Source of the DNA: Lactobacillus sp. LL6
Lineage (GTDB): Bacteria; Bacillota; Bacilli; Lactobacillales; Lactobacillaceae
Length of the DNA stretch: 64,000 bases
Assembly: GCF_007570935.1 (NCBI RefSeq)
Contig: NZ_VLLR01000001.1
Span: 1,674,001 to 1,738,000 of the forward strand
Direction of reading: 5' to 3'
The notes under the pieces: generated by a model
Database searches by the model: none
Seen by the model: the letters and a program-made list of their open reading frames with translations, nothing else
Told to the model about the DNA's origin: nothing
Program-made: the position numbers and the translations under genes
Part shown: one piece after another, positions 1 to 64,000 of the stretch
Layout of the letters: each line of letters opens with the position of its first letter
How positions within the stretch are numbered: position 1 is the first letter of the stretch

Positions 1-292
1 CTACATCAGTTGAAGTAAGACCAAAGTGGACCCACTTCTTTTCATCGCCTAAGCTTTCTGAAACAGTTCTAGTAAAAGCCACTACATCATGATGAGTAAT
101 TTCTTCAAGTTCTGCCACACGTTCAACTGTAAAACTTGCATTTTTTGCAATTTTTTCTGCATCTGCTTCTGGAACTTCCCCAAGGCTAGCCCAAGCATTA
201 GTTGCTGCAATTTCAACCTTAAGCCAAGCAGCATATTTATTTTCAAGTGACCAAATTTTGCCCATTTCAGGACGAGTATAACGTTCTAACAT
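1..292 (-). CDS. purB: Adenylosuccinate lyase, N-terminal part (cut by window edge)
   Basis: About 97 codons read from an ATG at 292 leftward off the window edge. The protein begins [20 protein letters not shown] and continues through [20 protein letters not shown] to HFGLTSTDV, the conserved N-terminal signature of PurB. The enzyme splits SAICAR and adenylosuccinate, releasing fumarate, in purine synthesis. The start lies 3 bases after the purA stop, so the two genes form a purA-purB operon covering both steps from IMP to AMP. Only the first quarter is visible, so integrity of the rest cannot be judged. Confidence 0.95.
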
Positions 293-295
293 AAA

Positions 296-1606
<1,311 letters not shown>

Positions 1607-1627
1607 TCAATAATTGTTACATATGAT

Positions 1628-1655
1628 ATTCTAGCAATAATTATTAGAATGTCAA
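1628..1655 (-). promoter_or_regulatory. purA promoter
   Basis: Read on the minus strand: TTGACA (1650-1655), a 16-base spacer, then TAGAAT (1628-1633), one mismatch from consensus. It lies about 45 bases before the purA start. Confidence 0.7.
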
Positions 1656-1659
1656 TGTA

Positions 1660-1704
1660 AAAAGCGAATCATTTTTATTTAATTCAAAAATATAGTTCGC
1701 TTTT
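1660..1704. promoter_or_regulatory. Inverted PurBox pair between purA and guaC
   Basis: AAAAGCGAATCAT (1660-1672) faces ATAGTTCGCTTTT (1692-1704), giving a perfect 9-bp inverted repeat with converging GCGAA cores. The Bacillus PurBox is AWWWCCGAACWWT; the right arm matches at 12 of 13 positions on its own strand, the left arm less well. Boxes in inverted orientation about 16-19 bp apart are the usual PurR operator layout. The pair lies between the -35 boxes of the two divergent promoters, so one bound PurR could act on both. PurR itself is not in the window. Confidence 0.65.
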
Positions 1705-1708
1705 ATTG

Positions 1709-1737
1709 TTGACAAAAAGATGATTCTCTTTTATATT
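1709..1737 (+). promoter_or_regulatory. guaC promoter
   Basis: TTGACA (1709-1714), 17-base spacer, TATATT (1732-1737). A near-consensus promoter starting directly after the right PurBox arm. Confidence 0.8.
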
Positions 1738-1781
1738 ATCTTTGTTTCGAAAACTTCACGATATTTAAGGAGAATATTACA

Positions 1782-2774
1782 GTGAGCAATTATTTTAGTA
1801 TGGAAGCCTTTGACTATGATGATATTCAATTAGTTCCTAATAAAGGCATTATCAAAAGTCGCCATGATGCAGATACAAGTATTAAGTTTGGAAGCCGAAC
1901 ATTTAAAATTCCAGTTGTACCTGCCAACATGGAAAGTGTTATTGATGAAAAACTCGCTACTTGGCTAGCTCAAAATGGCTATTACTATGTAATGCATCGT
2001 TTTCAACCTGAAACAAGATTAGATTTTATTAAACGAATGCATAAAAAGGGACTTTTTGCTTCAATTTCTGTTGGAATCAAAGATAGCGAATATGATTTTA
2101 TCGATAGCCTTGCAAAAGAAAATGTAATTCCAGAATACATTACTATTGATGTTGCCCACGGTCACTCTACCTATGTAATTGATATGATTCATTACATTAA
2201 GGAAAAACTTTCAGAGAGTTTTTTAACTGCTGGAAACGTTGCTACTCCTGAAGCAGTACGCGAATTAGAACAAGAAGGTGCAGATGCTACTAAAGTCGGA
2301 GTTGGTCCTGGTAAAGCTTGCATCACAAAACTTAAGACTGGATTTGGAACTGGCGGTTGGCAACTTGCAGCACTTAGAATGTGTTCAAAAGTTGCAACTA
2401 AGCCTTTAATTGCTGATGGTGGAATTCGTCATAATGGAGACATTGCAAAATCTGTCCGTTTTGGTGCAACTATGGTTATGATTGGATCAATGCTTGCAGG
2501 TCATGAAGAATCCCCAGGCAATATTATTAAGATAGACGGCAAAACTTACAAACAATATTGGGGATCAGCTTCTGAAGTGCAAAAGGGAGCCTATGGCAAC
2601 GTTGAAGGTAAGCAAATGCTTGTACCTTATCGCGGATCAATTAGTGATACTTTAATTGAAATGCAGCAAGACTTACAATCTTCTATCTCTTATGCAGGTG
2701 GACGCGATTTAAACGCAATCAAGCTGGTAGATTATGTAATTGTGAAAAATACGATTATGAATGGGGATTATTAA
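1782..2774 (+). CDS. guaC: GMP reductase
   Basis: A 330-residue protein of the IMPDH/GMPR family. The short length and lack of CBS domains fit GMP reductase of the bacterial GuaC type rather than IMP dehydrogenase. The catalytic cysteine is Cys180 in [20 protein letters not shown], and the phosphate-binding [15 protein letters not shown] follows. It turns GMP into IMP with NADPH, returning guanine nucleotides to the branch point that purA uses, which fits the shared regulatory region. The start is GTG at 1782 with AAGGAG ten bases upstream. A terminator follows at 2867. Confidence 0.95.
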
Positions 2775-2866
2775 TTTGTGAAGATTTAATGACCAATTTT
2801 TAACCATTTCATTAAATAACAAAAAATAATATAGTATTAAAAAGCAAAATTCGATACAATATCATA

Positions 2867-2904
2867 GCTTGGGATTGTTAGGTAGTCAGTCCCAAGCATT
2901 TTTT
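2867..2904 (+). terminator. guaC terminator
   Basis: GCTTGGGA (2867-2874) pairs with TCCCAAGC (2890-2897), followed by seven T residues. Confidence 0.85.
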
Positions 2905-2926
2905 TGCAATTTTTCCAAATTTTTTC

Positions 2927-2954
2927 GTGACAGTAGGAAAATTTATGTTATACT
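2927..2954 (+). promoter_or_regulatory. tRNA promoter
   Basis: GTGACA (2927-2932), 16-base spacer, TATACT (2949-2954), ending 19 bases before the tRNA-Arg gene. Confidence 0.6.
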
Positions 2955-2973
2955 ATTGTAGTTGATAAATAAC

Positions 2974-3047
2974 GCGCCCATAGCGCAACTGGATAGAGTG
3001 TCTGACTACGAATCAGAAGGTTGAAGGTTCAAATCCTTCTGGGCGCA
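2974..3047 (+). tRNA. tRNA-Arg (ACG)
   Basis: A 74-base cloverleaf. The acceptor arms are GCGCCCA and TGGGCGC with discriminator A; the anticodon arm CTGACTACGAATCAG carries anticodon ACG; the T arm contains GGTTCAAATCC. The 3' CCA is not encoded. It is co-transcribed with the tRNA-Pro eight bases downstream. Confidence 0.97.
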
Positions 3048-3055
3048 TTTATTAA

Positions 3056-3129
3056 CGGGAAGTGGCTCAGTTTGGTAGAGCACCTGGTTTGGGACCAGGG
3101 GGTCGCAGGTTCGAATCCTGTCTTCCCGA
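3056..3129 (+). tRNA. tRNA-Pro (TGG)
   Basis: A 74-base cloverleaf with acceptor arms CGGGAAG and CTTCCCG, anticodon arm CTGGTTTGGGACCAG (anticodon TGG) and T arm GGTTCGAATCC. No encoded CCA. A terminator follows directly. Confidence 0.97.
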
Positions 3130-3135
3130 TTTTTT

Positions 3136-3167
3136 AAAGCAAGTACAAAATGTACTTGCTTTTTTTA
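3136..3167 (+). terminator. Terminator of the tRNA pair
   Basis: AAAGCAAGTAC (3136-3146) and GTACTTGCTTT (3152-3162) form an 11-bp stem with a T tract. Confidence 0.9.
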
Positions 3168-3189
3168 TTTTTATCTATTAAAATTAATT

Positions 3190-3466
3190 TCAATAATTAA
3201 AAAGCGATGAAAAGACGAGTAAATAATTCATTCTTTAAGTGAGTTAGCGTTAGTGTGAAGCTAATAGACCCTGAATTATTGAAAAACACTTTGAGCTATT
3301 TCACCGAAAAAACTTAAGTAGGTTGAAACGTTTCCGGCACGTTACCACACCGGTGGGGTATGATTGTACCCTAATAAGTGGTCTAGTAATAGACAATTTG
3401 GGTGGTACCGCGGAAAAAAGCCTTTCGTCCCTAGTAATTCTAGGAGCGAAGGGCTTTTTCTTTACT
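3190..3466 (+). promoter_or_regulatory. T-box leader of asnA, asparagine specifier
   Basis: The T-box core TGGGTGGTACCGCG lies at 3399-3412 and the terminator, a 20-bp near-perfect stem ending in CTTTTTC, at 3415-3464. Stem I begins with GATGAAAAGACGAGTA. The helix AATAATTCA / TGAATTATT sits above a specifier loop whose 3' side reads GAAAAACAC, placing the codon AAC (Asn) at 3285-3287 followed by a purine. Uncharged tRNA-Asn should pair there and prevent termination, so asnA is made when asparagine is short. The match of specifier to downstream enzyme supports the assignment. Confidence 0.93.
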
Positions 3467-3491
3467 CTGAGTAAATTTAGGAGAGATCATT

Positions 3492-4502
3492 ATGGATTTA
3501 ATTTTACCAAAAGACTATAAACCAACATTAACAGTTAGAGATACCGAAGCAGCTATTGTTTTTATTAGAGAAAACTTTCAAGCAATTTTATCAGATAAAT
3601 TAAACCTTCAAAGAATGTCTGCACCGATGTTTGTTGAGCAGGCTACTGGTTTAAATGATAACTTAAACGGTGTCGAACGACCGGTTGCTTTTGACATGAA
3701 AGATATGCCTGAGCAAACTATCGAAGTAGTTCACTCTCTTGCTAAGTGGAAGAGAATGGCTCTTAAAAAGTACGGCTTTGGTATGCATGAAGGCTTATAT
3801 ACTAACATGAATGCAATTCGTCGTGATGAAGATTTGGATAATGTTCACTCAATTTACGTTGACCAATGGGATTGGGAAAAAATTATCAAAAAAGAAGAAC
3901 GCACCGAAGAAACTTTAAAAGCAACAGTTGAAAAGATTTTTGCATCAATTAAAGAAATAGAAAAGGCTGTTACTAAGCGTTATCCTGGTTCCACTTATCG
4001 TCTTCCTGATAAGATCACTTTCATAACTACACAAGAACTTGAAGACCGCTGGCCTGACCTTACACCAGATGAGCGAGAAGATAGAATTGCTAAAGAAGAA
4101 AAAGCAGTCTTTCTTATGAAAATTGGTGATAAATTGAATAGAAGCGGTAAGCCACATGATGGTCGTGCACCTGACTATGATGATTGGTCATTGAATGGTG
4201 ATATTCTATTTTGGTATGAACCTCTTAAAAAGAAACTTGAAATTTCAAGTATGGGAATTCGTGTAAGCGAAGAAAGCTTACGCGAACAATTAAAGAAAGC
4301 TCATTGTGAAGATCGTGCAGAACTACCATTCCACAAGATGCTCTTAAATGGCGAACTTCCATATACTATCGGAGGCGGAATTGGGCAATCTCGCTTATGT
4401 ATGCTTTTATTAGGAAAAGCTCACATTGGTGAAGTTCAAGCAAGTGTTTGGCCTGAAGAAATGATTAAAAAATGTGCTCAAGATAACATTGAATTATTGT
4501 AG
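3492..4502 (+). CDS. asnA: Aspartate--ammonia ligase (asparagine synthetase A)
   Basis: A 336-residue AsnA, a relative of class II aminoacyl-tRNA synthetases. It makes asparagine from aspartate, ammonia and ATP. Characteristic segments are [20 protein letters not shown], the class II-like [18 protein letters not shown] and the C-terminal motif [21 protein letters not shown]. Length matches the family. The start ATG at 3492 has TAGGAGAG upstream. It stands alone behind the Asn T-box and ends at a strong bidirectional terminator. Confidence 0.96.
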
Positions 4503-4515
4503 AAATGGTTAATTA

Positions 4516-4553
4516 ACTAAAAAAGCTTTGAAATTCATTTCAAAGCTTTTTAT
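4516..4553. terminator. Bidirectional terminator between asnA and the lipoprotein gene
   Basis: AAAAAGCTTTGAAAT pairs with ATTTCAAAGCTTTTT. The stop codon of the minus-strand lipoprotein gene lies within the stem. Confidence 0.85.
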
Positions 4554-5257
4554 TTCACTGTAATATCTCCTTCTTCTGATTTAACTACTAAGACATTCTT
4601 TTCATGTACCTTCTTTTTATATGTTGAACTCGCATAGCTATGACCATTTACACTAATACTGCCTTCTTCAGTTGTTAAATCATAGCCTTTAAAGTTATTA
4701 TCACTAACAGTTACATCGCCTTGTTCAGCTTTAATAGTCATTCCAGATTTTTCTAGAACGTCTTTCAAGCTAACATCCCCTTCTTCTGAACTAACTTGTC
4801 CTCCATTGATTGAAGAATTAGCAATATCAACATCACCTTCCTCAGTATTAAACTGAGCTGTCTTAATTACAATATTATTTACTGCAATATCTCCTTCTTC
4901 TGACTTAAGATCAGCTTGCGTGAGATTAGTGCCCTTGGGGATAGTTATTGTAATTACAGGATTACCTTTACTTGAGCCTTCTTGTTTAATAATTAACTGA
5001 CCATTTTTATTTTCGGTTTTTGGCAAAAATTTCTTACCACCTTGATAGCGAACCTGGTATTTTTTCCCAGTTTTTATAACGATATTACTTGTCTCACTAT
5101 TTACTATCACATTTGAAAATATATTATTATTTAAAACTTTATCAACTTGTTTACCGTCTTCTTTACTACTATTATTGATAATTATTTTTCCACAGCCACA
5201 CAAGCAAATCATTGAAAAGATTCCTAAGATTACTATAAATATTTTTCTAAACTTCAT
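4550..5257 (-). CDS. DUF4097-like lipoprotein with acidic repeats
   Basis: About 235 residues. The start at 5257 (MKFRKIFIVI) is preferred over an ATG 30 bases upstream because AAAGGATGAGAG sits just before it. The N-terminus is a lipoprotein signal ending in LCGC, so the mature protein should be lipid-anchored outside the membrane. The C-terminal two thirds hold six repeats of about 20-25 residues built on [ST]EEGD[IV] followed by a beta-strand, e.g. LKSEEGDIAV, FNTEEGDVDI, VKSEEGDITV. This is the beta-solenoid pattern of DUF4097 adhesin-like domains. The function is unknown. Confidence 0.8.
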   Translation of the reverse strand: MKFRKIFIVILGIFSMICLCGCGKIIINNSSKEDGKQVDKVLNNNIFSNVIVNSETSNIVIKTGKKYQVRYQGGKKFLPKTENKNGQLIIKQEGSSKGNPVITITIPKGTNLTQADLKSEEGDIAVNNIVIKTAQFNTEEGDVDIANSSINGGQVSSEEGDVSLKDVLEKSGMTIKAEQGDVTVSDNNFKGYDLTTEEGSISVNGHSYASSTYKKKVHEKNVLVVKSEEGDITVK

Positions 5258-5295
5258 ACTCTCATCCTTTCTATTTTTCATCTTCATTATAACGA

Positions 5296-5335
5296 AAAAA
5301 TTCCGCTAGCAAACAAATGTTGCTAACGGAATTTT
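5296..5335 (-). terminator. Terminator of the permease gene
   Basis: On the minus strand, TTCCGTTAGCA pairs with TGCTAGCGGAA, followed by T residues. Confidence 0.8.
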
Positions 5336-5346
5336 AATTAGAATAA

Positions 5347-6753
5347 TTATTTTTCGTTTTTTCTTTCTCTTCTTGCAATCCATGACATAATCAATGGTAA
5401 TAAAATGAAACCAAAAATCATCATTGCAATTGCATACCAATTCAATCCAATAAATTGACCTTGAGCATTTACTATACCAAACTGTGCCTTCCAATTATAT
5501 TCTACTAATAAGAATATTACCAAAATAATCGAAAGTACGGGAAAGACAACGTCTGTCCAAACGTTTTTATCAGCTTTTAAGATAATGTCTTTTTCAACGC
5601 CTTTTCCTTGGAAGAATCTAATAACGGCAATTGGCACCACAATAAAGCCTAAAAATCTAACCATTGCACTTAAGGTAATAAGATTAGTCATATTGTATTG
5701 AAAAGCCATTGGAATTAAAATTGCCAAAATTACAGAGATAAAGAAAGTTCTAATTGGGAAATTATTTTTTGTTCTTTTAGTAAGAGATTTCGACATTTGA
5801 TTTTCACGAGCCATCGCTTCAAGAATTCTTGGTGCATTAAAGCTTGAAGCAACATTAATCCCAAACATAGAAACCAAAGCTCCAACCAAAATCACATCCC
5901 GTAAAATTTCATTTTGAAAAATAGCTGCAATCGCTACAACTTGCTTAGTTGTCATTAAAGCCTTAGGATCAAGAATCATTGCAACTGCTACAACACCAAT
6001 ATATACTACCGCAATAACTAAAATAGCCAGTGGTATTGCGCGTGGTAAATTTTTCTCAGGGTCTTTCATATCATCAGATCCAGAAGCTACAGATTCAAAA
6101 CCTGTAAAAGCATAAAATGCTGAAACAATTGCCATTACAAAGCCAGTAGTAGTTAAAGTTGGTACTATCTTATGCCCATTTCGAGTAATAGAATCCACTT
6201 CATTTAAATGACTAGATGCACCACTTACCATCAATAAAACTACTCCAGCCACAATAATTAAAACTAGGGCTGCTAATTTACCAATCGTTGCCAAATTCAT
6301 TACATATTTAACAACTTTTTGCCCAAACAAATTAATAACCGTGATAACTAGCATCAAAATAATAAAACCAATTGTTACTGCCCAGAAATCTTCAGAATTA
6401 CCACCAAAAATTGAAATAGTGGAACGAATAACTCCAACAGCCATTACACCCCAAGCAACACTTGCTGAAAAATATCTCAAGATTCCCATATAAAAACCGA
6501 CTTTTTCACCAAAAGCAGCTTTAGAATATGCATAAGCAGCTCCAGACTTAGTTACATACTTGGCAGCTGCCGCAAAAGAAATTGCTAAAATTGATGCAAA
6601 AATGGCTGCAATTAAATATACAAGAAGTGCTCTTAAACCTGCTTGCTGAACAACACTTCCGGGAGTAAGAAAAATTCCCGAACCAATAATTGCATTAATT
6701 GCTAATAATACTATTGACCAAAAGCCTAACTTGTCACTTTCTTTTTCACTCAT
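5347..6753 (-). CDS. APC-superfamily amino acid permease
   Basis: A 468-residue polytopic membrane protein with about 12 hydrophobic segments. The first helix carries the APC signature NAIIGSGIFLTPG, and FYAFTGFESVASGSDDMKDPEKNLPRAI is the conserved region around helices 6-7. The substrate cannot be read from sequence. It starts 15 bases after a class I amidotransferase/peptidase gene, with AGAAGG before the ATG, so the two are probably one operon. The pairing suggests import of a gamma-glutamyl compound, glutamate or a polyamine-related amino acid (inference). Confidence 0.9.
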   Translation of the reverse strand: MSEKESDKLGFWSIVLLAINAIIGSGIFLTPGSVVQQAGLRALLVYLIAAIFASILAISFAAAAKYVTKSGAAYAYSKAAFGEKVGFYMGILRYFSASVAWGVMAVGVIRSTISIFGGNSEDFWAVTIGFIILMLVITVINLFGQKVVKYVMNLATIGKLAALVLIIVAGVVLLMVSGASSHLNEVDSITRNGHKIVPTLTTTGFVMAIVSAFYAFTGFESVASGSDDMKDPEKNLPRAIPLAILVIAVVYIGVVAVAMILDPKALMTTKQVVAIAAIFQNEILRDVILVGALVSMFGINVASSFNAPRILEAMARENQMSKSLTKRTKNNFPIRTFFISVILAILIPMAFQYNMTNLITLSAMVRFLGFIVVPIAVIRFFQGKGVEKDIILKADKNVWTDVVFPVLSIILVIFLLVEYNWKAQFGIVNAQGQFIGLNWYAIAMMIFGFILLPLIMSWIARRERKNEK

Positions 6754-6768
6754 TTGTTAACCTTCTAT

Positions 6769-7500
6769 TTATTTTGCATTATCAACAACCCATTTAAATA
6801 AATTGTTCATGAATGCTACATTCTTATTCTTGTGGAGCATTTCCGGGTGCCATTGCACTGCTAAAACGCTACCGTTTTTATTTTCTAAACCTTCAATCAC
6901 ACCATCAGGAGCTGTTGCTGTTGCAATTAAATCAGGTGCAACTTCTTTAATTAGTTGATGATGAAAAGAATTGACTCTAAATTCTGTTTTACCAAGAACT
7001 GTTGCAAGTTTGGAATTTTCTTTAACTTTCATACCATGCGTTGGCAAACTAGGAGAGTGCCCTTGCATATGTTTGAGAGTTTCTTCACTTCTATAAGATA
7101 AATCTTGATATAAAGTACCGCCATGAGCAACATTGATAATTTGGGCACCACGACAAATTCCAAGTACTGGAATGCCATTATCTTCTGCTAGTTTAAGGAG
7201 TCTCATATCAAAATGATCACGTTCTGGCCAAGTAGCGCCAATTTTTTGTTTTGGTTCTTCACCATAAAAACGAGGATCTACATCATGTCCACCTGATAAA
7301 ATCAGACCTTGAACATTATCAAGCTGCATTTTTATCACTTCATCATTCTCATTAAATGGAATGATATAAGGTACACCGCCATTTTGTATCACAGAATCAA
7401 CATAATCCTCATTCACATAGCTACGATGGTAGCCTGGAAAAATACCACCATCATCAATAATTACTGAACCAGAAATTCCAATAAGTGGTTTTGTCATCAT
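6769..7500 (-). CDS. Class I glutamine amidotransferase, peptidase C26 (PuuD-like)
   Basis: A 243-residue cytoplasmic hydrolase of the gamma-glutamyl-gamma-aminobutyrate hydrolase family. The nucleophile elbow is GICRGAQIINVAHGGTLYQD with the catalytic Cys, and VQWHPEM supplies His and Glu of the triad. The early segment GLILSGGHDVDPRFYGE is typical of the family. It cleaves gamma-glutamyl amide bonds in related enzymes; the true substrate here is unknown. AAGGAGTGAATA precedes the first of two ATGs. The APC permease gene follows at once. Confidence 0.9.
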   Translation of the reverse strand: MMTKPLIGISGSVIIDDGGIFPGYHRSYVNEDYVDSVIQNGGVPYIIPFNENDEVIKMQLDNVQGLILSGGHDVDPRFYGEEPKQKIGATWPERDHFDMRLLKLAEDNGIPVLGICRGAQIINVAHGGTLYQDLSYRSEETLKHMQGHSPSLPTHGMKVKENSKLATVLGKTEFRVNSFHHQLIKEVAPDLIATATAPDGVIEGLENKNGSVLAVQWHPEMLHKNKNVAFMNNLFKWVVDNAK

Positions 7501-7542
7501 TATTCACTCCTTACTTACTTTTAATACGTAATTATTATATAC

Positions 7543-7569
7543 AAAAAGCTGTCAGAATGACAGCTTTTA
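7543..7569 (-). terminator. Terminator of the AAT-family permease gene
   Basis: AAAAGCTGTCA and TGACAGCTTTT form a near-perfect stem directly after the stop codon at 7573. Confidence 0.85.
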
Positions 7570-7572
7570 GAA

Positions 7573-8955
7573 TTATTTTTTATTTTTATGTTTAACAATG
7601 TAAACGACTGCCGCAATAATTAATACTATTGCACCTACAGCTACTGAAATGCGAGTTTCTGGATTAATAAACATAAAAATCACAATTACTGTAAGCATAA
7701 TTAATGCAAAGTAATTTGAATATGGATATAACGGCAACTTGAATGGATGATTTTCCATTAAATGCGGATTCTTTTTTCTAAAACGAAGTTCTGCAAGTAA
7801 TATTACAAACCATGCAACCATACCTGGAAGAACAGATGAACTATAGACCACTACAAAGACATTTTCAAGAGATTTACTAAAGAATTGTAAAAGCACATTC
7901 AACATAAATCCGATAAAAATTCCGGAAGTAATTCCGATAATAGCACGATCTGGTACAATTCTCTTTGATATATGGCCAAAAACCTTAGGCGCTTCGCCTT
8001 CATGAGCCATCTTATAAAGCATTCTACTTGAAGAGTAAATTCCTGAGTTTGCTCCAGACAAAGCTGCTGTTAAAACAACAAAGTTAATAATTGAAGCAGC
8101 TGCAGTGATGCCCACTTTTGCAAAAGTAGTTACAAATGGTGAACCCATTGTTCCTAACTTATCCCATGGATAAATTGTCACAATAACGAAAATTGCACCA
8201 ACATAGAAAATCAAAATACGCCAAAGTACTGATTTAACACTTTTTACAACTGCTTTTTTAGGGTCAGCAACTTCACCAGCGGATATACCAATTAATTCAA
8301 TTCCTTGATATGAACCTACAATAATAGCCATTGAGAATAAGAAGCCCTTAATTCCTCCAGTAAAGAAACCTCCATGACTCCATAAATTAGAAAAACCGAT
8401 TGGATGACCACCATTACCAAAGCCAAAAAGGATTACCATAAACCCTAAAATGATCATTAAAATAATAGTTACAACCTTAATCATTGCAAACCAAAATTCT
8501 AATGTTGCATATGCTTTAGCACTGGCTAAATTTGCAAGAAGTAAAAATACAATAATAATTATTCCTGCCATCCAATCATTAGTATTAGGCCACCAAAAAC
8601 GTAAATATTCGGTAGTTGCAACAACTTCTGAAATACCTACAACGATATATTGAAAAACATTTGCCCATTCAGCCAAATATCCTGCAATTGGATGAACATG
8701 CTCACTTGCATAATCCGCAAAAGATCCTGTACCAGGATCAACATAGAGCATTTCACCTAGGGCCCTCATTACAATATATAAAATAAGCCCTACAAACATA
8801 TATGCAAGAAGAACTGATGGACCAGTCCACTTAATTGTAGAAGCGGACCCCATGAATAAACCAACACCAATTGCTCCTCCAAGCGAGATCATCTCCATTT
8901 GTCCAGCAGACATTGACCGTTTTAAGGCAGGAGCTTTTCCTTTCTTCTGACTCAA
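7573..8955 (-). CDS. AAT-family amino acid permease
   Basis: About 460 residues with 12 predicted membrane segments. SLGGAIGVGLFMGSASTIKWTGPS and VMRALGEMLYVDP are hallmarks of the amino acid transporter (AAT) branch of the APC superfamily. A longer reading from 8988 exists, but the only good ribosome site, GAAAGGA, sits eight bases before a TTG at 8955 and touches the in-frame ATG at 8964. TTG is therefore the likely start (MSQKKGKAPALKRSMSAGQM). The substrate is not readable. It follows another AAT permease on the same strand. Confidence 0.88.
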   Translation of the reverse strand: MSQKKGKAPALKRSMSAGQMEMISLGGAIGVGLFMGSASTIKWTGPSVLLAYMFVGLILYIVMRALGEMLYVDPGTGSFADYASEHVHPIAGYLAEWANVFQYIVVGISEVVATTEYLRFWWPNTNDWMAGIIIIVFLLLANLASAKAYATLEFWFAMIKVVTIILMIILGFMVILFGFGNGGHPIGFSNLWSHGGFFTGGIKGFLFSMAIIVGSYQGIELIGISAGEVADPKKAVVKSVKSVLWRILIFYVGAIFVIVTIYPWDKLGTMGSPFVTTFAKVGITAAASIINFVVLTAALSGANSGIYSSSRMLYKMAHEGEAPKVFGHISKRIVPDRAIIGITSGIFIGFMLNVLLQFFSKSLENVFVVVYSSSVLPGMVAWFVILLAELRFRKKNPHLMENHPFKLPLYPYSNYFALIMLTVIVIFMFINPETRISVAVGAIVLIIAAVVYIVKHKNKK

Positions 8956-9075
8956 CTCAATCATCCTTTCAAAGCAAACTATTTCCAAGGAAATACTTTA
9001 TCTTCTATTCGTAATCTTATTTTTTAACATTATACATGAAATATGAGAAACTTTTAATATTTTTATTTAGATAAA

Positions 9076-10425
9076 TTAATTTTTATGCTTTTCTACTAAG
9101 CCATAGCATCCCCAAAGAAGTACTACAAAGATTATGGAAATAATTAAAGGCAATCTAGTTGATTCAATAAAGAATAAAATCACTAAAATTACAAAGTAAA
9201 AAATAAGTGTCAACCAACTAGTAATTGGATAACCTGGCATTCTAAAACTACCAAGATTATTTTTATTTGCTTGACGATATTTAATATGAGCCCACATAAT
9301 AATCATCCATACAATAATAAAACAAATAGTTGATACTGTAGAAACAACATCAAAAATTTTGGCAGGCATTAAATAGTTCAAGATAACAATTACAAATAGA
9401 ATTAATGATGAAACAGTTAAGGCATTATTAGGAACTGCCTTATTACTTAATTCTCCAAGTTTTTTGGGAGCATTGCCTCCTCGAGCCAGTGCATAAAGAG
9501 AGCGACTCGTAGAAAATATTGCACTGTTAGTTGCAGACATTGCCGCTGTTAATACCACAAAATTTAAAATACCAGCAGCTCCAACAATCCCAATTGCACC
9601 AAACACTTGCACAAATGGACTAGAAGTTGTTTGAATTTTATTCCAAGGATAAACAGCCATAATAGCAAGCATTGATCCAATATAAAATAGCCCAATTCTA
9701 ACTGGTAAAGTGTTAATAGCTTTAGGAATATCCTTATCAGGGTCAGATGTTTCACCTGCTGTAAGTCCTACAATTTCAACTCCAACAAAAGCAAAAACAA
9801 CCATTTGGAAAGACATCATAAAACCCCAGCCACCAGTTGGGAAAAAGCCACCATGATTAAATAAATTACTTAAAGATACCGGTCTTCCTGCTACGTTGGT
9901 ATGAAGCAAAAGCAAAACTGCCCCAGTCAAAATTAAAGCAATGATTGCAATAACTTTAATCATAGAAAACCAACTTTCAAGTTCTCCAAAAAGCCCAACA
10001 TCTACCATATTAATTAGCATTAATAAAACTACAATAACTAGTGGCCCCACCCATTGAGGAAGCCATGGGAACCAATAACGTAAATATATTCCTGTTGCAG
10101 TTAAATCAGCCATCGCTAAAGTTAGCCAACAAGCCCAATAAATCCAACCTGCAACAAATTCAACTCTATCTCCCAAATACTCTTTAACCGCATCTAAAAA
10201 GGAATGTTTTTCTGTATCTGCTAAAATCAGTTCCCCAAGAGCTCTCATCATGAAAAAAGTAATAATCCCAACAATAAGATATGACAAGATAATTGAAGGG
10301 CCAGCGCTACGAATAGCAGAACCGGAACCTAAGAATAATCCTGTACCAATCGCGCCCCCTATTGCGATCATCGTGACGTGACGACTTTTAAGTCCACGAT
10401 TCAATTTCGTTTTTTTCTCATTCAA
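9076..10425 (-). CDS. AAT-family amino acid permease
   Basis: A 449-residue permease. The N-terminus LKSRHVTMIAIGGAIGTGLFLGSG and the segment FMMRALGELILADTEKHSFLDA mark the AAT family (GABA, proline, lysine and aromatic permeases). About 12 membrane helices are visible. No terminator separates it from the next permease gene, but 120 bases and a possible TATAAT box lie between them. Its own promoter is strong and its leader carries a hairpin ending in T residues, so expression may be set by attenuation (inference). Confidence 0.9.
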   Translation of the reverse strand: MNEKKTKLNRGLKSRHVTMIAIGGAIGTGLFLGSGSAIRSAGPSIILSYLIVGIITFFMMRALGELILADTEKHSFLDAVKEYLGDRVEFVAGWIYWACWLTLAMADLTATGIYLRYWFPWLPQWVGPLVIVVLLMLINMVDVGLFGELESWFSMIKVIAIIALILTGAVLLLLHTNVAGRPVSLSNLFNHGGFFPTGGWGFMMSFQMVVFAFVGVEIVGLTAGETSDPDKDIPKAINTLPVRIGLFYIGSMLAIMAVYPWNKIQTTSSPFVQVFGAIGIVGAAGILNFVVLTAAMSATNSAIFSTSRSLYALARGGNAPKKLGELSNKAVPNNALTVSSLILFVIVILNYLMPAKIFDVVSTVSTICFIIVWMIIMWAHIKYRQANKNNLGSFRMPGYPITSWLTLIFYFVILVILFFIESTRLPLIISIIFVVLLWGCYGLVEKHKN

Positions 10426-10448
10426 AATATTGCGCCTCCCTAAGATAT

Positions 10449-10550
10449 AAAAAGGCGCCTAGCTAGTAAAATGAAACTTTACTATCTGGGCGCCGCTTCA
10501 TTAGTTGTGAATTGCTTATAATTATAAGCACTGAAGGCGTTTTTTGTCAA
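10449..10550 (-). promoter_or_regulatory. Promoter and terminator-like leader of the permease
   Basis: On the minus strand: TTGACA (10545-10550), 18-base spacer, consensus TATAAT (10521-10526). The leader then contains GGCGCC at 10489-10494 and again at 10454-10459; between them AGTAAA and TTTACT can also pair. Five T residues follow (10449-10453), giving the shape of an intrinsic terminator before the permease start. A 12-codon reading frame, MKRRPDSKVSFY (10501-10463), overlaps the 5' arm. It lacks a ribosome site but begins about 13 bases from the expected transcript start. No known riboswitch family was recognised. Confidence 0.55.
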
Positions 10551-10577
10551 TTACTAAAATGTTAAGCGTTTACTAAA

Positions 10578-11315
10578 TTAATTTTGACTTTTAACCCGAT
10601 TATTCCAATAAACTGTAAATAAAACAATAACTGCAATAATTCCTAACCACCAAAAGTCACTAATCATAAATCCGCCTAAAAATCCAACAGGAATAAAAGC
10701 AATTAAAGCTACAACAGTCATTATCCAGGCAATAATACCTTGATAGAACTTAAGCCAATTACAAATAATATAAACCACATAATAAAATGCAATAACATAG
10801 AAAGCTGCCACCATAATATTTTGCATCCAGCCCGGCAAGCCATAAATATATGCTCCAGAAATTATTAAAATCATAAGTGTAATAAAAGCTAAGTAAGCAA
10901 AAATAAAAGTTACAAATAAATGCAAGAAAACCAGTAATACTTTTTGACCATTACTAAAGCTGTCAAGATTAAAATAAATTAATCCTAATATAGACGGAAG
11001 TGCCATTACAATTGCTCTAGTTAAAATCCAAACCGTTCCATCTGTTGGAATTCCTAAAGGCATATCTGCCATTGATTGTGTTAATGACAGAATAAATGTA
11101 ATTACTAAAGATATTTCCATAATTACACGAATCCATTTTGCTTTTTCTTGAAACCAAAAACAGATTGCAGCAATAAAATAAAAAGCTCCATAAATTATTG
11201 ATAATAAAACTGTTTTTTCCGGAAAGTGTACTACAAAAGCGATTATTCCTGAAAAAACTGCTAGAAAACTTAAAATAATTTTTATACTCAAATCAAACTT
11301 TTTGTTATTATGCAT
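10578..11315 (-). CDS. Membrane protein of unknown function
   Basis: About 245 residues, almost entirely hydrophobic, with seven or eight predicted membrane helices and short loops, ending in a basic tail (NNRVKSQN). The start at 11315 (MHNNKKFDLS) is chosen because GGAGG lies seven bases upstream; an ATG four codons earlier lacks such spacing. The gene stands alone. No family was recognised and no function is proposed. Confidence 0.75.
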   Translation of the reverse strand: MHNNKKFDLSIKIILSFLAVFSGIIAFVVHFPEKTVLLSIIYGAFYFIAAICFWFQEKAKWIRVIMEISLVITFILSLTQSMADMPLGIPTDGTVWILTRAIVMALPSILGLIYFNLDSFSNGQKVLLVFLHLFVTFIFAYLAFITLMILIISGAYIYGLPGWMQNIMVAAFYVIAFYYVVYIICNWLKFYQGIIAWIMTVVALIAFIPVGFLGGFMISDFWWLGIIAVIVLFTVYWNNRVKSQN

Positions 11316-11373
11316 TTTTTCCTCCAAAGTAATTCATGTACTAACTCTCATTATAACCTTTTTGCAAAAATAC

Positions 11374-11407
11374 AAAAAAGGACTATTCCCCTGGGAATAA
11401 TCCTTTT
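11374..11407 (-). terminator. clpE terminator
   Basis: AAAAGGATTATTCCC pairs with GGGAATAGTCCTTTT on the minus strand, followed by T residues. Confidence 0.85.
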
Positions 11408-11429
11408 CATCAATTAAATGCCTTAATAA

Positions 11430-13550
11430 CTAGTCTTCTTTTTTCTCAGCAGCTTCTTCATCTTTTGCCTCAAGTTCACCATCTTTTACTTCTTCTGGTG
11501 CAGTAAGGTCTAAGATTGATTCACCATTCATGTATAAGTGCTTGTCATCTGCAGTGAAGCTAATCTTCTTAGTGTCAGGTTCCTTCATTACAAGCTTAGC
11601 AATTGGAGTTTCAAGATCTTGTTCTACTACTCTTCTAAGTGGACGAGCACCGAACTTCTTGTCGTAACCTTTTTCAGCTAAAACTTTCTTAGCTTCTTCA
11701 CTAACTTCAACTTCTACATTCTTCTTAGCTAAGGCATGTGACATTCTCTTCAAGTAAATGTCGATAATCTTGCCCATGTCTTCTTCAGTAAGTGAATTAA
11801 ATGGAACAATTGCATCCAAACGGTTCAAGAATTCTGGTCTGAAGTAGTTTTCCAAAGCTGAGATAAGCTTGTCTTGGTCAACTTCACCATCTTCTAATAA
11901 CTTATCTGAAAATCCAGCGTTTGAAGTCATAATCAAGATAGTGTCCTTGAATGAAACAGTTCTACCTTGTGCGTCAGTCAAACGACCATCATCCATAATT
12001 TGGAGAAGAGTATTGAAGACTTGTGGATTTGCCTTTTCAATTTCATCAAACAAAATCAAGCTATATGGTTGATGACGAATCTTTTCAGTTAATTGTCCAC
12101 CTTCGCCATAACCTACATAACCAGGAGCTGAACCAATCAACTTGTTAACTGCCATTTCGTCTTGATATTCAGACATATCTAAACGAATGAAGTGATCTTT
12201 ATTACCAAAGAGGTTAATAGCAATTTGCTTAGCGAGTTCAGTCTTACCAACACCTGTAGGTCCAGTCAAAAGGAATGAACCAGTTGGGCGATCGCCGTCT
12301 TTAAATACTTGCTTACGAGCAATAGCATCAGTAATTACATCTATTGCTCTATCTTGGTCAATAACTACATTCTTAAGCTTATTAGCTAAATCTAAGTTCT
12401 TTTGAGCTTCATCAGCATGTAATTCACTCATTGGAATATTAGTCTTTTGTTCAATAATCTTATAAATGTCTTTGTCAGTTACAACTGGAGTATCAGCCTT
12501 ATCAACATGCTTCAAATCTTTTTGAAGTTTATCGATCTTGGTCTTAAGTTCAGCTGCTTTATCATAATCTTCTGCTTTAGCAGCTTCTGCCTTTTTAGAT
12601 TCTAAGGCATGAATACGAGTCTTTAAACTTTCTTCATCAGCTGGCTCAACTAAAAGTGCCTTCTTAGCACCAGCTTCATCCATCAAGTCAATTGCCTTAT
12701 CTGGTAAGTAACGACCTTGAATGTATCTTTCTGATAATTCAACAGCAAGCTTTAATGCGCTGTCGTCATATTTTACATGGTGGAATTGTTCGTACTTCTT
12801 CTTAAGTCCTTCCAAAATCTTAACTGCAATTTCAGTTGATGGCTCTGGAACTTGAACTGGTTGGAATCTACGAGCAAGAGCAGGATCCTTTTCAATTCTT
12901 TGGTATTCACTAGTAGTAGTTGCACCAATTAATTTAAGTTCACCACTTGCTAAAGCAGGCTTCAAAATGTTAGCTGCATCACCGTTATTATTTTCAGAAT
13001 CAGTTGAACCTGCACCAACAATGTTGTGCAATTCATCAATGAATAAAACAATATTAGGGTTCTTCTTAGCTTCATCAATAACTTTCTTCAATCTTTCTTC
13101 AAAGCTACCACGAAGACTAGAACCTGCAACCATATCATTAATGTTAATTGCGATAATGTGCATGTCTTTCATCTTAGCTGGAACATTGCCTTCCGCAATT
13201 CTTTGTGCCAAACCTTCTACAATAGAAGTTTTACCAACACCAGCGGGTCCGATTAATACTGGGTTATTCTTCTTTCTTCTGGAAAGAATTTCAATTACGT
13301 TATCAATTTGTTCATCACGACCGATAACTGGATCGTATTTATTATTCTTAGCTTGTTCAACCAAGTCAACACCAATTGGCTTTTCCTTTTGTTGTGGAGC
13401 TTGGGTCATCGTTTGAGGTGTTGCGCCCATGCTACTTGAATAGTTAATTGGAATTGAGCCTCTACTTGATGATGAACTAAAGTCATCATTGAAGAATGAG
13501 CTATTCAATTGGTTAAATAAGTCGTCAAAATTGTTGTCAAAGTATGCCAT
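11430..13550 (-). CDS. clpE: Clp protease ATPase, ClpE/ClpC type
   Basis: A 706-residue HSP100 unfoldase with two AAA+ modules. The first carries GPAGVGKTSIVEG and the second GPTGVGKTELAKQ as Walker A motifs. Between them a UVR-like coiled coil (LESKKAEAAKAEDYDKAAEL) marks the ClpC/ClpE class. The N-terminus is a short Asn/Phe/Ser-rich segment without the Clp-N repeat and without the cysteines of the classical ClpE zinc finger. It would feed damaged proteins to ClpP. The start at 13550 (MAYFDNNFDD) is preferred, as an upstream GTG overlaps the ribosome site GGGAG. A CIRCE element upstream points to HrcA control. Confidence 0.92.
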   Translation of the reverse strand: MAYFDNNFDDLFNQLNSSFFNDDFSSSSSRGSIPINYSSSMGATPQTMTQAPQQKEKPIGVDLVEQAKNNKYDPVIGRDEQIDNVIEILSRRKKNNPVLIGPAGVGKTSIVEGLAQRIAEGNVPAKMKDMHIIAININDMVAGSSLRGSFEERLKKVIDEAKKNPNIVLFIDELHNIVGAGSTDSENNNGDAANILKPALASGELKLIGATTTSEYQRIEKDPALARRFQPVQVPEPSTEIAVKILEGLKKKYEQFHHVKYDDSALKLAVELSERYIQGRYLPDKAIDLMDEAGAKKALLVEPADEESLKTRIHALESKKAEAAKAEDYDKAAELKTKIDKLQKDLKHVDKADTPVVTDKDIYKIIEQKTNIPMSELHADEAQKNLDLANKLKNVVIDQDRAIDVITDAIARKQVFKDGDRPTGSFLLTGPTGVGKTELAKQIAINLFGNKDHFIRLDMSEYQDEMAVNKLIGSAPGYVGYGEGGQLTEKIRHQPYSLILFDEIEKANPQVFNTLLQIMDDGRLTDAQGRTVSFKDTILIMTSNAGFSDKLLEDGEVDQDKLISALENYFRPEFLNRLDAIVPFNSLTEEDMGKIIDIYLKRMSHALAKKNVEVEVSEEAKKVLAEKGYDKKFGARPLRRVVEQDLETPIAKLVMKEPDTKKISFTADDKHLYMNGESILDLTAPEEVKDGELEAKDEEAAEKKED

Positions 13551-13586
13551 ATTTGCAAACACTCCCTATAATTAAATTTAAGTCTT

Positions 13587-13613
13587 TTAGCACTTAAGTT
13601 ATTCGAGTGCTAA
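13587..13613 (-). promoter_or_regulatory. CIRCE element (HrcA operator) of clpE
   Basis: TTAGCACTT, nine bases, then GAGTGCTAA. This differs from the CIRCE consensus (TTAGCACTC-N9-GAGTGCTAA) at one position. It lies between the clpE promoter and start codon, where HrcA would block transcription until heat shock. Confidence 0.93.
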
Positions 13614-13628
13614 TTGATTACATTTATA

Positions 13629-13656
13629 AGTATAGCAGGTTATCCACAAAAAGCAA
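13629..13656 (-). promoter_or_regulatory. clpE promoter
   Basis: On the minus strand: TTGCTT (13651-13656), 16-base spacer, TATACT (13629-13634), just upstream of CIRCE. A perfect DnaA-box sequence TTATCCACA (13640-13648) falls in the spacer. Confidence 0.65.
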
Positions 13657-13829
13657 TACTTTTTCTGAAAGTTTTCCACAGAAATTCATTATATTGTGAT
13701 TTTCACATTAAATATCCGCTAAAACATTGATATATCAACACTTCATATATTTCACAAATTCTAAAGAATTTCTAAAGATACACCTATTTTTAAAGAAAAA
13801 ATACTGCAATTTGCCAGGAGTTTTCCACA
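13640..13829 (+). other. Three DnaA-box-like 9-mers in the clpE upstream region
   Basis: TTATCCACA at 13640-13648 and TTTTCCACA at 13672-13680 and 13821-13829, all in one orientation, in a 385-base AT-rich gap without genes (13614-13998). The remainder of the gap holds a GC-richer stretch at 13843-13910 with CTTCTAAG repeated at 13850 and 13892 and a small hairpin GGGCT / AGCCC between. No gene or known RNA was recognised there. Confidence 0.5.
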
Positions 13830-13961
13830 GAGTGCAATTATTATTCCGCTTCTAAGTGTACTATGTAGACGGGCTATTGGAAGCCCTACCAACTTCTAAG
13901 CTTAGTTTACCACCTTGAATTTTCAATTCAATTAAAGTCACTTTTTAATTAATTTTGTAAA

Positions 13962-13995
13962 TAAAAAAGCACCCAAAATGAGTGCTATTAGTTAC
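13962..13995 (-). terminator. Terminator after the DUF915 gene
   Basis: On the minus strand AGCACTC, ATTTT, GGGTGCT then a run of T residues. Confidence 0.8.
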
Positions 13996-13998
13996 TAT

Positions 13999-14880
13999 TT
14001 AACTTTTTCTTTTCTTGCCATTTTTCCTTTTAGGAATGTTTTGTAAATTATTAGAATCTTTATTAAGTAAGTATTGTTTAATTGCATCTACAACTTCTTT
14101 ATTTTGCGGAAGTGCTGAGTGGTTCGCATTGGTTCCGGTTACTGTCATTTCAGTAAATTGCTTAACTTGATTTTGAAATACATATTTAGCCGCTGCCACA
14201 CTGGCTTCTGGTACAATTCCATCAGATTCGTAACTTTGACCACCGGTTAAAGAATAAACAATTAAACTTTTTGGCAAATTCTTTTTATATTTAATAAAAT
14301 CGCTCAACATCTGAGTTTTATGACTAATATTACTTTCATTAAAATTAAACGGTGAAGCTAAAGTCATTAATTTCTTGATTTTAATTTCATCAGAATAATC
14401 AGAATAGTAGTGTTCTAACCAATACGTTAAAATTAATCCACCATTAGAATGGCCAAATGCCTTAAAATTATTGAATTTATAAGATTGACTGACCTGTTCA
14501 AATGCAATATCAAACCATTTCGCTTGCTTTTTTATATTAGCATAACCATCTTTATTATTTTCAAAACCAATAACTATGATAGGTTCATTGTCACCTTTAT
14601 TAATTGAACCACTATATTTCAAATCGCCATTAGTTTGAACTTCAATTTTTAAGACACTATGCGGATGCGGGTTATTTTTATTTAATTTTGCAATTAAAGG
14701 ATTGAATCTTTCTATTGTTGCACTTGAACCGGGTACCATTACTACAGGTGACACCATTGATTTACGACGTTCTGCTCGATCATGGTTGGTCTTCTTCATC
14801 CAAGTATAGCCTGGAATAGATAAAGCTAACACCAATAAAAATAAAATTAATAACCATTTGAAATTTCGTTTATTTAGCAT
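13999..14880 (-). CDS. Alpha/beta hydrolase, DUF915 family
   Basis: About 293 residues with one N-terminal membrane anchor (WLLILFLLVLALSIPGYTW) and an extracytoplasmic hydrolase domain. The nucleophile motif is FGHSNGG, the acid likely the Asp in SDGIVPEAS, and the histidine is in NHSALPQN. This is the DUF915 pattern of lactobacilli, whose substrates are unknown. The C-terminus is basic (PKRKNGKKRKS). The start ATG at 14880 overlaps the last 11 bases of the PTS gene and has AAGGAAG upstream, so the two are translationally coupled. An ATG seven codons earlier has no ribosome site. Confidence 0.82.
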   Translation of the reverse strand: MLNKRNFKWLLILFLLVLALSIPGYTWMKKTNHDRAERRKSMVSPVVMVPGSSATIERFNPLIAKLNKNNPHPHSVLKIEVQTNGDLKYSGSINKGDNEPIIVIGFENNKDGYANIKKQAKWFDIAFEQVSQSYKFNNFKAFGHSNGGLILTYWLEHYYSDYSDEIKIKKLMTLASPFNFNESNISHKTQMLSDFIKYKKNLPKSLIVYSLTGGQSYESDGIVPEASVAAAKYVFQNQVKQFTEMTVTGTNANHSALPQNKEVVDAIKQYLLNKDSNNLQNIPKRKNGKKRKS

Positions 14881-16177
14881 ATTTATCTTCTTCCTTATCA
14901 TAAGCTAATACTTTTTCAGAAATTTCTTGAGCTATTTTTACAGTTGGAATCAATACTCCAACATCAAAGATAAATAATACTACTGTAAAAATAAAAGTTG
15001 CCCAATTACCATTAGTTCCAAAAAATGAATACAACAAACTAGGAGATCCCGACAAAACTGGATAAGCTGTCGGCATTATTATATGCAATTTAATTGCAGC
15101 AGCCGCAAATAATTCATTGATTGCTGGTAAAAATACAATAGGAACAAAATAAATTGGATTCAAAATAATCGGTAATCCAATGAAAAGTCCATTAGTTGCT
15201 CCAAAAGTTACTGGAATCAAGTTGATTTTAGCGACAGCTTCTATTTCTTTTTGCTTAGTATATAAAATTATGACCATTGCCAATGCAAAAATAACCATTA
15301 ATGCATAAGAATTAATCAATGCACTTCCGAGATATTTATATGGGACATTGTAAGAATTACCATGACGTAAAGCGTAATTCAAATTAGCAATTGCAGCACC
15401 ACTATTAGAAGCCGTAGTTAAAGATGAAATAGGATAACCAATCCCAAACCACCATAATAGCGAAACAATTATAGTTAAAGGAATAATTATCAATAGATTA
15501 TTAGAATTTTGAAGTTTGGTTGCTAAAGACGTAATGTAATAAGAATCTAGCAAACGAATCTTGAATAAATAGATAATAATCCCAATTATTAATCCTAATA
15601 ATATTGCTACACTAGTTGGCAAAAGTGCATTCCAAGCACGATGACGAATCCGATCAGTATGCTCAAACGTTGACTTGACGTAATCTTTACCTAAATAATG
15701 AAATACTTGTCCTACAATATATCCAATGATAATTGCTAAAAGAGTTCCATTAATATTAAGCATTCTTGAATAAAATACTGCTCGATTATTACCTGGATTT
15801 CTAGTAACTTCACTTAAATATGAACAGAAAGTAATTACAATTACTGCCGCAATTCCTGCCATAGTTGAATCTTTTCGATACAAGCGCGCAGTATAAACTG
15901 CTGCAAAATATGCAACGTAAATACCAAAGATTCCAATTGTTACCTGTACCATTCCCCGGGTGATACTATTACCCGCATCCCAAACCTGATTGGACATATT
16001 TTGATCAAAATTAAATATATTATAGATAAGGCTATCTGGTGAAAAAAATTCATCCCTTAATAACTGAAAAATAGCCCCAATAGTTGCAACCGGCATCAGC
16101 ATCACAAGTGTTCGCTGAACAATTCTAAAAAATACTCGCCGTCTCAACCATACTAAAGACTTGATAAAGTAATTCAT
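14870..16177 (-). CDS. PTS sugar transporter IIC component, cellobiose/lactose-like
   Basis: A 435-residue membrane protein with about ten helices and the organisation of PTS IIC proteins of the Lac/cellobiose class: an N-terminal helix with LVMLMPVATIGAIFQLL, a central LIIIPLTIIVSLLWWFGIGYP and a GATNGLFIGLPIILNPIYFVP region. No IIA or IIB gene lies nearby, so it must borrow them or act with a distant system. It overlaps the DUF915 hydrolase gene. AAGGAGAATG precedes the ATG. Confidence 0.85.
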   Translation of the reverse strand: MNYFIKSLVWLRRRVFFRIVQRTLVMLMPVATIGAIFQLLRDEFFSPDSLIYNIFNFDQNMSNQVWDAGNSITRGMVQVTIGIFGIYVAYFAAVYTARLYRKDSTMAGIAAVIVITFCSYLSEVTRNPGNNRAVFYSRMLNINGTLLAIIIGYIVGQVFHYLGKDYVKSTFEHTDRIRHRAWNALLPTSVAILLGLIIGIIIYLFKIRLLDSYYITSLATKLQNSNNLLIIIPLTIIVSLLWWFGIGYPISSLTTASNSGAAIANLNYALRHGNSYNVPYKYLGSALINSYALMVIFALAMVIILYTKQKEIEAVAKINLIPVTFGATNGLFIGLPIILNPIYFVPIVFLPAINELFAAAAIKLHIIMPTAYPVLSGSPSLLYSFFGTNGNWATFIFTVVLFIFDVGVLIPTVKIAQEISEKVLAYDKEEDKYAK

Positions 16178-16276
16178 ACCAACATTCTCCTTAAATCATT
16201 CCTTTCAATTATACTAGTATTTCTTAACTTAGCCAGTGGTATAATTTAATTAAAAAGAAAAATAAAGGTGAACAAC

Positions 16277-16516
16277 ATGGCAAGAAAAAGAATTGAATTA
16301 ACTGATGAAGTTGAAAATTTAGTAGATAAATATATGACAATGAATGGTGATAAGATGGACTTAAATGAACTTACTAATAAAGCCCTCAAATATTATGTTA
16401 TTAATCATCTAAGCCCTAATGAAATCAAAGAAGCTATCAAACAAAAAGACATCAAACGTTCTAAGTACGTTGATGACATCCTTAGTTCTAGTTATAGAGA
16501 TTTTGGTGGATATTAA
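16277..16516 (+). CDS. Small charged protein of unknown function
   Basis: A 79-residue protein rich in Lys, Glu and Asp, predicted mostly helical (MARKRIELTDEVENLVDKYM...). The start at 16277 is preferred, since AAAGGTG lies seven bases before it and the GTG at 16268 is part of that ribosome site. No Cys or membrane segment. The N-terminal strand-like segment followed by helices could fit a ribbon-helix-helix DNA-binding fold, but this is only a guess. It diverges from the PTS gene and shares a terminator with the bacteriocin locus. Confidence 0.7.
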   Translation: MARKRIELTDEVENLVDKYMTMNGDKMDLNELTNKALKYYVINHLSPNEIKEAIKQKDIKRSKYVDDILSSSYRDFGGY

Positions 16517-16546
16517 AAGGTCGAGCATAATGCTCGACCTTTTTAA
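16513..16546. terminator. Bidirectional terminator at the edge of the bacteriocin locus
   Basis: AAAAGGTCGAGCAT and ATGCTCGACCTTTT form a long perfect stem with T residues on both strands. Confidence 0.9.
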
Positions 16547-16794
16547 AACCATGTAATTATTGATGATAAATCTGAATCTAAGTTGAAATTTGGTTTTGAA
16601 ATTTCCATGTAGAATTTCATGCCAGATTTTGATAGTTGATTTTTTTGAGCTAATTTTTCAAAGGCGATTTTAAGTTCTTTTAAAACCTTTGGTTCAAAAG
16701 TGCCATTCTCAAGAGAAATAATTGCAGCTTCAACTATTCTTTTTTCTTCAGGATTTTCTAGTTTTACTTTTTGTAACGCTTCTTGTAGTGTCAT
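16543..16794 (-). CDS. Probable bacteriocin immunity protein (soluble, helical)
   Basis: An 83-residue soluble protein, predicted all-helical, resembling in size and pattern the enterocin A-type immunity family: repeated amphipathic helices (LQEALQKVKLENPEEKRIVEAAIISLENG) and an aromatic C-terminus (SSIITWF). It is last of four tiny genes with 1-3 bases between them, downstream of the two bacteriocin precursors and a CPBP gene. Assignment as immunity protein rests on position and general features, not on a recognised signature. Confidence 0.65.
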   Translation of the reverse strand: MTLQEALQKVKLENPEEKRIVEAAIISLENGTFEPKVLKELKIAFEKLAQKNQLSKSGMKFYMEISKPNFNLDSDLSSIITWF

Positions 16795-16797
16795 AAT

Positions 16798-17124
16798 TTA
16801 TCTCACTCTTTCACGAACATGTCTTACTGTGAAGTAAACGATAACTACAGCTTCAATTGCTAAAAGTATCTTATTTTCTACATCAAGCTTACCTAAGCAA
16901 CCAGCTACTACTTCAACAAAAGTTAATAACCACACAGTCGTTTCCAATGTTGCGCCAACTTTTTCGTTTGTATAAGACATGATAGTTAATACCAAAGTTA
17001 TTAGAACAACTACACCAATGATAATGTTAACTGGATTAGTATAAACGTTTTCTGTTTTTACAGTATTAATTAATGCCAATAATAATATTAATATAAATCC
17101 TGCCCATCTATCTTTGATCTTCAT
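16798..17124 (-). CDS. Small membrane protein in the immunity run
   Basis: A 108-residue protein with three or four membrane helices (FILILLLALINTV; VNIIIGVVVLITLVLTIMSY; TTVWLLTFVEVVAGCL; ILLAIEAVVIVYFTV) and a basic C-terminus. Membrane proteins of this size commonly give immunity to class IIb bacteriocins, as with LafI of lactacin F. The stop lies three bases before the next gene's start. Confidence 0.65.
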   Translation of the reverse strand: MKIKDRWAGFILILLLALINTVKTENVYTNPVNIIIGVVVLITLVLTIMSYTNEKVGATLETTVWLLTFVEVVAGCLGKLDVENKILLAIEAVVIVYFTVRHVRERVR

Positions 17125-17126
17125 TT

Positions 17127-17231
17127 TTAGCTCTTCTTTCTTCTTTTAATTAATATCTTCATACCAATCTTAGCTAAATCATAAATACCAAGGCCAATCG
17201 CGATACAAAACGCGCTAATCCAGAATTGCAT
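17127..17231 (-). CDS. 34-residue membrane peptide in the immunity run
   Basis: A short frame: MQFWISAFCIAIGLGIYDL followed by AKIGMKILIKRRKKS. One hydrophobic helix with a strongly basic tail. It starts one base after the previous stop and ends two bases before the next start, which supports translation as part of the operon. It has no double-glycine leader, so it is not a class II bacteriocin precursor. The role is unknown; immunity or membrane signalling is possible. Confidence 0.6.
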   Translation of the reverse strand: MQFWISAFCIAIGLGIYDLAKIGMKILIKRRKKS

Positions 17232-17232
17232 G

Positions 17233-17439
17233 TTATTTTGCTCTTTCTATTCCAAAGCCTTTTTTGCCTTTTACTCGTCTTATACTCCACCATGCCACTT
17301 CTATAATTAAGGAAATCATCCCTAAAAGTACAATCGTTGCTTTAAGATTGTAACCCCAAGTTGTAGTTGGTTGATACAAATTACTAAGTAAAAACATAAC
17401 TTCTAATACTTCTAATAAAACTAAAATAACTTTTCTCAT
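17233..17439 (-). CDS. 68-residue membrane protein in the immunity run
   Basis: Two membrane helices (VILVLLEVLEVMFLLSNLY and IVLLGMISLIIEVAWWSI) and a basic tail (RRVKGKKGFGIERAK). AGGGAG precedes the ATG. It is the first of four coupled genes, and its stop is one base from the next start. The operon start is 49 bases from the end of the CPBP gene, so it may be co-transcribed with it. No family recognised. Confidence 0.6.
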   Translation of the reverse strand: MRKVILVLLEVLEVMFLLSNLYQPTTTWGYNLKATIVLLGMISLIIEVAWWSIRRVKGKKGFGIERAK

Positions 17440-17488
17440 AATGAATTCTCCCTATTCGACTCGCTTAATCATATTCTACTCAAAATAA

Positions 17489-18334
17489 TTATTCCTGCGT
17501 ATTTACGTCAAATTCTGTTGATTTGGTGTCATATTCGGTATTTCCAAATTGTTGATTATATTTTTTGTTGTAAAAGTAAACACAGAGTAAACTAAAAGCC
17601 ATTTCAGTTAATGCTAATGGAAATATCAATCTTATATTTGTATTTCCTAAATTGTTAGTAATTATTTGGGGACTTGCATCTTGCCAAATATGTAAAAAAA
17701 CTCCTATGCTTATTCCATTGGTTATAAGCCGTCCATAACTGAATAACATTCCATATCCAAATGCAAATAATATTTGTCCAATAGTAGAAATCATTGATTG
17801 ATGAATGGCATTTACTAAGTGCATCAAACTGAATAAGATTGACGTAATAATGGTAGTCCAAATAAATTTGTATTTACTTTTAGCAAAATACTCTAGACAA
17901 ATATTAAACAAAAGTCCACGGAATAAAAATTCTTCAATAACTCCAGCACTAATTGCAGTTAACCAAATAGCACTAGTTTTATCAAATGAGAATTTAAAAG
18001 TTGCAATCTTATTTGATAACTCTGACAGTATTGGCATTACTAACCAAAACAAGTAAAAAAATACTGTCAAAATCCATAACCATCCCTGTTTTACTTTATG
18101 TTTTACAGTCTTTGTAGTTTTACAGAAATGGTAAGTAACTCCTCCCATTAGAATTATATAAATTGCATATAAAACCCGCTTTGTCATTGATGAATGAAAG
18201 AATTTAAATATAAATGGTCCAAATAAATATATGAGATTTAATATGACAAAAGCAATTAATAATCGCCTAATATCTTTTTTACGTTCATAATCGTTTATTA
18301 AATCTACATATTCTGTCAAAGCCAGATTATTCAT
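17489..18334 (-). CDS. CPBP-family intramembrane protease (Abi/PlnI-type)
   Basis: A 281-residue membrane protein with about eight helices. The CPBP signature is present: EEFLFRGLLFN (EExxxR), then FSLMHLVNAIHQ (FxxxH) and a third conserved HIWQD near the end. CPBP proteins next to bacteriocin genes often give self-immunity in lactic acid bacteria, as with PlnI. It lies between the two bacteriocin precursors and the four small genes. AAAGGGAG precedes the ATG, and a terminator separates it from the precursors, so it may rely on read-through or a promoter of its own. Confidence 0.88.
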   Translation of the reverse strand: MNNLALTEYVDLINDYERKKDIRRLLIAFVILNLIYLFGPFIFKFFHSSMTKRVLYAIYIILMGGVTYHFCKTTKTVKHKVKQGWLWILTVFFYLFWLVMPILSELSNKIATFKFSFDKTSAIWLTAISAGVIEEFLFRGLLFNICLEYFAKSKYKFIWTTIITSILFSLMHLVNAIHQSMISTIGQILFAFGYGMLFSYGRLITNGISIGVFLHIWQDASPQIITNNLGNTNIRLIFPLALTEMAFSLLCVYFYNKKYNQQFGNTEYDTKSTEFDVNTQE

Positions 18335-18372
18335 GAAATCGCTCCCTTTAATTTTTGGATATATTTCAATTT

Positions 18373-18408
18373 TAAAAAAGGAGGAGCAACTATACTCCTC
18401 CTCTTTTA
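18373..18408 (-). terminator. Terminator after the bacteriocin precursors
   Basis: On the minus strand GAGGAGGAG, a short loop, CTCCTCC then six T residues. Confidence 0.8.
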
Positions 18409-18464
18409 AATTAGATTTTAGCTTTTTAGTCTAGAGAAGCAGTTCCTTCCTAGATATTGAATTT

Positions 18465-18650
18465 TTATCTAATAATTTCATAAGTTTTCCAAAGTGCTTT
18501 ACCAATATTATACAAATTTAAACCAGCACGCAAATTATGAGCAGTACCATAACCATTACGGTAGTAACCAGAATGTCTTTTTCCACCAATAATCTTTTCC
18601 AAATCAGTTGTTTGGATTTGTTCAAATTTCTTTGTTTTTTCTTCCATCAT
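18465..18650 (-). CDS. Class II bacteriocin precursor, second peptide
   Basis: A 61-residue precursor (60 if the second of two adjacent ATGs is used) with GAGGAAAAAA as ribosome site. The leader FEQIQTTDLEKIIGG is a canonical double-glycine leader. The mature part has 38 residues, begins KRHSGYYRNGYGTAHNL and ends YNIGKALWKTYEIIR; it is cationic, aromatic, and has a GxxxA spacing (GYGTA). It starts 22 bases after the first precursor gene, so both are made together. A longer upstream extension in the same frame overlaps the first precursor and is not the gene. I do not recognise the peptide as a named bacteriocin. Confidence 0.88.
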   Translation of the reverse strand: MMEEKTKKFEQIQTTDLEKIIGGKRHSGYYRNGYGTAHNLRAGLNLYNIGKALWKTYEIIR

Positions 18651-18672
18651 TTTTTTCCTCTCAATAATATCA

Positions 18673-18804
18673 CTAATGTGATAAACCGTTCCAAAAACCA
18701 TTGACAAATTCAGTAGTTTTCCACCACCAATTTTTCTTAGTTCTTCTCTTTCCACCAACAACTTCAACCAAGTCAGCAGAACTCAACTTTTGAAACTTTT
18801 CCAT
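18673..18804 (-). CDS. Class II bacteriocin precursor, first peptide
   Basis: A 43-residue precursor. The leader MEKFQKLSSADLVEVVGG (18 residues) is a textbook double-glycine leader. The mature peptide has 25 residues, starts KRRTKKNWWWK and ends FVNGFWNGLSH, is strongly cationic with four Trp, and contains GFWNG, the GxxxG motif used for helix pairing in two-peptide bacteriocins. AGGAG precedes the ATG. Operator repeats matching those of the regulatory genes lie about 100 bases upstream. With the 38-residue partner it probably forms a class IIb bacteriocin. Confidence 0.88.
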   Translation of the reverse strand: MEKFQKLSSADLVEVVGGKRRTKKNWWWKTTEFVNGFWNGLSH

Positions 18805-18902
18805 TTTTTCTCCTCTTTTCAACATCTATAAGTGAATCAGCTCTTGCTTCATCAACTTACAATACATATTTTACTTGCTTTGTTGCTTTATTTTTAAAAT
18901 TA

Positions 18903-18971
18903 TCAAAAGTTGTCAAATAAACGAATATTCTGCAATCATTCAAAATATGATAAAAAATCAACCAAATTTGA
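18903..18971 (-). promoter_or_regulatory. Operator repeats of the bacteriocin precursor promoter
   Basis: On the minus strand CAGAATATTC (18932-18923) and CAACTTTTGA (18912-18903) are 20 bp apart, ending about 35-40 bases before a weak -10-like TATGTA (18868-18863). Just upstream, plus-strand CAAAATATGA (18941) and CCAAATTTGA (18962) are 21 bp apart. The same motifs occur at 21871-21934. They are the likely binding sites of the LytTR regulator encoded at 23598. Confidence 0.6.
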
Positions 18972-18983
18972 TTTTTTCTAACT

Positions 18984-19628
18984 TTAATTTTCTTTACCTA
19001 AAAATGTATCTTTAATAAAGTTAAAATAACTTTCCCTATTAACAATAATTGCTACACTTCCTTGCATCCCATATCTAAGTTCATTACGTTCTCTTTTAGA
19101 TGGATAAATTAAGCAACTTACTTTATAAGCTTCTTTTCCTTTAATTTGATCAGGATACACTCCAATTGAATTTATTTTTCCATTAATCAAAGTAGCAACA
19201 TTTTTCTTATTTTTAATTTCAAATTTTACCTTTTGATTTTTATCTAATTTTTTAACTTCATCAACTCCTACATAAGATACAACTTCTAGACTGCTTTCTT
19301 CTTTTATATTTGGAACTAAAATTACATTATTCGCTTTATCAACATGAACTACTTTATCTTGAGCCAATTTTTTACTAGTTCCATTAACTAATTGTACTTT
19401 TTGATTTTGATAAACATATTTTCCCTCTACATAGTTCTTATTATTTTTAATTATCATTGTATTTTTAGGAACAATAATTCCACCTATGTGAATCGAATCT
19501 TCTTTTACCATAAAAATTGAACTTATAAAAACTAGTAGTATTAATATAAAGGCTGGAAGAATTACTATCCTAGAGAGTGCTTTTGATTTATATGAATAAA
19601 ATTTACTACTTTCAAAATCATCATTCAT
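18984..19628 (-). CDS. Bacteriocin export accessory protein (HlyD-like, short)
   Basis: 214 residues with a single N-terminal membrane helix (ILPAFILILLVFISSIFMV) and an extracellular beta-rich domain. Near the C-terminus YGMQGSVAIIVNRESYFNFI is the typical end of bacteriocin secretion accessory proteins. The usual proteins have over 400 residues and a long coiled-coil hairpin; this one lacks it and is close to the minimal membrane-fusion fold. It starts 14 bases after the exporter stop and should work with that exporter. Confidence 0.82.
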   Translation of the reverse strand: MNDDFESSKFYSYKSKALSRIVILPAFILILLVFISSIFMVKEDSIHIGGIIVPKNTMIIKNNKNYVEGKYVYQNQKVQLVNGTSKKLAQDKVVHVDKANNVILVPNIKEESSLEVVSYVGVDEVKKLDKNQKVKFEIKNKKNVATLINGKINSIGVYPDQIKGKEAYKVSCLIYPSKRERNELRYGMQGSVAIIVNRESYFNFIKDTFLGKEN

Positions 19629-19642
19629 CGTTTATCTCCTCC

Positions 19643-21802
19643 CTAGTTATTCACTAAATCATAATAATATCCATGCTTAACCAATAAATCTTCATGGTTG
19701 CCTTCTTCCACAATCTTTCCGTGATTTAAGACAACAATATCATCAGATTTTTTAGCAATAGATAATCTATGAGCAATAAAAATAATAGTCTTATTTTTTA
19801 AACTAATTAGATTATCAACAATCTTCTTTTCAGTTATTGTATCTAAGCCACTTGTTGCTTCATCAAAGATAAATACACTAGCTTGAGAAAGAAGCGCTCT
19901 AGCAATAGTAAGGCGTTGTTTTTGACCACCTGATAAAATTGTCGCATTTTCATCCATTTGTGTATCAAACTTTAATGGTAAATTTTCAATATCTTGATAT
20001 ATTTCTGCAATTTTACATGCTTTCTTAATTTCTTCCTCTGTTACATTTTTTCTACTACCTAACAACAAACTTTCTCTAATAGTTCCAGAAAATACATATG
20101 GAGTTTGAGGGACATAATTTATATAGGAGCGTAGAACATGTTTATCAATACTTGTAGTTATATTTCCATTTATAGTTATCTTCCCCCTAGTAGGTGCAAA
20201 AAAGTTAACTAGTAATTTTACAAGAGTAGATTTTCCTGAACCACTCATCCCCACAATGGTTAATTTTTCTCCTTTTTTAATTTCTAAATTTATATTTTTT
20301 AGTACATCTTGTCCATAACCGTATTTGTAATCTACATTTTCAAATTTAATATTTCCATTTAATTTAGAAATACTATTAATATCTGCTTTATTTTTAAATT
20401 CACTTTCAACTAAATAAACTTCATTCAATCTATTTTGAGCTACATTAGCTGATTGAAGTGTTGGTTGGAGATTAATAATATTTTGTAAGGGATCAATAAA
20501 GTATGAAAGTAAAGCATTAAAAGTCATCAATTCACCAATTGTCATTTGATTATGCATTACTATTCCAGCCCCAATCCAAAGAATAAGAATATTCAATGAC
20601 ATACGAATAAAAGTTTTTAAAGATGCTTGAAAAACTTCAGTTTTACTATAATTAAATGATTTTTTTAGATAATCAACAAATTGACTGTCTATTTTTTTAT
20701 ATCTTACTTTTTCACTATTTAAAGCTTTAATAGTTTCAATTCCTTGAATATCTTCAATTATTGAAGAACTTACTACTGAATTGCTTTCCATTTGTTCATT
20801 ATTTAAATGATCAAATTTTTTAGTAAAACCTAAAATTACAACTGCATACAATGGCAAAGAAGCAATTGTTATCAAAAATAAAGTTGTATTTTGAATAGCT
20901 AGCGTTATTCCCATCAAAATTACAATAGATAAATCTAAAAACAGAGATATTACCGTACTTGCTAATGCCTCTATAATTCTACTTGCATCTGAAAATCGAC
21001 AAGTAATTTCACCAGTTTTTCTTGTAGCAAAAAATTCCATTGGTAATTCAAAAATATGCCTAATATAACTTAAATTTAAATCAATTGATAATCTTTGACC
21101 TAATACATTAAGTAAGAGTTGTTGCCCATAAGAAAATATTGAATTAAATACATATGCAATAAGCAAACCTATCGCAAGAATCGATAATGTATTATACGTT
21201 CCATTAGGGATATAATTATCAATTATTCCCTGTAAAAAGTATGAGTTACAGATACTTATTATTGTCATCAATAACGAAGCTAAAATAATATCTCTAACCA
21301 ACTTTCCTTGTTTGAACATATATGGAAATAATGATAAAAGATTATTTCTCTTCTCTTTAATTGGTTCAAATTTAGAATTTGGTTGTATTAATAAAGTTAC
21401 TCCAGTCCATTCTTGAGCAAACTTCTTTTTAGATATTCTTTTAACTCCAACATCTGGATCAGGATCCGCAATAATAATTGAATTTTTATTACTCTTTAAT
21501 ACAACATAATAGTGCAGTAATTCTCCATTCTTTAAAACGTGAGCAATAAATGGATAATTAATATCTTCCATTTCAAATATTGACATATCAGCTTGAACTG
21601 CTTGAACATCTAAGTTAAACTTTTCAGCAGTTTTTACTAACCCTAATGCAGTGGTCCCTTCCATGTTAGTTTTTGCAATATGTCTTAAATGTGCAATTGA
21701 TACTCTAGAATGATAATTTTTTAGAATCATGGCAAGACAAGCAACTCCGCAATCTGTTTCATCAACTTGTGGTATGTAAATTGACTTATATTTAAGTAAC
21801 AT
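19643..21802 (-). CDS. Bacteriocin ABC exporter with C39 leader peptidase
   Basis: A 719-residue exporter with three parts: an N-terminal C39 protease (Cys18 in QVDETDCGVACLAMIL, His in HYYVVLKSN, Asp in IIADPD), a six-helix membrane domain, and an ATPase with Walker A GMSGSGKSTLVK, signature LSGGQKQR and Walker B VFIFDEATSGLD. It cuts double-glycine leaders and exports the mature peptides, here the two bacteriocin peptides and the inducing peptide. The start at 21802 (MLLKYKSIYIPQ) has AGGGAG upstream and gives the standard length; a longer reading to 21895 has no ribosome site. Divergent from the regulatory genes. Confidence 0.95.
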   Translation of the reverse strand: MLLKYKSIYIPQVDETDCGVACLAMILKNYHSRVSIAHLRHIAKTNMEGTTALGLVKTAEKFNLDVQAVQADMSIFEMEDINYPFIAHVLKNGELLHYYVVLKSNKNSIIIADPDPDVGVKRISKKKFAQEWTGVTLLIQPNSKFEPIKEKRNNLLSLFPYMFKQGKLVRDIILASLLMTIISICNSYFLQGIIDNYIPNGTYNTLSILAIGLLIAYVFNSIFSYGQQLLLNVLGQRLSIDLNLSYIRHIFELPMEFFATRKTGEITCRFSDASRIIEALASTVISLFLDLSIVILMGITLAIQNTTLFLITIASLPLYAVVILGFTKKFDHLNNEQMESNSVVSSSIIEDIQGIETIKALNSEKVRYKKIDSQFVDYLKKSFNYSKTEVFQASLKTFIRMSLNILILWIGAGIVMHNQMTIGELMTFNALLSYFIDPLQNIINLQPTLQSANVAQNRLNEVYLVESEFKNKADINSISKLNGNIKFENVDYKYGYGQDVLKNINLEIKKGEKLTIVGMSGSGKSTLVKLLVNFFAPTRGKITINGNITTSIDKHVLRSYINYVPQTPYVFSGTIRESLLLGSRKNVTEEEIKKACKIAEIYQDIENLPLKFDTQMDENATILSGGQKQRLTIARALLSQASVFIFDEATSGLDTITEKKIVDNLISLKNKTIIFIAHRLSIAKKSDDIVVLNHGKIVEEGNHEDLLVKHGYYYDLVNN

Positions 21803-21870
21803 ACTCTCCCTACTTTCTCTTAATGATAGTAATAAGTTTAATGTAACTTGTACTTCAATATAGAAAATTG

Positions 21871-21934
21871 TCATATTTTGTAATTTAGCAATCATATTTT
21901 GCAGAATATGACGCTATTTAGACAGAATTTGAGG
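21871..21934. promoter_or_regulatory. Divergent pairs of 21-bp-spaced repeats
   Basis: TCATATTTTG occurs at 21871 and 21892 (CAAAATATGA on the minus strand), and CAGAATATGA at 21902 and CAGAATTTGA at 21923 on the plus strand. Each pair is spaced 21 bp start to start, two helical turns, as in LytTR-type operators of lactic acid bacteria. The plus pair faces the inducing peptide operon and the minus pair faces the exporter operon. Confidence 0.7.
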
Positions 21935-21965
21935 ATTTTGGTTATGGTCTTAAATATTTAGGTAG

Positions 21966-21971
21966 TATAAT
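21966..21971 (+). promoter_or_regulatory. -10 box of the inducing peptide operon
   Basis: Consensus TATAAT at 21966-21971, with no good -35 box 16-18 bases upstream. This fits a promoter that needs the activator bound at the 21902/21923 repeats. Confidence 0.6.
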
Positions 21972-21999
21972 TATAAAGTTAAATGAAAGAGGTACAAAT

Positions 22000-22131
22000 A
22001 TGAAAAAATTAAATGAGAAAGAATTAAGTAAAATCACTGGTGGATTTGGGATGTTTTTTGATCCTACGGTTAGTTTTTATATGAAACGCAAAAAAAGGAA
22101 ATGTATTGTCATCACTTTTAAGCCTGTTTAA
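22000..22131 (+). CDS. Inducing peptide precursor (double-glycine pheromone)
   Basis: A 43-residue precursor with AAGAGGT before the ATG. The leader MKKLNEKELSKITGG is a double-glycine leader. The predicted mature peptide has 28 residues and begins FGMFFDPTVSFYMKRKKRK; it has an aromatic N-terminal half, a basic middle and the tail CIVITFKPV with one Cys. The gene ends nine bases before a histidine kinase gene of the peptide-sensing HPK10 type and is followed by its regulator. Its position makes it the autoinducer rather than a bacteriocin, though it could have both roles. Confidence 0.85.
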   Translation: MKKLNEKELSKITGGFGMFFDPTVSFYMKRKKRKCIVITFKPV

Positions 22132-22140
22132 GAAATAATT

Positions 22141-23595
22141 ATGAATTTTATAAAAGTAATAAATATCCTATTGAGTATCCCAGATTTAATTATCCCAATC
22201 ATTATAGATTTTGCTATAGTTATTAAACTTATTCATATACCACTAAGTAAGAATAATAAATATTTTATTTCACTATTCAGCTTAATTATATTCATAGCAA
22301 GTATCTGTTTATCAGAATTAGGTGCTGATATTGGCATAACTTTACTCCAAGTAATAGTATTATTTCTTTACTTTGCAATACTTAAAAAAGTTAATATTAA
22401 ATTAGTTTTTGGTTCTATATTAACTTTTACAGTTTTTGATACTGCATTATATCTAATATGTGGAATTTTAATGGATATAATTCCTTATGGAAATCGATAT
22501 TTTGATAGCATCATTAGCATTACTGTAGAAATAGTTGGCTATTTAATAATTAGAAGATATTTCTCACAATTACATAAACTACTCACCGACAAAAATAGCA
22601 ATATTTTTATCGGTATTTTGTTATACCTTTATATAATTGGAATTGGTGTTGAATTTTTTATTTCTGGTGATAATAAAACCACAGAAGTAGTAACAATTTC
22701 TCTGGGATTATTATTACTACAGTCTATCTTCGCCTTTGTTCTTTACTACGCAATGATAAAAACTGAAAATAATCTCTTGTCCAAAAAAGAACAGGAAAAT
22801 CAAAAACTTCAAAACCAGTTGCTAAAAGCTAAAAATAATGAACTCAGTCAAGAAAAGCAACGACAAAAATTACAATATGAATTACTTAAAAACGAAAAAG
22901 ATAAGCTAACTGAGGAACATAATCAGCTAAAAGAATATGCAGAATACCTAGATAAGAATGAAGATGATTTGCGCAAATTTAAACATGATTATCAAAATAT
23001 GATGAATAGTTTAATTATCAGTGCCGAAAACGGGAAAACAGATGAAGTAGTATCTAAATTAAAGGAATACACTAATAGTCACATTAATTCCAAAGCTTTA
23101 CGTAAGTATAAGGATCTTAATCATGTCCACGTTGATTTTTTAAAAAGTATCGCAATTGCTAAACTAGCCAAACTTTATAATGCGGATATAAACTATTCTT
23201 TTGGCTGTAATAAAGAAATTAATCGAATTCCTAAAACTATAGATTATCTAGATATTACAAGAATTATTGGAATTGCTTTTGATAATGCTTATGAAGAAAG
23301 TATGGCTTTAAGAAAAGAAACTGGTAATTTAGATTCTGCACAAATTTTAGCTACATATTATCAAGAAGATGGAGATTTTGAATTTGAAATTAGAAATAAA
23401 ATTAGACCTAAAAAAATCAATACTAAGCTAATCAGCCGAAAAAATTACACAACTAAAGAACACCATATGGGAATCGGATTAGCTAATGTTACAGAAATTA
23501 CTAAAAAATACGAATCAACAGTATTAGTCAATTATGGGATAGATGATGACTGGTTCACATTTAGTTTAATAGTGTTGCCAGATGAGGAGGAATAA
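22141..23595 (+). CDS. Peptide-sensing histidine kinase (HPK10/AgrC type)
   Basis: A 484-residue kinase. Residues 1-205 hold six or seven membrane helices, then comes a long coiled coil (210-275). The phosphorylated histidine is His282 in FKHDYQN, the HPK10 motif. The ATP-binding part includes IAFDNAYEE (N box) and HMGIGLANV (G box). It senses the exported inducing peptide and phosphorylates the downstream regulator. The ribosome site is weak, and translation is probably coupled to the peptide gene nine bases upstream. Confidence 0.92.
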   Translation: MNFIKVINILLSIPDLIIPIIIDFAIVIKLIHIPLSKNNKYFISLFSLIIFIASICLSELGADIGITLLQVIVLFLYFAILKKVNIKLVFGSILTFTVFDTALYLICGILMDIIPYGNRYFDSIISITVEIVGYLIIRRYFSQLHKLLTDKNSNIFIGILLYLYIIGIGVEFFISGDNKTTEVVTISLGLLLLQSIFAFVLYYAMIKTENNLLSKKEQENQKLQNQLLKAKNNELSQEKQRQKLQYELLKNEKDKLTEEHNQLKEYAEYLDKNEDDLRKFKHDYQNMMNSLIISAENGKTDEVVSKLKEYTNSHINSKALRKYKDLNHVHVDFLKSIAIAKLAKLYNADINYSFGCNKEINRIPKTIDYLDITRIIGIAFDNAYEESMALRKETGNLDSAQILATYYQEDGDFEFEIRNKIRPKKINTKLISRKNYTTKEHHMGIGLANVTEITKKYESTVLVNYGIDDDWFTFSLIVLPDEEE

Positions 23596-23597
23596 TT

Positions 23598-24407
23598 ATG
23601 GAATATCCAGTATTTATTTGTGACGATGATCAAGATCAAATTAACGTAACTATTAAGATTTTAGGTAGAGCAGAAATGATTCTCTCTGATGAAGAAAAAG
23701 TTAGATTTAATATTAACACTGCAACTACTTATCAAGATGCTGTTAACTATATCAAAGAACATCAAATTGAGGGAGGCATCTATTTTCTTGATGTAGAACT
23801 TGGAAAAGATGTTAATGATGAAAATGGGTTTGATATTGCAGATTTAATCAAATCTAGAGATGAAAAAGCTCAAATCATTTTCGTCACTAGTCACCAAGAT
23901 TTATCTATCATTACTTATCAAAGACGTCTTGGTCCGGTTGATTACATTGTCAAAACTGATGATGTAGATGAACTTAAAAAACGAATGGTAAAGACAATTG
24001 AAGTTGCCTTATATCAAATCGAAAAATTTGATTACATTCAATCAATGAACTTCACTTACAAAATAGGTCGAATAATTAAGAATATTAATATTAATAAAGT
24101 TATGTACATTACTACAACCTTAACCCCACATAAGTTATTATTAATTAAGGATCATGGAGAAGCGCAATTTTTAGGCAGTATTAATGAATATGCTGAAAAT
24201 AATCCAAAACTACTTGTAAAACTTAGCCAATCTTGTTTGGCAAATCCTAATAATATCGCTTCAATCGATCTTAAGAACCGCTTAGTAACTTTTAAAAATG
24301 GGGATGTTGAAGAATTTTCACGTCCTACAACAAAGAAGATGAAAGAATTACTAAATAACTTTAACTATAAAGTTGAAGATTTAGGATATTTGAAAAAAGA
24401 AGACTAA
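23598..24407 (+). CDS. LytTR-family response regulator
   Basis: A 269-residue regulator. The receiver domain spans 1-125 with acidic pocket ICDDDQ and phospho-acceptor Asp65 in YFLDVELG. The C-terminal half is a LytTR DNA-binding domain (from about 150: FTYKIGRIIKNININKVMYI ... LSQSCLANPNNIASID). These regulators bind paired 9-10 bp repeats spaced about 21 bp, as found here at 18903-18971 and 21871-21934. The start is two bases after the kinase stop, with GGAGG upstream. A bidirectional terminator closes the operon. Confidence 0.93.
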   Translation: MEYPVFICDDDQDQINVTIKILGRAEMILSDEEKVRFNINTATTYQDAVNYIKEHQIEGGIYFLDVELGKDVNDENGFDIADLIKSRDEKAQIIFVTSHQDLSIITYQRRLGPVDYIVKTDDVDELKKRMVKTIEVALYQIEKFDYIQSMNFTYKIGRIIKNININKVMYITTTLTPHKLLLIKDHGEAQFLGSINEYAENNPKLLVKLSQSCLANPNNIASIDLKNRLVTFKNGDVEEFSRPTTKKMKELLNNFNYKVEDLGYLKKED

Positions 24408-24440
24408 AAAATGGACACCTTCATTTGGTGTCCATTTTTC
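24406..24440. terminator. Bidirectional terminator after the response regulator
   Basis: AAAAATGGACACC and GGTGTCCATTTTT form a 13-bp stem. Confidence 0.9.
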
Positions 24441-24705
24441 ATTTATGTTCTTTATCTAAATCATTAGGAACTTTTGAATTATAAATCAAAGCAGTAATTG
24501 CTTCTGTCACTCCCAAAAAGAATGCCACAATGATATTCGTAACTCCAAATACACCAACCACTAAATTGTTGTGCATTAGCGGAAACGCCACAAAAGTTGC
24601 CAAAATCCCAATTACTGCTACTGTCCAAAACACAATTCCATAAGTGCGAGGATAAGTGCGAAACTTAATGTACTGTTCACGATCTAATTTATATTTTTTG
24701 TCCAT
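24439..24705 (-). CDS. Small membrane protein, unknown
   Basis: An 88-residue protein with two or three membrane helices (IVFWTVAVIGILATFVAFPL; VGVFGVTNIIVAFFLGVTEAITALIY) and charged ends. The start at 24705 is chosen for AGAAGG upstream. Its stop lies next to the terminator of the bacteriocin regulator, but it reads toward that locus and is probably not part of it. No family recognised. Confidence 0.65.
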   Translation of the reverse strand: MDKKYKLDREQYIKFRTYPRTYGIVFWTVAVIGILATFVAFPLMHNNLVVGVFGVTNIIVAFFLGVTEAITALIYNSKVPNDLDKEHK

Positions 24706-24732
24706 TTTTCTGCCTTCTTTCACCTCATTATA

Positions 24733-24762
24733 ACAAAATAAGCAGCCAATAATGGCTGCCTA
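24733..24762 (-). terminator. Terminator of the toxin-like gene
   Basis: On the minus strand GGCAGCCATTATTGGCTGC followed by TTATTTT. Confidence 0.75.
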
Positions 24763-24766
24763 AATA

Positions 24767-25036
24767 TTAATTATTCCAAGATTTTGCTCGCTTGATAGCG
24801 TGTAAATTTTGTTTTGTTTTTTCAAAGCCTCCTGCTATGATTTCTTCCACAATAATAAATGCTTTTTCCCTACGAATTCTAATTTTCATTTTTAATTCTT
24901 TTTGTACTATTTCTTGAGAAATGCTTTTAGTATCTAGCTTCAGATTATCCAAGCCTTGATCTATAAATTGCTTTTGTGGACCTGTTAGAGCTTTATATTG
25001 CTTCCTTGCTTGTTCAGTAAATCTTAATTCAGGCAT
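24767..25036 (-). CDS. RelE/ParE-like toxin candidate
   Basis: An 89-residue basic protein. MPELRFTEQARKQYKALTGPQKQFI resembles the N-terminal strand-helix-helix of RelE/ParE toxins, and later strands (KMKIRIRREKAFIIVEEIIAG) fit the fold, ending in LHAIKRAKSWNN. The start at 25036 has AAGGAGGG upstream. It overlaps by a few bases a 38-codon frame that occupies the place of an antitoxin. No full-length antitoxin was seen, so it may be an orphan or remnant module. The family assignment is moderate. Confidence 0.55.
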   Translation of the reverse strand: MPELRFTEQARKQYKALTGPQKQFIDQGLDNLKLDTKSISQEIVQKELKMKIRIRREKAFIIVEEIIAGGFEKTKQNLHAIKRAKSWNN

Positions 25037-25145
25037 TCGTCCACCCTCCTTTTTTCTTAATCTCTGAGGGCTTTTTATCACTTCTTTCTCCACGAACTTC
25101 ACTATCAGAATATGTTTTTTCTATATTTTTATTATCTTTACACAT
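25029..25145 (-). CDS. 38-residue frame upstream of the toxin-like gene
   Basis: ATG at 25145 with AGAAGGTGA upstream. The product is very hydrophilic (MCKDNKNIEKTYSDSEVRGE ... KKKGGWTNA), and its TGA overlaps the toxin-like start, an arrangement typical of coupled antitoxin-toxin genes. It is too short and has no visible DNA-binding fold, so it may be a truncated antitoxin or a leader frame for coupling. Its ribosome site lies in the 3' arm of a terminator-like hairpin. Confidence 0.45.
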   Translation of the reverse strand: MCKDNKNIEKTYSDSEVRGERSDKKPSEIKKKGGWTNA

Positions 25146-25146
25146 A

Positions 25147-25193
25147 AAAAATCACCTTCTCAAGTATAACTTTACCTAAGAAAGTGATTTTTT
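25147..25193 (-). terminator. Terminator-like hairpin covering the ribosome site of the 38-codon frame
   Basis: On the minus strand AAAAAATCACTTTCTTAG pairs imperfectly with CTTGAGAAGGTGATTTTTT. It would end transcripts of the DUF975 gene and, in read-through RNA, hide the AGAAGGTG ribosome site. Confidence 0.65.
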
Positions 25194-25219
25194 CATATTT
25201 TATTGCTCAAATTGAGCAT

Positions 25220-25936
25220 TTATTTATCATTTGTTAAGAATTGGTCACCGGCAAGTTTTCTATAAAAGTTAGCCTTAGTCTGACGATAATATGGAGTAAT
25301 CCAAAGGAATCCAATTCCACAGCTAATAATACCAAGAATTGCCCAACCTAGAAAACTCAAATCAAGTATAAATAAATCCGTCTTATGGCCATTCATTAGT
25401 TTACGGCTAGCGTTAATAGCTTCTGTAGCCTTAGGCTTTTTACCACTAGTATAGTAATCCCTCATAATATAAGGAGTCATGGAATAAGAATATCCCTTAA
25501 TAATTCCTGGAATAATAAACAAAAGTGTCCACAAAAAAGTAAAAATCCAAGTTAATAAACCTGTTAAAAATGTAGTTTAAAATCTTCCACCAGTAAATCC
25601 ACTAAATATCCCCTTCAAGATATTTGGCGTATCACCGCTGTCACGGAACCTCAAAATTGTGTACGCCACTCCCCATAGCAGCATAATCACAAAAATATTA
25701 ACAACAAAACTGATTATTCCGCTAAATGGATTCACTCTGTAAGCTTCATTATAGATTTCATCACCTGAAATAGTAGTAACTGATCTATATACTAAGTCAT
25801 TACCAGTTTCTGCAAATGAGACAATATCATTAATAACATAAATAATAAACCATGCTACAAATGATAATCCAACTGCCCAAAGCCAATTTCCACGAAGTTG
25901 ATCTCTGGCATCGCTTTTTAATTCCGCTCTTGTCAT
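25220..25936 (-). pseudogene. DUF975 membrane protein interrupted by one in-frame stop
   Basis: Reading from ATG 25936 (GGAGG upstream) gives MTRAELKSDARDQLRGNWLW, the conserved DUF975 N-terminus, then membrane helices to FSGFTGGRF and a TAA at 25579-25577. The same frame continues without shift into TTFLTGLLTWIFTFLWTLLF and IIPGIIKGYSYSMTPYIMRDYY, the conserved second half, ending at 25220. A single base change explains the break. The total of about 238 codons is the normal DUF975 length. The second half alone could start only from a TTG without a ribosome site. Function of the family is unknown. Confidence 0.85.
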
Positions 25937-25964
25937 AAAATCCTCCAAAGTTGATATTCTTTTT

Positions 25965-26086
25965 AAAAAAAGCCTAATTCCACGAAACTGGAACTAGGCT
26001 CACACAGTGTAATACCGTCACTTTGACCACATATAGAAGATAACATTTTCGCTACCGGAGAAAATGACTACTATAGCAACGGTACA
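25965..26086 (-). ncRNA. Structured leader RNA or small RNA ahead of the DUF975 gene
   Basis: Read on the minus strand from the expected start near 26086. TACCGT (26084-26079) pairs with ACGGTA (26018-26013), closing a domain with an inner hairpin CATTTTC / GAAAATG (26066-26044). A terminator follows: AGCCTAGTTCCA / TGGAATTAGGCT (26000-25971) with seven T residues. The DUF975 ribosome site lies about 20 bases beyond. Promoter, fold, terminator and gene in this order look like a riboswitch or attenuator, or a separate small RNA. I could not match it to a known family. Confidence 0.5.
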
Positions 26087-26092
26087 ATGTAG

Positions 26093-26121
26093 ATTTTAGC
26101 ATTCCACTAACAAAAAAACAA
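26093..26121 (-). promoter_or_regulatory. Promoter of the structured leader
   Basis: On the minus strand: TTGTTT (26116-26121), 17-base spacer, TAAAAT (26093-26098) with TG one base upstream (extended -10). Confidence 0.6.
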
Positions 26122-26145
26122 CCGTTAGCCGCTATCAAAAAAATA

Positions 26146-26175
26146 AAAAAGTGAGGATTCTCACCCTCACTTTTA
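26146..26175 (-). terminator. Terminator of the dlt operon
   Basis: On the minus strand AAAAGTGAGG, short loop, CCTCACTTTTTT. The stem includes the end of the serine hydrolase gene. Confidence 0.85.
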
Positions 26176-27123
26176 TTCCATACTGAGCATCATTGACATA
26201 ATATTATTAACTTCACTCTTGTAAAGCTTAAACTTTCCTTTAGTCGTATGATTACTTTGAATAATAATCATATTTTTAGCATTTGGTGTAGCTCTCATGA
26301 AAGTATAATAACCCTCACCAGCACCATTAGCTACCTTATATTGTGACAAGTTATAAAAACCGCCATTATAAAACTTAGGTCCCTTACCCTTGAACAATAC
26401 TGCCCGGCTTTGATCACTCAATACATTTCCTGTCAAAATATATTTCATAGTTTTTGCTAAATCATGGTTAGACATCACAATTGACCCTGCACCTAATTCA
26501 TCATGGGCATCTTTTACTGCTGTTTCATGAGGAACTCGGTTGTAAGCTTGATCAATATCACTATAAACATATCCAGGAACCCAATTAGTATTGAGGAGTT
26601 TTGTTTTGTCAGACCATAAAAACTCAGTATTTTGAAGCTTTAATGGTTTGATAAAAGTTTCTCTAAATAAATCCTCATAAGATTTATTTTCTATCTTAGA
26701 AATAATTCCACAAAGTAACACATAGTTAATTGAAGTGTAGTGCCATTTTCCAAGACGCTTCATATCAAAGGTCGTGTACTTAATATCATGCTTCAAGTTA
26801 GCTTCATCTGAAATAAAAACTTTAGTACCGAGTTTTTTTCCTTTTTGAAGGTCTAGCCCTGAAGTCATATTAAGCAAGTTACTGATTTTAACATAGTCAC
26901 TACCTTCAACTTCAGGATAAAATTCACTTAGAGTATCACTAAGACTTAGTTTTCCTTTTTCAACTTCACGCATGACCATTGTTGCTGTCATCGACTTTTG
27001 AACTGAATTAATCAAATAGCTAGTGTCAGGCTTATTACCAGTAGCATATTTAAGCAAAGTCTTACCGTTATTTATAACTGTGACTGAACCTTTCACACCT
27101 AAACGGTCAATAGCCTGTCGCAC
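26173..27123 (-). CDS. Serine hydrolase of the beta-lactamase/DD-peptidase fold, last gene of the dlt operon
   Basis: A 316-residue protein with the SxxK motif SVQK at about 43-46, a YTS triad in HYTSINYVLL and a C-terminal GAGEGYYTF in place of the KTG strand. This is class C beta-lactamase/esterase architecture (AmpC, EstB, DD-carboxypeptidase). No signal peptide or membrane helix follows the chosen GTG start, so it may be cytoplasmic or the true start may differ. Its GTG overlaps the dltD stop by one base (TAGTG). Position suggests a role in D-alanine ester or peptide hydrolysis at the wall, but this is inference. Confidence 0.82.
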   Translation of the reverse strand: MRQAIDRLGVKGSVTVINNGKTLLKYATGNKPDTSYLINSVQKSMTATMVMREVEKGKLSLSDTLSEFYPEVEGSDYVKISNLLNMTSGLDLQKGKKLGTKVFISDEANLKHDIKYTTFDMKRLGKWHYTSINYVLLCGIISKIENKSYEDLFRETFIKPLKLQNTEFLWSDKTKLLNTNWVPGYVYSDIDQAYNRVPHETAVKDAHDELGAGSIVMSNHDLAKTMKYILTGNVLSDQSRAVLFKGKGPKFYNGGFYNLSQYKVANGAGEGYYTFMRATPNAKNMIIIQSNHTTKGKFKLYKSEVNNIMSMMLSME

Positions 27124-28412
27124 TACTTGTCTTTTAAACTTTTCTTATCAGATAAGTTTATAGGTTTTATATTAGTTCGATTTTGCCATTTCTTAGAGTA
27201 GAAATAGTTATTCAAATCATAATGATATGCCTTATTAGGTTTTTGCATGAATGGTTTTACAGCTTGATCTACTGCTACCCAACCATTCCAGCCGAGGTGA
27301 ATAGTATCTTCCATGAAGTACTTCTTACCACCATCTTTTGACAAATCAGCAATATTTTCAAAACCTTGACTAGTTAATTGGTATTCCATCTTGGCTACAG
27401 ATTCTTGATACATCTTTTGTGACAAGCCTGTATATTTTGCCCACTTGGCATTTACCGGTGGAATAATGAACAAGACATTAGTATGTTGCTTAGCAAATTG
27501 ATTTAATAGAAGCTGGAAATCTCCATATTCAGCTGATTTAGTATAATCAAAATTCTTTTGACTGCCCTTTAGCTTCTTAAGAACACCTTTAGTTAAACGG
27601 TTCTTATAGAAAGTGTTGTCAATTCCCAAATTATTTGAATTAGTGTGAATTTCTGCTTGTTCAGTAGCCACTTTCTTCAAAGCTTTTACTGAATAATGGT
27701 TAGGCAAAAGTTGCGCACGTTTGCGAATCTTTTGGACACGATCACGAAGCTGGAATGAACTAAAGAATGTATCTTCATTTGCAAGCATCTGACGACGATT
27801 TTGTAATAAGAATCTATCCCAATCAGACAATTTTTGACCTGCAGCAATCTTCTTAAGACCTGATTTAATAATTCCAGTCTTAATATCTGGCATATCTAAA
27901 AGACGCTTAGCTGCATAACGGTCAGCAGTGTTATCTTTAGCATTAAGTAAAAACATCGTTGTTTGAAGCGGTGAATAATACAAACTAAACGCTGCTGGAT
28001 CTTGACCCCTCTTAGTAAACCATTGTGGCGAAATAATCAAAACAGCTTTTTTGTTCTTAAGCTGCTCACTTGTCCCTTGCATCCCAATAAACTGAGCCAA
28101 ACTTTGACTACCTGGACCACCAAGTAAAAATGGTCGATAGTTGCGTTTATACTTTTCCGCAATCACACTTGGGTGAAGTGGGTCCATACGTGATAATTCA
28201 CTTGAACCGTAAAATGGAACATAGCCATTTTCAAAGGCTTCTTGCTTCATTTTTACACCCTTGAAGACAGTATCAGTTTGAGAATTTGCAGCTTGGAAGA
28301 TAGCATCTTTTGAAAAAGTTCTCTCCCATGGCAAAAGAAATACAACTAATAAAAGGATAAAAGCGCAAAGAACTGGGCCAAATATTTGCCACAGCCGGCG
28401 TTTATTACTCAT
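27123..28412 (-). CDS. dltD: D-alanyl-lipoteichoic acid transfer protein DltD
   Basis: A 429-residue protein with one N-terminal membrane helix (IFGPVLCAFILLLVVFLLPW) and an extracellular SGNH-like hydrolase fold. FYGSSELSRMDPLHPS carries the catalytic Ser of DltD; the likely Asp and His partners are in FMEDTIHLGWNGW. It transfers D-alanine to teichoic acid outside the cell. Its ATG overlaps the dltC end by eight bases. Normal length. Confidence 0.96.
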   Translation of the reverse strand: MSNKRRLWQIFGPVLCAFILLLVVFLLPWERTFSKDAIFQAANSQTDTVFKGVKMKQEAFENGYVPFYGSSELSRMDPLHPSVIAEKYKRNYRPFLLGGPGSQSLAQFIGMQGTSEQLKNKKAVLIISPQWFTKRGQDPAAFSLYYSPLQTTMFLLNAKDNTADRYAAKRLLDMPDIKTGIIKSGLKKIAAGQKLSDWDRFLLQNRRQMLANEDTFFSSFQLRDRVQKIRKRAQLLPNHYSVKALKKVATEQAEIHTNSNNLGIDNTFYKNRLTKGVLKKLKGSQKNFDYTKSAEYGDFQLLLNQFAKQHTNVLFIIPPVNAKWAKYTGLSQKMYQESVAKMEYQLTSQGFENIADLSKDGGKKYFMEDTIHLGWNGWVAVDQAVKPFMQKPNKAYHYDLNNYFYSKKWQNRTNIKPINLSDKKSLKDK

Positions 28413-28644
28413 TTTCTAAGCTTTCCACCTTTGCCACAATCTTAGCTGGAGTATCCCATTCTTCACGGTTAAATTCTGAAACTGGAACATCAATATCAAA
28501 CTTTTCTTGTAAGCTCAAAAGCATTTGAACACTTGCCATTGAATCAAGCAAACCATTTTCAAAAATGTTTTCGTCCATTTGATCTGACAAATCTTCACCA
28601 GTTAAATCGTTTAAAATGTTCAAAACTTCTTCTTGTGTGTTCAT
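28405..28644 (-). CDS. dltC: D-alanyl carrier protein DltC
   Basis: A 79-residue acidic carrier protein. The phosphopantetheine serine is in GLLDSMASVQ. It carries D-alanine as a thioester from DltA to the membrane protein DltB. Overlaps dltD. Confidence 0.97.
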   Translation of the reverse strand: MNTQEEVLNILNDLTGEDLSDQMDENIFENGLLDSMASVQMLLSLQEKFDIDVPVSEFNREEWDTPAKIVAKVESLENE

Positions 28645-28690
28645 AATTAAATACCTCTTTTTAATAAAAACTATCTTTCTATATTATATT

Positions 28691-29935
28691 TTATTGCCAA
28701 CCAAACCACAATGTGCTCAGGAATCCTGAAAAGATAAGCATACCAAAGCAGACAACATTAAATGTAATAAAGATTGCAAACCAATTTGTAAACTTATTAG
28801 ATGGAATTTGCTTTTTATGCTTTCTCTTAAATCTAATCCACATATCATTGATAATAATGGCTAGTGCTTGATACAACCCATAGGCAATGTAGTACCAAGT
28901 AAGGCCGTGCCAAAATCCCATGATAAGGAAGAGCAACAGATATGAAGCTTGAGACAATCTGATTCGATTCTTAAACAATTTTTTCTTCATTGCAAAGAAT
29001 GTAAACCGCATATAAATGTAGTCACGGAACCAGAATGAAAGTGTGATATGCCAGCGATTCCAGAAATCTTTAATGTTCTTAGAAATAAATGGCTTGTTGA
29101 AGTTCATTGGAGTGTGAATTCCCATAAAATATGAAATTGACACTGCAAAAAGTGAATATCCAGCAAAGTCAAAGAACAAATACATCGTGTAGCAGTACAT
29201 GTAAGCTACTACCCACCATGATAATTTAAGACCTCCATTAGCATTACCTGCAGCAAGCGCAGCTTCACTAAATCTTGGAAGCCATAATGTTCCAAAGAAC
29301 CATCCTAATATAAATTTATAAAGAAAACCTTGAAATAAATAGCGAACTGCATATTGCAAATCAGTAATGTAATCTTCTCTACTTGGAGCTTTATCAAAAT
29401 CTTTCTTAAATCTCCGGTATCTATCAATAGGACCTGAAGAAATAGTAGGGAAGAATAGTAGGAATCTAGCATAAGTGCTGGGATCTACTTTTTTAATTGC
29501 TCCGTCACGAATTTCCATAATCACTTGTACGTTCTTAAAAGTAATGTATGAAATACCCAAAAATCCAACCGTAAACGGAACCGTACCTGCTGGAGCAACT
29601 GCCAAAATCTTGACCGCAGTTAATGGCACAATTGCTAAGATAACTGCCAAACAAAAAATCCAAGTTTTATTTGGGCTATCTTTCTTAGTTCTATAGTGTT
29701 GATAAATAAACGTAATACAAAATTCAAATATCAAATATAGAAGTAAGTTAATTCCTTCTTGCCAATGAGTTCCATCAAAAATCAAAAATAGGAAAACAAT
29801 TGAGAAAATTGCTTCATAAGTCTTAAAACGTTTACCATTATAAAGACCCACGATAATTGGAATTAATGCAATCATCAACCAGATAAAGTATTGCGGATTG
29901 GAGTAAGGCTGTAAGTTAATGAAGTTAAAGTTCAC
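28691..29935 (-). CDS. dltB: D-alanyl transfer membrane protein DltB (MBOAT)
   Basis: A 414-residue MBOAT-family membrane protein with about 11 helices. FFPTISSGPIDRYRRF and FWNRWHITLSFWFRDYIYMRF are conserved, and the catalytic His is in GFWHGLTWYYIAYGLY. It moves D-alanine across or into the membrane for transfer to teichoic acid. Start is GTG, overlapping the dltA stop as TAGTG, with GGAGG upstream. Confidence 0.96.
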   Translation of the reverse strand: MNFNFINLQPYSNPQYFIWLMIALIPIIVGLYNGKRFKTYEAIFSIVFLFLIFDGTHWQEGINLLLYLIFEFCITFIYQHYRTKKDSPNKTWIFCLAVILAIVPLTAVKILAVAPAGTVPFTVGFLGISYITFKNVQVIMEIRDGAIKKVDPSTYARFLLFFPTISSGPIDRYRRFKKDFDKAPSREDYITDLQYAVRYLFQGFLYKFILGWFFGTLWLPRFSEAALAAGNANGGLKLSWWVVAYMYCYTMYLFFDFAGYSLFAVSISYFMGIHTPMNFNKPFISKNIKDFWNRWHITLSFWFRDYIYMRFTFFAMKKKLFKNRIRLSQASYLLLFLIMGFWHGLTWYYIAYGLYQALAIIINDMWIRFKRKHKKQIPSNKFTNWFAIFITFNVVCFGMLIFSGFLSTLWFGWQ

Positions 29936-31449
29936 TACTTATTAACCTCCTTAATAACAGCCTTGATATCCACCTTGCCATTTTGAGAAATTGGCAAACT
30001 ATCACGATAAATATAACGCTGCGGAATCATATAAGGCATCACATTCTTCGCCAAGTCTTCACGAATCAGCTTAGTAAGTTCTGCATCTGAATATTTACGA
30101 CGTACACCATCTTTTAATTCAATTTCTGCAACAATTTGCTTAACAGTGTGATCTTTATTGTATTTAGGTGCAGCTACACCATAACGAATAAGTTCATTCT
30201 TAGTTAAGTAGAAATTGATCTCTTCAAGCTCAATTCTGTAACCATTGAACTTAATTTGGAAGTCAATTCTTCCTCTATAAAATAGCATATCACCATCAAA
30301 GAATCCGGCATCTCCTGTACGATAGCTTTCGTATTTATCTTCTGGATTTTTAAAGAAAGCTGCCTTAGTTTTTTCAGGATTATGCATGTATCCTTTAGAA
30401 ACGCTAGGACCTTCGATGATAATTTCGCCTTCGCCAGGCTTATCACCTTTTGAAGTATCAATAGTAATTCTTGTATCTTCTTTGGTCTTACCAATTGGCA
30501 AACGATCATATTTTTCAAGAATTTCATCGGTAATTTCTACTTGAGTTACAGCAACTGTAGTTTCTGTTGGACCATAAGTATTGAAGATATGGCTATTAGG
30601 AAACTTTTTACGCAAAGTAGCTGCTTCACTATGAGGTAACTCTTCCCCACAAAAGAGGAAATGAGTTAAGTCTGGGTGATGTTCACCATCAAAAGTTCTA
30701 TCCAAGAAACACATTTGTGCAAATGATGGAGTAGATACCCAAACATTAAATTGCATCTTAGGAAGAGTTGCAAACAATTGCGCAAAGTTTTGCGTTACAT
30801 CGTGTGGCAATACCACAAGCTTACCTGCAGAAACAAGAGCTGGATATAGACTCATTACAGATAAATCAAATGAGTAAGGAGCTTGTGCTAAAAAACTAGG
30901 ATGTTCTGGCAAATTAAAGTCAGTCAATTCCCAGTTTACAAAACTAAGCAAGTTATCATGACTAATCTGTACACCTTTAGGCTTGCCAGTAGTACCAGAA
31001 GTGAAGATAATGTAGAAATTATCTTCACCTTCAACATAGTGACTTTCATCAATTGTGTAATCACCATCAATTACATCACTTGGCTTTATAACTTCTAGAT
31101 TGCTTACATCAACATCTGGTAATTCATCTACAGCAAGAACCGCTCTACTTTGAGAAACTTCTTGAATCATAGTCAAACGCTCTGCATTAGAATAACTTGC
31201 AATTGGAATATAAGCGTGACCTGCCTTTACACTTCCCAAGAAGCTAGCAATCATTTCAAAGGTTTGTCCACCCCAAATCATGATTGGATCATGTTCCGGA
31301 ATATCTAAACTTAAGATTTTATGTGCCCAAGCATCTGAGCGCTTCTTTAAATCACCATAAGTATTAGTTTCACCAAGATAGTCATAAACAATTCTATCTG
31401 GATCATTTACAGCAATTTCTTCGATTTTCTTAATTACATCTTCAATCAT
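29935..31449 (-). CDS. dltA: D-alanine--D-alanyl carrier protein ligase DltA
   Basis: About 504 residues, an adenylate-forming enzyme. The A3 motif is FIIFTSGTTGKPKGVQISH, followed by FNTYGPTETTVAV and YRTGDAGFFDGD; the catalytic Lys is in LPISQNGKVDIKAV. It activates D-alanine with ATP and loads DltC. The start at 31449 (MIEDVIKKIE) fits the ribosome site AGGTG better than the GTG three codons upstream. Confidence 0.97.
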   Translation of the reverse strand: MIEDVIKKIEEIAVNDPDRIVYDYLGETNTYGDLKKRSDAWAHKILSLDIPEHDPIMIWGGQTFEMIASFLGSVKAGHAYIPIASYSNAERLTMIQEVSQSRAVLAVDELPDVDVSNLEVIKPSDVIDGDYTIDESHYVEGEDNFYIIFTSGTTGKPKGVQISHDNLLSFVNWELTDFNLPEHPSFLAQAPYSFDLSVMSLYPALVSAGKLVVLPHDVTQNFAQLFATLPKMQFNVWVSTPSFAQMCFLDRTFDGEHHPDLTHFLFCGEELPHSEAATLRKKFPNSHIFNTYGPTETTVAVTQVEITDEILEKYDRLPIGKTKEDTRITIDTSKGDKPGEGEIIIEGPSVSKGYMHNPEKTKAAFFKNPEDKYESYRTGDAGFFDGDMLFYRGRIDFQIKFNGYRIELEEINFYLTKNELIRYGVAAPKYNKDHTVKQIVAEIELKDGVRRKYSDAELTKLIREDLAKNVMPYMIPQRYIYRDSLPISQNGKVDIKAVIKEVNK

Positions 31450-31463
31450 TGATAGCACCTGCC

Positions 31464-31616
31464 TTAAAATTCGTTATAAATAAAGTGAACTGATGTTAAT
31501 CCACTATACTCATACAAATAAATTAGAGCCATCAGGATTGCAAAATAAACGACTGTCTTCAAGACAAACATTCCAATACGTTTGCCTCGAGAGTCAACTT
31601 TTGTATTTTTCTCCAT
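31464..31616 (-). CDS. dltX: DltX, small membrane protein of the D-alanylation system
   Basis: A 50-residue protein: MEKNTKVDSRGKRIG, one membrane helix (MFVLKTVVYFAILMALIYLY), then the C-terminal signature EYSGLTSVHFIYNEF. The ending FIYNEF is the conserved DltX motif, which contacts the D-alanyl transfer machinery. GGGAG precedes the ATG and the gene lies 14 bases ahead of dltA. It opens the dlt operon. Confidence 0.92.
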   Translation of the reverse strand: MEKNTKVDSRGKRIGMFVLKTVVYFAILMALIYLYEYSGLTSVHFIYNEF

Positions 31617-31766
31617 GTATCTCCCTCAGTAACTATATTTACTTACGCCCTATGTTACTACAATAATCAAGTAGTTAAGAGCACTTATTAGATATTTTAA
31701 CAAATTTAAACAAATAGCTAAAATCGTACGATTAAATTTTACTACAAATTGTGTTCATAGGTAGAT

Positions 31767-32078
31767 TTAATTGTCTATTTTTCGGCAATTTGCATATGCA
31801 AACCATAATGGAATGAAAACCACAAATGAAGTAAATACTAACGCAAAAATCATAAGTTTCATTATATTACTTGGATTTTGCCATTTTTTAGAATTTGCCG
31901 TCGTTAAAACAAACACCCCTAAGAGAATACTAATTACAATTTCAGCAATATAAAGATAAGAATAAGCTGACCAAGTAGTCATCTGAAGAAGAGATAGGTA
32001 AGCTGAAGCTGGAAGCAAACAGAACCATCCTGAAAAACGCAACCAAAATATAGTTCTTTTTTGATAATTAGGAGTCAT
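31767..32078 (-). CDS. Small membrane protein, unknown
   Basis: A 103-residue protein with three or four membrane helices (FSGWFCLLPASAYLSLLQM; YLYIAEIVISILLGVFVLTT; LMIFALVFTSFVVFIPLWF). The start follows a GAAAGGA ribosome site and lies 24 bases after the 32103 gene stop, so both are probably one operon. No family recognised. The 150 bases between it and dltX hold the dlt promoter region, where no strong -35/-10 pair stands out. Confidence 0.7.
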   Translation of the reverse strand: MTPNYQKRTIFWLRFSGWFCLLPASAYLSLLQMTTWSAYSYLYIAEIVISILLGVFVLTTANSKKWQNPSNIMKLMIFALVFTSFVVFIPLWFAYANCRKIDN

Positions 32079-32102
32079 AATTTTCCTTTCTTTATTAACA
32101 AG

Positions 32103-33239
32103 CTAATTTCCAAATAGAGCATTTATATTTAAAGATAAAACTCGATCCATTACAAGAATATGTGGTTTTGCATATATTTTTGATCCAGATTCAAATAAAC
32201 ATAAAAGTTGACCCTTATAAGCTGTAATCTGTTCTAAGTAAGGTGGCATATCAATAACTTTTTCAGCATTTTTTTCATCAAGAGCATTTATGGCAGTTGA
32301 TGGAAAAATATACAGCTTTGAGTCCCCACTGCCATAAGACTGGCTTAAAAATATTTTATCATCATAAATAGCTATTCCTTGAATCTGCTTATCCATGGAA
32401 GTTTCTCCATTGGGGTCAGACCAAGATACATTTCCAGTAACGGCTTTAATTTCATTATTAGTAATAGTACCCTTATTTTTTCCACTTCGAGAAATAGAAT
32501 AGCTAGCAACGCGCCCACGTCCATACATATTGAAGAAACCAACAAATAATTGATTATCATAATAAGTAAGAGCGGATGCACGTTCTATAGTAGGAATGGA
32601 AATTTGATTATCATATTTAATAGGGATATGTGTTTTATCATTATAATTCTTTAAAGTTTTCATTGAAAATGACATCAAAGCTGAAACCCCACCCATAGAT
32701 CCGGTAATCCAAATATTTTTTGCAACTGGATCATAGGCAATCCCGCCTAAGTGAGGCTTTCCCTTTATTTGAATGGTCTTTAAATATTTTCCAGTCTTTT
32801 TATCAAGCACATAAATCACTGAAGCATGTTTATGTTCACCATCATAAGCTGTAATCAATAAATATTTTCCAGCAACCGTAATTCCTTGCGGTGTCATTGC
32901 ATGAGCAGTATCGAACTTTTTATTAGAAAAATTATAACTCTTTGTCGTAACTAACCCCGGCACAATAGCATCCTTACCATCCCAAGTGCGGGGAGGGACA
33001 TAATTCGAAGCTTTATTAATAAAAGGGTATTTTTGTCGTAACTCTTTTTGGTATTCTGAGTATTTATGCCAAGAAGCATTAATATTTGTCCCATCTTTGT
33101 CTTTTACTAAGTCTGGGCGGCCTTTTTGCATTTCTTGATCTTGCCACCATTCATAAGCACAGTAGCCACCAGCACCAATTCCTGAAATGAGTGCAATTAT
33201 TAAAATTATTCGAAAAATAATTTTGCCTCGTTTTTTCAA
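32103..33239 (-). CDS. Membrane-anchored extracellular protein, probably beta-propeller-like
   Basis: A 378-residue protein with an N-terminal membrane helix (IIFRIILIIALISGIGAGGYCAY) and a long extracellular part with repeated strand pairs: GITVAGKYLLITAYDGEHKHASVIYVL, GIAYDPVAKNIWITGS, GIAIYDDKIFLSQSYGSGDSKLYIF. These WD-like or SMP30-like repeats suggest a propeller fold. No catalytic motif was seen. Upstream of the dlt genes on the same strand; the function is unknown. Confidence 0.7.
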   Translation of the reverse strand: MKKRGKIIFRIILIIALISGIGAGGYCAYEWWQDQEMQKGRPDLVKDKDGTNINASWHKYSEYQKELRQKYPFINKASNYVPPRTWDGKDAIVPGLVTTKSYNFSNKKFDTAHAMTPQGITVAGKYLLITAYDGEHKHASVIYVLDKKTGKYLKTIQIKGKPHLGGIAYDPVAKNIWITGSMGGVSALMSFSMKTLKNYNDKTHIPIKYDNQISIPTIERASALTYYDNQLFVGFFNMYGRGRVASYSISRSGKNKGTITNNEIKAVTGNVSWSDPNGETSMDKQIQGIAIYDDKIFLSQSYGSGDSKLYIFPSTAINALDEKNAEKVIDMPPYLEQITAYKGQLLCLFESGSKIYAKPHILVMDRVLSLNINALFGN

Positions 33240-33430
33240 TTTTAGTTTCTCTCTTCTTTCTTAATTTAGTTGTAGTCTATTTTATCCAAAATTTTTTAAA
33301 ATTTGTCATATTTTTAAAAAGTATCTAAAAGCATTATTATGAAAGCGTTTATCCATGATTGTTATAGACTAAAATAAACTAAAAATAAATTTTTTAGGTG
33401 TTTGGTCACACATTTTTCACAATTCAAGGT

Positions 33431-33801
33431 TATACTATTAAGTGAAGTGAAGAATAAACGGAAAACTTTTCACTTCACTCAACTTTTTTGTTTTTCATTC
33501 ATACTCCTCCAAGTAAATAATGAAAATAAAAAGAATTGACTTTGATAGTCAATTTCATATCTATCCCTTTCGGCTCGCGGTACTTCGCGAGCTTTTCTTT
33601 TCTTCTTAAACAAATCGCTAAAATTTCTTTACCATTTCGTAAGAATTTAAACACTTTTACTTCACAATTTCTCTGTATTATATAAATCGTAGCAAGGCGG
33701 TAGAACTTGTTACATACTCCCACTTTTTTATTTCATTCATTCTTACTCCTCCAAAGTAGATGAAACTAATAGGGTCTGCAATGTTTGCAGGCCTTTTCCT
33801 T
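33431..33801. other. Gap with two related short elements and three hairpins
   Basis: In the 610-base gap 33240-33849 the segment TTCATTC(A/T)TACTCCTCC with its flanks occurs near 33494 and again near 33732. Three hairpins with T tracts on the plus strand accompany them: AGTGAAGTGAA / TTCACTTCACT (33441-33479), GCTCGCG / CGCGAGC (33573-33592) and GTCTGCA / TGCAGGC (33774-33792). A TATACT box lies at 33431. On the minus strand GGAGGAG stands before very short frames (7 and 20 codons). No proper gene was found. These could be small RNAs or a degenerate type I toxin locus. Confidence 0.4.
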
Positions 33802-33849
33802 TTTCAGAAATAAATTATCAAACTATAATGGTGAGTGAAAGGAGAAATT

Positions 33850-34362
33850 ATGATTTCACCATCAATTCAACATTTAATAGAAGAAAAATCAGGTTCATTT
33901 TTAATTCCAGCAAGTCGCATTGCATTTGTACAAGACGATAATCCACTATATCATGCGTTTTTAATCTTAACTAAAGTTAAATATTCTAAAATTCCAGTTT
34001 TAGATAAAAATCGTCGTGTAGTTGGATTAATTACTTTAGCAATGATTACTGATAAAATGCTAGAAACTGATGAAATTTCAATTGATCCATTAAATAATCT
34101 AAAGGTGCGAGATGTAATGCAACGGGATTTTCCAAAAATAAACTTCGTTGAAACTACTCTAGAGCGGCAACTTCATTTATTAATTGACAATCCTTTCCTC
34201 CCTGTAGTTGATTCTAAAGGAGTCTTTCAAGGATTGTTAACTAGACGAGAATGGATTAAAGCTTTCAATTATGTATTTCATACTTATGATGAACATTATA
34301 TGGCAATTCCCAAAAAGCCATCTAAATCACAACTGATAAACAAGATCGTAACAACGAAATAA
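33850..34362 (+). CDS. CBS-domain protein, CbpB/DarB-like
   Basis: About 170 residues with two CBS domains (roughly 15-75 and 85-145): SRIAFVQDDNPLYHAFLILTK then YSKIPVLDKNRRVVGLITL, and VRDVMQRDFPKINFVETTL then PFLPVVDSKGVFQGLLTRRE. Stand-alone two-CBS proteins of this size in Firmicutes (CbpB, YkuL/DarB) bind cyclic di-AMP and link it to the stringent response and pyruvate carboxylase. Ligand binding here is inferred from family. Start chosen at 33850 with AAAGGAG upstream; TATAAT lies at 33824. Confidence 0.85.
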   Translation: MISPSIQHLIEEKSGSFLIPASRIAFVQDDNPLYHAFLILTKVKYSKIPVLDKNRRVVGLITLAMITDKMLETDEISIDPLNNLKVRDVMQRDFPKINFVETTLERQLHLLIDNPFLPVVDSKGVFQGLLTRREWIKAFNYVFHTYDEHYMAIPKKPSKSQLINKIVTTK

Positions 34363-34368
34363 GTTTAA

Positions 34369-34393
34369 GAACTGCCATTAGGCAGTTTTTTTA
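34369..34393 (+). terminator. Terminator of the CBS gene
   Basis: GAACTGCC, ATTA, GGCAGTT with seven T residues. Confidence 0.85.
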
Positions 34394-34406
34394 TTCTTCA
34401 TCTAAT

Positions 34407-34449
34407 TTAGAATGATTATAATTTACATTTCATGAAACAGTGGTAAAAT
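34407..34449 (+). promoter_or_regulatory. PerR-type box and promoter of the metal ATPase
   Basis: TTAGAATGATTATAA (34407-34421) matches the Bacillus PerR box TTATAATNATTATAA at all but one defined position. It abuts the -35 box TTTACA (34422-34427), which is 16 bases from TAAAAT (34444-34449) with an upstream TG. The layout fits repression by PerR until peroxide or iron excess. Confidence 0.7.
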
Positions 34450-34490
34450 TGTTCTTATAGATAATTGTTGTACTATTTTGGAGGGAAAAT

Positions 34491-36335
34491 ATGTTAAAAA
34501 ACCAATGGAAGCTAATAGTTGTTCTAATACTTGGTATTATTGGCGCTATTTTAGATTTTTTATGCGGAAAACCCACAATTGCAAACTTACCTATCGCTGG
34601 TATTTTAATAGATATCTTTGGTATTTATATTGCAATTACAATGGCTGTTGAAATGATTGGCGATATTCGCAAAGGTCGCTGGGGAGTTGATATTTTAGCA
34701 ATTATTGCTATCGTTTCAACTATGGCAATCGGCGACTATTGGGCTGCCTGGATGATTTTGGTAATGTTTACTGGGGGAGAATCCCTTGAAGACTACGCTA
34801 CAAGTCAAGCCGATAAAGAACTACGTTCTCTTATTAATAACACCCCACGCAAAGCTAATAAACTAGTAGATGGTAAAATTACTCAAGTAAACGTTGATGA
34901 TTTAAAAATTGGTGACCACATCATTGTTAAACCCGGTGAACAAGTTCCAATTGATGGTAAAATCGTCAAAGGTGATTCTAGTTTTGATCAATCTTCATTA
35001 ACTGGTGAATCAGTCCCTGTTTCCAAAAAGCCTGGCGATACAGTTATGTCAGGGTCCATTAACGGAGATGCTTCTGTAGAACTTCAAGTAACTAAACTTG
35101 CCAAGGATTCTGAATACCAATCAATCGTGGAATTGGTTAAATCATCTGAAGCTCGTCCTGCAAAATTTGTTAAAATGGCAGATCGTTATGCTATCCCCTT
35201 TACAATTATTTCCTTGGTAATAGGTTTTATTGCCATGGCATTAGGTGGATGGAACTTTACTCGTTTTGCGGAAGTTATGGTTGTAGCTTCTCCATGCCCA
35301 CTTCTAATTGCTGCACCTGTTGCCTTAGTATCAGGGATGAGTGCAATGTCAAAAAATCACATTATTGTAAAAAGTGGTACAACGCTTGAAAAATTATCCC
35401 GTGCTAAAACTTTTGCATTTGATAAAACAGGTACTTTAACAGAAAACAAGTTGGAAATCAGCGAAGTTGTTGCCCAAAATGGTTTTGATAAAAAAGAAAT
35501 CCAATCTCTGGCAGCAAGTGCTGAACAGCAATCAACTCATATTATTGCCACTTCTTTAGTCGACAGTACTCCAAAAGATATGATTCATATGGTAAAAGAC
35601 TTAAAGGAAACTACTTCTCAAGGGGTAGAAGGAGTTGTTAATGGCAAAAAAGTTAAAGTTGGTAAACTTAGTTTTGTTGCTCCTAATGAAGAAGTTAATG
35701 GCGTAAATTCTACAGCTGTTTATATTTCAATTGATGGTAAGTATGCTGGTTATATTACTTTTAAAGATCAAATTCGCCCAGAAACCTCATCCACAATTGC
35801 TCGTTTACGTAGACAAGGTGCAGAAGAAATTATGATGCTTACTGGCGACCATAAAAATGTCGCTGAGCAAGTTGCTAAAGCTGCCGGAATCACTGATGTA
35901 AAATATAACTTGCTTCCAAGACAAAAAATTCAAGCAATTAAAGATGTACCAGAAAATTTACGTCCTGTTGTAATGACTGGAGATGGTGTCAATGATGCTC
36001 CAAGTTTAACTGCAGCAGATGTTGGAATCGCCATGGGTGCAAAAGGTGCAACAGCTGCCAGTGAAAGTGCCGATGCAGTTATTATGGTTAATGATTTAAG
36101 CAAAGTAAATGATGCTGTAGCCATTGGTAAACACACAATGAAAGTAGCTAACATTGATGTGTTAACGGCAATTTTCATCGTAATCATCTTAGAAGTTATT
36201 GCTGCAACTGGTGTTATTCCTGCCTTCATCGGTGCTATCTTACAAGAAGTAGTTGATTTAATTACCATTTGTTTAGCTCTTCTTGCTAAGACCAAGCCAA
36301 GCAAGAAACAATTAGGTGAAGAGGAACAGCAGTAA
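34491..36335 (+). CDS. P1B-type metal ATPase with SPC motif (probable Fe2+/Co2+ efflux)
   Basis: A 614-residue ATPase with about eight membrane helices and no N-terminal metal-binding domain. The transport helix reads VVASPCPLLIAAP; SPC is the P1B-4 signature (CoaT, PfeT, CtpD), whereas copper and zinc/cadmium pumps have CPC. Phosphorylation motif is FDKTGTLTE, actuator TGES and hinge TGDGVNDAPSL. P1B-4 pumps export ferrous iron or cobalt. The PerR-type box upstream supports iron export, as for PfeT of B. subtilis; metal identity is otherwise not proven by sequence. Confidence 0.88.
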   Translation: MLKNQWKLIVVLILGIIGAILDFLCGKPTIANLPIAGILIDIFGIYIAITMAVEMIGDIRKGRWGVDILAIIAIVSTMAIGDYWAAWMILVMFTGGESLEDYATSQADKELRSLINNTPRKANKLVDGKITQVNVDDLKIGDHIIVKPGEQVPIDGKIVKGDSSFDQSSLTGESVPVSKKPGDTVMSGSINGDASVELQVTKLAKDSEYQSIVELVKSSEARPAKFVKMADRYAIPFTIISLVIGFIAMALGGWNFTRFAEVMVVASPCPLLIAAPVALVSGMSAMSKNHIIVKSGTTLEKLSRAKTFAFDKTGTLTENKLEISEVVAQNGFDKKEIQSLAASAEQQSTHIIATSLVDSTPKDMIHMVKDLKETTSQGVEGVVNGKKVKVGKLSFVAPNEEVNGVNSTAVYISIDGKYAGYITFKDQIRPETSSTIARLRRQGAEEIMMLTGDHKNVAEQVAKAAGITDVKYNLLPRQKIQAIKDVPENLRPVVMTGDGVNDAPSLTAADVGIAMGAKGATAASESADAVIMVNDLSKVNDAVAIGKHTMKVANIDVLTAIFIVIILEVIAATGVIPAFIGAILQEVVDLITICLALLAKTKPSKKQLGEEEQQ

Positions 36336-36336
36336 C

Positions 36337-36466
36337 TTGCATTTATATACAATAATTATTACAATAAAATCTAACTAAATACTTCAAGCGGTTGGGTTTT
36401 TATTATAAATAAAACTTTCAAGATTAGGTTCTTTTGGGTGAAAGACCATTCTTGAAAGTTTTTTCT
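36337..36466 (+). promoter_or_regulatory. Promoter and terminator-bearing leader of the antiporter gene
   Basis: TTGCAT (36337-36342), 17 bases, TACAAT (36360-36365). The leader then holds AACTTTCAAGA (36412-36422) pairing with TCTTGAAAGTT (36450-36460), with an inner pair GGTTCTTT / GAAAGACC, and a T tract just before the antiporter ribosome site. CTTCAAG at 36382 could compete for the 3' arm. An attenuator or riboswitch is possible; no known family recognised. Confidence 0.5.
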
Positions 36467-36485
36467 TTTTTGAAAGGAGCAATGA

Positions 36486-37643
36486 ATGGAATTTTTAGGA
36501 GAATTAATCTTAATTTTACTGGCAACAAGCTTACTAGGACAATTATTTTCTAGATTTAATATGCCTGCAGTTATTGGACAATTGTTATCTGGAATCTTAT
36601 TAGGCCCAGCCATTTTAGGTTGGGTAAAATCTGGAGATATTATTAGTTTATTTTCAGAATTTGGCGTAATTCTATTAATGTTTCTTGCAGGGCTGGAAAG
36701 TGACCTTGATTTATTGAAGAAATATTTCAAACTAAGTTTCACTGTAGCCTCCATTGGGGTTATTTTGCCAGTTGTCTTTACAGGTATCGCAAGTTACTTA
36801 TTTGGGATGAAATTTGTAGAGGCATTATTCATCGGAATTGTATTTGCAGCAACTAGCGTATCTATTTCCGTTGTTGTTTTGCAAGAAGCCAATCAATTGC
36901 ATACTCGTTCAGGAGTAGCTATTTTAGGAGCAGCTGTTGTTGACGATATTTTAGCAGTTGTCGTTTTAAGTTTATTTACTACTTTTAGTCATGAAGGCGG
37001 TAAAAGTGGCCTCACTGATAACTTCTTCTTAAACTTAGCAATTGAAGTGCTTTATTTCGGTGCTGTGTGGATAGTTTATAAATTTGTAGCACCATATTTC
37101 ATGAAAACTGCAGAAAAATTAGACGTTAATTATTCAGTAGTAATTGCTTCTTTAGTTCTAGCTCTAACGATGGCATGGGCTGCAGATTTTGTTGGACTTT
37201 CTGCAGTAGTAGGTGCATTTTTTGGTGGACTTGCTATTCGTCAAACGCCCCAATATAAAGAAGTTAATGCATCTGTATCTGCAATCGGCTATTCAATTTT
37301 TATTCCTGTTTTCTTTGCGGATATTGGACTTTCAATGACTTTTGCTAGTTTTGTTCGTGATCTTTGGTTTATTATTGTAATGACAATTTTAGCAGTATTA
37401 TCAAAGTTTTGGGCTGGAAAATATTCTAGTGAATTATTTGGCTTTACAAAAAATGAAGGTAATATCGTTGGTGCAGGAATGGTATCACGTGGAGAAGTAG
37501 CCTTGATTGTAGCTCAAATTGGTATTACTCATCATCTTTTCCCAGAAGATATTTATTCAAGTTTAATTCTAGTAATCATTGTTACTACTGTGATTTCACC
37601 ATTTATTTTGAACTACTTTATCAATAAACAAAAAAATGCTTAA
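36486..37643 (+). CDS. Monovalent cation:proton antiporter, CPA2 family (NapA/KefB-like)
   Basis: A 385-residue protein of about 12 helices. The first region FNMPAVIGQLLSGILLGPAILGW is conserved in CPA2, and GAAVVDDILAVVVLS carries the paired aspartates of electrogenic Na+/H+ antiporters. No RCK/TrkA-N domain is attached, so it resembles NapA more than KefC. It likely exchanges Na+ or K+ for H+. AAAGGAG precedes the ATG. Confidence 0.9.
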   Translation: MEFLGELILILLATSLLGQLFSRFNMPAVIGQLLSGILLGPAILGWVKSGDIISLFSEFGVILLMFLAGLESDLDLLKKYFKLSFTVASIGVILPVVFTGIASYLFGMKFVEALFIGIVFAATSVSISVVVLQEANQLHTRSGVAILGAAVVDDILAVVVLSLFTTFSHEGGKSGLTDNFFLNLAIEVLYFGAVWIVYKFVAPYFMKTAEKLDVNYSVVIASLVLALTMAWAADFVGLSAVVGAFFGGLAIRQTPQYKEVNASVSAIGYSIFIPVFFADIGLSMTFASFVRDLWFIIVMTILAVLSKFWAGKYSSELFGFTKNEGNIVGAGMVSRGEVALIVAQIGITHHLFPEDIYSSLILVIIVTTVISPFILNYFINKQKNA

Positions 37644-37656
37644 AAATAAAATCATA

Positions 37657-37686
37657 ATAAAAAGGAGCTTCTACGCTCCTTTTTAT
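37657..37686. terminator. Bidirectional terminator
   Basis: AAAAAGGAGC, loop TTCTAC, GCTCCTTTTT, between the converging antiporter and CPBP genes. Confidence 0.85.
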
Positions 37687-38339
37687 ATTACTCCTAATAA
37701 ATTATATGCCATGTGCGTCATCATTGAATAACGCAAATCTTTTGTTTGTAGATAAACCCAACCTAACACACATCCAAGTACCCAATAGACAATGATAAAT
37801 TTTGAAAGTGCAGGATCATGCATAAAGGCAAAAACAAATCCGCTGACTAATATTCCGGCCCACTTATTAAATGACGTTGCTTTAGTAAAGAAAGTATTGA
37901 AAAACATTCCTCTAAAAATTACTTCTTCACAAAACGGTGCAATAAATCCAACCATAATCTTGAACATCATGCCACTTTGAAGGGAAATTCTGTTTAACTC
38001 TTGCTGATTAGTTGAAACAGTCTTTCCACCACTAACTAAATTTAAAGTGATTACTGCACCAATTGTAATTAGGATAAATCCAATAAAAGCAACCAACACT
38101 TTCTTCCACTTCCAATGTGGCTCTTCATTAAATCCCCAATTATTCACATATTTCAGTTGTTGTTTATATAGCCAAAAAATAAGCCATAACACAATCACTG
38201 TAATTAAAGCAATCCCCACACTTTTCATTGGCATATGAATCTTTTTAGGAAAGAAATAAAAACCCTGTAAAAATGCGTACAAAACAAATGCAATTATCAT
38301 TCCTGCAATGTTACCTGCATAATGTAAAAATTTTCTCAT
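37683..38339 (-). CDS. CPBP-family intramembrane protease
   Basis: A 218-residue protein with about six helices and the CPBP motifs EEVIFRGMFFN (EExxxR), FVFAFMHD (FxxxH) and THMAYN (HxxxN). These proteases process membrane proteins or peptides; targets here are unknown. It is not next to bacteriocin genes, so immunity is less likely than for the copy at 17489. Confidence 0.9.
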   Translation of the reverse strand: MRKFLHYAGNIAGMIIAFVLYAFLQGFYFFPKKIHMPMKSVGIALITVIVLWLIFWLYKQQLKYVNNWGFNEEPHWKWKKVLVAFIGFILITIGAVITLNLVSGGKTVSTNQQELNRISLQSGMMFKIMVGFIAPFCEEVIFRGMFFNTFFTKATSFNKWAGILVSGFVFAFMHDPALSKFIIVYWVLGCVLGWVYLQTKDLRYSMMTHMAYNLLGVI

Positions 38340-38424
38340 TAGACCACCTTGATTTTCTAGGATTTTTTAGCTTTATTTTCTATAATAAACTATGATAATT
38401 CTAACATAAGTGGGAGTATTTATT

Positions 38425-39525
38425 ATGCATGCATTATTTCAGCTTTTTCAACAAAATCGACAATTTTCGATTTTTTCTGCTATCATGCTTTTTGTATTTT
38501 TTATGTTTCTTATTTCGTGGTTGATTGAACCAAGACGATTAGTTAATGGGATGATATTTACACTTTTTATTTTCTTATTTGCTATATGGGTCAGTCTTTT
38601 AGTTTTTGCGACAAACCTTAAAACTCTTAAAGAAGTCTATACCTTAATTGTAATTGGAATATTAATGCTAATAGCAATTATTGCAGCCTTTTCATGGTTA
38701 TTCTTTTTGTGGAATGCTTATTTTGTCTGGAAATATGAAAGTCACACTTTGCCTAATTTACTCACACTTTTTATAGGAATTGGCTTAATTATTACCTGGG
38801 TAATAGCTATTACTGGTCCAGCAAAATATTTACCAAATTGGTTAAACATTCTCTTAACAACTGCACCTGTCATCGCAGTATATCTACTTTGGGTAATGTA
38901 TAACTTCCTAATTAACTCTTTTTTATATCAATTTGTTCCTCGCAGATATGACCAAGACTATTTAATTGTTTTAGGTGCTGGATTAATTAATGGTGAACGT
39001 GTAACGCCACTATTAGCTACACGTATTAATCGCGCTATTCAATTTGCACAAAAGCAGGTCAACAAAGGACATAAAATGCCCAAAATTATTATGTCTGGTG
39101 GAAAAGGACCTGATGAAAAAGTTTCCGAAGCTCAAGCGATGACTGAATATGCAATCGCACGAGGAATTTCTCCTGATGATATCTTACTTGAAGATAAATC
39201 ACGTAATACTTATGAAAACATGCTCTTTTCAAAAGAAGTTGCTAAAAAAGACTATGGAAATTACAAATTCAAGGCTAAATTTTTTAGCAATAATTACCAT
39301 ATTTTTCGAGCTGCTCTGTATGCCAAAATGGCAGGCCTCAATGCTAATGGAATAGGATGTTATACTAGATTTTACTTCTTGCCTAATGCAATAATTAGGG
39401 AATTTGCTGGAGTATTTGTCATGAATAAAAAGCGCCACTTTATCATTATTAGCTTAATTACTGTATTCTTTATTATTCAAGCGTTATTTGCAGCAGGAGG
39501 AATCCTTAAGTGGCGAATGATTTAA
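38425..39525 (+). CDS. YdcF/SanA-like DUF218 membrane protein
   Basis: About 366 residues. The first 180 hold five membrane helices; the rest is a DUF218 domain: LIVLGAGLINGERVTPLLATRI, IIMSGGKGPDEKVSEAQAM, DKSRNTYENMLFSKE and FFSNNYHIFRAALYAK, then a final membrane helix. Related proteins affect cell envelope permeability; the biochemical role is unknown. The start at 38425 has GTGGGAG upstream. Confidence 0.87.
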   Translation: MHALFQLFQQNRQFSIFSAIMLFVFFMFLISWLIEPRRLVNGMIFTLFIFLFAIWVSLLVFATNLKTLKEVYTLIVIGILMLIAIIAAFSWLFFLWNAYFVWKYESHTLPNLLTLFIGIGLIITWVIAITGPAKYLPNWLNILLTTAPVIAVYLLWVMYNFLINSFLYQFVPRRYDQDYLIVLGAGLINGERVTPLLATRINRAIQFAQKQVNKGHKMPKIIMSGGKGPDEKVSEAQAMTEYAIARGISPDDILLEDKSRNTYENMLFSKEVAKKDYGNYKFKAKFFSNNYHIFRAALYAKMAGLNANGIGCYTRFYFLPNAIIREFAGVFVMNKKRHFIIISLITVFFIIQALFAAGGILKWRMI

Positions 39526-39619
39526 TTAAGAATATCTAAACTTTAAGCATTTTCATTTATAGAGTATAAATTTATTACTATACTTAAGCATAATTGTATT
39601 TTTAATGAAAGGTGCAAAT

Positions 39620-41956
39620 ATGCTTCAACTTAAACATATTTATAAATCATATAAAGTTGGAGACACCGTCACACACGCCTTAGACGATGTCTCTATTTCA
39701 TTTAGAGATCAAGAATTTGTGGCGATTTTAGGACCTAGTGGTTCTGGTAAAACCACTATGCTTAATGTAATTGGTGGACTTGACCGTTATGACAAAGGAG
39801 ATTTAATTATTAACGGTAAGTCAACTAAGAATTTTACTGAGACGGATTGGGATGCTTATCGCAATAATACTGTGGGTTTTATTTTTCAAAATTATAACTT
39901 AATTCCGCATCTATCAATTATGGATAACGTAGAATTAGGAATGACTTTATCTGGGGTTCCAGCAAAAGAACGTCGCGAAAGAGCAATTAAAGCTTTAACT
40001 GAAGTAGGCTTAAAAGACCACATGCACAAGCAACCTAATCAATTATCTGGTGGTCAAATGCAACGTGTCGCTATTGCTCGTGCAATTGCCAACGATCCCG
40101 ACATTTTACTTTGTGATGAGCCAACTGGTGCACTTGATACTGAAACTTCTATTCAGATTATGAAACTGATCAAAAAGCTTTCCAAAAATCGCTTAGTCAT
40201 TATGGTCACTCATAATCCAGAACTTGCTAAAGAGTATGCTTCAAGAATCGTTAACTTCCAAGATGGTAAAATTCTAAATGATTCTAATCCATTTAAGGCT
40301 AAAAAAGAAAAAGATACTTTCAAATTAAAGCGAACCAAAATGTCATATTGGAATGCTATTAAACTTAGTTTTACTAATATTATGACTAAAAAAGCTCGGA
40401 CAATTTTAACAGCTTTTGCTTCAAGTATCGGTATTATTTCAATTGCAGTAGTCCTTTCAATCTCTAATGGTTTTCAAAAACAAATTGACACTACTATGAG
40501 TAAGGCACTCGCCAAATATCCAATTGCAATTACACCAACGGCTACTGATATGAATGCTGTAACTACGAGAAAAGAATCAGATAAAAACGTCAAAAATCGA
40601 GGCTATGTAACTGCTCAAAAAGACCAAAGTGAACAAACTTCTCACAGTAATAAAATTACTGAAGCTTATGTAAACTACATAAAGAAAATCAATTCCAATT
40701 ATGCTAATAATATTTCTTATCAACGTGCCACTAATTTGAATTTACTTTCAAAAGTAAATGGTAACATTGACCGCATTCAATTTTCTAATAATGATTCAAG
40801 TGGCACTCAGTCGATGACAGCCATGCGCCAAGAAGCAATGAATTCAATGGGTGCTGGGTCAAGCGTTTTTCCTACTACTCTTAATAAGAAGAAAGGTTCA
40901 TTCTTAAAGCAAAATTACCAACTTCTTTCAGGTAGCTGGCCAACTAAATCAACTGACCTTGTCTTAGTAACAGATAATAAAAATACTGTTAATATCAATG
41001 CTCTTAAAAATTTAGGCTTTGATATTGATGATGGTGACAAAGTTAAGTTTAATAAGTTAATTGGTAAAGAATTCAGCCTTGTCTCAAATAATGATTACTA
41101 CAGCCAGCTTCCTACTGGAACTTTTGCTCCTAAAAAGGCTAACCAATCTATGTACAATTCTGGTAAAAAACTACGCCTAAGTGCTGTAATTCGTCCTAAA
41201 AATGAAGATTCAATGGCACTTTTATCAACAGGAATTGCATATAGTGATAAGTTGACTCAAAGTGTAATCAATGAAAACAAAAATTCTGATATTGTTAAAG
41301 CCCAAAAGCAATCAAACAATAATGTTATTACTGGGCAAAATATCAACTCTAGTCAAAAGAAACAAATCCTACAAACTTTGGGTGCTACTAGCATTCCTAC
41401 TGGAATTATGATTTATCCAAATAATTTTGATTCTAAAGATAAAGTCTTAGATTATCTTGATAAGTGGAATAAAGGTAAACCTAAGAAGGACCAAATTATT
41501 TATACAGATATGTCTAGCGTCGTAACTACAATGACTGGTGGTCTTCTTAACGGAATTACTACTATACTTGTTGCATTTGCGGGAATTTCTTTAATTACTT
41601 CAATGATTATGATTGGTATCTTAACTTACACTTCAGTACTTGAAAGAACTAAGGAAATTGGTGTTCTCAAAGCTCTTGGTGCTAGAAAACGTGACATTAC
41701 ACGAGTATTTGATGCAGAAACTTTTATTCTTGGAGTATTTGCAGGCCTTCTTGGAGTAGGAATTGCATACATTCTCACTTTCCCAATCAACAGTGTAATC
41801 TATAAGATTACCGATCTTGCAAATGTTGCACAACTTGATCCAAAAGCAGCCATTATCTTAATTATTATTTCAACTGTTTTAACTTTAATTGGTGGTCACA
41901 TTCCAGCAAAAATGGCTGCTAAAAAGGATGCCGCAATTGCTCTTAGAAGTGAATAA
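39620..41956 (+). CDS. MacB-like ABC transporter, ATPase fused to FtsX-type permease
   Basis: About 778 residues. The ATPase (1-225) has Walker A GPSGSGKTTML, signature LSGGQMQR and Walker B LLCDEPTGALD. A membrane helix at about 265 (ILTAFASSIGIISIAVVLSIS), a large extracellular domain (285-645) and three C-terminal helices with the FtsX signature YTSVLERTKEIGVLKALGARK follow. Such fused transporters export or sense peptides and often protect against antimicrobials. Start chosen at 39620 after AAAGGTG. It stands alone with its own terminator at 42025. Confidence 0.93.
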   Translation: MLQLKHIYKSYKVGDTVTHALDDVSISFRDQEFVAILGPSGSGKTTMLNVIGGLDRYDKGDLIINGKSTKNFTETDWDAYRNNTVGFIFQNYNLIPHLSIMDNVELGMTLSGVPAKERRERAIKALTEVGLKDHMHKQPNQLSGGQMQRVAIARAIANDPDILLCDEPTGALDTETSIQIMKLIKKLSKNRLVIMVTHNPELAKEYASRIVNFQDGKILNDSNPFKAKKEKDTFKLKRTKMSYWNAIKLSFTNIMTKKARTILTAFASSIGIISIAVVLSISNGFQKQIDTTMSKALAKYPIAITPTATDMNAVTTRKESDKNVKNRGYVTAQKDQSEQTSHSNKITEAYVNYIKKINSNYANNISYQRATNLNLLSKVNGNIDRIQFSNNDSSGTQSMTAMRQEAMNSMGAGSSVFPTTLNKKKGSFLKQNYQLLSGSWPTKSTDLVLVTDNKNTVNINALKNLGFDIDDGDKVKFNKLIGKEFSLVSNNDYYSQLPTGTFAPKKANQSMYNSGKKLRLSAVIRPKNEDSMALLSTGIAYSDKLTQSVINENKNSDIVKAQKQSNNNVITGQNINSSQKKQILQTLGATSIPTGIMIYPNNFDSKDKVLDYLDKWNKGKPKKDQIIYTDMSSVVTTMTGGLLNGITTILVAFAGISLITSMIMIGILTYTSVLERTKEIGVLKALGARKRDITRVFDAETFILGVFAGLLGVGIAYILTFPINSVIYKITDLANVAQLDPKAAIILIIISTVLTLIGGHIPAKMAAKKDAAIALRSE

Positions 41957-42024
41957 TTAACTTATTTTAGTTCACTTTTAGTAAAACTTGCGCGTAGAAT
42001 GTAATTGAATATCTTTATCTAAAT

Positions 42025-42060
42025 TAAATCGCCCTCCAGATAGTGGAGGGCGATTTTTTT
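42025..42060 (+). terminator. Terminator of the ABC transporter gene
   Basis: AAATCGCCCTCC, loop, GGAGGGCGATTT and seven T residues. Confidence 0.9.
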
Positions 42061-42358
42061 ATTTATTCTTCTTTTTTCTTACGCGCTTAACTCTTATAAC
42101 TGAACTAATAATTGCAAAAATTAACATAGTGTCATACACAAAACTAAATGGAAAAATCAAACCTAATTTTCCAAATAGTGCGTACATGACGACATTGTAT
42201 ATAACTAATAACGAAATACATAATACTGTGTCCCAATATCCCAGCTTCTTTGCATACTAGTCATCATAAGCTTTTCTTTCCGGCGTATTATACGCCCAAA
42301 TTATTAAAGCTATAAAAATAATTGTTGAAATTACGTATATCATACTATTTAATATCAT
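42059..42358 (-). pseudogene. Small membrane protein gene with an in-frame amber codon
   Basis: From ATG 42358 the frame gives MILNSMIYVISTIIFIALII and WAYNTPERKAYDD, then TAG (42259-42257). Without any shift it continues YAKKLGYWDTVLCISLLVIY through two more helices to RVKRVRKKKNK and a TAA at 42059. The intact product would be about 99 residues with three helices and a basic tail. The ribosome site is weak. The continuity of membrane-protein character on both sides of the stop marks it as a broken gene, with CAG to TAG the simplest change. Family unknown. Confidence 0.65.
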
Positions 42359-42376
42359 TTTATCAAAGTTTCACAC

Positions 42377-42397
42377 AAATCCACAGAGTTATCCACA
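42377..42397 (+). other. DnaA-box-like pair
   Basis: AAATCCACA (42377-42385) and a perfect TTATCCACA (42389-42397) in tandem in an AT-rich gap between two minus-strand genes. Confidence 0.45.
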
Positions 42398-42442
42398 AGA
42401 TGTTGAAATTGGTTAACTATATATACCATATCTTGTAGCTAG

Positions 42443-43261
42443 TTAAATTACGTCTAATGGCTGTTTCGCAACAGGTTTTGGAAAATCTGCATTGATAAGG
42501 CGCAAATCATCCTCTGTCAGCTCAATATCTAACGCCTTAATATTATCTTCCATATGTTTAATAGAAGCAGCCTTAGGAATCGACAACACATTTTTATTTC
42601 TAATTGCCCATGCCAACATAATTTGATGTGGAGTAACATTATGATTTCGAGCAACGATTTTTAAGTTTTGCGTAATTCTAATAGAATTTCCACTTCCTGA
42701 ATTAAATGGAGAATATCCAATAAAGTTAATATTTTTCTTTTCTTGCCAAGGCAGTAAGTCATACTCTACCCCACGATGATCCAAGTTATACAAGTCTTCA
42801 TTAGCAAAACAATTATTACCATTTTCCAAACTTGTTAACTCTTCCATATCAGAAGTATCAAAGTTTGATACGCCCCATTCATGAATTAAGCCTTCTTTTT
42901 TCAACTGTTCTAATCCATAAATAGTATCTGAAAGTCTATGATTTCCTCGCCAGTGAAGTAAATACAAATCTAAGTAATCAGTTCCTAAACGATCTAGACT
43001 TGCTTCTAGACTTTTTCTTTCTAGTTCAGGTGTTGCGTGATAAGGATAAAATTTCGAAATTAAATAAATCTTACTTCGATCATATCCTTTAATTGCTTCC
43101 CCAACTAATTTTTCACTTTTACCTTCACCATACATTTCTGCTGTATCAATTATTGTTAAACCATTATCTAAGCCATAGCGCAGTGCAGAAATTTCATCAT
43201 TTTTCTTATTTAAATTATCTCCCATGGCCCAAGTACCCATGCCAATGCCGGATAGTTTCAT
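42443..43261 (-). CDS. Aldo/keto reductase
   Basis: A 272-residue cytoplasmic NAD(P)H-dependent oxidoreductase with TIM-barrel AKR motifs: IIDTAEMYGEGKSE carries the catalytic Asp39 and Tyr44, IYLISKFYP the Lys and YLLHWRG the His. IPKAASIKHMEDNIKALDIEL near the end is the cofactor-binding part. Substrate unknown. It ends in KPVAKQPLDVI. Divergent from nagB. Confidence 0.92.
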   Translation of the reverse strand: MKLSGIGMGTWAMGDNLNKKNDEISALRYGLDNGLTIIDTAEMYGEGKSEKLVGEAIKGYDRSKIYLISKFYPYHATPELERKSLEASLDRLGTDYLDLYLLHWRGNHRLSDTIYGLEQLKKEGLIHEWGVSNFDTSDMEELTSLENGNNCFANEDLYNLDHRGVEYDLLPWQEKKNINFIGYSPFNSGSGNSIRITQNLKIVARNHNVTPHQIMLAWAIRNKNVLSIPKAASIKHMEDNIKALDIELTEDDLRLINADFPKPVAKQPLDVI

Positions 43262-43308
43262 TATTAATCACCTCACTTAAATTCTACTACTTTCTTTAAG
43301 AAAGCGGT

Positions 43309-43350
43309 TGACATAATGGTACATACCATTTTATAATGGACTAGACCAGT
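43309..43350 (+). promoter_or_regulatory. nagB promoter with NagR-type operator
   Basis: TTGACA (43309-43314), 18 bases, TATAAT (43333-43338). TGGACTAGACCA (43338-43349) differs by one base from TGGTCTAGACCA, the core of the NagR/DasR (dre) site. A second palindrome, ATGGTA-CA-TACCAT (43317-43330), fills the spacer. A GntR-type NagR repressor is the likely regulator, relieved by amino-sugar phosphates. Confidence 0.7.
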
Positions 43351-43369
43351 AAACAAGGAGGATTTAATC

Positions 43370-44098
43370 ATGATAAAAGTAATTGTTAGAGAAAACGACA
43401 TTCAAGGTGGAGCTGCAGCATTTGAAATTTTTGAAAAAGGTATCAAAAATGGTGCCAAGACTTTAGGTTTAGCAACTGGCTCAACCCCTGTTACTCTTTA
43501 CCAAAACTGGGTTAAGAGTGACTTAAATTGCGATAACTTAACAAGTATTAACCTTGATGAATATGTCGGCTTAAAACCTGATAATCCTCAAAGTTACCAT
43601 TACTTCATGCAAGAACACTTATTTAACAAGAAGCCATTCAAGAAGTCTTATATTCCAAATGGTGTATTAGCTGCTACAGATCCACAAAAGGCTTGTGATG
43701 AATACAATAAAATTATTAAAGATAATCCAATTGATATTCAACTTTTAGGAATTGGTAGAAATGGCCACATCGCATTTAACGAACCAGGTTCCTCATTTGA
43801 TACTGTAACTCGTGAAGTTAAACTAACAGAAAATACTATTAAGGCAAATTCTCGTTTCTTCGATAGTATCGAAGATGTGCCAACTAGTGCCATCTGCATG
43901 GGAATTGCCAACATTATGTCTGCTAAAAAGATTGTTTTAATGGCCTTTGGTGAAAAGAAAGCTCACGCAATTAAGAAAATGATTGAAGGACCAATCACTG
44001 AAGAAGTTCCTGCATCAGTTTTGCAAAAGCACCCAGATGTAACTGTAATTATAGATGAAGCTGCAGCCAAAGAACTTGACGACAAATATAAGAACTAA
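43370..44098 (+). CDS. nagB: Glucosamine-6-phosphate deaminase
   Basis: A 242-residue enzyme turning glucosamine 6-phosphate into fructose 6-phosphate and ammonia. [17 protein letters not shown] is the phosphate-binding loop, [11 protein letters not shown] carries the catalytic Asp, and [16 protein letters not shown] the active-site His/Glu pair. AAGGAGG precedes the ATG. The gene is short, as in other Firmicutes that lack the allosteric extension. Regulated by the operator just upstream. Confidence 0.96.
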
Positions 44099-44118
44099 AC
44101 ATAATTTATTTTGAACAT

Positions 44119-44157
44119 AAAAAACCAGCTAGCAAAATTATTGCTAACTGGTTTTTA
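44119..44157. terminator. nagB terminator
   Basis: AACCAGCTAGCAA and TTGCTAACTGGTT form the stem, with A and T tracts on both sides. A 31-base stretch covering it recurs at 44615. Confidence 0.85.
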
Positions 44158-44171
44158 TTTTCTAGGGAATG

Positions 44172-44285
44172 TTAATTATCTGGATATAAGGATAATCCCT
44201 GCTTATCTAGCTGTTTTTCAATGTAACTTTTAATCTTTTCAGACAATTCACTAAAACCAATTGTCTGATCACCATTGACGTACAT
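44172..44285 (-). CDS. 37-residue hypothetical peptide
   Basis: MYVNGDQTIGFSELSEKIKS followed by YIEKQLDKQGLSLYPDN. A soluble, helix-prone peptide with only a weak ribosome site (TTGGA). It may be a fragment of a longer lost gene. It ends near the nagB terminator, which could serve both. Confidence 0.4.
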   Translation of the reverse strand: MYVNGDQTIGFSELSEKIKSYIEKQLDKQGLSLYPDN

Positions 44286-44337
44286 TATAAATCCAACTTT
44301 TTATAATTGTTTTTTCTAAAAATTATACTTCAAAGTA

Positions 44338-44365
44338 TTGTAAGAATTTATAAACTTTCTATAAT
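44338..44365 (+). promoter_or_regulatory. Promoter of the 44394 gene
   Basis: TTGTAA (44338-44343), 16 bases, TATAAT (44360-44365). Confidence 0.6.
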
Positions 44366-44393
44366 AAATATAAAATTAGGAGATTTAAATAAT

Positions 44394-44606
44394 ATGAATT
44401 CAATCAAAAATTTCTTTAACAATAAAATTATTTCCAAATTTATTACAGCTTTCGGCGCTTTTATTTGTATATTTGCAACAGGAGTAGATTTTGGTATTAT
44501 TCTACTCCAAAAAAGATTCTCATTACCAAATATCGGTGAACCAATTCTTGGAATAGCCACTCTAGTTATTGGTATTCGACAATTATATTTATTAGCAAAA
44601 AAGTAA
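44394..44606 (+). CDS. 70-residue membrane protein, unknown
   Basis: MNSIKNFFNNKIISKFITA leads into two helices (AFGAFICIFATGVDFGIILL; PILGIATLVIGIRQLYLLA) and a KK end. TTAGGAGA lies about ten bases before the ATG at 44394, so the longer upstream reading is not used. It has its own promoter and a terminator copy after it. No family recognised. Confidence 0.65.
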   Translation: MNSIKNFFNNKIISKFITAFGAFICIFATGVDFGIILLQKRFSLPNIGEPILGIATLVIGIRQLYLLAKK

Positions 44607-44614
44607 ATCAACTT

Positions 44615-44655
44615 AAAAACCAGCTAGCAAAATTATTGCTAACTGATTTTCGTTT
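44615..44655 (+). repeat. Second copy of the nagB terminator sequence
   Basis: 31 bases, from AAAAACC to GCTAACTG, are identical to 44120-44150. The copy ends in GATTTTCG instead of GGTTTTTA, so it is a slightly weaker terminator for the 70-codon gene. Confidence 0.8.
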
Positions 44656-44824
44656 TCTACTCAAATAATCCCATTCCGACCAATCTTGAAGATTTCTATT
44701 CAAAAAAATTGTCAAATTCCTTGACAATTTTCAAAAATAGCAAATTAAATTTCTCCTTGTTAGACACAACATCTCGTATTACACTAGTTAAGTACTCAAC
44801 TACATCTAGTATTTAAGAAAGAAT

Positions 44825-45472
44825 GTGATCCAAGTTATTGTATTAAGTGGGCCAATTGGAGCCGGGAAATCCAGTTTAACCAGTATTTTAGCTGAACATT
44901 TAGGTACTCAAGCATTTTATGAGGGTGTTGATACTAACCCAGTTCTTCCTTTATATTACAAGGATATGAAGCGATACACCTTTTTGCTTAATACCTACTT
45001 GCTCAACCATCGTCTAGCACAAATCAATCAAGCTATTCGTGATAAGAACAGTGTTTCTGATCGTTCAATTTATGAAGATGCCCTTTTCTTTAAAATGAAC
45101 GCTGATAGCAAGGTTGCTGATCCAACTGAATTTAAAATTTATGATGATTTACTTGAAAATATGATGGAAGATACTCCTGGCAATCCAAGCAAGAAGCCAG
45201 ACCTTCTTATCTATATCCATGTTTCATTAGATACAATGCTTAATAGAATCAAGAAACGTGGTCGTTCTTATGAACAGCTTTCTACCGATCCAAGTTTAAA
45301 AGACTACTATGCTCGTCTTCTTAGCTACTATGAACCATGGTATGAAAACTATAACGCTTCTCCAAAAATCAGAATCAATGGTGATAAACTTGATTTTGTT
45401 ATTGATGAAGATGCTAAAAAAGAAGTTTTAAGTGAAATCGATAATAAATTACGCGAAATTGGTAATTTATAA
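44825..45472 (+). CDS. dak: Deoxyadenosine kinase subunit
   Basis: A 215-residue deoxynucleoside kinase. P-loop [16 protein letters not shown] near the start, [31 protein letters not shown] (the DRS motif) and the lid [12 protein letters not shown]. It closely follows the deoxyadenosine kinase subunit of L. acidophilus R-26, which pairs with the deoxyguanosine kinase encoded next. The start is GTG at 44825. The two genes are 28 bases apart and probably co-transcribed. Salvages deoxyadenosine for DNA synthesis. Confidence 0.93.
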
Positions 45473-45500
45473 TTTATAAAAGATAAAAAGAAGGAACGTG

Positions 45501-46187
45501 ATGACAGTTATTGTTTTAAGCGGGCCAATTGGAGCCGGGAAATCCAGTTTAACTAGTATTTTGTCAGATTATTTAGGAACTAAGCCATTTTATGAAAGTG
45601 TTGATGAAAATCCTGTCTTGCCACTTTTTTATGCTGATCCTGAAAAATATGCATTTTTACTTCAAGTATATTTCTTAAATACACGCTTTCACAGCATTAA
45701 AGCAGCACTTAGCCAAGACAACAACGTTCTTGACCGTTCAATCTATGAAGACGCCCTTTTCTTCCAAATGAACGCAGACATTGGCCGTGCCACCAGTGAA
45801 GAAGTTGATACTTACTATGAACTTCTTCACAATATGATGGATGAACTTAAGCGAATGCCTAAGAAGAACCCTGATTTGCTTGTTCACATTGATGTATCTT
45901 ATGATACGATGATCAAACGTATTCAAAAACGTGGTCGTCCTTATGAACAACTAAGCTACGATGCAACTCTTGAAGACTACTACAAGCGCCTTTTAAAATA
46001 CTACAAACCATGGTACGAAAATTATGATTATTCACCAAAGATGACAATCAACGGTGATGAACTTGACTTTATGTCTAGTGAAAATGATAAACAAATCGTA
46101 CTTGATAAAATCGTAGATAAATTAAAAGAAGTTGGTAAACTTCCCGAAGACTGGGATAAGTCAACCGACATTCAAATTGAAGCATAA
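45501..46187 (+). CDS. dgk: Deoxyguanosine kinase subunit
   Basis: About 228 residues. [55 protein letters not shown] and lid IQKRGRPYEQLS match deoxyguanosine kinase of lactobacilli. The start at 45501 agrees with the known protein N-terminus, and AAGGA lies before it. It is a paralogue of the gene upstream, with a 32-base stretch over the P-loop identical between the two. Forms a heterodimer with the deoxyadenosine kinase in related species. Confidence 0.94.
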   Translation: MTVIVLSGPIGAGKSSLTSILSDYLGTKPFYESVDENPVLPLFYADPEKYAFLLQVYFLNTRFHSIKAALSQDNNVLDRSIYEDALFFQMNADIGRATSEEVDTYYELLHNMMDELKRMPKKNPDLLVHIDVSYDTMIKRIQKRGRPYEQLSYDATLEDYYKRLLKYYKPWYENYDYSPKMTINGDELDFMSSENDKQIVLDKIVDKLKEVGKLPEDWDKSTDIQIEA

Positions 46188-46196
46188 AATTTATTA

Positions 46197-46236
46197 GCTA
46201 CTACAAAAGTATATTTTTGTAGTAGCTTTTTTTGTA
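46197..46236 (+). terminator. Terminator of the kinase pair
   Basis: AGCTACTACAAAA pairs with TTTTGTAGTAGCT, followed by T residues. Confidence 0.9.
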
Positions 46237-46290
46237 TAATTAAAAATAATTAATTATTTCAGTTTTTTATATTTCTATAGAAGGAAAAAT

Positions 46291-48084
46291 ATGAATAAAC
46301 ATAAATTTAAATACTTATTAGGTTTTGTCTTTACCATAATTTTATTATTCACTGGTATTAACATCGCTCATGCAGATGTTGATTATGATATTAATGAAGT
46401 GAAAGTTAATGCAACAGTGGAAAAAGACGGCTCGCTTAAAATTCAACGTTATGTATCTTATAAGTTTGATAGTGATGCTCATGGAGTATATTATCGACAA
46501 AACTTAGATACAAAACAAAAACTTATTAATCCAAAAGTAAGTGTTACAACTAACCATGGCAAAGAAATTGTCGCTACAAAAGGTACAAAAACTAATAACA
46601 CTTATGAATTAACTTATGATACTGATGGTTATAAATTCAAGCTTTATCATAATATTGAAGATGGTGATGATGTAACAGTCAAATACTCTTACACTATTAC
46701 AAATGCAATTATCAACTGGCGTGATACAGCTGAACTTAATTACAAAATAATTGGTGATGGCTGGGACACTGATCTTAATAAAGTAAAAATAAAAATTAAC
46801 TTTAATAATTCAAAAGCAGTTCCAGAACTTAAAGTCTGGGCACATGGTCCACTTAGTGGCTATGTTAATGTTAATCGCAAGTTAGGTCAAGCCACTTTAA
46901 CTGACACAGATGTTCCTGGCGACAGTGGAATTGAAGTTCATGCAATTTTCCCAACTTCTATTACCTCATTAAATAAAAATACTCGTGATAAAAATCATAA
47001 GAAGGCAATATTAGCTCAAGAAAAAGCACTTGCTGAAGAAGCTAACAGAAAACGTCATCAGCATGAATTATTTGAGCAAATCATTTCCTGGGGAATAATT
47101 ATTATTGCAGCAGTCTTATCTTTATTTGGAAGTATTAAAATTTTAAAAACTCCTCATTTTGGTACAAAACTGAGAAAGTATTCTGATTTGCCTCATAATT
47201 ATGAAATTCCTAATGTCGATCCAGTCACCGCTCAAATATTAGATGATGGTAGTAACCCAGATACCTATGCTTTTACTGCTTATTTAACACAGCTTGCTGG
47301 TAAACACCGTATTAAAATTGAAAATGTTAAACGAAAGAACTACCGCATAACTCTAGTAGATCCAACTGTAAAAGATGAATCCAAGTTAGTAGAAACACTT
47401 TTTGATGAAGTTGGAGACGGCACAAGTTTCACAACTAAACAAATGAAAAAAGCCGACTTAGAAGAAGATTTTAATGATTGGCAAGATGAAATGTTTGAAA
47501 AAGTTGAACAAGCTAACTTAATTAGTGAAGAATATGAAGAAAAATATAGCAAAGGGCGACGTTTATATCGCTGGTCTACGTCAGTTTATATCGTTTTATT
47601 CATCGTTTCCCTATTATTCATTCCAAGTAAAATCTGGCTACCAATTATTGTCTTCCTTTTGGCACTGATAAACATCACCTTAGGATTATTCTATAAAAAA
47701 GCAAACTCAATTTACACTAAAAAGGGTGCTGAAGAAGCCAACAAAGTGCGAGGATTTGAAAAAATGCTTGATGATATCGGTAATTTTAAAATGAAAGACA
47801 TTGGGGAATTGATTTTTTGGGAAGAAGTTATGCCTTATGCAGTTGCCTTTGGTCTTTCTAAAAAAGTTATTAAGCAATTAAATATTGAATTTGATAAGGC
47901 TGAAATTGCCACAGTCTTTCCTCCTTCAAGTTATTACTGGTATAGTGGCAATTTTGAAAGAAGCTTTAATTCTAGCTTACAATCGGGAGCAGGACTTGAT
48001 AGTTCAACTAGTGGGTCTAGCGGAGGCTTTTCTGGAGGAAGCTCGGGTGGCTTTGGCGGAGGTTCCGGTGGCGGAGCATTTTAA
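46291..48084 (+). CDS. DUF2207 membrane protein
   Basis: A 597-residue protein with a signal peptide (LLGFVFTIILLFTGINIAHA), an extracellular DUF2207 beta-sandwich domain (about 28-240: DYDINEVKVNATVEKDGSLK ... HGVYYRQ), membrane helices near 265 and 430-460, a large cytoplasmic region between them, and a C-terminal low-complexity tail SSGGFSGGSSGGFGGGSGGG. Widespread in Firmicutes; the function is unknown. AGAAGG precedes the ATG. Confidence 0.9.
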   Translation: MNKHKFKYLLGFVFTIILLFTGINIAHADVDYDINEVKVNATVEKDGSLKIQRYVSYKFDSDAHGVYYRQNLDTKQKLINPKVSVTTNHGKEIVATKGTKTNNTYELTYDTDGYKFKLYHNIEDGDDVTVKYSYTITNAIINWRDTAELNYKIIGDGWDTDLNKVKIKINFNNSKAVPELKVWAHGPLSGYVNVNRKLGQATLTDTDVPGDSGIEVHAIFPTSITSLNKNTRDKNHKKAILAQEKALAEEANRKRHQHELFEQIISWGIIIIAAVLSLFGSIKILKTPHFGTKLRKYSDLPHNYEIPNVDPVTAQILDDGSNPDTYAFTAYLTQLAGKHRIKIENVKRKNYRITLVDPTVKDESKLVETLFDEVGDGTSFTTKQMKKADLEEDFNDWQDEMFEKVEQANLISEEYEEKYSKGRRLYRWSTSVYIVLFIVSLLFIPSKIWLPIIVFLLALINITLGLFYKKANSIYTKKGAEEANKVRGFEKMLDDIGNFKMKDIGELIFWEEVMPYAVAFGLSKKVIKQLNIEFDKAEIATVFPPSSYYWYSGNFERSFNSSLQSGAGLDSSTSGSSGGFSGGSSGGFGGGSGGGAF

Positions 48085-48087
48085 TAT

Positions 48088-48119
48088 TAAAAAAAGCGCC
48101 GAATGGCGCTTTTTTATTT
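48088..48119. terminator. Bidirectional terminator
   Basis: AAAAAAGCGCC, GAAT, GGCGCTTTTTT between converging genes. Confidence 0.9.
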
Positions 48120-48780
48120 ACCCTAACTTTTTAGCTAAAGCATCAAGTGTTAATTCACTAGTATCATTGAATTTAACATCTGCATCTTTAAGATTCTTGC
48201 CAATTCCGATTGAAATTTCACCAGCACGGTTAATTGATTCAACACCAGATTGGGCATCTTCAATACCTGCTACATGTACAGGATCCAAATTCATAATTTC
48301 TGCAGCTTGCAAATAAATTTCTGGATCTGGCTTACCTTTCTTTAACTTAGCAGGATCAACTCTACCTTCAAAATAATCTCCAAGTTGAAGATATTTAAGA
48401 ATTGTTGGACCATTTTTAGAAGCAGAAGCAAGAGCTAAATGATAGCCTTTAGCTTTTGCTTCATCCAAGAACTTTTTCATCCCTGGCAAAATATCATTTG
48501 GAGTTAGAGTTTTTACCAATTCAAGATAGTTGTCATTTTTTTCTTCAGCTAACTTTTCTTTTTCTTCTTGAGTGTAGTCATTTTCATGACCGCCAGCTTT
48601 TAAAATCAGTTCCAAAGAATCCATTCTGCTTACACCCCGTAAGCTATCAGCAAGTTCTTCAGTCCATTCAGTACCAACTTTATCAGCTACTTGACGCCAA
48701 GCTTGTCCATGAAACTTTGCAGTATCTGCAATCACACCATCTAAGTCAATTGCAAAACCTTGAATATCAGCAAAAGTCAT
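48118..48780 (-). CDS. pgmB: Beta-phosphoglucomutase
   Basis: A 220-residue HAD-superfamily mutase. FAIDLDGVIADTAKFHGQAW holds the nucleophile Asp and general acid Asp; RGVSRMDSLE is the cap-domain substrate loop of beta-PGM; LALASASKNGP and GIEDAQSGVESI complete the HAD motifs. It turns beta-glucose 1-phosphate, the product of maltose phosphorylase, into glucose 6-phosphate. It starts 13 bases after mapA, with GGAGG upstream. Confidence 0.96.
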   Translation of the reverse strand: MTFADIQGFAIDLDGVIADTAKFHGQAWRQVADKVGTEWTEELADSLRGVSRMDSLELILKAGGHENDYTQEEKEKLAEEKNDNYLELVKTLTPNDILPGMKKFLDEAKAKGYHLALASASKNGPTILKYLQLGDYFEGRVDPAKLKKGKPDPEIYLQAAEIMNLDPVHVAGIEDAQSGVESINRAGEISIGIGKNLKDADVKFNDTSELTLDALAKKLG

Positions 48781-48793
48781 AATTTCCTCCAAT

Positions 48794-51046
48794 TTATTTT
48801 AATTCAAGTTTTTCACCATTTAAGTCAATGGTTAATGGTTCACCTGATACTAATTCAATATGAGTACCCTTCTTATCAACCGTTACTTCTAATACACGAC
48901 CACGGAATGCTTGACGGAATTTGTATGAATTCCATTTCTTTGGAAGGAATGGTGCATAGTGAAGTTCACCATTTCTTACTCTCATTCCAGCAAATCCTTG
49001 GACAATATCAAGCCAACTACCAGTCATTGAAGTAATGTGTAAACCATCTTCAGTATCATTGTTGTAATTATCTAAATCAAGACGAGCTGCTCTTTCATAT
49101 AATTCAACTGCTTTATCATGGTAACCAATATCAGAAGCAATAATTGAATATACTGAAGCAGAAAGACTTGATTCATGAACAGTAAATTGTTCATAGAAGT
49201 CAAAGTTATTCTTCTTTTCTTCTTGAGTAAAGTCATCAATGAAGTCCCAAAGACCTTGAATAACATCACCTTGCTTAACATATGGTGAACGCAAGATTCT
49301 GTCCCATGACCAATTTTGATTAAGTGGTAATTGATCACTTGGAATTTCAGAAACTGGTTTTAAGTCCTTATCTAAGAAACCATCATTTTCTGGGAAAATA
49401 TCCTTTTCCTTGTCATATGGAAGATACATGTTATCTGCAATACCCTTCCAACGACGCTTTTCATCTTCTGAAACATTTAATTTCTTAGCAGTTTCTTCAT
49501 CTACTTCATCTAAAATTTCAAGAGTATATCTTAAAGTCCACTGGCAAAGAAGGTTAGTGTACCAATCATTATTAACATTGTTGTCGTATTCATCAGGGCC
49601 AGTAACAGCATGAAGCATGTACTTGTTCTTTCTTTGTGAATAGTGAACACGGTCAGCCCAGAAGCGAGAAATTTCAGTTAAAACTTTTGCCCCTTCATGA
49701 AGAACATAGCTCTTATCACCAGTATAGTTAGTGTAAAGGTAAATTGCATAAGCAATATCACCGTTACGGTGAATTTCTTCAAAAGTAATTTCCCATTCGT
49801 TGTGACATTCAATACCATTGAAAGTTACCATTGGGAAAAGAGCACCCTTTAAGCCTTGTTGCTCAGCATTGATATAAGCTCCTGGCAATTGCTTGTAACG
49901 ATACATTAATAAGTTTCTTGCAATCTTAGGATCACCCACTCCAAGGTATACGGGCACACAATAGGCTTCAGTATCCCAGTAAGTTGCACCGCCGTATTTT
50001 TCACCAGTGAAACCTTTTGGACTAATGTTTAAGCGATAGTCATCACCATAGTAAGTTGAGAATAATTGGAAGAGGTTAAATCTGATACCTTGTTGGGCTT
50101 CTTCATCACCATCAATTTGGATGTCAGATTTATCCCAACGTTTTTGCCATTCTGCAATATGTGGATCTAAAAGTTCATCGAACTTTTGAGTATCTACAAC
50201 AGCCATTAAAGCATCTAATCTTTGATCGATTTTTTCTTGTGTATCAAAATCACGTGAAGTCACAACTAAGCTGCGCTTTTCAAAAGTAATTTCCTCGCCA
50301 GCTTGAATTTCACCAGCAAATGTATTTCTAACATCCTTTTCACCGATTGCATCATCAATATGATCTAGGTTAGTTTTAACACTATTGCGCATTCCGACCA
50401 TAAATTGAGGTACACCAAAATCGTTTTTCTTAGTTTGAGACATGATTTCAGCGTGAGTACCTTTAGCAGACTTAGCTAAAACATTCCAGAATTGTTCATC
50501 ATAATTTGCATCTTCATTATAAACATCAGCATCAATGATGTTACTGATTTCAATTTTCACTGCAGAATCTGATAAGTTTTTAACCAGAACTCTTTGACCA
50601 ACTAATTCCTTTTGAACTACACTTGCAAAACGTTCAAAAGTAAATTGAAGCTTACTGCCACCAATTTCTACATCAAACTTACGGGTAAAAATTCCGCGCT
50701 TTAAGTCTAAATCCAACTTAAAGTTTTCTGGAGTTTGCTTAGCTAAATCAAGTTGTTCACCATTTACTTTAATAAGCATCTTAATGAAGTTTACTGCGTT
50801 GATCATCTTACCAAAGTATTGTGGATAGCCATTCTTCCACCAACCAACACGAGTTTTATCTGGATACCAAACTCCACCAAGATATACTCCTTCTAGCGTG
50901 TCACCAGAATAACCTTCTTCGAAAAATCCACGCATACCCAAATTTTCATTTGCGATACTAGTCATAGATTCTTGAAGACGCTTATCTTCAGGAGCCCAAT
51001 TTTCTGTAGCAACGTTCCATGGAGCAACATTAAAAGTACGTTTCAT
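48794..51046 (-). CDS. mapA: Maltose phosphorylase (GH65)
   Basis: A 750-residue glycoside hydrolase family 65 enzyme. It splits maltose with phosphate into glucose and beta-glucose 1-phosphate. The N-terminal beta-sandwich is followed by the (alpha/alpha)6 barrel with TYWDTEAYCVPVYLG, ECHNEWEITFEEIHRNGDIAYA and the acid Glu in AVTGPDEYDNNVNN; HESSLSASVYSIIA forms the phosphate site. Length is standard. It lies between the sugar permease and pgmB in one operon. Confidence 0.96.
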   Translation of the reverse strand: MKRTFNVAPWNVATENWAPEDKRLQESMTSIANENLGMRGFFEEGYSGDTLEGVYLGGVWYPDKTRVGWWKNGYPQYFGKMINAVNFIKMLIKVNGEQLDLAKQTPENFKLDLDLKRGIFTRKFDVEIGGSKLQFTFERFASVVQKELVGQRVLVKNLSDSAVKIEISNIIDADVYNEDANYDEQFWNVLAKSAKGTHAEIMSQTKKNDFGVPQFMVGMRNSVKTNLDHIDDAIGEKDVRNTFAGEIQAGEEITFEKRSLVVTSRDFDTQEKIDQRLDALMAVVDTQKFDELLDPHIAEWQKRWDKSDIQIDGDEEAQQGIRFNLFQLFSTYYGDDYRLNISPKGFTGEKYGGATYWDTEAYCVPVYLGVGDPKIARNLLMYRYKQLPGAYINAEQQGLKGALFPMVTFNGIECHNEWEITFEEIHRNGDIAYAIYLYTNYTGDKSYVLHEGAKVLTEISRFWADRVHYSQRKNKYMLHAVTGPDEYDNNVNNDWYTNLLCQWTLRYTLEILDEVDEETAKKLNVSEDEKRRWKGIADNMYLPYDKEKDIFPENDGFLDKDLKPVSEIPSDQLPLNQNWSWDRILRSPYVKQGDVIQGLWDFIDDFTQEEKKNNFDFYEQFTVHESSLSASVYSIIASDIGYHDKAVELYERAARLDLDNYNNDTEDGLHITSMTGSWLDIVQGFAGMRVRNGELHYAPFLPKKWNSYKFRQAFRGRVLEVTVDKKGTHIELVSGEPLTIDLNGEKLELK

Positions 51047-51078
51047 AAAAATAATCCTCTTTTCTTATTATTCATCAA

Positions 51079-52425
51079 TTAATTAACGTAAGTTTCTTTG
51101 ATTCCATTAACAGAAATTGCACCTAATACTAACACGATTCCTGCTAAAATAAACATATTTACCTGTGAGTTTCCTAATAATGGGAATAAAACAAAACTTA
51201 ATAGCGAAGCAACAATTTGCGGAATACAAATTGAACCGTTGAACAAGCCCAGGTAAGTTCCCATGTGTTTACCAGAGAGTGCATTAGTAACAATAGTTAA
51301 CGGGTAAGTACTCATCCCAGCCCAAGCAATCCCAATTAGAATAAATGAGATAACTAATAGCCATTGACTATGAACAAAGAATACTGAGATAAATCCAAGT
51401 GCACCCAGCAGCAAACTACCAGCATAACCAAACTTATGACGATTGTTTGGAACACTTGCTAAAACATATGACCAAATAACGGCTGCAATAGATTGAACAG
51501 CTGATAAAACCCCATACCAGTTACCAGCAGCTTGATATCCAGCAGAAGATGGATTAGCAGTGTGCCATACATTTTGAGCAATTGCTCCCGGCGCATAAGT
51601 CCAAAGATACTGAAATGCAAACCAGCAGAAAAATTGTACTACAGCTACTGTCCAAAATGCTTGTGGTGCTTCTTTTAAAAGTTGAAGCCAATTTCCCCCT
51701 TCCTTATTATCATCCTCATTGATTCCATGGTAATGAGCATAAGTTTTAGGATCATATTCTTCAACTTTAAATACTGTAAACAAACTAGTTACAACTAAAA
51801 TTGCAGCTCCAACATAAAAAGCAATAACTACAGATGGTGGAACCACGCCTTTAGCTGCAGTATTAGGAATTCCAAATAGAGTAAACAAAAATGGAAAAAT
51901 TGCAGCTAAAACCGCACCAGTATTTGATAAGAAACTTTGAATTCCATATGCATAACTCTTTTGGTTATCATTAACCATATCCCCAACCATCATTTTGAAT
52001 GGCTGCATTGCAACATTAGAAGATAAATCTAATAATGCAATAGTAATTGCACCAAACCATAATGCTGCAAGAGACCCATAACCAAAGCCAAAACTTCCCG
52101 CATTTGGTAAAAGTAGCATCACGATAACAGCTACAATCATCCCGAGCAATAAATATGGCAAACGACGCCCACCCAACTTAGGAAGCCATGTCTTATCTGA
52201 ATAATATCCAATGATTGGTTGAACTAAAAGTCCTGCTAAAGGTGGTAAAATGAAAAACCAACCTAAATTATTCGGATCAGCACCAATAGTTTGAAAGATA
52301 CGACTCATTTGTGAACTCTGTAAAGTAAAAGCTGTCTGAACCCCTAAATAGCCAAAGTTTATCATCCAAATTGTACTTTTAGCTAAGGTAGGCAAGCCAA
52401 TACTTGATTTATTTTCTTGACTCAT
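51079..52425 (-). CDS. MFS sugar permease, probably for maltose (SLC45/GPH-like)
   Basis: About 448 residues with 12 helices. WMINFGYLGVQTAFTLQSSQMSRIFQTIG and GGRRLPYLLLGMI are typical of SLC45-like sugar:cation symporters. Its place at the head of the mapA-pgmB operon makes maltose or maltodextrin the probable substrate. The start at 52425 (MSQENKSSIG) is chosen because AGGGGAA stands upstream; a reading from 52464 runs over the cre site and lacks a ribosome site. Confidence 0.9.
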   Translation of the reverse strand: MSQENKSSIGLPTLAKSTIWMINFGYLGVQTAFTLQSSQMSRIFQTIGADPNNLGWFFILPPLAGLLVQPIIGYYSDKTWLPKLGGRRLPYLLLGMIVAVIVMLLLPNAGSFGFGYGSLAALWFGAITIALLDLSSNVAMQPFKMMVGDMVNDNQKSYAYGIQSFLSNTGAVLAAIFPFLFTLFGIPNTAAKGVVPPSVVIAFYVGAAILVVTSLFTVFKVEEYDPKTYAHYHGINEDDNKEGGNWLQLLKEAPQAFWTVAVVQFFCWFAFQYLWTYAPGAIAQNVWHTANPSSAGYQAAGNWYGVLSAVQSIAAVIWSYVLASVPNNRHKFGYAGSLLLGALGFISVFFVHSQWLLVISFILIGIAWAGMSTYPLTIVTNALSGKHMGTYLGLFNGSICIPQIVASLLSFVLFPLLGNSQVNMFILAGIVLVLGAISVNGIKETYVN

Positions 52426-52449
52426 CTTTAATATTCCCCTATTTTTACT

Positions 52450-52463
52450 TAAAAGCGCTTTCA
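52450..52463 (-). promoter_or_regulatory. cre site of the maltose operon
   Basis: TGAAAGCGCTTTTA on the minus strand, close to the CcpA cre consensus, about 10-23 bases downstream of the expected transcript start. A position for roadblock repression by glucose. Confidence 0.8.
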
Positions 52464-52479
52464 CATTTCCTTGACTATT

Positions 52480-52522
52480 ACTATAACAAATATTCTAATT
52501 TTGTGCAACCGTTTGCACAAAA
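52480..52522 (-). promoter_or_regulatory. Maltose operon promoter with MalR operator
   Basis: On the minus strand TTGCAC (52503-52508), 17 bases, TATAGT (52480-52485). The -35 lies inside a palindrome with 10-bp arms, TTTTGTGCAA and TTGCACAAAA (52499-52522), whose centre TGCAACCGTTTGCA has LacI-family operator form. MalR encoded just upstream would block the polymerase until maltose is present. Confidence 0.82.
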
Positions 52523-52539
52523 ATAAAAAGATTCGCTTA

Positions 52540-53466
52540 TCAGCCAATCTCATATGGAATAATTTTATGCTGTAGTTTAGAAAATAAAACTTCAATCGCA
52601 GCATTACCCAATTTTTTTGGTTGCAAATCAACTTGTAAAGTAGTCCCTAATACCATTCCAAGTAGTTTACTGCTATTAAAGCAAATTACAGGATATTTCT
52701 TATCATTTTTTAACTCTTGCAAATATCTCAAATATAAGATATCATCTGAAAAAATCAATCCATCTACTTGAGAGTTATTTTTTAGAAATTGATTTAATTC
52801 ATCTTTATCTGGATTTAAATCAATTATTTTAGTTTTGACATTCTTCTGTGTTAAAAACTTCTGATAACCTTTTCTTCTATCTAATTCATACGACCAATGA
52901 TAACTAGATTCTACAAATGCTGGATATTTAACTTGCTTATTTTCCCATAAAAATTCAGTTGCAGAAAAACCTGCAGCAACATTGTCATTATCAACAAATT
53001 TATATTTGTTAGAAGATCCAATTATTACGAAATTTAAATTTTTTTCAGCTAAGTACTTTATAATAGGATCCTTTTTTTGAGAATAAAAAATAACAAAATT
53101 ATGCACTTTTGCTTGTTTGACCATGGATTGAACCTGACTTAATAACTGCTTTTGACTGGGAGCGATTGCTACTAACATTTCATAATTTCTTTTCTGTAGT
53201 TCGGTGCTAATTCCTCTCATCAAATCAATATGAAATGGATTAGCTGGAGCTGTTTCGCCTGTTACTGGAAAGATGATTCCAACCATATTTGCTTCACCTA
53301 AAGTTAAATTTCTTCCGGCATAATCAGGTTGATACTCCATTTGGGAAGCAATTTTACGAATTCTTTTCTTAGTTTCTTCACTAATTCTTGGATTATTATT
53401 TAAGGCTCTTGAAGCAGTAGATGGTGAAACACCTGCCTTTTTTGCTATATCTTTAATAGTATACAT
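52540..53466 (-). CDS. malR: LacI-family regulator of the maltose operon
   Basis: A 308-residue regulator. The helix-turn-helix MYTIKDIAKKAGVSPSTASRALN is at the N-terminus and YQPDYAGRNL is the hinge. The periplasmic-binding-like domain follows (VGIIFPVTGETAPANPFHIDLMRG). The C-terminus is shorter than in typical family members by about 20 residues (ends KIIPYEIG). It lies directly upstream of the sugar permease and the palindromic operator. Confidence 0.9.
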   Translation of the reverse strand: MYTIKDIAKKAGVSPSTASRALNNNPRISEETKKRIRKIASQMEYQPDYAGRNLTLGEANMVGIIFPVTGETAPANPFHIDLMRGISTELQKRNYEMLVAIAPSQKQLLSQVQSMVKQAKVHNFVIFYSQKKDPIIKYLAEKNLNFVIIGSSNKYKFVDNDNVAAGFSATEFLWENKQVKYPAFVESSYHWSYELDRRKGYQKFLTQKNVKTKIIDLNPDKDELNQFLKNNSQVDGLIFSDDILYLRYLQELKNDKKYPVICFNSSKLLGMVLGTTLQVDLQPKKLGNAAIEVLFSKLQHKIIPYEIG

Positions 53467-53512
53467 TGCCGACCGCTTTCTGTTTTTAGTAATATTTTTT
53501 AAGTTACTATCT

Positions 53513-53561
53513 ATAATAACTATTCATAACTATCTATTCAACATTAATTTAAGCGCTTTCA
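53513..53561 (-). promoter_or_regulatory. malR promoter and upstream cre
   Basis: TTGAAT (53536-53541), 17 bases, TATTAT (53513-53518) on the minus strand, with a cre-like TGAAAGCGCTTAAA at 53561-53548 just upstream of the -35 box. Confidence 0.65.
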
Positions 53562-53628
53562 AGATTGCTTAAAAAATAAATATTATATGCTTTAAAATTT
53601 CTAACTGTATTGCTAGTCTATTCCTAAA

Positions 53629-53703
53629 ATAATTCGCATTTACATTCTTATTAATGAATGGTAAAGTATAATAGTTGTCTTAAAAAGATAAAACACGAAC
53701 ATT
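53629..53703. promoter_or_regulatory. PurBox-like flanks of the first purine permease promoter
   Basis: ATAATTCGCATTT (53629-53641, box on the minus strand) and AAACACGAACATT (53691-53703) each match AWWWCCGAACWWT at 11 of 13 positions. TATAAT lies between at 53667-53672. The boxes point away from each other, unlike the purA/guaC pair. Confidence 0.5.
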
Positions 53704-53723
53704 TACTTTTTTGGAGAGATAAA

Positions 53724-55034
53724 ATGAATTTTATTAAGAGTTATTTCCAGCTTGATAAATATAATACAAGCATCAAAACAGAATTTATTGCCGGATTAAC
53801 TACTTTTATTAGTATGTCTTATATCCTTTTTGTTAACCCAAGTGTTTTAGGAGCAAGTGGAATGGATACAGGAGCAGTATTTACATCAACTGCTTTAGCA
53901 GCTGCTCTTGGTACTGCAATTATGGGAATTGTAGCAAATTATCCAATCGGTGAAGCACCAGCACTTGGTATCAACGCCTTTTTTGCTTATACAGTATGTG
54001 TAGGGATGCATGTTTCATGGGAAACAGCCCTAGCTAGTGTATTTGTTGCATCAATTATTTTTATTTTAATTACACTTTTTAAATTACGTGAAAAAATTAT
54101 TGATGCTATTCCAAGTGATTTAAAATTTGCCATTTCATCAGGGATTGGTCTTTTCATTGCCTTTCTTGGTTTACAAAATGGTCATATGATTGTTGATAAC
54201 AAATCAACTTTAGTTAGCTTAGGTTCTCTTCATGATCCACTTGTTTGGATTACAATTTTTGGATTATTAGTTACTATTATCTTAATGATTTTAAGAGTTC
54301 CTGGTGCAATCTTCATCGGAATGTTATTAGCTGCAATTTTTGGAGTATGTATTGGTCAAATTCAATTGCCACATAAAATTATTTCAACTGCTCCAAGTTT
54401 AGCACCAACTTTTGGTCAAGCAGTTTTTCACGTAAAAGATATTAATAGTTTGCAAATGTGGGTAGTTGTACTTACTTTCTTATTAGTAACTTTCTTTGAT
54501 ACTGCTGGTACTTTAATTGGACTTGCTCAACAAGCTGGTTTTATGAAAAATAATAAGATGCCACGTGTTGGGAAGGCCTTGGCAGCTGATTCAACTGCAA
54601 TGATGTTTGGTTCAATATTTGGGACTTCTCCAGTTGGAGCGTTTGTAGAATCTAGCGCCGGAATTGCTGTTGGTGGTAGAACAGGACTTACTGCTGTATT
54701 TGTAGCAATCTTTTTCTTGATTTCAATGATTTTTAGTCCTTTGTTAGGACTTTTCACTACTCAAGTTACTGCTCCTGCTTTAATTATCGTTGGGGTATTA
54801 ATGGCACAAAATACAGCTCATATTCATTGGAATAAACTTGAAATTGCTGTACCAAGTTTCTTAATTTTACTTGGGATGCCACTTACTTATTCAATTTCTG
54901 ACGGACTTGCACTTGGAATGATTACTTATCCAATTTGTATGATTTCTGCAAAACGTGGAAAAGAAATCAGCCCAATGATGTGGGTACTATTCTTCGTATT
55001 CTTAATCTTCTTATGGGTATTAAATATTAAGTAA
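53724..55034 (+). CDS. Purine permease, AzgA-like NCS2 family (copy 1)
   Basis: About 436 residues with 12-14 helices. KTEFIAGLTTFISMSYILFVNP is the family N-terminus, TVCVGMHVSWETALASVF and FIAFLGLQNG follow, and FFDTAGTLIGLAQQAG plus GTSPVGAFVESSAGIAVGGRTGLTAV carry conserved substrate-site residues. Related proteins (PbuG, PbuO, AzgA) import hypoxanthine, guanine or adenine. The start at 53724 has GGAGAGATAA upstream. First of three tandem paralogues. Confidence 0.92.
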   Translation: MNFIKSYFQLDKYNTSIKTEFIAGLTTFISMSYILFVNPSVLGASGMDTGAVFTSTALAAALGTAIMGIVANYPIGEAPALGINAFFAYTVCVGMHVSWETALASVFVASIIFILITLFKLREKIIDAIPSDLKFAISSGIGLFIAFLGLQNGHMIVDNKSTLVSLGSLHDPLVWITIFGLLVTIILMILRVPGAIFIGMLLAAIFGVCIGQIQLPHKIISTAPSLAPTFGQAVFHVKDINSLQMWVVVLTFLLVTFFDTAGTLIGLAQQAGFMKNNKMPRVGKALAADSTAMMFGSIFGTSPVGAFVESSAGIAVGGRTGLTAVFVAIFFLISMIFSPLLGLFTTQVTAPALIIVGVLMAQNTAHIHWNKLEIAVPSFLILLGMPLTYSISDGLALGMITYPICMISAKRGKEISPMMWVLFFVFLIFLWVLNIK

Positions 55035-55037
55035 TGA

Positions 55038-55068
55038 AAATGTCACCAATTGGTGGCATTTTTATTTT
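55038..55068 (+). terminator. Terminator after permease copy 1
   Basis: AATGTCACC, AATT, GGTGGCATT then T residues. Confidence 0.8.
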
Positions 55069-55138
55069 ACCTAAAAAACTGAATAAATTTATCTCTTTCT
55101 ATTGAAAATGTTAACTATTTAAGTATAATTAAAAATAA

Positions 55139-55212
55139 ATATTCGGATAATAATAAAATATAATATTTTTATCTGCTTATATCTTATATATAAATAATGT
55201 TTTACGAACAAT
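55139..55212. promoter_or_regulatory. PurBox-like flanks of the second purine permease promoter
   Basis: AATATTCGGATAA (55139-55151, box on the minus strand) and TTTTACGAACAAT (55200-55212) match the PurBox at about 11 of 13 positions each, with TATAAT at 55159-55164 between. The spacing (48 bases) is nearly that of copy 1 (49 bases). Confidence 0.5.
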
Positions 55213-55233
55213 ATTCATATTATGGAGGTAAAT

Positions 55234-56541
55234 ATGAACTCTATCAGTCACTTTTTCCATTTAAAGGAAAATCAGACTTCAATCAAAACGGAACTTTTAG
55301 CAGGACTGACAACTTTTGTTAGTATGTCATATATTTTGTTTGTTAATCCTAATGTCTTAGGTGCAAGCGGGATGGATAAAGGAGCTTTGTTCACTACTAC
55401 TGCATTAGCAAGTGCTTTTACCTGTATTGTGATGGGCGTGATTGCCAACTACCCCATTGCATCTGCTCCAACTTTAGGTCTTAACGCTTTCTTTACTTAT
55501 ACAGTTTGTTTAGGTATGCATGTTAAATGGGAAACAGCCTTGGCTGCAGTACTAGTTGCATCAATTTTATTTATTATTCTTACTGCATTTAAATTACGTG
55601 AAAAGATCATTGATGCTATTCCCACTGATTTAAAATATGCTATTTCTGCTGGAATTGGTTTATTTATTGCCTTCATTGGACTTCAAGGAAGCGGCTTAAT
55701 TCAAAAGTCAACTTCAACCTTAGTGACAGTCGGTACATTAAAGAATCCACTTGTTTGGATCACAATTTTCGGACTTTTAGTTACTGTAATGTTGATGATT
55801 GCAAATGTACCTGGAGCAATGTTTATTGGAATGATTGCAGCAGCAATTTTTGGAATTGCTATTGGTCAAATAAAAATGCCTACTCAAGTAATCTCTGCTG
55901 CTCCATCAATTTCCCCAATTTTTGGACAAGCAGTCTTTCATATTGGCAACATTAATACAGTTCAAATGTGGATCATTGTTTTGACATTTTTATTAGTAAC
56001 GTTCTTTGATACTACCGGTACTTTGATAGGATTAGTTCAACAAGCTGGGTTAATGAAAGATGGCAAAATGCCAAGAGCAGGTCGCGCACTGACTGCTGAC
56101 TCAAGCGGTATGGCTGTTGGAGCAATCCTTGGAACTTCTCCAGTTGGAGCTTTTGTGGAATCCAGTGCTGGGATTGCCGTCGGCGGTAGAACAGGACTTA
56201 CTGCTGTTTTTGTTGGAATCTTCTTCTTAATTTCCATGATTTTTAGTCCAATCTTGAGCGTTTTTACAACTCAAGTTACAGCACCTGCTTTAATTATTGT
56301 TGGAGTATTAATGGCTGAAAATTTAGCTCATGTTCACTGGACTAAATTAGAAATTGCTATTCCATGTTTTCTTATTGTAATTGGAATGCCACTTACTTAT
56401 TCAATTTCAGATGGTTTAGCGTGGGGGGTTATCGTTTATCCATTTACTTTAATTGCTGCAAAACGATTCAAAGAAATCACACCAATGATGTGGATACTGT
56501 TTATCATCTTTATAATCTATATGTTAGTTTTAAATATTTAG
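55234..56541 (+). CDS. Purine permease, AzgA-like NCS2 family (copy 2)
   Basis: 435 residues, the closest relative of copy 1 in the window (SIKTELLAGLTTFVSMSYIL, GASGMDKGALFTTTALA, FFDTTGTLIGLVQQAG, GTSPVGAFVESSAGIAVGGRTG). The AzgA hallmark regions are intact. GGAGG precedes the ATG at 55234. It has its own promoter region, so it can be controlled apart from copy 1. Confidence 0.92.
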   Translation: MNSISHFFHLKENQTSIKTELLAGLTTFVSMSYILFVNPNVLGASGMDKGALFTTTALASAFTCIVMGVIANYPIASAPTLGLNAFFTYTVCLGMHVKWETALAAVLVASILFIILTAFKLREKIIDAIPTDLKYAISAGIGLFIAFIGLQGSGLIQKSTSTLVTVGTLKNPLVWITIFGLLVTVMLMIANVPGAMFIGMIAAAIFGIAIGQIKMPTQVISAAPSISPIFGQAVFHIGNINTVQMWIIVLTFLLVTFFDTTGTLIGLVQQAGLMKDGKMPRAGRALTADSSGMAVGAILGTSPVGAFVESSAGIAVGGRTGLTAVFVGIFFLISMIFSPILSVFTTQVTAPALIIVGVLMAENLAHVHWTKLEIAIPCFLIVIGMPLTYSISDGLAWGVIVYPFTLIAAKRFKEITPMMWILFIIFIIYMLVLNI

Positions 56542-56565
56542 CATTAATATTTCCTGGGAAATAGA

Positions 56566-56600
56566 GCCTGTAGTCAAAATTTTGACTACAGGCTTTTTTC
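56566..56600 (+). terminator. Terminator after permease copy 2
   Basis: AGCCTGTAGTCAAAA and TTTTGACTACAGGCT make a 15-bp perfect stem followed by T residues. Confidence 0.92.
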
Positions 56601-56660
56601 ATTTGTGCTACACTAGATACAATAACTTAATAATTGTATTTAGTTTTATCGGAGGAAAAA

Positions 56661-57971
56661 ATGCAGACATTAGAAAAAGTCTTTCATTTAAAGGATGCTC
56701 ATACCACTGTCAAAACTGAGTTAATCGCCGCATTAACCACTTTTGTCAGTCTCTCCTACATCCTATTTGTTAACCCTAATATTTTACACGCGGCAGGAAT
56801 TCCAGCAGGAGCTGCTTTTACCGTTACGGCAATTGCAACTGCAATTGGTTGTTTTATTATGGGTTTTGTAGCAAACTATCCAATTGCTCTAGCTCCAACT
56901 TTAGGTAGTGCAGCATTCTTTGCATATAACGTATGTCAAGGAATGCATATCAATTGGCAAACTGCTCTAGCTGCAGTACTAGTTGCATCAATTTTATTTG
57001 TGCTTATTACAATTTTTCACTTACGTGAACTTGTTGTAGATGCAATTCCTGCAGATCTTAAGTCTGCTATTTCTGCTGGTATTGGTTTATTTATTGCCTT
57101 TATCGGTTTACAAAATGGTAAATTAATTGTTAATAGTGACTCTTCACTTGTTACTCTTGGTAAATTTTCATCACCTGCTGTATGGATTACCCTTTTCGGA
57201 TTGATTCTTACTGTTATTTTGATGGCGATGAATGTTCCAGGGTCAATCTTCATTGGAATGGTTGTAACAGCAGTTTTTGGTATTGCTATTGGTCAAATCC
57301 AAATGCCTCATTCCTTTATTTCAACACCACCTTCAATTGCGCCAACTTTTGGTCAAGCAATTTTTCATATTCAAGATATTAATACACCGCAACTATTTAT
57401 TGTTGTTTTAACTTTTTTACTTGTTACATTCTTTGATACTGCTGGAACTTTAATCGGAATGACCCAACAAGCTGGCATGGTAACTAAAGATGGTAAAATC
57501 CCACGTATTGGTAGAGCTTTCGCAGCAGATTCAACCGCTATGATCGAAGGGGCTGTACTTGGTACAGCTCCACTTGGAACCAGCGTTGAATCTAGTGCCG
57601 GAATTGCCATGGGTGGTAGAACTGGTCTTACTGCTATTTTCATCGGAATCTTCTTCTTAATTTCAATGATTTTTAGTCCACTTCTTGCAGTTATTCCAAC
57701 TACTGTAACAGCTCCGGCTTTAATTATTGTGGGAGTACTTATGGCAGGAAACCTTAAGAATATTCATTGGGAAAAATTTGAAGTAGCTTTTCCTGCATTT
57801 TTAATTGTTGTAGGAATGCCACTTACTTATTCAATATCTGATGGTTTAGCTCTTGGAATGATTGCTTATCCATTAACAATGATTGCTTCTAAACGCTATA
57901 AAGATGTTTCAATAATGATGTATATCTTGTTCTTTATCTTTATTGGATTTTTCTTGATTACGAATTTATAA
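56661..57971 (+). CDS. Purine permease, AzgA-like NCS2 family (copy 3)
   Basis: 436 residues, more distant from the other two (NILHAAGIPAGAAFTVTAIA, LGSAAFFAYNVCQGMHINW, FFDTAGTLIGMTQQAGM, GTAPLGTSVESSAGIAMGGRTG). Key differences, such as TAPLGT for TSPVGA and GSAAFF for G(I/L)NAFF, fall in conserved substrate-site regions, so its substrate may differ. GGAGG precedes the ATG at 56661. No PurBox was seen upstream. Confidence 0.92.
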   Translation: MQTLEKVFHLKDAHTTVKTELIAALTTFVSLSYILFVNPNILHAAGIPAGAAFTVTAIATAIGCFIMGFVANYPIALAPTLGSAAFFAYNVCQGMHINWQTALAAVLVASILFVLITIFHLRELVVDAIPADLKSAISAGIGLFIAFIGLQNGKLIVNSDSSLVTLGKFSSPAVWITLFGLILTVILMAMNVPGSIFIGMVVTAVFGIAIGQIQMPHSFISTPPSIAPTFGQAIFHIQDINTPQLFIVVLTFLLVTFFDTAGTLIGMTQQAGMVTKDGKIPRIGRAFAADSTAMIEGAVLGTAPLGTSVESSAGIAMGGRTGLTAIFIGIFFLISMIFSPLLAVIPTTVTAPALIIVGVLMAGNLKNIHWEKFEVAFPAFLIVVGMPLTYSISDGLALGMIAYPLTMIASKRYKDVSIMMYILFFIFIGFFLITNL

Positions 57972-57974
57972 AAT

Positions 57975-58006
57975 TAAGCACGAGAATTTTCGTGCTTTTA
58001 TTTTTG
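57975..58006 (+). terminator. Terminator after permease copy 3
   Basis: AAGCACGAGAAT / ATTTTCGTGCTT with T residues. Confidence 0.8.
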
Positions 58007-58014
58007 TATTTATG

Positions 58015-58053
58015 TTTACATTTCTAAACTAAAGTGCTATAGTTACATTTGTA
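58015..58053 (+). promoter_or_regulatory. Copper operon promoter with two cop boxes
   Basis: TTTACA (58015-58020), 17 bases, TATAGT (58038-58043). TACATTTCTA (58017-58026) overlaps the -35 and TACATTTGTA (58044-58053) follows the -10. The second matches the CopY box TACANNTGTA exactly, the first with one mismatch. Two boxes 27 bp apart are as in Enterococcus and Lactococcus copper operons. Confidence 0.88.
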
Positions 58054-58070
58054 AACGAAAAGAGGGAAAT

Positions 58071-58502
58071 ATGCTTAAAACACAAAATGACCTTAATATC
58101 TCTGATGCAGAATGGGAAGTTATGCGTATTGTCTGGACTTTGAATCATGCTGGTTCTGGTCAGATTATTGACCAACTTCAAGAAAAAAATAACTGGACTG
58201 AATCAACTATTAAGACTTTGCTTAGACGTTTATGTCAAAAAGGATACTTAAAAACAGAAAAAGATGGACGCAAATTTATTTACTCTGCAACAGTTGGACA
58301 AACTGAAATGATGTATGAAGAAACTAAGGCACTTCTTGATAAAATGTGCGATATGCACAAAGGACAGCTTTTAATTAAGCTTATGAAAGATATGCCAATT
58401 TCAAAAAGTGACTTAAAAACTTTAAATCAAGAAATTACTAAAAAAGAAAAATCAGCTCCTGATAAAGTTGATTGCAACTGTTTACCCGGAATGGACTGTT
58501 AG
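58071..58502 (+). CDS. copY: CopY-type copper-responsive repressor
   Basis: A 143-residue protein of the BlaI/MecI/CopY winged-helix family. ISDAEWEVMRIVWTL and WTESTIKTLLRRLCQKGYL form the DNA-binding domain. The C-terminus DCNCLPGMDC holds the CxC plus final Cys for zinc/Cu+ exchange, slightly reduced from CxCx4CxC. Copper should release it from the cop boxes in its own promoter. First gene of a four-gene operon. Confidence 0.93.
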   Translation: MLKTQNDLNISDAEWEVMRIVWTLNHAGSGQIIDQLQEKNNWTESTIKTLLRRLCQKGYLKTEKDGRKFIYSATVGQTEMMYEETKALLDKMCDMHKGQLLIKLMKDMPISKSDLKTLNQEITKKEKSAPDKVDCNCLPGMDC

Positions 58503-58511
58503 GAGGCAATC

Positions 58512-58889
58512 ATGAGCATTAGTCAAATTATCACAATAGTGGTAGCTATAATTTTAATTAGCTTCATTCTTTGGTGGTTCTTTGGAAAACACAAAGAACA
58601 AGCCGGAATCGCACAAGTTAATAATGGAGTGCAGGAAGCAAATATCATTGTAAACGGAGGCTACTCTCCTTCGACAGTAATTTTTAAAGAAGGAATGCCT
58701 GCTGAAGTTAATTTTGATATGAAAGATTCAACTGCTTGTTTATCTCATATTGTTTTTGAACAGCTTGGCGTTGATAAAGATTTAACCAAAAAGCCGGTCA
58801 CAACAGTTAAGATTCCAACTGATAAACCGGGTGAATATAATTTTGCATGTGGTATGGACATGTTCCATGGAAAGGTAATAGTGAAATAA
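58512..58889 (+). CDS. Membrane-anchored cupredoxin-like protein
   Basis: A 125-residue protein: one N-terminal membrane helix (IITIVVAIILISFILWWFFG) and a cupredoxin domain (about 38-125). Likely copper ligands are Cys in DSTACLSHIVF and in YNFACGMDMFHGKVIVK, with a nearby His and Met. GGAGG precedes the ATG. It probably hands copper to the ATPase downstream at the outer membrane face (inference). Paralogous to the next gene. Confidence 0.82.
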   Translation: MSISQIITIVVAIILISFILWWFFGKHKEQAGIAQVNNGVQEANIIVNGGYSPSTVIFKEGMPAEVNFDMKDSTACLSHIVFEQLGVDKDLTKKPVTTVKIPTDKPGEYNFACGMDMFHGKVIVK

Positions 58890-58890
58890 A

Positions 58891-59178
58891 ATGAGTATTT
58901 TTTCAAAAGATCAAACCAAAAAAGTTGTTGTAGATGCTAAAAATCACGGTTATAAGCCAGACGTAATTACTTTCAAACAAGGTAAACCAGCTCAACTTAA
59001 ATTTATTGCTTCAGATAATATGGGCTGTATGGATAAAATCAATTTTAAGCAATTAGATACCAAAGTTGATCTTGATAATAATAATGAAGTAACTGTTAAA
59101 ATTCCAACTGACAAACCTGGCGAATATGATTTTGCCTGCAGCATGGATATGTTCAAAGGAAAAGTTGTGGTTAAGTGA
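58891..59178 (+). CDS. Soluble cupredoxin-like protein
   Basis: A 95-residue cupredoxin domain without signal peptide or membrane helix. [11 protein letters not shown] and [17 protein letters not shown] correspond to the ligand segments of the preceding protein, with Lys in place of its final His. It starts one base after the previous stop and overlaps the ATPase start (ATGA). As no CopZ chaperone is present, it may serve as cytoplasmic copper carrier (inference). Confidence 0.8.
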
Positions 59179-61100
59179 TGAAAATGTCAAATATTAAACG
59201 TTTTTGGATTTCATTTATTCTTTCAATTCCGATGCTGATTCAAATGTTCGCTATGCCTTTTCATTGTATGATGCCAGGATATAATTGGATAGCTTTAATT
59301 ACTACAACGATTATTATGGCAATTTCTGCTGCTCCTTATTGGAAAAGTGCTTGGGCTGCTTTTAAAAAACACAGCGCAAATATGAATACCTTAGTAGCAA
59401 CTGGAACTGCTGTGGCATATTTTTACAGTATTTTTGCAATGTTTACTGGACGCGAAGTATATTTTGAAAGTGCCGCATTTGTAACAGTATTTGTTTTGCT
59501 GGGCGATGCTATGGAAGAAAAAATGCACAACAATGCTTCTAACGCCTTAGCTAAGTTAATCAACTTACAAGCAAAGGATGCACAAGTTTTACGTAATGGT
59601 AAGTTTATCAATGTACCACTGGACCAAGTTCAAGTAGGTGATACGATTCGAGTAAAACCTGGTGAAAAAATTCCAGTTGACGGCATAGTATTAACTGGTT
59701 CATCTTCAGTTGATGAATCAATGGTCACCGGTGAAAGTATGCCTGTTACCAAAAAACAAGGTGATGAAGTAGTTGGTTCCACTATCAATACAAACGGAAC
59801 CATTACTTTTAAAGCTACCAAAGTAGGTAATGATACGATGCTTTCACAAATTGTAGAATTAGTTAAAAAGGCTCAAACAAGTCATGCTCCAATTCAAAAA
59901 CTTACTGATAAAATTTCCAATATCTTTGTTCCAGCAGTTTTAATCATTGCTATATTAACTTTTGTTATCTGGTATTCATTCTTAGGTGCAACTGCTGTTA
60001 ATGCCATGCTATTTGCAGTCAGCGTTGTAGTTATTGCTTGTCCATGCGCTTTAGGTTTAGCAACACCAACTGCCTTGATGGTAGGAACCGCTAGAAGTGC
60101 TAAGATGGGTGTTTTAATTAAAAATGGTGAAGTCCTTCAAGAAGTTAATGATTTAAATACTGTAGTTTTTGATAAAACAGGTACTATTACCGTAGGTAAG
60201 CCTGTTGTAACTAATATTATTGGAAACAACAACGTATTGACAATCGCAGCTAGTCTTGAAGATGCTTCCGAACACCCCCTTGCGAGTGCAATTATTAAAA
60301 AAGCTGATCAAGAAAAAATCTCCACTAAGCCTGTATCTAACTTTAAAGTCATCGAAGGAAAAGGCGTTCGAGCAAAAATTAATAACGAACTTGCCTTTGT
60401 TGGAAATGAACGTTTACTTGAAAATAAAACTATTTCCCAAGAAATAAAAAAACAAGCTGAAAAATTACAAAATGAAGCTAAAACTGTTGTCTATGTTGGT
60501 CTTGGAGATAAAATTATTGGACTTATTGCAATTCAAGATGTACCTAAACCGACTTCTAAAGAAGCTATTAAGCAGCTTAAAAAGCGTGGCTTAAAGACTG
60601 TCATGCTTACTGGTGACAATGAAAAAGTAGCTCGTGCAATCGCAGATAAAGTTGGAATTGATGAAGTAATTGCTGGTGTTCTTCCTACTGAAAAGGCGGA
60701 ACATATTAAAGCTTTACAAAATAATGGCGCTAAAGTTGCCTTTGTTGGAGACGGTATTAATGATGCGCCAGCACTTTCTACAGCTGATGTTGGGATTGCG
60801 ATGGGATCAGGAACTGATGTTGCAATTGAATCTGGAGGAATTGTTTTAGTTCAAAATGATTTACTTGGAGTAGTGCGTGCTTTAGATATTTCTAAGAAAA
60901 CTTTCAACCGTATTAAGCTTAACCTCTTCTGGGCACTTATTTATAACACGATTGGAATTCCAATTGCTGCCGGATTATTTGTTGGCATCGGCGTTACTTT
61001 AAGCCCAGAACTTGCAGGCTTAGCAATGGCCTTTAGTTCAGTATCAGTAGTTACTAGTTCTCTTCTTTTAAACAAAACTAAAATTGCAGGTGTATCTTAA
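59178..61100 (+). CDS. copA: Copper-exporting P1B-type ATPase without N-terminal metal-binding domain
   Basis: About 640 residues. [19 protein letters not shown] has the CPC motif of Cu+ pumps, [12 protein letters not shown] is the phosphorylation site, [12 protein letters not shown] the HP motif and [11 protein letters not shown] the hinge. The N-terminus begins directly with a membrane helix ([20 protein letters not shown]) and [10 protein letters not shown], so the usual CxxC heavy-metal domains are missing. Two cupredoxins encoded upstream may replace them. The start overlaps the previous stop. Confidence 0.93.
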
Positions 61101-61130
61101 AAAACGTAGTCTATAGGCTGCGCTTTTTGC
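61100..61130 (+). terminator. Terminator of the copper operon
   Basis: CGTAGTC, TATA, GGCTGCG (with G-T pairs) then T residues. Confidence 0.6.
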
Positions 61131-61158
61131 ATGAATTTCTATTTTTTGTTAAGCTAAT

Positions 61159-61242
61159 ATATGTTGTAACATATTTGTAATTTTTAAGGAGTTGAGGAAT
61201 TAATAGGATTCATGCCTTCTTTAGGCATTACCTATTCTTATG
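61159..61242 (+). promoter_or_regulatory. Structured translation start of the MFS gene
   Basis: AAGGAG (61186) and GAGG (61194) lie 40 or more bases from the ATG at 61240. Between them AATAGG (61202-61207) pairs with CCTATT (61231-61236), and ATGCCT (61212-61217) with AGGCAT (61223-61228). The folded hairpin would leave only about seven bases between GAGG and ATG. An overlapping 12-codon frame (MPSLGITYSYEK) starts in the hairpin. Upstream, ATATGTT-GT-AACATAT (61159-61174) is an operator-like palindrome. Confidence 0.6.
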
Positions 61243-62631
61243 AGAAATAATAAAAAAGACAAAACCGTAAAACAGAAAAAGAACTATAAAAAGGCTCCCC
61301 TAATGCCGATACATTTGCGCGTGTTTGTTGCAGTTGTCTTAGGACAAATTGCTTGCGGATATTCGCTAGGTATTTCAGGGACTGCCTTAACTAATGCAGC
61401 TAAATATATTCAAATTAATGACTTATGGACAGGACTAATTGGTGCAGGTGCTTTAATTGGGCTTGCAGGAAGTATGATAATCGGACGTTTATCTGATAAA
61501 ATTGGTCGCCGTAAGCTTTTAATGATTAATATGTATATTTTAGCTGCTTTTTCATTATTACACTTACTAACAGCTAATCTTGCCTTAACCTTTATTATCA
61601 GAATTGGAATTGGGTTAATGATTGCTATTGATTATACAGTTGGTAATGCTTTATTAACTGAATGGCTTCCTAAAGGTGAAGACAGTAAACGCCAAAGTCA
61701 CTTACTTATTTATTGGACTTTAGGTTTTATTGCATCTTACTTAGCAGGAACTTTCCTTACAGGCTTTGGTTCTTATACTTGGCAAATCATCTTAGCTACA
61801 GGTGCTATTCCTGCAGTGATTGCGGCAATTTTCCGTTCGTTATTTCCTTTACCTGCATCTCCTAGTTGGCTTGCAAGCAAAGGAGAAATCAAAACAGCTA
61901 ATAAAGTCATTCAAAAACATATGGGTCGTAAATGGGGCGTTCCTGCTTGGCTAGTTAAAAAAGCCAAAGACAATAAGAATAAACCTAAAAAAGAAATTTC
62001 TTGGAAAATTTTATTCACTAGAAAATACTTAAGACGTACAATGGTCGGTGGAATTTTTTATGCTTGCCAAGCATTCTCATTCTTTGGAATTAGTATTTTC
62101 CTTCCAATTTTGCTTAATAGCATGGGCATTACTGATCAAAAAGTATCAGGAATTATCTATAACGGTGGGATGTTTGTTGGCGTATTATTTGGAATCTTAA
62201 TTTTTAATAAGATTAGTCGTCGTGCATTTCTTGTAAGTAATTTTTTGATTTCTGCAATTTTAATTGGATCATTAGCTTTAATTCCAAACATGGATTCAAT
62301 GGTCAAGTTAACAATTTTTGCAATATTTGCAATTATTCTTTCATCAGGTCTTGTACTCGACTATCCTTATCCAACTGAATTATTTGATGTGAAAGTACGC
62401 GGAACTGGAGTGGGTACTTGTATCACAATTAGCCGATTTGGTGCTGCTGCAGGTACATTCTTATTGCCCGTATTAACTAATGCAGGTGGAGCTAAATTAG
62501 CAATGCTTGTATGTACTATTGTTCTATTAATTAGCTTCATTGTTTGCCTGATTTGGGCTCCTGAAACTTCTCCGCAATTCATAAAAAAAGATGAACCTAT
62601 AATTCCTACTGGTAGTGAAAAAATTGAATAA
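61240..62631 (+). CDS. MFS transporter, sugar/metabolite:H+ symporter type
   Basis: A 463-residue protein with 12 helices. The loop 2-3 motif GRLSDKIGRRKLLMIN and the second copy FNKISRRAFLVSN are MFS signatures; IRIGIGLMIAIDYTVGNALLTEWLPK and DYPYPTELFDVKVRGTGVG resemble the sugar porter and metabolite symporter families. A long basic N-terminus precedes helix 1. Substrate unknown; no catabolic genes adjoin it. Confidence 0.88.
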   Translation: MRNNKKDKTVKQKKNYKKAPLMPIHLRVFVAVVLGQIACGYSLGISGTALTNAAKYIQINDLWTGLIGAGALIGLAGSMIIGRLSDKIGRRKLLMINMYILAAFSLLHLLTANLALTFIIRIGIGLMIAIDYTVGNALLTEWLPKGEDSKRQSHLLIYWTLGFIASYLAGTFLTGFGSYTWQIILATGAIPAVIAAIFRSLFPLPASPSWLASKGEIKTANKVIQKHMGRKWGVPAWLVKKAKDNKNKPKKEISWKILFTRKYLRRTMVGGIFYACQAFSFFGISIFLPILLNSMGITDQKVSGIIYNGGMFVGVLFGILIFNKISRRAFLVSNFLISAILIGSLALIPNMDSMVKLTIFAIFAIILSSGLVLDYPYPTELFDVKVRGTGVGTCITISRFGAAAGTFLLPVLTNAGGAKLAMLVCTIVLLISFIVCLIWAPETSPQFIKKDEPIIPTGSEKIE

Positions 62632-62632
62632 A

Positions 62633-62668
62633 CTACAAAAGCAGATCCATTTGGACCTGCTTTTATTA
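62633..62668. terminator. Bidirectional terminator
   Basis: AAAAGCAGATCC, ATTT, GGACCTGCTTTT between converging genes. Confidence 0.85.
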
Positions 62669-63025
62669 TTTTTGTGCTTGTTCATATTTTGTCTTAGAAA
62701 TATATGTGATTTCTTTGACGTATTGACCTTTGTGGTTGATAGAGATGTACTCTCTACTTGGATCATAACCACCTACATGATCTAACCTATAAGACAAATT
62801 CTTACCAGTTTTAGAATCTATCGCTTGAACATTATCATAGCTTTGAGTACCCTTTTGTACTTTAGCATAACTGGTAGTTTGACTAATTAATGGGTTGATT
62901 CTATCTCTCATTGAAACATATTCAAATCTATTTCTAGGAAATACAGCTGATCCAATAATAACAAAAGCTGCAATGAGCAAAGCTACTCCAATAATAATTT
63001 TTACAATGTTATCTTTTCTAAACAT
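62666..63025 (-). CDS. YxeA-like DUF1093 protein
   Basis: A 119-residue protein with an N-terminal membrane helix (IIIGVALLIAAFVIIGSAVF) and a small extracellular beta domain (YVSMRDRINPLISQTTSYAKV ... GQYVKEITYISKTKYEQA), the OB-like YxeA fold. Function of the family is unknown. GGGATAAACTT precedes the ATG weakly. Confidence 0.8.
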   Translation of the reverse strand: MFRKDNIVKIIIGVALLIAAFVIIGSAVFPRNRFEYVSMRDRINPLISQTTSYAKVQKGTQSYDNVQAIDSKTGKNLSYRLDHVGGYDPSREYISINHKGQYVKEITYISKTKYEQAQK

Positions 63026-63102
63026 AAGTTTATCCCTTTCAATAAGCTAGTTATATTTTTTATTTTAACTCTATTCAAAACTATTTCCATACTTATATAA
63101 GA

Positions 63103-63137
63103 AAAGCCCTATGTTTCACATGAAACATAGAGCTTAA
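63103..63137 (-). terminator. Terminator of the malic enzyme gene containing a parS-like palindrome
   Basis: On the minus strand AAGCTCTATGTTTCA pairs with TGAAACATAGGGCTT, then TTTC. The core TGTTTCACATGAAACA (63112-63127) differs from the parS consensus TGTTTCACGTGAAACA at one position. Confidence 0.65.
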
Positions 63138-63195
63138 TTGTATTTATTCAGTAGAGAAGTTATTTTTGATTTTTAGAGATTTAATTAAGTTAAAA

Positions 63196-64000
63196 TTAGT
63201 ATTTTGGAGTCCACTTCATACTTTCAGTGGCTTCTTTGGCATTAGTGATATTGCTGCCAGCAAGACCTTGATCAATTGCAGATTGAGCAACAGCTTCTGC
63301 TTCTTTTTGTGAGAAGCTTTGAATTTTGCTTACTGGAGGAAGAACAGCTGCACCTGGCTTTGAAGTGTCAACAATACCACCAAGGGAATGAGCAGCAGCT
63401 GACAACATTTCATCATTTACAAGCTTCGCTTCACTTGCCAATACTCCTAAACCAAGACCGGGATAGATTAAAGCATTATTTGCTTGACCAATATGATAAG
63501 TAACGCCGTTATATTCAACAGGTGCAGATGGAACACCAGTAGCAACTAATGCGCGTCCATCAGTCCACTTAATAATGTCAGCCGCAGTAGCTTCAATCAA
63601 TTTAGTTGGATTAGAAATTGGGAAGATAATTGGATGTTTAGTGTGAGCAGCCATTTCTTTGATTGCTTTTTCAGTAAATGCACCCGGAGTAGTTGAAGTA
63701 CCAATCATTACAGTTGGGTGAACTGCTTTAATAACTGCTTCTAAGTTAGTTAATTCATCTGCATTCTTAAATTCTGAACGCTTACGTACAAATGGTTTTT
63801 GTTCTGGAGTAAGACCTGGTGTATCTTCAAATAAAAGACCTTGTTTGTCAACTAAGTAAAAATGCTTCTTAGCTTCTTCAGGATCCATCCCTTCCACAAG
63901 CATCTCACGATACATCATATTAGCAATCCCCATACCAGCAGTTCCTGCACCAAAGGTCAAGAAAATCTGGTCAGTAAATTTTTCTTTAGAGATATTAAGT
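63196..64000 (-). CDS. Malic/malolactic enzyme, C-terminal part (cut by window edge)
   Basis: At least 267 codons, open to the right window edge, so the true start lies outside. [21 protein letters not shown] is the NAD-binding motif; [51 protein letters not shown] and [30 protein letters not shown] are the conserved C-terminal motifs of malic and malolactic enzymes. In lactobacilli of this group the malolactic enzyme is the more likely identity, but the two cannot be told apart from this part alone. Confidence 0.9.

Follow-up and report, generated by a model that had tools for sequence, protein, structure and literature searches.

A probable new, divergent class IIb two-peptide bacteriocin with a PlnC-style regulon in Lactobacillus sp. 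LL6

Plantaricin S and muricidin, the latter from L. murinus DSM 20452, are two-peptide bacteriocins by experiment. The synthetic peptides of muricidin are synergistic, being highly active together and weak or inactive alone, and changes to G9xxxG13 of Pls-alpha or S17xxxG21 of Pls-beta lower the activity of plantaricin S, sometimes drastically; the Pls-beta motif aligns with G18xxxG22 of lactococcin G-beta (all from the passages of PMC6382864 used here). Single peptides of the class IIb type are unstructured in water, and Abi-type immunity proteins serve some two-peptide bacteriocins (passages of PMC6957408). A further pair, from L. intestinalis DSM 6629, has been in print since 2017 in Table 5 of PMC5471241; in that table "produced in vitro" marks muricidin and acidocin X and not this pair, and the portion of the paper used here also names a helveticin-like protein for the same strain. 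Regulation is described for the plantaricin C11 (pln) regulon, where every regulated operon is preceded by the targets of PlnC and PlnD, tandem repeats of 9 bp set apart by a 12-bp spacer (passages of PMC2714321).

The locus presented here lies in a window of 64,000 nucleotides, meaning the whole stretch analyzed (contig NZ_VLLR01000001.1, positions 1,674,001 to 1,738,000), and all positions below without another label refer to it. A preliminary description of this DNA had pointed to two short double-glycine (GG) precursors of 43 and about 61 codons, 22 bases apart, with leaders ending LVEVVGG and LEKIIGG, and translation bears this out on every count; both genes, here called A and B, are on the minus strand, which that description did not give. 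Both frames are intact around the intergenic gap (18651-18672), and both ribosome-binding sites are good, with Shine-Dalgarno GAGGAG in the start context of A (GAGGAGAAAAAATG) and GAGAGG in that of B (GAGAGGAAAAAAATG). The B frame stays open upstream and would give 100 aa from TTG 18767, but the ATG at 18650 is preferred as the start because of its ribosome-binding site and the leader. The mature peptides are KRRTKKNWWWKTTEFVNGFWNGLSH (A) and KRHSGYYRNGYGTAHNLRAGLNLYNIGKALWKTYEIIR (B), with predicted average masses, unmodified, of 3207.6 and 4469.0 Da; they are cationic, as proposed, at +4.9 and +5.9 at pH 7. Mature A is hydrophilic (GRAVY -1.42), and the maximal hydrophobic moments, computed as a sign of amphiphilic helices, give no support to them, as fractions of 0.47 and 0.30 of the shuffles were equally high. 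A rule for GG precursors applied to the window returns three genes, namely A, B, and an inducer peptide. When the window was simulated 60 times with a first-order Markov model, such precursors averaged 0.28 per simulation (maximum 2), and none of the 60 contained a same-strand pair within 100 nt. The GxxxG-like motifs that had been read as the mark of class IIb are present (GFWNG in A, GYGTA in B), but the motif alone is weak evidence for that class.

Homology of the mature peptides was assessed with mature-only profiles against 49 peptides (22 from Table 5 of PMC5471241, without L. apodemi and duplicates, together with Pls-beta and 26 hand-picked GG peptides) and 14 family members, with 2520 shuffles. 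When the window pair was left out of the profiles, its A and B peptides were still recovered, at E=7.8e-7 and E=1.5e-6 respectively and each above all 2520 shuffles; this test is not independent, because the full precursors of the window had served to recruit the relatives. The B profile matched muricidin alpha at 5e-4 without the window pair (best shuffle 0.19) and at 0.0029 with it (best shuffle 0.31), and by these scores B appears clearly related to muricidin alpha. For the A profile without the window pair the values were 0.011 for muricidin beta and 0.012 for plantaricin S beta (best shuffle 0.031); with the pair included these values became 0.028 and 0.033 and were outranked by two shuffles (0.011 and 0.017), so the apparent relation of mature A to both peptides is weak. 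Among 177635 PDB sequences the A profile placed plantaricin S beta first (E=0.081), the next match being an unrelated lectin at 0.32, and the B profile had no match up to E=10. Muricidin alpha used as query matched plantaricin S alpha at E=0.0088, and a beta-like peptide from another genus (G278) matched lactococcin G-beta at E=0.0039.

Curated models gave sub-threshold matches only, at E=0.015 for A against NF038034, 0.0062 for B against NF038163, and 0.00057 for B against ComC. No match to PF10439 (Bacteriocin_IIc), which we take to cover lactacin F-type peptides, passed the cut-off anywhere in the genome. The lactacin B cluster of L. acidophilus was set aside as a candidate, since comparison by eye places no tryptic peptide from the part of PMC7203471 used here in A or B. 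A full-text search, with subscription papers and supplements mostly outside its scope, did not find the A, B, or second-pair peptide strings, and it found the L. intestinalis string in PMC5471241 alone.

The preliminary description had connected the pair with no named bacteriocin; this is amended here, as muricidin, plantaricin S, and the L. intestinalis DSM 6629 pair are known relatives, all at some distance. Muricidin likewise has adjacent GG precursors (L091), yet compared pair by pair it has very little similarity to the window peptides (0.08 and 0.07), and the link is visible through profiles only; Mur-beta ends in VVSFGKGFLDAF where A ends in TTEFVNGFWNGLSH, and Mur-alpha has GHYTGK where B has GYGTAH. 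Compared with plantaricin S (PDB 6gnz and 6go0), E14xxxG18 of A lies opposite S17xxxG21 of Pls-beta in the profile alignment, with Glu replacing Ser, and G10xxxA14 of B falls by eye on G9xxxG13 of Pls-alpha, with Ala replacing the second Gly; B is also longer and has a basic C-terminus. The EFVNGFWNG segment of A corresponds to EFIKGFGKG of lactococcin G-beta, whose G18xxxG22 coincides with G18FWNG22 of A. The two motif registers of A (E14FVNG18 and G18FWNG22) are one turn apart, and either may be the one that matters. NF038034 is the best NCBIfam match of A, below threshold. B differs from lactococcin G in resembling the plantaricin S/muricidin alpha peptides, and the curated-model search returned no lactococcin G-alpha match for it. 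The L. intestinalis DSM 6629 pair consists of different peptides (normalized alignment score 0.34 for A and 0.24 for B), but genome G020, whose mature pair is identical to it letter for letter as printed in Table 5 of PMC5471241, has the same cluster genes as the window. The arrangement differs, with the small membrane-protein gene before the CPBP gene and the regulators co-oriented there, whereas in the window the small gene follows the CPBP gene and the regulators are divergent.

The cluster around A and B is complete (Table 1). The exporter and accessory genes lie upstream of A on the same strand, and the genes for inducer, kinase, and regulator (22000-24407) are divergent from them. All frames are open, and ribosome-binding sites are mostly good, that of the kinase gene being poor. 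For the exporter, ATG 21802 is preferred, the longest frame running from 21895, within the repeats. The accessory protein also matched PF13437 below cut-off (E=0.004). Beyond the regulator gene, a 10-nt direct repeat, ATAAGTGCGA, occurs twice with a 12-nt period at 24640-24661, inside a 94-aa ORF (24439-24723).

Table 1. Features of the bacteriocin cluster, in window positions
Feature	Position	Strand	Evidence and remarks
68-aa protein, two hydrophobic stretches (two-helix)	17233..17439	minus	candidate dedicated immunity protein
CPBP/Rce1-like (Abi-type) membrane protein	17489..18334	minus	PF02517 E=1.3e-14, over cut-off; candidate immunity protein
Repeat pair CCGAATATGA-N11-CAGAATTTGA	17508..17538	minus	68 nt before 68-aa gene; 1 mismatch; 19/20
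Inverted repeat, terminator-like, B/CPBP interval	18366..18415		scan: plus strand only; minus-side T-run read from sequence
Gene B, GG precursor, 61 aa	18465..18650	minus	leader ...LEKIIGG; mature 38 aa, putative alpha-type peptide
Gene A, GG precursor, 43 aa	18673..18804	minus	leader ...LVEVVGG; mature 25 aa, putative beta-type peptide
Weaker A-oriented repeat pair CAGAATATTC-N10-CAACTTTTGA	18903..18932	minus	98 nt before A; 16/20; spacing 20
A-promoter repeat pair, minus-strand TCAAATTTGG-N11-TCATATTTTG	18941..18971		points away from A; 3 mismatches
HlyD-like bacteriocin secretion accessory protein	18984..19628	minus	TIGR01000 E=1e-29, 103.8 bits, below cut-off 258.85
Peptide cleavage/export ABC transporter, C39 peptidase domain	19643..21802	minus	TIGR01193 1058.9 bits, over cut-off
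Repeat pair CAAAATATGA-N11-CAAAATATGA	21871..21901	minus	68 nt before exporter ATG 21802; 2 mismatches; 20/20
Repeat pair CAGAATATGA-N11-CAGAATTTGA	21902..21932	plus	67 nt before inducer; 0 mismatches; 20/20
Inducer (pheromone) precursor, GG leader, 43 aa	22000..22131	plus	TIGR01847 over cut-off; predicted inducer 28 aa
Histidine protein kinase, GHKL domain	22141..23595	plus	PF14501 over cut-off; AgrC-like, below AgrC model cut-off
Response regulator, LytTR DNA-binding domain	23598..24407	plus	PF04397 and PF00072 over cut-off

A motif of 10 nt, recurring every 21 nt, stands before the genes for the inducer, the exporter, and the 68-aa protein, and the A promoter has an array as well. In gene orientation, as set by the distances to start codons, the repeat form is CAGAATATGA-N11-CAGAATWTGA. 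Genome-wide, at up to 3 mismatches, there are 9 matches against 1 for a reversed control, and the best 3 of the 9 are the sites 67-68 nt before start codons of this cluster; scores of 19 or 20 of 20 were reached in 0 of 2000 simulated 300-nt stretches. A scan in the opposite orientation found 5 pairs scoring at least 17/20 at spacing 21, every other spacing between 12 and 39 having 0 to 4. Inducer, kinase, and response regulator, together with the repeat and spacer layout, resemble the pln regulon, in which the repeat is TACGTTAAT rather than the CAGAATATGA type and PlnC and PlnD stand in place of a single regulator gene (passages of PMC2714321). Two related loci carry such pairs, before the inducer gene at 17/20 (L046) and 18/20 (L047), and before A at 16/20 (L046) and 17/20 (L047); in a third, L050, the pairs reach only 14-15/20, and none is above chance level.

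The A promoter had been described as carrying regulator repeats, and the array is indeed there, but its repeats are the weakest among the cluster sites; the better pair is oriented oppositely, relative to its gene, to the other three, and the score of the pair facing A is reached by 5% of simulated 300-nt stretches. This weakness, together with the split exporter genes of two relatives (L053 and L054), would fit a cluster that is silent or decaying in this strain, a possibility that need not conflict with the identity preferred here for the genes. The open frames, the mostly good ribosome-binding sites, and the high-scoring repeats before the inducer, exporter, and 68-aa genes all speak against this, and silence or decay is judged unlikely.

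Two proteins are candidates for immunity. The CPBP protein shows the motifs EExxxR (EEFLFR) and FxxxH (FSLMH) on reading of the sequence, and relatives of it stand behind the pair in L046 and L047. The 68-aa protein has modest similarity to a family of small proteins (hhalign E=2.8e-4, probability 41%), scoring 15.7 bits against 13.7 for the best of 1000 shuffles and outscoring the other ORF segments of the window (n=221, one of which is this gene read from an earlier start). In L045-L049 the pair is followed by a small two-helix protein, as is B in L051; two hydrophobic peaks were seen in the hydropathy test, which covered L045, L047-L049, and L051. The small two-helix proteins that travel with these pairs are likely immunity proteins. 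The regulator site, which falls inside the 3' end of the CPBP gene, is a stronger argument for the 68-aa protein than its family similarity. In L046 the small membrane-protein gene at 10043 likewise has a repeat pair in front of it (9949-9980; 19/20, spacing 22), at a distance of 62 nt, and a separately controlled gene of this kind is therefore seen twice. Directly 3' of the 68-aa gene lie two small membrane-type ORFs, 16798-17124 (108 aa) and 17127-17231 (34 aa), which are possibly co-transcribed with it; the 108-aa ORF has no family match over a cut-off, and its membership in the small-protein family is unsupported (E=0.12).

Single-peptide searches of 75 genomes of the genus at E<=1 gave matches to A in 21 and to B in 11, in many cases limited to one portion of the precursor, frequently its leader. 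Adjacent A and B pairs were found at 6 loci in 5 of these genomes, the window included. The search of Lactobacillus genomes suggested in the preliminary description has yielded paired relatives in 4 other genomes (G020, G004, G058, and G068), and the named relatives proved divergent from the window pair. The second locus of the window's own genome (L045:9736-10102; C2:296235-296601) holds a divergent pair, accompanied by a separate C39 exporter and accessory gene and lying beside a gene that is presumably prs, and no kinase or regulator relative at E<=1e-3 within its 19.5-kb stretch. Profile searches of 397 genomes of the family matched A in 42 at E<=0.01, many through the leader half only, and B in 13 at E<=0.001, some of the matched genomes having also supplied sequences for the profiles. 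The strongest A-profile matches beyond the genus (G174, G332, and G441) each have neighboring GG peptides; the G332 pair is exactly muricidin, matched at 1.2e-7 by the A profile with leaders. No A or B match at E<=0.01 was found in 72,556 plasmid records. A search of named genomes with B gave a single match, L089, which was discarded because it falls by chance within a longer reading frame of an Ardenticatenaceae bin.

Several of these genomes show further features. The exporter relative at L053:9948-13309 is interrupted by about 1.2 kb of extra sequence, perhaps an insertion. The exporter match of L054 is split between two frames or pieces, and the same locus, in G068, has two more B-like or GG peptides (L054:846-971 and 291-449) with kinase and regulator relatives nearby. 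The window's genome also contains L101 (C2:1593548-1593664, minus strand), a GG-leader peptide whose leader ends LKRVTGG and which has a glycine-rich tail; it matches PF10439 weakly, below cut-off (E=0.002), and by its sequence is a further putative bacteriocin-like gene. In G026, a related cluster is divided between L050 and L051 (contigs C39 and C36 in our numbering), beside relatives of the DUF915 hydrolase and PTS EIIC genes of the window, and the contig with B also carries relatives of two window genes that we take for dltB and dltD. This arrangement points to one chromosomal site shared with the window, at which the peptides have diverged strongly and A and B belong to separate transcription units.

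The separate contigs of A and B in G026, where B may have its own repeat pair (16/20) 92 nt upstream, are among the observations that would fit two one-peptide bacteriocins sharing an operon and acting independently, as are the non-overlapping A and B genes of the window, each with a ribosome-binding site, and a weak, sub-threshold bactofencin match of B (E=0.0062) over residues 5-34, mostly leader. Against this stand the need of muricidin for both its peptides and the two-peptide nature of plantaricin S (passages of PMC6382864), and also the recurrence of adjacent pairs and their correlated divergence. Distances between A peptides correlate with those between B peptides in Mantel tests, at r=0.82 for 9 pairs (P 5e-5), 0.86 for 7 pairs (P about 0.001), and 0.93 for the 6 linked pairs (P 0.008), a correlation that would also arise from shared descent of linked genes. 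Independent action of the two peptides is on balance a distinctly improbable reading. Least probable is that A, B, or both are signaling peptides with no antimicrobial role, for although GG leaders are common to pheromones and bacteriocins and the B leader comes just under the cut-off of ComC, a separate inducer candidate directly precedes the kinase here and is likewise placed in L046 and L047, mature A and B do not group with inducer peptides in the profile test, and L045, L048, and L049 retain A, B, the small membrane protein, the exporter, and the accessory gene, their 19.5-kb stretches showing neither kinase nor regulator relatives at E<=1e-3.

The reading preferred in the preliminary description, a two-peptide class IIb bacteriocin, gains support from the adjacent GG precursors, the C39 exporter and accessory protein, the inducer, kinase, and LytTR regulator, the immunity candidates, the recurrent pairs, and the similarity to muricidin and plantaricin S. 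It is likely that A (beta type) and B (alpha type) together make up a single class IIb bacteriocin, most plausibly of the plantaricin S/muricidin group, and the window pair is probably a new and divergent member of the class with a PlnC-style regulon. What the DNA itself displays is the genes with their leaders and domains, the repeats, the way in which pairs recur, and the family similarity; from these we infer a course of regulation, secretion, pairing, killing, and immunity. The secreted inducer would activate the kinase and the LytTR regulator, which would bind the paired repeats and turn on the operon of inducer, kinase, and regulator together with the exporter, the genes of the two peptides, and, from its own promoter, the 68-aa gene. 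The C39 domain of the exporter would cleave the leaders of A and B after GG, and the mature peptides would be exported, form helices in the target membrane, and pair through their GxxxG-like motifs (GFWNG of A and GYGTA of B). Together they may act on a receptor and permeabilize closely related Gram-positive bacteria, with the 68-aa protein, the CPBP protein, or both shielding the producer.

A more specific proposal, offered tentatively and rather doubtful at present, is that the window pair belongs with its relatives to a Lactobacillus lineage of its own that bridges two groups, in which a beta peptide with the lactococcin G-beta EFxxGFxxG motif is joined to a plantaricin S/muricidin-alpha-type partner, with two loci in one genome, one of them under quorum-sensing control and the other without a regulator gene found nearby, and a separately promoted, co-regulated small immunity protein. 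If such a bridging lineage is real, it could be used to test which of the two, beta motif or alpha partner, determines the choice of receptor, and whether the two resident pairs can exchange peptides. The plan of the cluster is ordinary, and its usefulness as a model would come from the second pair in the genome and from the candidate immunity gene under separate control. With masses and a candidate inducer predicted, an apparently complete two-peptide system joins a group with few characterized members, and a single genome carrying two divergent pairs of the same group may serve as a natural test bed for peptide exchange and the specificity of immunity.
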